The position numbers were made by a program, and so were the translations under genes. Below are positions 1 through 23,054 of a stretch of DNA of 23,054 nucleotides, piece by piece; positions within the stretch are counted from its first letter, which is position 1; each line of letters starts with the position of its first letter. The notes below the pieces were generated by a model. That model did not search any database and had not been told where the DNA came from. It worked only from the letters and a program-made list of their open reading frames with translations. The stretch is from the IMG/VR virus record IMGVR_UViG_3300023294_000102, positions 1 through 23,054 of that record. The stretch is one strand, 5' to 3'. The DNA is from a virus.

Positions 1-22
1 TACTAGTATCTCCTGATACACA
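1..22 (-). other. Start of an intein inserted at the NrdA radical cysteine
   Basis: From codon 438 (TGT at 22..20) the NrdA homology stops and reads C-V-S-G-D-T-S, the usual start of intein block A (Cys1 followed by a small-residue/GDT stretch). The insertion falls between the residues equivalent to E. coli L438 and C439, so the catalytic Cys would be the +1 residue after splicing. Only seven residues are visible, so class, length and any endonuclease are unknown. Confidence 0.75.
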
Positions 23-1333
23 AAGGTTTGACATATAAACTTTATCTTTAAATGAACTGTGAGTATTACAATGGTCAATATTCATAATGTAAATACGACC
101 TGTTTCTGCTCTTTCTTTTAATAAATCCATAAACAAAGTTTGTGCTCTTATTTTCTTTTTACTGATAGATGTTTTTCTTTCATACTTCTCATATAACTCA
201 TCAAACTCTGGCATACCAAATGCTTCGTATAAGTCTTTACATTCATGTGGTGAGAATAAAGTAATTTCTTCATCTCTAATAAATCTTTCATAGAATAGTT
301 TAGATATTTGTATAGAATAGTCTAACTTTCGTACTCTATTATCTTCTGACCCTTTATTGTTTTTTAAGACTAATATATCTTCTATTTCTTGATGCCAAAT
401 TGGAAAGTGAACTGTAGCTGACCCCCCTCTAACTCCGTTTTGGGTGCAACATCTAACTGTTGCTTCAAACTTTTTAAGGAAAGGAATAACACCAGTATGT
501 TGGATTTCTCCACCACGAATCCTTGAATTAATTCCTCTAATTCTTCCAGCATTGATTCCGATGCCCGCCCTTTGGGCAACATAGTTACCAATAGCCATAT
601 CGGAGCTAAAAATACTAGGAAGAGTATCATCACTATCAACCAGAACGCAAGACGCAAACTGTCTAAGAGGAGTACGAACACCTGCCATAACAGGTGTAGG
701 AATGTTGATCTTGAATTTACTAATGGCGTCATAGTATTTTTTAACATATTGTAATCTACTTTCTTTTGGGTATTCAGCAAATAATGTTGCTGATATCATC
801 ATATACATAAATTGAGGTGTTTCAAAAATATCACCTGTACTTCTGTCTTGTACAAGGTACTTATCCATAACTTGTCTTATACCTGCATAGGTAAAATTAT
901 AATCTCGTTCATGCTCAATCCACATATTCATTCTATCAATTTCAGATTCAGTATAATTGGTTAATATTGCTTTATCATACACACCCTCATCAACACATTT
1001 TTTGATGTGGTCTAAAAATTTAGGATGTTCCCATAGTCTATGAAATAATTTTTTTCTTAGAGAGAATAATAATAATCGAGCTGCGACAAACTGATAGTTA
1101 GGACTTTCTAAACTTATTAAGTCATTAGCAGACTTAATCAAAATCTGTTGTATATCCTCTGTATTAATACCATCAAAGAATTGTATACCACTATTCATTT
1201 CTACATGAGAAGCACTAACACCTGTAATACCCTCTGTTGCATACCCAACCATTGAATGAATTTTATCAATGTTTAATGATTCTTTTCCCTTATCTCCACG
1301 CTTAGTTACATACAAGTTCGATTCTGTTACCAT
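1..1333 (-). CDS. nrdA: Ribonucleotide reductase class I alpha subunit, N-terminal part, running into an intein
   Basis: NrdA reduces ribonucleoside diphosphates to deoxyribonucleotides in the cytoplasm, supplying phage replication. An uninterrupted frame of 444 codons runs off the left edge. Recognisable class Ia segments are TPVMAGVRTPLRQFASCVL (C229 matches E. coli C225), QRAGIGINAGRIR, IRGGEIQHTG, VLKNNKGSEDNRVR, and GRIYIMNIDHCNTHS leading to SNLC. E. coli continues NLC-LEI at its thiyl-radical Cys439; here the reading is NLC-VSGDTS, which is not NrdA sequence but matches an intein block A. The ATG at 1333 directly follows the primase stop, and AGAAGG in the primase 3' end serves as ribosome binding site. 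I am sure of the family; the intein is inferred from its first seven residues. Confidence 0.95.
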   Translation of the reverse strand, partial: MVTESNLYVTKRGDKGKESLNIDKIHSMVGYATEGITGVSASHVEMNSGIQFFDGINTEDIQQILIKSANDLISLESPNYQFVAARLLLFSLRKKLFHRLWEHPKFLDHIKKCVDEGVYDKAILTNYTESEIDRMNMWIEHERDYNFTYAGIRQVMDKYLVQDRSTGDIFETPQFMYMMISATLFAEYPKESRLQYVKKYYDAISKFKINIPTPVMAGVRTPLRQFASCVLVDSDDTLPSIFSSDMAIGNYVAQRAGIGINAGRIRGINSRIRGGEIQHTGVIPFLKKFEATVRCCTQNGVRGGSATVHFPIWHQEIEDILVLKNNKGSEDNRVRKLDYSIQISKLFYERFIRDEEITLFSPHECKDLYEAFGMPEFDELYEKYERKTSISKKKIRAQTLFMDLLKERAETGRIYIMNIDHCNTHSSFKDKVYMSNLCVSGDTS

Positions 1334-2344
1334 TTATACCTTCTTCCAATTGTTAATGTATTGTAGTGCTGTTAGTCCGCAATATGTGTTATTACTTATA
1401 AGAGTTTGCACCTCTAGTTTACTTTTTCCTGCAATTATCATGTCGTTAATATCTTTATGTTTCAACGATTTTGGCCACACAACCAAATTAAATTTTTTAT
1501 CAACAATTTTAATCATACGATCTATAATTTCTCTGTTTCTAGGTTCATTATCAAATATCATTGTACATTGTTCATGGTTAATTTTTATGTTAGCATCTGC
1601 ACCTGCAAGAGCAATAGCGTTATCTAAAAACAAACTATCAATAGGTCCTTCAGTTATCATTATAGGTTTATTTAAATCTACTCTATCAAGACCATAAATC
1701 TTATCTTTTGTATCGTCAAACTTAATTGTAATATATTTTGGCAATTCTTTACCAAAAGAACGACCTTGAAATGCAAAAAATTTACCTGTTCTATCATAGA
1801 AAGGTATTACAACTCTTGGGTGGTCATATTGTAAAGACGGAAATTTGTTGGGTATAATTTCATTAGTCCATTCATAAAACTTAGGACAAAAATAAAACTT
1901 ATCATAATGATTTTTAGGAATAAATCTATCAAAGACAAACTTTTTTGCTGGGTGTGTAATAACTAATTTATCAAAAGGTGTCAATTCACCTAATAGATTA
2001 TCATATCTACTTTTCTTTTGTATAACTTTAGATGGTGTAAAATCAAATTGAGGTTTTTCTTCTTGTATTTTGCCACCTTTAAATCTATCAAAGATATATT
2101 CTTTATGCATATTAGGGTCAAGATGTTTAATCAGATTACCAAGCGTCTGACCCATACCACAATTATGGCATTTAAAAAACATATCATTCTTTTTTTCATA
2201 AACAAAACCTCTTGCTTTTGAAGATGATTTTTTAGAATCACCACAATGGGGACATCTAAAATTGTAAAGATTATCTGATTTTTTTTTAAATTTTTCTAGT
2301 CTTGTTGATAGGAGATTGAGATATTTAACATCAATATACGACAT
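1334..2344 (-). CDS. 61: T4 gp61-like DNA primase
   Basis: This primase makes RNA primers for lagging-strand synthesis together with the gp41 helicase, whose gene is also in this window. It has 336 aa, close to T4 gp61. An N-terminal zinc-binding domain is visible: CPHCGDS (C31, C34) and CHNCG (C59, C62). A Toprim domain follows: MITEGPIDSLF with E232, then MIFDNE with D265 as metal-binding acidic residues, and KHKDINDMI near the C-terminus. I chose the ATG at 2344; a GTG at 2350 is also in frame. A consensus-like sigma70 promoter ends 6 nt upstream of this ATG, so the predicted transcript would be nearly leaderless. The stop abuts the nrdA start, giving a two-gene primase-nrdA unit. Confidence 0.9.
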   Translation of the reverse strand: MSYIDVKYLNLLSTRLEKFKKKSDNLYNFRCPHCGDSKKSSSKARGFVYEKKNDMFFKCHNCGMGQTLGNLIKHLDPNMHKEYIFDRFKGGKIQEEKPQFDFTPSKVIQKKSRYDNLLGELTPFDKLVITHPAKKFVFDRFIPKNHYDKFYFCPKFYEWTNEIIPNKFPSLQYDHPRVVIPFYDRTGKFFAFQGRSFGKELPKYITIKFDDTKDKIYGLDRVDLNKPIMITEGPIDSLFLDNAIALAGADANIKINHEQCTMIFDNEPRNREIIDRMIKIVDKKFNLVVWPKSLKHKDINDMIIAGKSKLEVQTLISNNTYCGLTALQYINNWKKV

Positions 2345-2350
2345 AAACAC

Positions 2351-2379
2351 ATTATAACACTAACAAGCGGAAAAGTCAA
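2351..2379 (-). promoter_or_regulatory. Sigma70-like promoter of the primase-nrdA unit
   Basis: TTGACT (2379..2374), a 17-nt spacer and TATAAT (2356..2351) read on the minus strand. The -35 sits in TGCTTGAC, shared with the promoters near 16650 and 17840. The primase ATG starts 6 nt after the -10, so the expected start site coincides with the start codon. Confidence 0.8.
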
Positions 2380-2387
2380 GCAATTAA

Positions 2388-2840
2388 CTAAAATATATCA
2401 AATAATATACTGTCAGGATTAGACATCATAAGACCGATTATAATCGACCCTCCGATAATGATCCATCTCCACTTCTCTAATACACCAACTCTTTCGGATA
2501 ATTGAGTTCTAACAGCTCTAATCTCATTGAGCATTTTACTTTCAGACTGTATTTGATGTTCTCTTAGTTCTCTACTATTGGTAGTTATTCTAGAATGTAA
2601 TTCTTTAAGGTCTTTATCCCATTCTTTTCTTCGAGATTCTAATGTAATAAAGATATCTTCATCTACTTGTTCCGCTCGTTCTAACTTTGTTTGTTGTTGA
2701 ATCAACATACTTTTTAAAGATACAGTAATTTCTGTAAGTTTTTCTATTGTTGATTCTAATCGTAAATGAATAAGCTCACCTGTCTTGGCGTCTTTTTTAA
2801 GTAATGCTATTTCTGTTTTAATTTGTTCTAGGTCTGGCAT
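2388..2840 (-). CDS. Coiled-coil protein with C-terminal membrane anchor
   Basis: I do not recognise a named family. The 150-aa product is mostly charged helix: residues 1-115 look like a long coiled coil rich in E, K, L and R. One hydrophobic segment follows at about 126-140 (WIIIGGSIIIGLMM), then a short tail. This topology places a long soluble rod on one face of the inner membrane. The gene begins 2 nt after the o-spanin stop and is the last gene of the lysis-like cluster before the primase promoter, so a role in lysis or in a membrane complex is plausible. Upstream Shine-Dalgarno pairing is weak (GAGAAAGAA), which suggests coupling to the o-spanin gene. A holin is unlikely because there is only one membrane segment. 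Confidence 0.75.
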   Translation of the reverse strand: MPDLEQIKTEIALLKKDAKTGELIHLRLESTIEKLTEITVSLKSMLIQQQTKLERAEQVDEDIFITLESRRKEWDKDLKELHSRITTNSRELREHQIQSESKMLNEIRAVRTQLSERVGVLEKWRWIIIGGSIIIGLMMSNPDSILFDIF

Positions 2841-2842
2841 GA

Positions 2843-3202
2843 CTATTCTTTCTCATAGTACTCTTTGTATGATAAAATAATCTGTCTTTGTTCTGCTAAT
2901 TTATTTCTTATATCAGTAAAATTCAAAGCAAGTTTTTCATACCCCTCATCTGTAATTGCAAACAAAGCATAGTCACCGTTCTTATTGTTCTTTACTTTTT
3001 CAAATACTTCATTAGCGTTATCTTTAGTAATAATAATCCATTCAACACCTTCCAACTCTAATGGTATAGGCATATCTAAATTCAGAGGTTCTTTTTTCTT
3101 TTCAATCTTATAACTAGTGATTTCTTTTACACTAGAAGCACAACTACTTAACAGTATTGCTATTAGACCAAAAGCTAGGACATTCCCTATTTGGCGTATC
3201 AT
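2843..3202 (-). CDS. Outer-membrane spanin lipoprotein (Rz1-like, o-spanin)
   Basis: Small 119-aa lipoprotein with a hydrophobic signal peptide (residues 5-18) and lipobox L18-S-S-C21, so the mature protein should be lipidated on Cys21. The remainder is charged and has a helical C-terminus. Its start lies 59 nt inside the preceding i-spanin gene in another frame, the overlap expected of Rz/Rz1 pairs. O-spanins join inner-membrane i-spanins across the periplasm and fuse the two membranes in the last step of lysis of Gram-negative hosts. It is longer than lambda Rz1 and is not proline-rich, so the call rests on the lipobox plus the overlap. A strong purine-rich site (GAGGGGGAAT) precedes the ATG. 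Confidence 0.75.
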   Translation of the reverse strand: MIRQIGNVLAFGLIAILLSSCASSVKEITSYKIEKKKEPLNLDMPIPLELEGVEWIIITKDNANEVFEKVKNNKNGDYALFAITDEGYEKLALNFTDIRNKLAEQRQIILSYKEYYEKE

Positions 3203-3593
3203 TTAATTCCCCCTCTGTTAGTGGACTACCACTTGCAATTTCCATACATCTAGTAGCACTATTACTTGCTTTATTAATAATTTTTTCTACTAGACCAGGT
3301 TTGTTTTCTGCAAGATTGCCTATGTCATGTTTACTTAATCTATTATTCAATGAATCCCTATCTGCTTTTAGTTTAGCATTTTGCTCATCTATTGTTTTAA
3401 GTGTAGTTCTTATTTGTTTCAAGTCTTTTGTTTGTTGTTCAATAACTTGATTACTTTCTTCAACAGCAGTTTCTAATTTAATTTGATTTGTTTTTAAAAT
3501 AGCATTGTCTTTTTGTAGTTTATTAACATACAGATAACCACCACCTGCACCTGCAAGCATGATAATCAACAATGCTATCTTTAATTGAAACAT
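3144..3593 (-). CDS. Inner-membrane spanin (Rz-like, i-spanin)
   Basis: 149-aa protein with an N-terminal membrane segment (about residues 5-22, IALLIIMLAGAGGGYLY) followed by a periplasmic coiled coil (about 25-92) with regular L/I/K/E spacing. The C-terminal ATRCMEIASGSPLTEGEL stretch is of a kind I associate with i-spanins of marine T4-like phages. The 3' end overlaps the lipoprotein gene by 59 nt in a different frame, the Rz/Rz1 arrangement. The protein should span the periplasm and pair with the o-spanin. The ATG overlaps the stop of the upstream gene (TAATG), consistent with coupled translation. Confidence 0.8.
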   Translation of the reverse strand: MFQLKIALLIIMLAGAGGGYLYVNKLQKDNAILKTNQIKLETAVEESNQVIEQQTKDLKQIRTTLKTIDEQNAKLKADRDSLNNRLSKHDIGNLAENKPGLVEKIINKASNSATRCMEIASGSPLTEGELNDTPNRECPSFWSNSNTVK

Positions 3594-4183
3594 TATTTTA
3601 TTTTTGCGTTCACTTTACGGTGTTTGTTCCAAGCCATAAAACCACCTACTCTTAAAGACCAATATGCTAAGACATTCATTAAATAGAACCCATTTATTTC
3701 AATATTAATATCTCTAAAAATTTGATCTGCTGTCTTTTGACTAATAACACCCATAGTATTTTTTTTATCACTTTTTAATAGTGTTTCGTATTTGTAAGCA
3801 TAATCATGTATAAGTCCACCTATTAAAAGAACTCCCACTGGTGATAAAAACGTATGCAAGAACTTTGGTATACTTGCACCATCAAATATAAATCCAGCAG
3901 GTATGACAAACTTTTCTCCGTTTAATTCGTAATGAAAATCTTTTGCAATTTCCCAATGTCTAACACCGAGTAACCACATTGAAATCATTTTAAAAAAACC
4001 TTTACCTTTTGTAGCAATTCTTAAAGGTTTCATTAACGGATAGTCTGAATATTTAAACCAATCGAATTTTCTTACATTATTAACATTCTTGTCAAAAAGA
4101 TTAATGATAAAACCTATAATAATTAATACAATTAGTATTGACCATTGCCAAAATTTCATAGCTAAAGTTATTAATATTTCCAT
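3593..4183 (-). CDS. DUF1353-like membrane-anchored protein
   Basis: 196 aa. Residues 11-29 form a hydrophobic segment (WQWSILIVLIIIGFIINLF). The soluble part then contains FVIPAGFIFDGASIPKF and, downstream, GGLIHDYAY, the two signature motifs of the DUF1353 family (VPxGFxxDxASIP and HDxxY). The function of DUF1353 is not established, although members are common in phage genomes, often near lysis genes. Its position directly before the spanins (TAATG overlap) suggests a lysis or cell-envelope role. AAGGAATCAAA precedes the ATG. The His-Asp pair could bind metal, but this is inference. Confidence 0.65.
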   Translation of the reverse strand: MEILITLAMKFWQWSILIVLIIIGFIINLFDKNVNNVRKFDWFKYSDYPLMKPLRIATKGKGFFKMISMWLLGVRHWEIAKDFHYELNGEKFVIPAGFIFDGASIPKFLHTFLSPVGVLLIGGLIHDYAYKYETLLKSDKKNTMGVISQKTADQIFRDINIEINGFYLMNVLAYWSLRVGGFMAWNKHRKVNAKIK

Positions 4184-4199
4184 TTTGATTCCTTATAAT

Positions 4200-4361
4200 T
4201 TATCCTTGTTTCTTAACTACTGATATAATACCCCAAATGATAGCGCCATATGCTGCTAAATTAACAAAAGGACCGCCTAATACGATTAGGACACCAAGTG
4301 CAATTAATGAAGCACCTGACCATGTTGATATCTCTGTTACTCTTTCTTTAATCCAATTCAT
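4200..4361 (-). CDS. Small two-segment membrane protein
   Basis: 53 aa from the ATG at 4361, which has the best ribosome binding site in the area (AAGGAGAAAAATACT). After an amphipathic start (MNWIKERVTEISTW) come two hydrophobic stretches (ASLIALGVLIVLGGPF and AAYGAIIWGIISVV) and a basic tail (KKQG). Two closely spaced membrane segments and placement just before the DUF1353 and spanin genes would suit a small holin-like or antiholin-like protein, but no sequence feature proves it. A longer reading from an ATG at 4451 (83 aa) adds an acidic extension and overlaps the upstream small gene; I consider it less likely. Confidence 0.6.
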   Translation of the reverse strand: MNWIKERVTEISTWSGASLIALGVLIVLGGPFVNLAAYGAIIWGIISVVKKQG

Positions 4362-4423
4362 AGTATTTTTCTCCTTATTGATTGTATCTTCATCACCCCA
4401 AGCAGTCATTTCGGGATAATATA

Positions 4424-4585
4424 TTACTTCTTCTTCAGTTCCTTTATCCATTTTTCTCTCACCTTCTTTACATTTTCTTTTGTTCTTAACGGATACAAAC
4501 TAGCCATAGGTTTTAAATAACTTGTAGCAGGTACTTGTAAGCCCATTGAATACTCTTTAACAAATGATTTATAAGATTTTGACAT
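4424..4585 (-). CDS. Small basic protein with capsid-targeting-like N-terminus
   Basis: 53-aa gene whose ATG overlaps the stop of the preceding gene (TAATG at 4585) and is preceded by AAAGGAC. The product starts MSKSYKSFVKEYSMG and ends in a highly basic tail (REKWIKELKKK). The first residues resemble the K-x-[FY]-x-x-[FY]-x-x-E pattern seen at the start of several neighbouring proteins and of T4 internal proteins. I recognise no family. Coding status rests on the stop-start overlap, the ribosome binding site and the tiling between neighbours. Confidence 0.65.
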   Translation of the reverse strand: MSKSYKSFVKEYSMGLQVPATSYLKPMASLYPLRTKENVKKVREKWIKELKKK

Positions 4586-5292
4586 TATTGTCCTTTAACC
4601 CTTTTTGCTAAATCACTATCTGCTTTACCCCATGTTCCGGGACTTTTAGTTACAAAAGAATTAACTCTTGCAAATGCCCATTGTTGTGGAGTAGTACCAG
4701 GTCTATGACCACCTTTCCATGCAGCCATACCTCTATCGTAAACTTTCTTTAGAATAGAATAAGGCATACCTGTTTTCTTTGCTTTGTTTTGTAGGCCTTT
4801 GATTGCCTCATCAAGTGTCATATCTTCACCATATAATTTTTTATACTTGTCTGTATATTTTGATGGTTTAGTCTTTGCAACTTTATCAGCAGGTGATTGT
4901 TTGTATGCAGACTTATCACTATCAGACTTTTTACCTTGCTTCTCTAGGTGTCTGTCGTGTGATTTTTTTTCTTTGTCTGATAACCCTGCAACATATTTTT
5001 TAGGTTGATCTGTTTCTTTATCGTAAGGTAATTTTTTAGCCTGAATATAATCTTTATCATTGGCATTAATTGCCATAGCTTTTAATTGTTTTTTTCTTTC
5101 TGTAATTTCGTCTTTTGGATATTCTAAATCAGGAATAAGTCTATCAATTGTTTCTTTGATTTTAAATCTTTTGAGAAGTCGATCTCTCATTTCCTTTCTT
5201 CTCTTAACAATTACGGTAGATGAATCGTCACCTGTACCTGCAACTGCTGTGCCTGTAGCGTTTGCTGGGACATCTTCTTTAATATTAGACAT
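4585..5292 (-). CDS. Conserved phage structural-type protein (DUF5824-like)
   Basis: 235-aa, strongly basic, lysine-rich protein. The N-terminus has a low-complexity stretch (ANATGTAVAGTGDDSSTV) of a kind common in marine T4-like virion proteins. The middle (KYVAGLSDKEKKSHDRHLEK) and the C-terminal part (KTGMPYSILKKVYDRGMAAW, then GHRPGTTPQQWAFARVNSF and GTWGKADSDLA) resemble a family I know from marine myoviruses and some genomes annotated as DUF5824. Its biochemical role is unknown; basic charge and late-block position suggest nucleic-acid or capsid association. The start is supported by GGAGG 7 nt upstream and an 8-nt overlap with the upstream gene. Confidence 0.7.
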   Translation of the reverse strand: MSNIKEDVPANATGTAVAGTGDDSSTVIVKRRKEMRDRLLKRFKIKETIDRLIPDLEYPKDEITERKKQLKAMAINANDKDYIQAKKLPYDKETDQPKKYVAGLSDKEKKSHDRHLEKQGKKSDSDKSAYKQSPADKVAKTKPSKYTDKYKKLYGEDMTLDEAIKGLQNKAKKTGMPYSILKKVYDRGMAAWKGGHRPGTTPQQWAFARVNSFVTKSPGTWGKADSDLAKRVKGQ

Positions 5293-5845
5293 ATAAATCC
5301 TCCGTTGTTAGATAAACATCTCTATACTTGAACACATCATAACCCATAATAGTGTCTGTAGCGCCTTCAAATACAACTTCTTCATCTATATTTATGACTA
5401 CATCTCCCTCTAGATTGGTTATATCACGCCTTACTCTATAAGTGCCAGTTCGTACAAAGTCTCCATAGTTTTCATTAATTTCAAATTCAAATCCATGTTT
5501 TTTTAAATGTTTATAGACTACCTTTTCTACTTCTAGATTGTTACCATTATCTTCTTTGAAAAAAGCAATAGCTGCGGCTGCAGCTGTAGTTATAGGTCCC
5601 CTAACGCCAACCTTACCTAATAGTCTTTTTAAATTAAAAACAAAACGAATAAGCATTGTATATGCTTCTCTTGCTTTTAGTCTTTCTGTTGAGTTGGGGA
5701 ATGCTTGGTTGAAATCTTTTGATTTAATTAACACCTTACCTTTATCATTAATAATACCAAACTTATATGCTTTAGTTTTATTAAAAGGTGTTACTAGTAT
5801 TTTTAAAACTCTGTAAGCTATTAAGGCGTCTATTACTCTTCCCAT
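5285..5845 (-). CDS. Conserved hypothetical protein of the late block
   Basis: 186 aa, family not recognised with confidence. The N-terminal 100 residues are basic and partly hydrophobic (RVIDALIAYRVLKILVTPF, then an alanine-rich TTAAAAAAIAFF). The C-terminal half is acidic and beta-rich, with paired strands (GTYRVRRDI, DVVINIDEEVVFEG, YDVFKYRDVYLTTEDLYV). A hydrophobic helix-rich front plus a beta-sandwich-like back would suit a structural or assembly protein. Start and stop overlap both neighbours (TAATG at 5845, 8 nt at 5285-5292), so it belongs to the same translationally coupled late operon. Confidence 0.65.
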   Translation of the reverse strand: MGRVIDALIAYRVLKILVTPFNKTKAYKFGIINDKGKVLIKSKDFNQAFPNSTERLKAREAYTMLIRFVFNLKRLLGKVGVRGPITTAAAAAIAFFKEDNGNNLEVEKVVYKHLKKHGFEFEINENYGDFVRTGTYRVRRDITNLEGDVVINIDEEVVFEGATDTIMGYDVFKYRDVYLTTEDLYV

Positions 5846-6213
5846 TAAATTTTTCCTAACTCTCCCATTACATTGTGATTGATTGGTGTATTAATCATAT
5901 CATTCTCTGGCATATAATGTAGAAACACAAGAATAGTTTTCAATATAGACCAGTGTTGTGTGTCTATTTTAAAGAATAACAAAGTAGTAGCAGCATCAAT
6001 ACCAAACACATTTGCAAGTATTATCACATGATTAATAATTAGTCTCGCTTTTAGTTCTTTGGTTGTATCATACTTTCTAAACAGTCTTTTCAGATATTTA
6101 AATCTTTTCATATCATCTAAGAACTCTTGCTCATCAACACACAAAGGATTATCATAATGTTTGATAGCAAACATATTGATATTCTCCGAGGTCAACTCTT
6201 TAAAATCTTTCAT
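5845..6213 (-). CDS. Conserved small late protein
   Basis: 122 aa from the ATG at 6213; an in-frame TTG at 6237 would add eight residues and seems less likely. The protein begins MKDFKELTSENINMFAIKHYDN and continues with helical segments (FLDDMKRFKYLKRLFRKY, KARLIINHVIILANVFGI, ATTLLFFKI). I have seen very similar small proteins in marine T4-like phages, always of unknown function. The alternation of basic and hydrophobic helices suggests an all-alpha fold. An inverted repeat (6228-6248) sits just upstream of the start, where no good Shine-Dalgarno is visible, and could modulate translation. Confidence 0.7.
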   Translation of the reverse strand: MKDFKELTSENINMFAIKHYDNPLCVDEQEFLDDMKRFKYLKRLFRKYDTTKELKARLIINHVIILANVFGIDAATTLLFFKIDTQHWSILKTILVFLHYMPENDMINTPINHNVMGELGKI

Positions 6214-6227
6214 AATAAAACCAATCT

Positions 6228-6248
6228 GTACATACAATATATATGTAC
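6228..6248. repeat. Intergenic inverted repeat
   Basis: GTACATA (6228-6234) and TATGTAC (6242-6248) are perfect complements around a 7-nt centre, in the gap between the stop at 6253 and the start at 6213. In mRNA they could form a 7-bp stem-loop 15 nt upstream of the next start codon. There is no U-run, so it is not a standard terminator. Confidence 0.5.
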
Positions 6249-6252
6249 TTAC

Positions 6253-6687
6253 TTATACTAAATTTGCAAATACTTTATATGTGTTATTTGATTGTTTTTC
6301 CCAATTGAATTCCAGTTTCAAACCACCTTCTTTTCTATGAGAAATACCATCACCATTTTCAATATCACCATCACCTGATGTAGTGTTATCAGATGTTTTA
6401 CCATATCTTCCACCATACTGTGAAACTTCAACTACTGATTTACCATTATTACCTTCAATTTTAGGTAATGTATAAGTTAAACCAAGTGTTCCTAGTTTCA
6501 TTGCTAATTGATGCATAGCAGCGTCAGGTTGTATATACTCTTGTTCAGCAATAGCACCTACAAAAGCATTTACTTTTTGTAATGAATCAGGATTTGCAAT
6601 ATCAAAAATTCCTACGTTATCGTTTTCTGCTGATTGATGAGAAAACTGATCTGTATATGCTTCTTCAAATTGTTTAAAGCTTTTCAT
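6253..6687 (-). CDS. Virion-associated-type protein with capsid-targeting-like N-terminus
   Basis: 144 aa from the ATG at 6687, which is preceded by AAAGGA with suitable spacing; an in-frame extension to 6738 lacks such a site. It begins MKSFKQFEEAYTDQ, similar to the T4 internal-protein targeting peptide. Next comes a helical part (VNAFVGAIAEQEYIQPDAAM, QLAMKLGTLG), then beta strands and a glycine-rich linker (GGRYGKTSDNTTSGDGDIENG) before a final strand pair (GLKLEFNWEKQ, YKVFANLV). The family has no function I can name; I recall similar proteins in marine myoviruses. It overlaps the 58-aa upstream gene by 14 nt. Confidence 0.7.
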   Translation of the reverse strand: MKSFKQFEEAYTDQFSHQSAENDNVGIFDIANPDSLQKVNAFVGAIAEQEYIQPDAAMHQLAMKLGTLGLTYTLPKIEGNNGKSVVEVSQYGGRYGKTSDNTTSGDGDIENGDGISHRKEGGLKLEFNWEKQSNNTYKVFANLV

Positions 6688-6850
6688 CTTTATATTCCTT
6701 TTTTTGTTTTGGTTTATCTTCGATAACTTCAATCTCAATACTTCTAGGATTTTCTGTTAAGACTTCAGAAAGAACACCATTATTATCTAGATATACTTTT
6801 CTTGCTCTTGGTGATAAACCGTTTAATTCTGCTTGTGTTAGTTTTTCCAT
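6674..6850 (-). CDS. Small conserved-looking 58-aa protein
   Basis: A 58-codon frame from the ATG at 6850, with AAGGGAG 8 nt upstream, ending inside the next gene (14-nt overlap). The product starts MEKLTQAELNGLSPRARKVY and ends in a charged, lysine-rich tail (KPKQKKEYKDEKL). It fills what would otherwise be a 176-nt gap in a block where genes abut, and its stop-start overlap fits the local pattern. Function unknown. Confidence 0.65.
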   Translation of the reverse strand: MEKLTQAELNGLSPRARKVYLDNNGVLSEVLTENPRSIEIEVIEDKPKQKKEYKDEKL

Positions 6851-6863
6851 TAATCTTTCTCCC

Positions 6864-7100
6864 TTATGAGGCTGCCATATCTAAGGCAAATTTCTTATCT
6901 TCAGGCATTGGTGTAGAATCATCTTCGATTCTTTTTAAAAACAAATCACATTGTTGCATTGCACCTGCTAAAGCATTCAAATTGTTCCTCATAGTTATAA
7001 TTTTTCTTTCACTATCTTCAATTTGTTGTTTAATATTTTGAAAGTCTTTATCTAATTGTGACTTTCTCGTTTCAATTTCTTCTTTGTTTATAGTTGACAT
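6864..7100 (-). CDS. Small coiled-coil protein
   Basis: 78 aa, helical over most of its length (residues 3-60, rich in E, K, Q, I, L) with an AGAMQQCDLFLKRIED segment, so probably a dimeric coiled coil. It resembles small proteins found in many T4-like marine phage structural blocks, none with a known function as far as I can recall. GGAG precedes the ATG, and a GC-rich hairpin (7125-7140) lies 25 nt upstream, separating it from the strongly expressed-looking 177-aa gene. Confidence 0.65.
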   Translation of the reverse strand: MSTINKEEIETRKSQLDKDFQNIKQQIEDSERKIITMRNNLNALAGAMQQCDLFLKRIEDDSTPMPEDKKFALDMAAS

Positions 7101-7124
7101 AATATCTCCATGATTATTATCAGA

Positions 7125-7140
7125 AGGGGGCGAACCCCCT
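7125..7140 (-). terminator. GC-rich UUCG-loop hairpin, possible attenuator/terminator or mRNA stabiliser
   Basis: On the minus strand the RNA reads AGGGGG-UUCG-CCCCCU, a perfect 6-bp stem with a UUCG tetraloop, 35 nt after the stop of the 177-aa gene. It is followed by UUCUGAUAAU rather than a U-run. It could partly terminate or protect the 3' end of the structural transcript. Confidence 0.5.
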
Positions 7141-7174
7141 CCTAGATTTAGTGTTATCTACTAATCAATTAATA

Positions 7175-7708
7175 TTAACTGAATACTGGAGCAGTAGCGC
7201 CGGCAACAAAACCTTCGACATAATAAACAGTTGCAGAAGCACCTGTAATAGTAATATCAAGAGCAGCGATTAGATCGCAAGTTAATGTAAAGTGAGCAGT
7301 ACCATTAGAATAAACTGCAACACTATCATCGCCAATATCAGCGTGAAGTAATGATCCTTTGAAGAACATTGTATCGTTAGCAGTTTTGATAATGAATGCT
7401 TCTGTTTCAACAGCAGTACCACCGTAGATAAAGTGAAACGACACACCAGCCGCTGGGGTTGGTAATGTGTAAGTATTATCTTGTGTAAGAGCAGGAATAA
7501 CAATAGGTCTTCCAGCATGTGTAGCAGCCGTCAAAGTTTGATCAGCGTCATTTAAAACAACAGGTACACTTAGTGCGTTAATCACTTCAGCGATTGTTAC
7601 TTTTTTGTTAATTGGTGTTCCAGAAGGATCATCAACTACATGAAGTAAATCTTCACGAGCAGTTGCTGTTCCTAGGGAAGTTAATGCCGTGATTTTTTTA
7701 TCAGCCAT
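7175..7708 (-). CDS. Virion structural protein (tail/fibre-type, MADKKITAL family)
   Basis: 177-aa beta-rich protein starting [20 protein letters not shown] and continuing [22 protein letters not shown]. This opening is a widespread signature of structural, often fibre- or tail-associated, proteins in marine phages. The rest consists of short beta strands with many A, T, G and V residues, suiting a beta-sandwich or appendage domain exposed on the virion. A perfect late promoter TATAAATA lies about 115 nt upstream, and the leader carries a hairpin. AAGGA precedes the ATG. Codons are more GC-rich than in neighbours, consistent with high expression. The exact location in the particle cannot be told from sequence. 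Confidence 0.75.
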
Positions 7709-7798
7709 TTTTTTTATTTCCTTATATTAATACCCCTTATGTATTCGGGGAATGTTAGCCCATACATTGATACTATCTCGTAAGGGATCAAGTGTAAA

Positions 7799-7815
7799 GG
7801 GGATATAATATCCCC
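7799..7815 (-). other. Palindromic stem-loop at the 5' end of the late leader
   Basis: GGGGATAT and ATATCCCC are perfect complements around one base. In RNA this gives about a 6-bp stem with a 5-nt loop. It begins 8 nt downstream of the TATAAATA box at 7831..7824, so it would form almost at the first nucleotides of the transcript. It also lies 26 nt after the upstream stop and is followed by UUUA, so weak termination is an alternative. Confidence 0.5.
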
Positions 7816-7823
7816 GATACAAA

Positions 7824-7831
7824 TATTTATA
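7824..7831 (-). promoter_or_regulatory. T4-type late promoter TATAAATA
   Basis: Exact match to the T4 late-promoter -10 box on the minus strand, in the intergenic region upstream of the 177-aa structural gene. T4-like phages use this box with gp55, gp33 and the sliding clamp gp45. Confidence 0.75.
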
Positions 7832-7840
7832 ATCTTTTTA

Positions 7841-8506
7841 CTACGCAGCTACAGTAATTGTACCAGCAGCAGTTCCGATAGCGGTTGCACTAGTAATTGT
7901 AGAAGCTGTGTTGCTCTCTTGTGTCAAACGACCAGCAGTAGCACCTTCTAATTCAATAAACTCGTCAGCACTACCAGAGTTTGTTCCTGCTTCTAAAACA
8001 AAAGTTTCAGTTGCTTTCTCATTGATAGTACCACTATTCAAAGCGACTGCGTTAGCAACGATTGAAAGTACATCACCAGCGTCTGTAGCAGCATTATCAG
8101 CTGCGATAGCAAGTTCAAAAGTAAGTCTGTTTGTTCCAGAACCACTAGAATACGATAATGTATGATTTGAATTAGTATCATTCACTACTGTTAATGTTGG
8201 TGTACCACCGTCTGTAGCAACTTCAACTTCTTCGTTGAAAGTAACTGTTACACTTAGCGTTCCGCCATCAGACTTATCAAACGCTGTGATATCAAAATCA
8301 ATCGCTGTAATGTCTGCAAGGTTTAGAGAGGTACTTAAATCGCCAATCGCTACAATAATTTCCTCTTGTATTCGACCAGCTCGTCCACCAGTCCCTGTAA
8401 TTTTCTTTACCCAACCTTTTTCAGTTGCGTAAACATTTAATTTTTCAGCATCCGTGAAGTGTTTAGGTTTCGCTTCAACGGCATCTGAATTTCCCCATAA
8501 AGGCAT
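7841..8506 (-). CDS. Virion structural protein with Ig/cadherin-like repeat (MPLWGN family)
   Basis: 221 aa. The N-terminus MPLWGNSDAVEAKPKHFTDA is a signature I know from virion proteins of marine T4-like phages; KPKHF and KGWVKKITG fit that family. From about residue 60 on, the sequence reads like an Ig-like/cadherin-type beta domain (LSVTVTFNEEVEVATDGGTP, TLTVVNDTN, NRLTFELAIAADNAATDAGD). Such domains usually decorate capsids or tails and may bind host surface sugars. The acidic, alanine/threonine-rich composition suits an exposed protein. A GATAAATA late box and an AAGGAG site lie just upstream of the ATG. Confidence 0.75.
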   Translation of the reverse strand: MPLWGNSDAVEAKPKHFTDAEKLNVYATEKGWVKKITGTGGRAGRIQEEIIVAIGDLSTSLNLADITAIDFDITAFDKSDGGTLSVTVTFNEEVEVATDGGTPTLTVVNDTNSNHTLSYSSGSGTNRLTFELAIAADNAATDAGDVLSIVANAVALNSGTINEKATETFVLEAGTNSGSADEFIELEGATAGRLTQESNTASTITSATAIGTAAGTITVAA

Positions 8507-8556
8507 ATTATCTCTCCTTATTAATAAGTTTGTTTCTTTTGTTAATTAACTATTAC

Positions 8557-8564
8557 TATTTATC
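8557..8564 (-). promoter_or_regulatory. Late promoter GATAAATA
   Basis: Matches the NATAAATA late consensus described for marine T4-like phages. It overlaps the stop codon of the HAD gene and lies 50 nt upstream of the MPLWGN structural gene start. Confidence 0.6.
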
Positions 8565-9090
8565 AAAAACCAAATCTCTTCAGCTGAGAAATAGTGTTTG
8601 AGGCACTAGAATATAGTATTCCTATACCTCCGGCAGCCTTAAATTGTTCTACATTTTTAGGGTAATCATCAATTAAGATTGCAGGTCGTTTACCTGTATC
8701 ACTTCCTTTCATTGCAAATAGTCTCTTATCTCTACGCCTCACTATGTTTATCATATTTCCTTGAGTATATCCCACTTCTTTTCGTAACCATCTTTGTTTG
8801 CCTGGTATACAATTAGGATCCTCTAGACTAAAAGCAGATAATATGTGGCATTTATACTTTGATATAAAGTTCCAAAGTGTCTTACCATCTCTAGTCCATG
8901 GCATATTTGCCCAAAAATTCTTGTAATTTCTTATAGATTCCCAATCTTGACCAGACCGTAAACCTTCCCAATTTTGTCCTGTTGCTCTTTTTGCTTGAAG
9001 AACAAAATCACATAGAACACCATCCATATCACAATAGATACGAGGTAAGTCTCCCTTTGCCTCTCTATAGTAATCTTTATATAATTTCAT
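8563..9090 (-). CDS. HAD-superfamily nucleotidase-like phosphatase
   Basis: 175 aa with all four HAD motifs: motif I YCDMDGVLCDF (nucleophile D21, acid D23), motif II Ser in ILSAFS (S85), motif III Lys near PGKQRW (K98), motif IV ILIDDYPKN (D141, D142). The DMDGVLxDF form and size resemble 5'(3')-deoxyribonucleotidases, so it probably removes phosphate from nucleotides; substrate specificity is inference. It starts MKLYKDYYREAKGD, an 11-residue opening like the T4 internal-protein targeting peptide, and lies between virion genes rather than among nucleotide-metabolism genes. It may therefore be packaged. AGGAAATGCTAG precedes the ATG. Confidence 0.85.
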   Translation of the reverse strand: MKLYKDYYREAKGDLPRIYCDMDGVLCDFVLQAKRATGQNWEGLRSGQDWESIRNYKNFWANMPWTRDGKTLWNFISKYKCHILSAFSLEDPNCIPGKQRWLRKEVGYTQGNMINIVRRRDKRLFAMKGSDTGKRPAILIDDYPKNVEQFKAAGGIGILYSSASNTISQLKRFGF

Positions 9091-9100
9091 CTAGCATTTC

Positions 9101-9682
9101 CTAATAAAGGTTGCCAGTCGGTGTATTTTTACCACCAGAGAATACTCCTATTGAAACTTCAGGATTAATTTCTATTTTACTTTTACCTAAACTCATTTTA
9201 AGTTTCTGTTTACTTAAAGATTGTACTTTAGGTGAAGGTGTCTTTTTATCTAAAATAGCACTTGCAAGTCCTGTTCTTAAAGGAACTTCTCCTGTTTCAG
9301 GATTCGGTTCAGGTTTAACAACTTTATTCTTTTCATTTTCTAATTCAACTTTTAATAATTGAATTTCATTTTTCAATCGTTGCATTTCATCGTCCATTTT
9401 AGAATCTTTTTCAACAACCTTACTATCATCTTCTTTGGCTTCGTTTGTAGAAGGCACTAAAAGATAATCTCTCAACTTATTCATACTGTTAGCAGCGATA
9501 GCAATCTTATTCATCCACCAACTAGGCAAATCACCCTCTGAACTCATACCTTGAAGTTTAGATAATATTTGAGAAGCATCTTCGATTGTAGTTTTACATT
9601 GACGAACAGCAGATGCCACGTCTGTGTGACCATCTTCTCTTACTTGTCTAAGTGCTTCTTTAAATGTTTGTTTATATTTCAT
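9101..9682 (-). CDS. Putative virion-internal/prohead protein
   Basis: 193 aa starting MKYKQTFKEALRQVREDGHTDVASAVRQC. Residues 18-77 form a helical module (TTIEDASQILSKLQGM, LPSWWMNKIAIAANSMNKLR, DYLLVP) that I recall as conserved in marine T4-like structural proteins. Then come an acidic linker, a coiled coil (about 94-120) and a low-complexity tail that resembles a disordered region (ETGEVPLRTGLASAI, KQKLKMSLGKSK). No enzyme motif is visible. Modular helix-linker architecture and the targeting-like N-terminus fit a scaffold or internal capsid protein. It lies 10 nt after the 924-aa gene and has only a distant AGG, so translation may be coupled. Confidence 0.65.
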   Translation of the reverse strand: MKYKQTFKEALRQVREDGHTDVASAVRQCKTTIEDASQILSKLQGMSSEGDLPSWWMNKIAIAANSMNKLRDYLLVPSTNEAKEDDSKVVEKDSKMDDEMQRLKNEIQLLKVELENEKNKVVKPEPNPETGEVPLRTGLASAILDKKTPSPKVQSLSKQKLKMSLGKSKIEINPEVSIGVFSGGKNTPTGNLY

Positions 9683-9691
9683 ATTAATTTT

Positions 9692-12466
9692 TTAAACCTT
9701 TTTCATGTCAGTATAAGTGATTGGTTTAGATGTCTGTTTAACTGTTGGTTTTCCCTCATCATCTGGATCTTGTAATTCATCTACACCAAGTTTTTTACCT
9801 TGTGCCGACATAGATAATGTTTCAAGTTTATCATGACCCTTTTTCATAGCGTCTTGAGGACTTGTAGCGTCAACTACAGCAGTTAATATAACTCCATAAC
9901 TACCAAATCTTGAACCGTAATCATGTGATACTTCGTATCTAGCTTCTACCATTAATTCTTCTGCTTTGTAATTGGACAAGAAGTGTAGATTGTATGTAGA
10001 AACAAATTCTCTAATTTCTTTCATTTTGTACATAGATTTGATTATACCTTTGTCACCAACTTTGAATGTTGCCTGACCAGATGGTTTCATACCTTTTGCT
10101 AATGCAGGTGGTAATTTTGTAACTGTTCCGCCTTTAGCAAGATACTGTTTAATCATATCATCAAGTTCTTTACCTTTAATATTTACTGTTTGTTCTTCTA
10201 ACATTTTCATATTAAGAATCGCATCTTCAATAGAACCTTCTTTTACTGGAAGATATTTTTCTTTCCTGTATGTAGCATTGATTTTTTTCATCGCTGCCAT
10301 CATCTCTGGTGTATCGTTTACTTTTGCCATGTCTTTACCACCGCCATCTTTAACAGATGCTCGTACATCATCTTTAGAGTAAGATGTAGATAAATCAGCC
10401 ATTGGTTTCGCATCATCTTGAGCAGTTTTTACCATCATAGAATTGATTGGCATTTTCATAGCATTCATTTTCATAGCGTTCATTTTCATTTCTGAAACTG
10501 ATTCTGTATCAGATGGTGCCTGAGCACATTGACAAGCTTCGCCTTCACATATTGGACAACTTGGATCAACCGATTCTCTATAAACTTTTTTTCCTTGTTT
10601 ATGAAGTTGTAAAGCTGTTTTAGCATCTGGTGCATAAACATGATCTTTTTTATCAGGTGTATTTCCATCATCTTTTTTTGCTTTACCATCTATGATAATA
10701 AACCTTTCGTTATCGTAAGCATCTTCTTCTGAAAACATTTGTTTTAATACTTTATGATAAGCATTTGAACCCTTAGATTTTTCTAAAGATTGAATATCTT
10801 TCTTTTCTTTAGGTGTTAATAGAGTAGTTCTATCTAACATCTTTTTAAGATCATCCAGACTTTGTGCTTCATCTAAAGTTTCTTCTTTTTTCTTATCACC
10901 TTGTTTAGCAGCGATTGCTTTTTGTAGACCGGCAGGTAATTTCTTTTGTGCAGGTGTTAATTCTTCAGTCATACTTTTAACAGAACTAACATCACTCAAA
11001 TTAAAAGAGTAGTAATCGCCAATTCCATCAGAAGCTTTAATTTTACCACCCACCGTTACTGACTGCGGTGCTGCTACATATGTTCTACCTTTAATTATAA
11101 CAATAACAGCAGATCCTAAAGTAAAAGCTCTTTTCATTTTCTCTAAATCTTGACTGTTTAATTGTTCTTTAATTTCATTCTTTGCAACATGAGATTTGTC
11201 TACTGCTTTAAAGAATTTCTTTTTTTCTTCATCCGACTTTAGGTCATCAAGGGAATTGATCCCAAAGTCCTTCATAGTCGCATTGAATTTATCTTTGTAA
11301 GATTCGTTCATTGTTAGTTCTCCCTTGTTTATATTTTGTTCTCCTATACTCAATCCCTTATTCTTTAGTGCTTGATATACACCATCTCTAGGATTAGTAT
11401 CCATACTATCTACTTTTTTATAAAAAGCATCCATATCTTTTAACGCTAATGTCATTAGTTCTTCGTAATCTTTTTTATCTGCTTTACCTGAATTGCCTGT
11501 CCAAAACGCTGGGTTTTGTGCTACATATTGTTTTAACGCATATGCTACTTTAGGACTTGTTTCTTCTTCTAGTTCTTCTTCCATACCAAGTTTCTTTTTT
11601 ACTATTTTAGTTGCTGTTGCATATCTAACAGCGTCACCATTTTTTCCATATTTTTTAATAAAGTCTTGTTTAGGCATATCGTCTGCCTTTTTGTGAACCA
11701 TTTTAACTTGTGATTTAGACAAATCTACTTCAGACATATCTAATGGTTTTTTAAAATCTGACCATTTCATTCCTCGTTGTGAAACTGCTGTAGATACAGC
11801 ACCTGTTGATAAAAAAGGTATATCTGCATTTGCAAGTTTAACTATCAATGGTGTTGACATTTTACTCAACATAGCGTTCATTTTATTAATATTATTTATT
11901 GACATAGTTTTACCTTTTAGAGGCTCATACTCTTTTTTAAGTTTGGTCAACATAGCAGGTGTAAATTCTGTTAGTGTTTCTTCATTCACTTCTTCATCCA
12001 TCATACTTAAAACTGATTTAACTACTTTAAGAGATAAGTTTAATTCTTTTGCAATTTGTTCTGGTGTACTACCTTCATCACTCATGATAAAGATATCATC
12101 CATTTTACTTTCGTCTAATTCTTTTTCTTCAGACATAACACCTTCACTTGCTATTTTTGAGATATGATTAATTTTTGCATTAGCTAAAGCTGCTTTTGTA
12201 GGTGCATCTAAATTTTTAATGTGGGATAAAAGTCCTGATGTTACCGCTGAAGCAGGTTTGTTTTTCCAATCCTGTTTCATTCTTTCTAATTGTGCGTCTG
12301 ATAAACTACCTCTTAAATCATTAATCTCACCAAATAGTTCTTCATAAAATTCTTCTTTTACACAATTAGGAACTTGACGACCGCCTTTACTTTTCATACC
12401 GTCTTGTCTATATCCAATCCAACAAGCCTCATCTACTTGTGCTAACTCTTTAAATGTTTTAGGCAT
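9692..12466 (-). CDS. Large modular late protein, probable capsid-internal or polyprotein-like
   Basis: 924 aa, the largest gene here, charged and helix-rich, built of short modules joined by Glu-rich linkers. Residues 15-36 hold CWIGYRQDGMKSKGGRQVPN-C, a motif I recall from many T4-like virion proteins. 124-157 looks like a helix-turn-helix (DEGSTPEQIAKELNLSLKVV). 384-431 (NESYKDKFNATMKDFG to AKNE) resembles a scaffold-type segment. 445-492 is a small beta domain. 637-647 is a C-x2-C-x4-C-x-C cluster. 658-672 is a MKMNA repeat. 806-880 is a C-terminal alpha/beta part. Linkers contain [L/I/M]-x-E-[A/S] sites (LDE-S 120, LDE-A 534, MNE-S 389, MVE-A 841) resembling T4 gp21 prohead-protease cleavage sites. 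Function unknown; a packaged, processed protein is inferred. Its ATG overlaps the upstream stop. Confidence 0.65.
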   Translation of the reverse strand: MPKTFKELAQVDEACWIGYRQDGMKSKGGRQVPNCVKEEFYEELFGEINDLRGSLSDAQLERMKQDWKNKPASAVTSGLLSHIKNLDAPTKAALANAKINHISKIASEGVMSEEKELDESKMDDIFIMSDEGSTPEQIAKELNLSLKVVKSVLSMMDEEVNEETLTEFTPAMLTKLKKEYEPLKGKTMSINNINKMNAMLSKMSTPLIVKLANADIPFLSTGAVSTAVSQRGMKWSDFKKPLDMSEVDLSKSQVKMVHKKADDMPKQDFIKKYGKNGDAVRYATATKIVKKKLGMEEELEEETSPKVAYALKQYVAQNPAFWTGNSGKADKKDYEELMTLALKDMDAFYKKVDSMDTNPRDGVYQALKNKGLSIGEQNINKGELTMNESYKDKFNATMKDFGINSLDDLKSDEEKKKFFKAVDKSHVAKNEIKEQLNSQDLEKMKRAFTLGSAVIVIIKGRTYVAAPQSVTVGGKIKASDGIGDYYSFNLSDVSSVKSMTEELTPAQKKLPAGLQKAIAAKQGDKKKEETLDEAQSLDDLKKMLDRTTLLTPKEKKDIQSLEKSKGSNAYHKVLKQMFSEEDAYDNERFIIIDGKAKKDDGNTPDKKDHVYAPDAKTALQLHKQGKKVYRESVDPSCPICEGEACQCAQAPSDTESVSEMKMNAMKMNAMKMPINSMMVKTAQDDAKPMADLSTSYSKDDVRASVKDGGGKDMAKVNDTPEMMAAMKKINATYRKEKYLPVKEGSIEDAILNMKMLEEQTVNIKGKELDDMIKQYLAKGGTVTKLPPALAKGMKPSGQATFKVGDKGIIKSMYKMKEIREFVSTYNLHFLSNYKAEELMVEARYEVSHDYGSRFGSYGVILTAVVDATSPQDAMKKGHDKLETLSMSAQGKKLGVDELQDPDDEGKPTVKQTSKPITYTDMKKV
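10452..10490 (-). repeat. 15-bp in-frame tandem repeat (MKMNA) in the 924-aa gene
   Basis: The 15-base units at 10452-10466 and 10467-10481 differ at a single position, and a third copy is partial. They encode tandem MKMNA pentapeptides in the linker after the Cys cluster. This is a typical site for length variation by slippage. Confidence 0.7.
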
Positions 12467-13395
12467 TATATTAATCTCCCAATATATTTTCTAGATATAT
12501 CATTTCTTGTTTTTAAATCAGCCATAGATATATGACCTGCTTTTTGATGTCTTATATCAATATCGACAATCTTTTTATAATCTGCTGCTGTACCAAACTT
12601 TTTAACTAACAGTAAAGCATTATCACTATGTTGGTTTTCTTTTTCATTTTCTTTATACTTTGCCATATCAAATTTGTCAGCGTCTTGTTTTGATATTCTC
12701 ATGGACGGAGATCCTGCTGCCGCTTCTCCTAGTGATTCTGCTTTCACAGTTGCACCATAAAAATTATTCATATCTGCAGCATACTTGTTAAGGTCTGCAC
12801 CATTACCATCAACTTTTATCTCTAGACCTTGTCCTTGTAATTTAAAACCTTTTTTTGCTAAATCAACATATGCTTTTGCAAAACTATCCATATCTTTAAA
12901 AGTAACAGTCATCTTTTTAAATTCTGTAATTGTTTCTTCTTTAAAAGAACTTGGAAGTTCTTTAATTCTAACATAAAATTTATTATTGAAAGGTGATTGA
13001 TAGGCATCTGCCTTTGCACCTTTGTGTTGTTTCATTAAAGAACTAGCCGCATTGTCAGCTTGTGTTCTGTTAGTGTAAATTTTGTCTAGTACTTTAGTAC
13101 CATTTTTAAGTTTGATAGTCTGCATTGCATCTGAATCAAAAACTGCTTCTTCTAGTGATTCGTTTGCTCTCTTTAATGCGTTTGCTACATCAGGATGATC
13201 TGATAATCCTTTTGCAATCTTATCAATAGCACTTACTGCACCTGAATAGTTACCTTGTTTATATCTAGGATCGTTTAAGATACCATATGCCATTTTGATT
13301 TGTTGAGTTGAAAAGCCCTTATCTTCTTTGATAGGATCTCTATATGATCTTGCTTCCTCTAAAGCTTGTCTCATTGTTTTGATTGTTTTATACAT
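12466..13395 (-). CDS. Putative virion-internal protein with modular helices
   Basis: 309 aa, no named family. Start MYKTIKTMRQALEEARSYRD includes LEE-A, a gp21-like cleavage pattern, at residues 12-15. Module 1 (about 25-95) is helical: FSTQQIKMAYGILNDPRYKQ, then GLSDHPDVANALKRANESLEE. Module 2 (about 108-150) reads TIKLKNGTKVLDKIYTNRTQ then FYVRIKELP, an alpha/beta piece. Module 3 (about 160-218) has VTFKDMDSFAKAYVDLAKKG and an EIKVDGNG strand. A further LGE-A site precedes the C-terminal helices. The recurrence of L-x-E-A at module borders suggests processing during capsid maturation. It is translationally coupled (TAATG) to both neighbours. Confidence 0.65.
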   Translation of the reverse strand: MYKTIKTMRQALEEARSYRDPIKEDKGFSTQQIKMAYGILNDPRYKQGNYSGAVSAIDKIAKGLSDHPDVANALKRANESLEEAVFDSDAMQTIKLKNGTKVLDKIYTNRTQADNAASSLMKQHKGAKADAYQSPFNNKFYVRIKELPSSFKEETITEFKKMTVTFKDMDSFAKAYVDLAKKGFKLQGQGLEIKVDGNGADLNKYAADMNNFYGATVKAESLGEAAAGSPSMRISKQDADKFDMAKYKENEKENQHSDNALLLVKKFGTAADYKKIVDIDIRHQKAGHISMADLKTRNDISRKYIGRLI

Positions 13396-15377
13396 TATAG
13401 TTGTTCCTTCATTCTTTCGACTGCTTTGTCTAGTTCGACTTTCCAGTTCTCTTTGAATCTTTTCTTATATTTATCTATTGTTCCACCTTCATTTTTAAAA
13501 TTTTCTATATCTTTAGTAGTTATTATACTACTATGTTTTCTAAAATTCTGTATTGGTTGACCTGGTGTCATTTTCATAGTGTGTTGAGTGTATTCATCTG
13601 TACCTATTTCGTACTGTTTATCAATAGATTCATCAACTTCCATCTCTTTTTCTAGTCTGTCTAGTAAATTTTCTTTATTCATATCTTTTACATTTTCTTT
13701 CATTTGTATGTCATACAACCATGCCTTCTTAATAAGTCCATTAGTTTCATACGAAACATAATTTGAACCTCTTCTGACTATCATACCTGCTGTACCATCC
13801 ATGTGTTCAATAATATCACCAATATTAAATATTCTCTCTTGATGATATTCTTCTCTTAAATCATTGTTAATAAAATTAGTAAAACTTTCTATTGATTCGT
13901 TAATGCCCATTCCTTTTTTAACGGCAGTAAATAATGCTTTACTATCTGTACTTGATAAATTAGGAACCCCTAACTTAAAGTTTCTATAATCATCTTTCTT
14001 TGCCATTTCTCTCATCTTAGATGCTGATATTCCTGTGACACCCTCAGCGTCTGGATCTCTTTCACCAGATGAAACGACTGTAATTTTTTTGTATTCATAA
14101 TCTTTGCCATTATACTTGTCGGCAAGTCCTTGAAACTCACTTATTCTATCACTACCAGCAATCATAATAACTTCACCATACATCTTATTAAAGAATTTTA
14201 ATATCTCCATAAATGTTCTTTGTGTTCCACCAGCAGCCTTTATGTTATTATCTGGGAACATCTTTTTCATAAACTTAACTTTTGTATTCACATCTAATGG
14301 GTTCTTTCTTTTATCGGTTGAGGCACTAGCGTAAACAATATGTTTAGCATTGTTTTTTCTAGCTTGTGTAATCACTTCTTTCATTAGTTTAGCATGGCCA
14401 ATAGTAGGAGGGTTGAACCTACCAAAAGCGAATATCAGTTTATTTGCCTTATCTAATGCCTCTCCGAACACCCTCGCTTTGCTTTGGGTGGAATCTTCTT
14501 TTCGTAATGAATCTATTTCTGCGTCTGTCACTTTACCATCATCTAAAATCATTTTACATTTTTTTAAAAATTTAAGATAGTGATACTTCTCTAACATTTT
14601 ATAAACTACATTTTTAGGTAATCTATTTTTGATACTAAAAGTTTTAATCTGATCTGGTGTCATATCTGTATCAAATGCACTTCGTCTTTCAACATCAATA
14701 GTATCACCTATGTCTATTAAATCTTTTAAATCAGTTTCTATTTCATTTAATTTATTCTTAATTCTTTTTTCTAAATCTTTAATTTCACCAGGTTTTAATT
14801 CTGATAATTCATCATAATCAATTATATCTCTTTTCAATTCACCCTTTAGTATATCTATCTCATCAACTTTTTTCTGAAAGTCTTTGATATATAAGTTGAC
14901 ATTAAATTCAAATTCATCTGGTCGTTTAACAAACTTATTACCTCTAATATCAAATACAGCATCTGCTTTTTTGTTTTGGTCATCATAAGTTTCTTCATCT
15001 GTAATAAAATAGTAATTAACTGGATGTTGTGAGCCTGGTATTAGTTTACCTTGAATACTATCAGGGTTTTTAGCAGATAGATATTGTTTTGATAGTCTTA
15101 ATCTCTCTTCTTCTCTTTTTTCTTCTGGCACATCAAACAAAACATTGATATCTAGATCAGCGTCATTACGATATCTTTTTGTAAGTATAGAACCTATCAA
15201 AGTAATTTTAAGTACAGGATATTCTTTTTCAAATTCTGCAACTTGTTTTTCAATCATCTCCATAACAGACTTTTTAATCTTTGGATTATTTGTATCTATA
15301 TCATCAAATACTAAAGGTGCATATGTACTTCTTGGTATATCAATGATTGATTCTTTAAAATTTCTAAAAGTTTTCAT
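13395..15377 (-). CDS. Pol-beta-type nucleotidyltransferase fused to NMNAT-like adenylyl/cytidylyltransferase
   Basis: 660 aa in at least three parts. Residues 45-145: polymerase-beta-type NTase with G62-S63 and the metal pair D74-L-D76 (LIGSILTKRYRNDADLDINV). Residues 190-300: helical linker. Residues 313-490: Rossmann nucleotidylyltransferase with FGRFNPPTIGH (T325-x-G-H328) and GISASKMR (450-456), the HxGH and ISSTxxR motifs of NMNAT/cytidylyltransferase enzymes. KRKNPL and SSGERDPDAEG are typical of a family often annotated cytidylyltransferase in marine myoviruses. Residues 515-560: KOW/SH3-like (IFNIGDIIEHMDGTAGMIV). The N-terminus MKTFRNFKES resembles the T4 capsid-targeting peptide. 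Substrates are unknown; NAD, nucleotide or RNA-end chemistry are candidates. The late virion block context suggests packaging. Confidence 0.8.
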   Translation of the reverse strand: MKTFRNFKESIIDIPRSTYAPLVFDDIDTNNPKIKKSVMEMIEKQVAEFEKEYPVLKITLIGSILTKRYRNDADLDINVLFDVPEEKREEERLRLSKQYLSAKNPDSIQGKLIPGSQHPVNYYFITDEETYDDQNKKADAVFDIRGNKFVKRPDEFEFNVNLYIKDFQKKVDEIDILKGELKRDIIDYDELSELKPGEIKDLEKRIKNKLNEIETDLKDLIDIGDTIDVERRSAFDTDMTPDQIKTFSIKNRLPKNVVYKMLEKYHYLKFLKKCKMILDDGKVTDAEIDSLRKEDSTQSKARVFGEALDKANKLIFAFGRFNPPTIGHAKLMKEVITQARKNNAKHIVYASASTDKRKNPLDVNTKVKFMKKMFPDNNIKAAGGTQRTFMEILKFFNKMYGEVIMIAGSDRISEFQGLADKYNGKDYEYKKITVVSSGERDPDAEGVTGISASKMREMAKKDDYRNFKLGVPNLSSTDSKALFTAVKKGMGINESIESFTNFINNDLREEYHQERIFNIGDIIEHMDGTAGMIVRRGSNYVSYETNGLIKKAWLYDIQMKENVKDMNKENLLDRLEKEMEVDESIDKQYEIGTDEYTQHTMKMTPGQPIQNFRKHSSIITTKDIENFKNEGGTIDKYKKRFKENWKVELDKAVERMKEQL

Positions 15378-15378
15378 C

Positions 15379-16605
15379 TTATCCCTTTACCCAATCCTTG
15401 GACATATTGAAATTTGCTTGACTAAACTCTAATCTATCAACAAGTTTAACTGCACCCGAACCTTTGATTGCCACATACCCTTCAGGATTTGTAACTTTGT
15501 ATCCATTTTTTGTTCTCAAAAATGAACCGATACTTTGTATTTGATTTAATTTTTTTAACAATACAGCCTTTGCTGATTGAAATGTTATGTATGTTGCGAT
15601 TGCAAAGTAAAGACCTTCTTTATTTGGTCTTAGTATTTTTAATCCTACATTTAGTATTTCTTCATACTTTTGTTTTGCAGCTGATGTTTTTTTGCTATCT
15701 ATTTCTTTTTTAATTTTATCTCTAAAATACACTTCAAAATTATTTGCTAACTTTGATGTATTTGTAATTGCTGTTCCTTGTCTTATATAAGTATTGAAAA
15801 ATGTTTTTAATTGAATGCCAAGAGATAATGGTCCCTTATCATTCTTAAGCATATCAATAAATGCACCTGCTTTATAAGCAGAACCTTCTGCCATTTTAAT
15901 GATGTTATCAAATGCAGTTTCTTCAGTATCATCAAACGCAACACCAGTCTGTTTATAGTTTGCGTCATCAAAGAATACATTTTTGTTTTTCTTTAATGAA
16001 CTAACACTTGCACCAAAGGATGCTTTTAAACTTGCAATTGTATTACCTGAATATGATGTGTGAAATATAATACCAACTTTTGCTTTATTGATATTATCGT
16101 ATAATGAACTACCAAAGAATCCTGTCTTAACAACAGGTACTGCATATGTTATTGTGTTTGGTGTAAAGACAATCGACTTAGTGCCATCTATTGTAGCAGT
16201 CTTTTTATCACCACTTGTAAAGAGTAAATCACCTTGTATTACACCTTTGATACCTAGTGAAGGTAAATACTTTAGACACTCTTTGAGTTTGTCTGCTAAT
16301 GCACCACCATGGTTTCTAGATATGTCTGAATTAGTGTAATTGATTTTAGGAGTTTTGTTGAAAAGAGATTTAGTGGCTACAAAGAACTTACCATTCTCTG
16401 GACTGATACCACAGAATACAGCAGGTGCACCATCCCATTTGACGGATACGGTAGACCCCTTTTGTCCTTGTAACATCTTTTTGATAGACTTTAGAAATTC
16501 AATTGCGGTCTTAGCACCCTTAGTTCCATTATTAATTATCTCGTCTTCCAGATGTTCAAGATGTGTATTCTTATCTTCTACAAGATAATCTTGAAATTTC
16601 TTCAT
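15379..16605 (-). CDS. KxDG ligase-like (covalent nucleotidyltransferase-type) protein
   Basis: 408 aa. VSVKWDGAPAVFCG (K56-W-D-G59) matches motif I of the covalent nucleotidyltransferases (DNA/RNA ligases, capping enzymes), in which the Lys forms the nucleotidyl adduct. GVIQGDLLFT (121-130) resembles motif III, and SIVFTPNTITYAVP (144-157) the following strand. I recall the family from marine T4-like phages as uncharacterised (DUF6267-type annotation), not as a standard T4 ligase. A clear motif IV or V is not obvious, so activity is unproven. The start MKKFQDYLVED aligns residue by residue with the T4 targeting peptide MKTYQEFIAEA. The gene has its own double promoter (16656-16628) and stops 2 nt before the NTase/NMNAT gene, so the two enzymes are probably made together. 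Confidence 0.7.
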   Translation of the reverse strand: MKKFQDYLVEDKNTHLEHLEDEIINNGTKGAKTAIEFLKSIKKMLQGQKGSTVSVKWDGAPAVFCGISPENGKFFVATKSLFNKTPKINYTNSDISRNHGGALADKLKECLKYLPSLGIKGVIQGDLLFTSGDKKTATIDGTKSIVFTPNTITYAVPVVKTGFFGSSLYDNINKAKVGIIFHTSYSGNTIASLKASFGASVSSLKKNKNVFFDDANYKQTGVAFDDTEETAFDNIIKMAEGSAYKAGAFIDMLKNDKGPLSLGIQLKTFFNTYIRQGTAITNTSKLANNFEVYFRDKIKKEIDSKKTSAAKQKYEEILNVGLKILRPNKEGLYFAIATYITFQSAKAVLLKKLNQIQSIGSFLRTKNGYKVTNPEGYVAIKGSGAVKLVDRLEFSQANFNMSKDWVKG

Positions 16606-16627
16606 TTAACACTCTTTCCATTAGTAT

Positions 16628-16656
16628 ATTATATACTTATTATTTATAATAGTCAA
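16628..16656 (-). promoter_or_regulatory. Combined sigma70-like and late promoter of the ligase-like gene
   Basis: TTGACT (16656..16651), 17-nt spacer, TATAAT (16633..16628), with the -35 in the shared TGCTTGAC context. A perfect late box TATAAATA (16648..16641) lies inside the spacer. GGAAAGAG precedes the ATG at 16605. The gene could be read both early and late. Confidence 0.75.
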
Positions 16657-16659
16657 GCA

Positions 16660-17805
16660 TTAAAATATCTTGATAAAAGGACCATTTAAAGTGCTAAACT
16701 CTTTTTTTGCCCCATAATATAAAGTTTCTAGCCACTTGTCAAATTTATTCTTTTGAGATATTTTTTGATACAATTCGATTGTTCTTAAACCGTGTAATTT
16801 TGAAAATATTCTTCCTAATGTATTTCTGTCTTTTTCATAGTTTTTTAAACCTGTTACTAAATTATTTTTAAAACTAGATTTGCTATCTCCGTATGTCAAT
16901 GGTGCATCCCAATTAACTTTTTGTCCTTCAATTTTAGTGTTTTTTATTTTATCATATAATTTAACCCAAAAATCTATTTGTTGTGGAGTAAATTTGCCTG
17001 ATATAGTTATCATAGGGTCTTTTACTACTGAAAGAGGTAAATCTAATCCTAGTTTTTTTAGAAAAGGTCTTGTAGCTTCTACAGATGCTTTGCCTAATTT
17101 TGCACCTCCACTCTTTGGTGTTATATCAGTTTGAGGTCCAGTTGTTGGTTTAGAATATCTAAAACTTCTAACTTGTAAAGCATACTCTGATTCACCTGCA
17201 AAAAATCTTAATGAAAACTCTCCTGTATCAAATAGTGGAGGTTTCTCCATATCTAAATCACAATTCAAACTATTTGGTTTTAATTTAAATTCAATTTGTT
17301 TTTTCTTACCTAAATTAGCTTCTTCTATCTTTGCTTCTTTACTATTCTTTGTTAGACCTTTTAGTGAAATAGGAACTAAAATTTTCTTAACTAATAATTC
17401 TTGCATAAGTAGATTTAACTTTTCTAACTTTGCCTGTTTTTCATCACTAGCATTTTGTATTTCTTTGACTTGGTCTATAATTTTTTTTTCTTCTTGCTTT
17501 TTGACCATGACGATATCCATAGGGTTCCAATTATCTTTTGTAGTAACACCCATAGTTTTTGCTGCATTTTCTAAAATAGGCATGATACCATCATCCCTAC
17601 TATAAGCATAATTTTTTGAATTACCTAAGTATGTTTTTAATGCTTTACCTTGTAATTGATAATAGTAATACCATATCGCTGGCATATCTGGATATGCATT
17701 ATTCTCTACGAATGCTATTGTAGGTTCTTTACCCTTTTCTATAAGGCTTTGAAAAAAAACCAGTGAACCGTTTTCTTGTTTTTTTGTATCTCTTGCGTCT
17801 GCCAT
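16660..17805 (-). CDS. Unknown 381-aa protein at the start of the late block
   Basis: Family not identified. Features: an aromatic stretch MPAIWYYYYQLQ (47-58), DNWNPMDIVMVKKQ (about 92-105), a coiled-coil segment (105-140), then KKILVPISLKGLTK (about 139-152). The spacing N-P-x-D-[IV] ... [IV]-P-[IV]-S-L-K resembles the acidic and Ser/Lys motifs of PD-(D/E)xK-type nucleases, but the fold is not proven. The C-terminal half is basic and helical. There is no signal peptide or membrane segment. It is the first gene after the tRNA, and a TTGACA/TATAAATA promoter ends only 5 nt from the ATG with no Shine-Dalgarno in between, implying a leaderless message. It was likely acquired with the ligase-like and NTase genes as one late cluster. 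Confidence 0.65.
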   Translation of the reverse strand: MADARDTKKQENGSLVFFQSLIEKGKEPTIAFVENNAYPDMPAIWYYYYQLQGKALKTYLGNSKNYAYSRDDGIMPILENAAKTMGVTTKDNWNPMDIVMVKKQEEKKIIDQVKEIQNASDEKQAKLEKLNLLMQELLVKKILVPISLKGLTKNSKEAKIEEANLGKKKQIEFKLKPNSLNCDLDMEKPPLFDTGEFSLRFFAGESEYALQVRSFRYSKPTTGPQTDITPKSGGAKLGKASVEATRPFLKKLGLDLPLSVVKDPMITISGKFTPQQIDFWVKLYDKIKNTKIEGQKVNWDAPLTYGDSKSSFKNNLVTGLKNYEKDRNTLGRIFSKLHGLRTIELYQKISQKNKFDKWLETLYYGAKKEFSTLNGPFIKIF

Positions 17806-17810
17806 ACTGT

Positions 17811-17841
17811 TATTTATATACTAACAGCACCGTTTTGTCAA
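17811..17841 (-). promoter_or_regulatory. Consensus sigma70-like promoter overlapping a late box
   Basis: TTGACA (17841..17836), 17-nt spacer, TATAAA (17818..17813), which is also the first part of a perfect TATAAATA late box (17818..17811). It has the same TGCTTGAC and TGTTAGT context as the primase promoter. The ATG at 17805 starts 7 nt after the -10 hexamer. Confidence 0.75.
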
Positions 17842-17849
17842 GCAGAATC

Positions 17850-17926
17850 TGGCGGGATCGAAGGGACTCGAACCCTCGGCCTCCTGCGTGACAGGCAGGC
17901 GTTCTAACCAACTGAACTACGACCCC
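17850..17926 (-). tRNA. tRNA-Asp (anticodon GUC)
   Basis: A 77-nt cloverleaf reads on the minus strand. The acceptor arm GGGGTCG pairs with CGATCCC (one G-U). The D arm is TAGTTCAG-TTGGTTAGAA. The anticodon stem CCTGC/GCAGG encloses loop CTGTCAC with anticodon GTC. The T arm is GAGGG-TTCGAGT-CCCTT. The discriminator is G, and CCA is encoded. It closely resembles E. coli tRNA-Asp. It is the only tRNA I find and marks the border between replication genes and the late block, with a promoter starting 9 nt past its 3' end. Confidence 0.97.
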
Positions 17927-17946
17927 CTAAAGTAAGTAAAAAACTC

Positions 17947-18756
17947 TTATTCTTTTACTTCTTCAAATTCAATATCAGTAATATTATCTGTAACATTCTT
18001 TATCATTGTAGGTTTTGACGTTTCTACATTTTGCAAACCTAAAGTTGTACCTTTAAATACTAATGACACTCTAAACTTATCACTTTCAACTGCCCTTGCA
18101 ACATGAGGTATTCTAGCATCAAATACTACAACACGACCAGGTTTAGGCCAAAATGATTTCTGAACATCCATATAATGTTCATAAGGATTACCAAAACTAT
18201 AAGGACTATTAATTGCCAGTGCCTTCTGTTCATCAGTTATATTTGGTGTCCAAAGTTCTAGTGTGCCACCATCTTCTGGTGTCATATCAGGCGTTAGATA
18301 TACAATTACAGTATATTGATTGCCAGTCCATCCATCGAGATGAATACCACCAGATTGATTTGGTCCATGACCATTAAGATAATGTCTAATTAATTTAAGA
18401 CCAGGATTAATATTATCCCAAATCTCTTTAACCCAATCTTGTTCAATCTCATAATCAACTCTTTCAGTATCACTACCACCTAAAGTTATATGTTTATATC
18501 CAGCAGACTTGCCTTCTTTTTTCATTTCTGGTGTTGAATACCATCCGTCTTGCCAATCCATTGCCATTGCAGCATCATAATATTTTTTGATTTGATCGGG
18601 AGTAAAGTCACCATCATTAGATTGAAAGGCTCTAGACCAATCAGCTCCAGAAAGAATACTAGGATCAAATGCATATTCTTTTTTAGTAGCCGGATTTGTT
18701 ATAACAAATTTGTCTTCCTTATTTTTTAATCTACTTATATCAACATCTTCACTCAT
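17947..18756 (-). CDS. 2-oxoglutarate/Fe(II)-dependent dioxygenase (prolyl-4-hydroxylase-like)
   Basis: 269 aa. The double-stranded beta-helix iron site is visible: H139-L-D141 in GGIHLDGWTG and H218 in FDARIPHVARAV, with R229 (FRVSLVFKG) placed to bind 2-oxoglutarate. The RHYLNGHGPNQSGG segment and GGTLELW are typical of the prolyl-4-hydroxylase-like branch common in marine T4-like phages. It should couple oxidative decarboxylation of 2-oxoglutarate to hydroxylation of a protein or nucleic-acid substrate; the target is unknown. I chose the ATG at 18756, which has AAAGGA upstream and overlaps the DUF1599-type gene by 8 nt. The next-door nucleotide-modification-type gene makes a modified base one possible target, although this branch usually acts on peptides. 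Confidence 0.85.
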   Translation of the reverse strand: MSEDVDISRLKNKEDKFVITNPATKKEYAFDPSILSGADWSRAFQSNDGDFTPDQIKKYYDAAMAMDWQDGWYSTPEMKKEGKSAGYKHITLGGSDTERVDYEIEQDWVKEIWDNINPGLKLIRHYLNGHGPNQSGGIHLDGWTGNQYTVIVYLTPDMTPEDGGTLELWTPNITDEQKALAINSPYSFGNPYEHYMDVQKSFWPKPGRVVVFDARIPHVARAVESDKFRVSLVFKGTTLGLQNVETSKPTMIKNVTDNITDIEFEEVKE

Positions 18757-19081
18757 GTTCTTTATCCTTTTCCTCTTCTTCCTCAAATAGTATCATAGTA
18801 ATCAAACTATAAATTGCCATGTCCATTAAAGTATCTTTGATACCCTCTTCTTTAAATTTGAACTCGCCCTTTTTGATGAAGTTACTTATGCGAGCATATT
18901 TATCCCCCATACGAATAACTGATCCTTGCCAGGCAGGTACACCTGATAATTCAGATAATCTAAAGTTAGCAAATATGTCCTCATTAGCACCATAGTCGTG
19001 GCGCTTCTTATCATGCAACTCTTTTATTACATCTAAGATTTCATAAAAGCGTTGACTTTGTTTATTAATCATTTCATTCAT
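18749..19081 (-). CDS. DUF1599 / nucleotide-modification-associated domain 1 protein
   Basis: 110-aa all-helical protein. KKRHDYGANEDIFANFRL, then IRMGDKYARISNFI and EGIKDTLMDMAIYSLI match the DxG...NF, DKxxRI and DxxxDxxxY pattern I associate with DUF1599 (nucleotide modification associated domain 1), which has a MazG-like helical character. Members are thought to act on nucleotides, possibly as a pyrophosphohydrolase-like or regulatory partner in phage base-modification systems; the reaction is not established. Start overlaps the upstream stop (TAATG) and the 3' end overlaps the dioxygenase gene, so the two are co-translated. Confidence 0.65.
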   Translation of the reverse strand: MNEMINKQSQRFYEILDVIKELHDKKRHDYGANEDIFANFRLSELSGVPAWQGSVIRMGDKYARISNFIKKGEFKFKEEGIKDTLMDMAIYSLITMILFEEEEEKDKEHE

Positions 19082-19305
19082 TATATTTTTCCATATGTTA
19101 AAAAATTAACAACACCCCCATTAGGTTCCCACTGCTTGTATTTGTTTTGTAGGTCGCAAACTTTTTGAGCATCATCTTCAAACTCGGTTTGACAAAGAAT
19201 ACTACCGGTTGGTCTTTCAATGACCAACCATCGTATCTTTTGCTTTCTCTTACTAAGTTTTATCTCATAAGATAATTTTTTTCTTTTTGCAACCCTTTTT
19301 TTCAT
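19081..19305 (-). CDS. Small basic protein of unknown function
   Basis: 74 aa with a very basic N-terminus (MKKRVAKRKKLSYEIKLSKR) followed by a compact strand-rich region (KIRWLVIERPTGSILCQTEF, DDAQKVCDLQNKYKQW). I recognise no family. The basic start suggests RNA or DNA contact. Both ends overlap neighbours by TAATG, so it is firmly part of the helicase-to-dioxygenase operon and is probably expressed early or mid infection. Confidence 0.65.
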   Translation of the reverse strand: MKKRVAKRKKLSYEIKLSKRKQKIRWLVIERPTGSILCQTEFEDDAQKVCDLQNKYKQWEPNGGVVNFLTYGKI

Positions 19306-19550
19306 TACTGAGCAGTTGGTGTTTCAGTTGTTGGTTCTGTTGGCGCTTCGTTAGCAGTTGTTTCTGCTTCTACTGGTAAGTTATCTGTTAGATACTTTCT
19401 ATGATGATCTAAAATCAACTTACAATTTTCTACATCAGCAACTAAAGTATTAAGTCTACTTTGATAATTGTTTACTTGTACAATAGAATTTCTAACCTTA
19501 GCGTCTAGTTTAGTTTCATCATATGTCTTGTCATTAATCGTTATAGTCAT
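19305..19550 (-). CDS. Small coiled-coil protein with Thr/Pro-rich tail
   Basis: 81 aa. It opens MTITINDKTYDETKLDAKVR, continues as a helix (about 20-55, QVNNYQSRLNTLVADVENC) and ends in an acidic threonine/proline/alanine tail (ETTANEAPTEPTTETPTAQ). Similar short proteins with this opening occur in marine T4-like phages; none has a known function that I recall. It sits 2 nt after the cold-shock gene stop. Confidence 0.6.
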   Translation of the reverse strand: MTITINDKTYDETKLDAKVRNSIVQVNNYQSRLNTLVADVENCKLILDHHRKYLTDNLPVEAETTANEAPTEPTTETPTAQ

Positions 19551-19552
19551 TA

Positions 19553-19759
19553 TTAGTCTCCTTTTGTAATATTAGTAGCAGACGTTTTACCTTTTTCTTC
19601 GGTTAGATCGTATGTTACAGTTTGTCCTTCGTCTATTGATTCAATACCTGCAGCTTGTAGTGCGGATACATGAATGAAAGCATCTTTGCTTCCATCTTCT
19701 GGTGTAATAAATCCGTAACCTTTTTTAGCATCGAACCATTTTATTTTTCCTGTTGTCAT
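19553..19759 (-). CDS. Cold-shock-domain protein (CspA-like)
   Basis: 68 aa, full length for a single cold-shock domain. RNP1 is K13-GYGFI and RNP2 is D26-AFIHVSAL; the GKIKWFDAKKGYGFITPEDG opening is canonical. It binds single-stranded RNA or DNA through a five-stranded OB-fold barrel and would melt mRNA structure or act as an antiterminator or chaperone. The gene lies 24 nt downstream of the gp41 helicase stop, with AAAGGACT upstream of its ATG, so it is probably made together with the replication proteins. A Csp-like gene within a T4-like replication operon is uncommon as far as I know. Confidence 0.92.
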   Translation of the reverse strand: MTTGKIKWFDAKKGYGFITPEDGSKDAFIHVSALQAAGIESIDEGQTVTYDLTEEKGKTSATNITKGD

Positions 19760-19783
19760 TTTAGTTTTTAGTCCTTTCGTTTG

Positions 19784-21163
19784 TTATATTTTAAAATCCG
19801 AGAATGTTCCCAGTTTTTTAAACTTAGTGTCATTTATAGTTGTAGATGGTTGCCCACTTTCAACTAAGTCCGTTTGTGCTGATTGCTCAACATCATAAAA
19901 TCTCATCTTGGATCTATCAACACCAAGAATAAATTTTCTATTGACCGTAGGGTCATTATATCTATTCTTTAGTTGTTTCACCATGATTTGATTTTTTTCT
20001 TCTAGCTCTTCACTTGATATTAAAGCAAACATAAAGTCTGCTGTCGCAGGAAGGCCAAAACTTTCTGAGGTATCTTCTAACCCCACATCGCTACTTACAA
20101 AACCACCTCTTGTAGTTTGAGTAGCAGAAAATATAGGTATATTATTTTCAACTGCTAATCCCCGTAGTTCTTCTGCAATTGATTTAATGTATGTATAACT
20201 ATTCACATTTGTACCTGCTTTAAATCTTGATGAGGAACATATATTTAGATAATCAATGAATACAATATCTGGTTTAAATGATTTCTTTAATGCTAACTCA
20301 CTAATGAGATTTTTGAAATGTCCTGTATGAGCAGATGCCGTAGGGTATTCTTTAATGATTAAAGTACCTGTTGTTTTACTTTGTAATTTATTTATCTTTG
20401 TTTCATACATTTGATATGGCAATTCTTCTAAATCACTCATACCAACATTCAAAAGGTTTGCATCAATTCTTTCAGCAATTCTTTCTTCAGCCATTTCTAA
20501 AGTAATGTATAAAACATTTTTACCTTGTAATAAGATTGATGAGGCAAGATGCGTCATAAACATTGTTTTACCAACACCAGTACCTGCAAGACAAATATTT
20601 AAAGTCTTACTTGGTATTCCCCCTCTTGTAATCTTATTGAAAAAATCTAAATCTAATTCTAATCTTTCTTCTTTCTTTTTATAGAAATCAAATCGTTCTT
20701 TTGATTCTTGCAAATAATTATGCCCAACCTTTTGGTCAAAAGATACTGATAATGCTTCTGATAAAAGTTCTGGAAGATATTCCGCAGTATGTTCTTTATC
20801 TTTACCATCAAGTATTTGAATACCACCAAGTATTGCATTGTGTATGGCACGATCTTTACAAAAAGTTTCTGTTGTTTCTATAAGCCATTCTAAATTAATA
20901 GGTTCTGGATTTAATGTAGATAGAATATCTGTAATCTTTTTATATTCATCTTCATTGATTGTTCTATTACTATTAACTTCGATAGCCAAGGACTCTTTTG
21001 TTGGAAGATTATTATACTTATTGACAAACTTATAGATTTCTGTAAATAATATCTTTTCTAATCTATCTGAAAAGTATTCTTCTTTAATAAAAGGTAGAAC
21101 TTTTCTACAATAAGTTTCATTATGGATTAAATTCCTAAGCGCTGTTCTTTCAATTCTTTCCAT
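19784..21163 (-). CDS. 41: T4 gp41-like replicative DNA helicase (DnaB family)
   Basis: 459 aa, close to T4 gp41. The N-terminal helical domain (1-150) precedes a RecA-like ATPase: Walker A A193-GTGVGKT200, VLYITLEMAEERIAERI (H1a/H2-type segment), Walker B KPDIVFIDYLNI (about 297-307), H3-type FSATQTTRGG, and VKQLKNRYNDP near the arginine-finger region. It unwinds the lagging-strand template as a hexamer and partners with the gp61 primase encoded at 2344-1334. I chose ATG 21163 with AAAAGGA upstream; an in-frame TTG precedes it by one codon. The start overlaps the previous gene by 14 nt. Unlike some marine phage gp41 genes, it shows no intein. Confidence 0.95.
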   Translation of the reverse strand: MERIERTALRNLIHNETYCRKVLPFIKEEYFSDRLEKILFTEIYKFVNKYNNLPTKESLAIEVNSNRTINEDEYKKITDILSTLNPEPINLEWLIETTETFCKDRAIHNAILGGIQILDGKDKEHTAEYLPELLSEALSVSFDQKVGHNYLQESKERFDFYKKKEERLELDLDFFNKITRGGIPSKTLNICLAGTGVGKTMFMTHLASSILLQGKNVLYITLEMAEERIAERIDANLLNVGMSDLEELPYQMYETKINKLQSKTTGTLIIKEYPTASAHTGHFKNLISELALKKSFKPDIVFIDYLNICSSSRFKAGTNVNSYTYIKSIAEELRGLAVENNIPIFSATQTTRGGFVSSDVGLEDTSESFGLPATADFMFALISSEELEEKNQIMVKQLKNRYNDPTVNRKFILGVDRSKMRFYDVEQSAQTDLVESGQPSTTINDTKFKKLGTFSDFKI

Positions 21164-21422
21164 CAAGTTCCTTTTCTTTCATTTTTTCGTCTAGTAACAC
21201 AACTAATACATCACCAATATGATCTATAAACTCTTGACTATCTGTATCAGCAGATATTTTGTTTTCAATAACTGTATAGTCAAACACCATTGGTAGTTGT
21301 CCATCAACTGCTTCTGATTCAGGTCTAAAGCCTACATTACCATATTTGTAAACGATACCTGCATAAGGACCACTAATCAATTTAAGACCAGTGAAGTCCT
21401 CTCCAGGTTTCTCTACAAACAC
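21150..21422 (-). CDS. Small protein between uvsX and helicase gene
   Basis: 90 aa if begun at the GTG at 21422, which has AGGGAAG upstream and sits 16 nt after the uvsX C-half stop. A TTG at 21482 would give 110 aa and overlap uvsX. The product (VFVEKPGEDFTGLKLISGPY then AGIVYKYGNVGFRPE) looks like a small beta-rich domain, followed by a helix (FIDHIGDVLVVLLDEKMKEK). It occupies the position of T4 gene 40, between uvsX and 41, but I see no convincing similarity to gp40. Its 3' end overlaps the helicase start, so the two are probably co-translated. Confidence 0.6.
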   Translation of the reverse strand: MFVEKPGEDFTGLKLISGPYAGIVYKYGNVGFRPESEAVDGQLPMVFDYTVIENKISADTDSQEFIDHIGDVLVVLLDEKMKEKELDGKN

Positions 21423-21438
21423 ATAGTCTTCCCTATGT

Positions 21439-21957
21439 TTAGGACTCGTTGTTTTGTGTGGTTGAGGTTTCTTCTGTGTCAATTACTTCTCCATATTTAA
21501 ATTCTTTAGCACAAACAGCATCCAATTGTTCTAATATTTCTGGTGTGAAATACTTTTCAGGATTATTGTTTATTGTTTTACCAAAGGTCTTAGTACCATC
21601 TGGCAATTCAACTCTCGTAGATACTGATTTGAATATGTTATATTTTAATGCTAAATCTAAAAGTCCATAATATCTGTCTAGACCTTTATCATAAGTTAAT
21701 CTGACATCTACTACTTTATTTTCTTTTGTTAATCTGGATTTGTAATTTTTACAATGAATAATATTACCAATAACTTCTGTTCCGTCTTTTTCTTTTCTCT
21801 TAGATAGATATACGATTGATGACGCTGCATATTTCAATCCTGAATTATGTGTAATAACACCATTTTCTAAAATATAATTTTCATGTTTATCCACGCTAAT
21901 ATCAAAAACTTTATTTTTACCTGCAGGTTTTATAGATTTTACTTTAATTGTTTTCAT
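21439..21957 (-). CDS. uvsX: C-terminal half of UvsX recombinase preceded by a C-terminal split-intein fragment
   Basis: 172 aa in one frame. The first 38 residues are an intein C-fragment (block [14 protein letters not shown], block G NGVITHN). Residue 39 (Ser, +1) begins Uvs[18 protein letters not shown], then KSRLTKENK and [16 protein letters not shown], which align with T4 UvsX (RecA-like strand-exchange protein for recombination-dependent replication) after the L2 loop. It starts at its own ATG, which overlaps the endonuclease stop (ATGA), with AAAGGA upstream. Only trans-splicing with the upstream N-half product could give a whole UvsX. There is no other uvsX copy in this window. The acidic, Thr/Glu-rich tail after about residue 155 resembles the UvsX C-terminal tail. 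Confidence 0.92.
21844..21957 (-). other. Intein C-terminal fragment (IntC) of split UvsX intein
   Basis: 38 residues including the start Met. Splicing block F ([14 protein letters not shown]) and block G (ENGVITHN) are intact, with the penultimate His and terminal Asn needed for Asn cyclisation and Ser as +1 nucleophile. The length is close to that of known fast natural split-intein C-fragments (about 37 aa for gp41-1). Confidence 0.92.
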
Positions 21958-22679
21958 AACTTAACTATCCTTTCAATTTTTTTAATTTCATATTTATCAA
22001 GTAAATGAAAATTGTTTGGTTTACATAGTTTACTTCCTAAGTAACGTGACATATTTAAATGATCTCCGAGGTCTCCATATTCCTCAAATGTTTTTATTTT
22101 ATTATTTTTAAAAAAAACTTTAATTGGCTGAACCCTCAATCCTCTCATCTTTTTTTTAAATTCCTCAGTATGAGTTTTTCCATAGAATGGATTTTTATCC
22201 CCTAAAGTACCTTTAGAAATATTATTTTTCCAAGTTTGTTTTTCTTCTTCATTCATATTATAATAACAAGGTTTTCCATACATTGGATTATTTTTACCTT
22301 TTATTAAATATCCTTTACCATAAAAGGGATTATTTTCACCAGATATTTCTTTAGCTGCTGTTTTTCTATACTTCTCGTATAATTTTGAGTTAATTGAATC
22401 ATATCTTCCTCCCTTTTTTTTACTATTTGATCTTCTCATGCCAAAATAAGCAAATGCCATAGATTTTTTTTGATTACCTGTTGTCATTTTTAATAATAGA
22501 AGATGGCATAAAAAATGTTGTCGTGCTGTAAGATACGTCAAATTAGATTCACTATTAGCACCTCCAATGGATTTTGGAATTATATGATGTCTTTCATAAT
22601 ACCCATGGTTTGGTTTATTTTTAAAGCCTGAATTAATCATTTTAAAATAAGTTTTAGTATATTTGTTATTTAAGAACAT
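21954..22679 (-). CDS. HNH homing endonuclease with NUMOD3 repeats, lying within the broken uvsX gene
   Basis: 241 aa. The HNH nuclease is N-terminal: [11 protein letters not shown] (H31, H32), SNLTYLT (N46) and H55. Three NUMOD3-type DNA-binding repeats follow: NNPFYGK (116), NNPMYGK (131) and KNPFYGK (162, followed by [12 protein letters not shown]). The C-terminal [19 protein letters not shown] may be a helix-turn-helix element. Such enzymes nick or cut intein/intron-less alleles and drive copying of their own gene. It is a separate frame with its own ATG, AGGAG site and late box TATAAATA (22704..22697), and its stop overlaps the IntC start. It therefore sits between the two intein halves as a free-standing gene, not fused to either. 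Target site is inferred to be uninterrupted uvsX. Confidence 0.9.
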
Positions 22680-22696
22680 AAGGTTTCTCCTAATTC

Positions 22697-22704
22697 TATT
22701 TATA
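22697..22704 (-). promoter_or_regulatory. Late promoter TATAAATA for the homing endonuclease
   Basis: Perfect T4-type late box in the 27-nt gap between the IntN stop and the HNH start; AGGAG and the ATG at 22679 follow. T4 free-standing homing endonuclease genes are also often under late promoters. Confidence 0.7.
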
Positions 22705-22706
22705 CT

Positions 22707-23054
22707 TTATATCACCTCTACCAAGTCGTTTTCAGCAATATCTTTAGCTTCTACCCATTGTTTATTAATATAAAACTTGTGTTCTGGTGTACATTTTACT
22801 TTATCTCCATTCTCAAATTCAATTTCAAGTATGTCTTTATTATCAAATGTATGTGTTTGAAGCACCTCTTTAAACTCACCCTCTTTAGTAAATACCTCAT
22901 CTCCTGATGAAATAGTTTCAATTGCTCTATAACCATCACGAGTTAAAATATTAGTTCCAGCAACAAGGCATCCACCACCCATTTCTTTCTGTGGGAACAT
23001 AGAACCAATAACATCATATGTATGATTAGTAATAATCAAAGGCACTTTTGCCTT
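22707..23054 (-). CDS. uvsX: N-terminal part of UvsX (partial) ending in a split-intein N-fragment
   Basis: The frame enters from the right edge, so the gene start, Walker A and Walker B lie outside. Visible extein: [19 protein letters not shown] then FPQKEMGGG, aligning with T4 UvsX (INHTIETIEMF...GG) and E. coli RecA (INQI...MFG...TTGG). At Cys (22970..22968) the extein stops and 87 residues of intein N-fragment follow, ending in a TAA at 22707. The extein of the second half resumes directly at SGLKYAAS in the gene at 21957-21439. The break lies at the end of the RecA L2 DNA-binding loop. Without splicing the protein would be inactive. Confidence 0.92.
22710..22970 (-). other. Intein N-terminal fragment (IntN) of split UvsX intein
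   Basis: 87 residues starting [20 protein letters not shown] then SSGDEVFT (block A, nucleophile Cys1), with block B in [14 protein letters not shown] (Thr-x-x-His), ending [12 protein letters not shown]-stop. With the 38-aa IntC it totals 125 residues, mini-intein size. No endonuclease or linker residues remain fused. Length and break point match natural split inteins such as gp41-1 (88 + 37). Confidence 0.93.

What the first reader, a model, noticed from the sequence alone, without database searches (positions are those of the whole stretch)
21439..23054. uvsX is a fractured gene: split intein halves flank a free-standing HNH/NUMOD3 endonuclease gene
The sequence shows UvsX-N + IntN (87 aa) ending in a stop, then an independent HNH gene, then IntC (38 aa) + UvsX-C in a new frame with its own start. 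Exteins rejoin exactly across the break (GGG | SGLKYAAS). All splicing residues are present: Cys1, TxxH in block B, His-Asn at the end and Ser +1. Such fractured genes are known from marine viral metagenomes for other genes (gp41, nrdA/nrdJ, IMPDH), often with a Vsr-like endonuclease. Here the host gene is the RecA-like recombinase and the inserted enzyme is a different family. UvsX works in homing repair itself, so the element sits in a gene its own mobility may need.
Basis: partly seen in the sequence, partly recalled or inferred. Interest (0 to 1): 0.92.

Follow-up and report, generated by a model that had tools for sequence, protein, structure and literature searches.

The report
Phage recombinase split by mobile intein
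In this virus of bacteria the gene for a DNA-repair protein (UvsX) is cut in two by a mobile element, and the two protein halves carry the parts needed to find each other and join; near-identical viruses without the element, and laboratory-grown relatives of phage T4 with it, show that it moves between viruses, although the joining itself has not been tested.

Summary
The end of the contig encodes UvsX-N plus an 87-aa split-intein N half, a separate HNH/NUMOD3 endonuclease gene, and a 38-aa intein C half plus UvsX-C, with all class 1 splicing residues present. Two results go beyond the finding. (1) The element moved into this phage. Contig L002 is the same phage without it: joined UvsX is 97% identical with no gaps, and 28 of 29 differences lie within -130 to +8 of the insertion point. 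That tract matches another phage lineage (98.5%); in the window it runs on to +32. This is a gene-conversion footprint as expected from homing. (2) It is no rarity: the same site is occupied in about 60 IMG/VR contigs and at least 19 cultured T4-like phages, annotated only as recombination proteins and homing endonucleases. The endonuclease there is GIY-YIG-like; elsewhere HNH, unassigned, degenerate or missing. In one lineage an exact endonuclease deletion fused the halves into a contiguous intein. The fractured-gene architecture is known (Dassa 2009, which I could not open), so this is a new member of a known kind, unusually well documented and testable in phages of E. coli K-12. Trans-splicing and DNA cleavage remain inferred.

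The parts
22971..23054 (-). UvsX N-extein, last 28 residues ([28 protein letters not shown]); contig ends here
   Evidence: the rest of UvsX-N in L082
22710..22970 (-). IntN, split-intein N half, 87 aa, Cys1 and block B TPEH; stop codon at 22707-22709
   Evidence: Intein_splicing 2e-8; gp41-1 intein 1.6e-5, NrdJ-1 8.8e-3
21954..22679 (-). free-standing HNH homing-endonuclease-like gene with NUMOD3 motifs, 241 aa; AGGAG upstream
   Evidence: phrog_655 homing endonuclease 2.7e-37; I-HmuI best structural match, low-confidence model
21844..21957 (-). IntC, split-intein C half, 38 aa, ends His-Asn; ATG overlaps the HNH stop (ATGA)
   Evidence: (Intein_splicing 7e-7)
21439..21843 (-). UvsX C-extein, 134 aa plus stop, +1 residue Ser
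21811..21843 (-). right part of the gene-conversion tract (+0 to +32 from the insertion point)
   Evidence: 100% to the L045/L050 lineage, 64% to L002
22971..23054 (-). left part of the gene-conversion tract within the window (in L082 it reaches -130)
   Evidence: tract 98.5% to L047, 82% to L002

Best explanation
This is a fractured uvsX gene carrying a mobile split-intein element. Three proteins are made from one operon: UvsX-N-IntN, the HNH endonuclease, and IntC-UvsX-C (started by translational coupling at ATGA). The intein halves associate, splice by the class 1 route (Cys1 thioester, attack by Ser+1, Asn cyclisation) and release intact UvsX (inferred). The endonuclease cuts uvsX alleles that lack the element near the codon junction GG(G)|S/T at the end of DNA-binding loop L2 (inferred). 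Repair of the cut on an occupied copy transfers IntN, endonuclease gene and IntC together with a short stretch of flanking uvsX. Transfer of the whole unit with co-converted flanks is shown by sequence comparison; cutting and splicing are inferred.
For: Anatomy. Splicing residues invariant in 49 of 49 inteins at this site: Cys1, [TSC]xxH, HN, GG at -2/-1, +1 Ser or Thr. Model of a naturally contiguous relative (L109, mean pLDDT 77) matches the gp41-1 intein first, TM 0.72/0.78. Empty allele L002: 1056/1056 nt aligned without gaps, 97.25%, downstream 2982 bp identical; 28 of 29 mismatches between -130 and +8, 0 of 20,000 shuffles as clustered; the tract is 98.5% to the L047 lineage, its surroundings 100% to L002. 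Element far younger than its host genes: L082/L085 exteins dS 1.1-1.2, IntN and HNH dS 0.08; CF-SP2/UFV01/Lion_ER11 exteins dS 1.0-1.4, element dS at most 0.05. Exteins and both intein halves evolve under purifying selection (dN/dS mostly 0.02-0.2).
Against: No splicing or cleavage assay. IntC dS between L082 and L085 (0.27, 38 codons) is higher than in the rest of the element. A tract around the insertion is expected for any recombination that transfers the element, so the tract shows gene conversion but not by itself an endonuclease cut. The HNH model is of low confidence (mean pLDDT 68).
Confidence: 0.88

Rival explanations
1. The element moves by ordinary homologous recombination between co-infecting phages; the endonuclease is inactive or targets another site, so there is no true homing.
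For: T4-like phages recombine heavily; the CF-SP2 exchange is one-sided and long to the right. Several relatives keep only remnants of the endonuclease or none (TG1 and VmeM-32).
Against: Whole unit repeatedly much younger than the flanks in unrelated phages; endonuclease genes themselves under purifying selection (dN/dS 0.07-0.09 for BYEP01/HY03 and SEA1/CF-SP2); HNH catalytic positions invariant in 16 aligned relatives; short two-sided tract with different right ends in two sister genomes.
Confidence: 0.2
2. The UvsX halves work without splicing, by non-covalent assembly, as shown for the split NrdA of phage Aeh1; the intein sequences are relics.
For: Such assembly is documented for NrdA of Aeh1 and DNA polymerase of phage 25 (PMC2988022).
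Against: To my knowledge those cases lack inteins; here every splicing residue is conserved in 49 of 49 inteins across about 40% identity, and intein halves have low dN/dS. The break lies at the edge of loop L2.
Confidence: 0.06
3. The split is a recoding or sequencing artefact of an ordinary contiguous intein with an internal endonuclease domain.
For: Contiguous inteins exist at the same site (SCTP-2, L141).
Against: The same stop/start layout in contigs 50-99% identical and in complete cultured genomes; ribosome-binding motifs before both downstream genes; an HNH gene lies on the opposite strand between the halves of a neighbouring UvsX intein in L109.
Confidence: 0.02

Closest known systems
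Fractured genes with split inteins from marine viral metagenomes (Dassa et al. 2009; gp41, NrdA, NrdJ, IMPDH)
   Same: Conserved phage DNA-metabolism gene broken by a split intein with a free-standing endonuclease gene between the halves; best structural match is the gp41-1 intein.
   Different: Host gene uvsX and endonuclease HNH/NUMOD3 rather than Vsr-like. I could not open the paper; from memory it lists eight kinds of DNA synthesis and repair genes, so uvsX may already be among them.
Fractured uvsX of cultured T4-like phages (BYEP01, ELT1, SYGD1, HY03, SEA1, CF-SP2, Lion_ER11, UFV01, PM2, Pm5461, PspYZU05, TG1, Thanatos-1, VmeM-32, EniLVp02)
   Same: Same codon junction, same three-part layout, homologous intein halves (IntC plus start of UvsX-C 42-53% identical).
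   Different: IntN mostly 96 aa and IntC 35 aa, +1 Thr, GIY-YIG-like endonuclease, mostly with NUMOD3; not annotated as inteins except one 'HintC' note.
T4 Mob/Seg free-standing homing endonucleases
   Same: HNH or GIY-YIG free-standing nucleases; SegA of T4 sits beside and cuts uvsX (PMC2988022).
   Different: Those lie between genes and cut a distant site; here the gene sits inside the split intein.
Salicola phage SCTP-2 RecA/UvsX contiguous mini-intein
   Same: Same insertion site GG|C ... HN|SG; IntN 42% identical.
   Different: Contiguous, no endonuclease; a second intein in the P-loop.

Membership tests
Fractured gene with split intein (Dassa 2009) | conserved gene broken into two ORFs, N part fused to IntN and C part to IntC | tested here: met
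Fractured gene with split intein (Dassa 2009) | free-standing endonuclease gene between the intein halves | tested here: met
   HNH + NUMOD3, own start, ATGA overlap with IntC
Fractured gene with split intein (Dassa 2009) | exteins join to the intact protein at a precise codon junction | tested here: met
   empty allele L002 aligned without gaps; Lion_ER11 versus pzk-kv19, no gap columns in 4176
Fractured gene with split intein (Dassa 2009) | Vsr-like endonuclease (from memory reported in about half of the loci; not required) | tested here: not met
   HNH/NUMOD3
Class 1 split intein | Cys/Ser1, block B TxxH, C-terminal His-Asn, +1 Cys/Ser/Thr | tested here: met
   window sequence; 49 of 49 relatives
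Class 1 split intein | HINT fold | tested here: met
   by homology and by the model of contiguous relative L109; the window's own halves were not modelled
Class 1 split intein | protein trans-splicing | not testable with these tools
   needs co-expression
HNH homing endonuclease | HNH motif with conserved catalytic His/Asn | tested here: met
   HHIIP, N46, H55 invariant in 16 relatives; Pfam HNH just above its cut-off
HNH homing endonuclease | cuts alleles lacking the element | not testable with these tools
   indirect only: gene-conversion tract

The most novel reading that the evidence does not exclude
The L2 site of UvsX holds a long-lived split intein that acts as a docking place for successive endonucleases: HNH, GIY-YIG and other types have replaced one another inside it (PM2 versus Pm5461: exteins and inteins nearly identical, endonucleases 35% identical), have decayed, and were once deleted so that the halves fused again (L109). 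Because strand invasion by UvsX is used in homing repair, a donor phage must splice the element's own host protein before the element can spread efficiently, tying its mobility to its splicing.
Probability: 0.35. Interest if true: 0.78.

Novelty: new member of a known kind. Interest (0 to 1): 0.62.

Why it matters
It gives a natural series at a single codon junction: empty, occupied with an intact endonuclease of different families, endonuclease in decay, split without endonuclease, and contiguous again. That makes the origin and reversal of split inteins directly testable, with cultured phages whose records name E. coli K-12 as host. It adds an apparently new family of natural split inteins for protein engineering, and it corrects annotation: databases list the two halves as separate 'DNA repair protein' and 'recombinase' families.

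Tried and rejected
Assembly error: rejected (many contigs and complete genomes). Intact second uvsX: not seen in the complete cultured genomes (one UvsX place per record); cannot be tested in this incomplete contig, G000 being a 23-kb record. RNA structure between IntN and HNH: nothing beyond shuffles, z 0.13. Promoters or terminators inside the element of the window: no clear excess over shuffles. Pfam scan of the Lak and L129 endonucleases: no convincing family; a Vsr-like type is only my impression. Literature: searches combining uvsX with split intein or fractured genes found no paper describing this, but Dassa 2009 is not held.

Full report
What is there. The last 1.6 kb of the window, minus strand, encode three ORFs: the end of UvsX fused to an 87-aa intein N half; a 241-aa HNH/NUMOD3 protein; and a 38-aa intein C half fused to the last 134 residues of UvsX. 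The HNH gene starts 27 nt after the IntN stop behind an AGGAG motif, and IntC starts inside the HNH stop codon (ATGA) behind AAAGGA, so three separate proteins are expected from one transcript. All class 1 splicing residues are present. The window is a whole IMG/VR record of 23,054 bp; the missing part of UvsX-N is supplied by L082, the same phage from another contig (99.8% identical over the 4.6-kb overlap).

Insertion site. The contig L002 carries an intact uvsX. The joined exteins of L082 align to it over 1056 nt without a gap. The junction [11 protein letters not shown] aligns to TTGG|NALKFYAS of E. coli RecA, the end of DNA-binding loop L2 (position of L2 from general knowledge). UvsX in two unjoined pieces would be expected to be inactive (inference).

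Movement. L002 and L082 are the same phage outside a short stretch: downstream 2,982 bp are identical, and 28 of the 29 mismatches in uvsX lie between -130 and +8 from the insertion point (0 of 20,000 shuffles as clustered). In that stretch the occupied allele is 98.5% identical to another phage lineage (L047) and only 82% to L002, while the surroundings are 100% (left) and 99.4% (right) L002 but only about 80-83% L047. In the window the converted stretch runs to +32 and matches L045, L050 and relatives at 100%; in L082 it stops at +8. So the element came from a phage of that lineage with co-conversion of its flanks, and tract ends differ between sister genomes. This is the footprint expected of homing by repair, although any recombination that delivers the element would also leave donor sequence beside it. 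Independent cases agree: L082/L085 exteins differ at dS 1.1-1.2 but IntN and HNH at 0.08; Salmonella phage CF-SP2, Enterobacter phage UFV01 and Klebsiella phage Lion_ER11 share a 99-100% identical element in uvsX genes that differ at dS 1.0-1.4; L155 and L085 share an identical IntN in different uvsX genes. CF-SP2 changes from almost identical to about 80-88% identical to the empty phage STML-198 at -31.

How widespread. One degenerate DNA pattern for the junction found 70 IMG/VR contigs, of which 61 encode UvsX upstream by BLAST and three more evidently do (some are redundant). In the phage collection, 25 records of 19 named phages carry the intein C half joined to UvsX-C at this site; I inspected 14 and each has UvsX-N-IntN, an endonuclease gene or its remnant, and IntC-UvsX-C. 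They are annotated as recombination proteins and homing endonucleases; PHROGs holds the halves as separate families. Prevotella Lak phages have a fractured UvsX at the same site under code 15, with a 469-codon ORF in between.

Turnover of the endonuclease. The window and most metagenomic relatives have HNH/NUMOD3; cultured phages and L121, L123, L135 have GIY-YIG-like genes; L129 and Lak have types that match no Pfam family convincingly. The GIY-YIG assignment of most cultured genes rests on the N-terminal YYIG motif and PHROGs; Pfam supports it directly only for Thanatos-1 and weakly for L123. On the intein tree, classes are interspersed (many forks are weak). Sister phages PM2 and Pm5461 have nearly identical exteins and intein halves but endonucleases only 35% identical, direct evidence for exchange inside the intein. 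TG1, VmeM-32, L125, L127 and L139 hold remnants; L120 and L136 have none. L109 is contiguous, identical to split L113 for 269 nt, then lacks exactly 661 nt containing the endonuclease: a split intein turned back into a contiguous one.

Fold. The model of the L109 contiguous intein (mean pLDDT 77) has the gp41-1 split intein as closest solved structure (TM 0.72/0.78). The HNH model is weak (mean pLDDT 68); its best match is the HNH homing endonuclease I-HmuI over 100 columns (E 0.03, probability 0.98).

Verdict. The architecture is that of the fractured genes of Dassa et al. 2009, so I file it as a new member of a known kind; whether uvsX was among the genes of that paper I could not check. The added value lies in the empty-allele comparison, the presence in culturable phages, the endonuclease turnover and the re-fusion. 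Trans-splicing, endonuclease cutting and the dependence of homing on spliced UvsX are inferred; the last rests on UvsX/RecA being used in T4 intron homing (PMC2988022).

Noticed in passing
window 1-1333 (-) and L179:10260-12939: A second fractured gene in the same phage: nrdA ends at the contig edge with the first residues of an intein (SNL|CVSGDTS); L179 (99.7% identical over 11.6 kb) continues it as NrdA-IntN, a GIY-YIG endonuclease gene (Pfam 4e-11) and IntC-NrdA.
   Followed up: yes
L109 and L128, minus strand: UvsX with two inteins 11 residues apart: the first split (VIG|C ... HN|S) with an HNH gene on the opposite strand between its halves, the second contiguous.
   Followed up: partly
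L113:9270-9340 (+): A hairpin followed by T-rich sequence (GGTTCTGGACT...AGTCCAGAACCTTGTTTTT) just after the IntN stop, terminator-like; not seen in the window.
   Followed up: no
L088:3933-4100, L090:4114-4296, L092:4179-4364: A small ORF of 55-61 aa with a YY-rich tail between endonuclease and IntC in several cultured phages; no Pfam match for the two scanned.
   Followed up: no
L135:7204-7709 versus L121:2651-3496: The same GIY-YIG-like endonuclease intact in L121 and broken into two frames in L135: decay in progress.
   Followed up: partly
L100:5325-6704, also L090:4913-6261: A 459-aa gene annotated as homing endonuclease directly after uvsX-C in Proteus phages, with weak MTES_1575 nuclease and Mom-like matches.
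   Followed up: no
L093:1903-3873 (Salicola phage SCTP-2): RecA/UvsX with two contiguous mini-inteins, one in the P-loop, one at the same L2 site as the window.
   Followed up: partly
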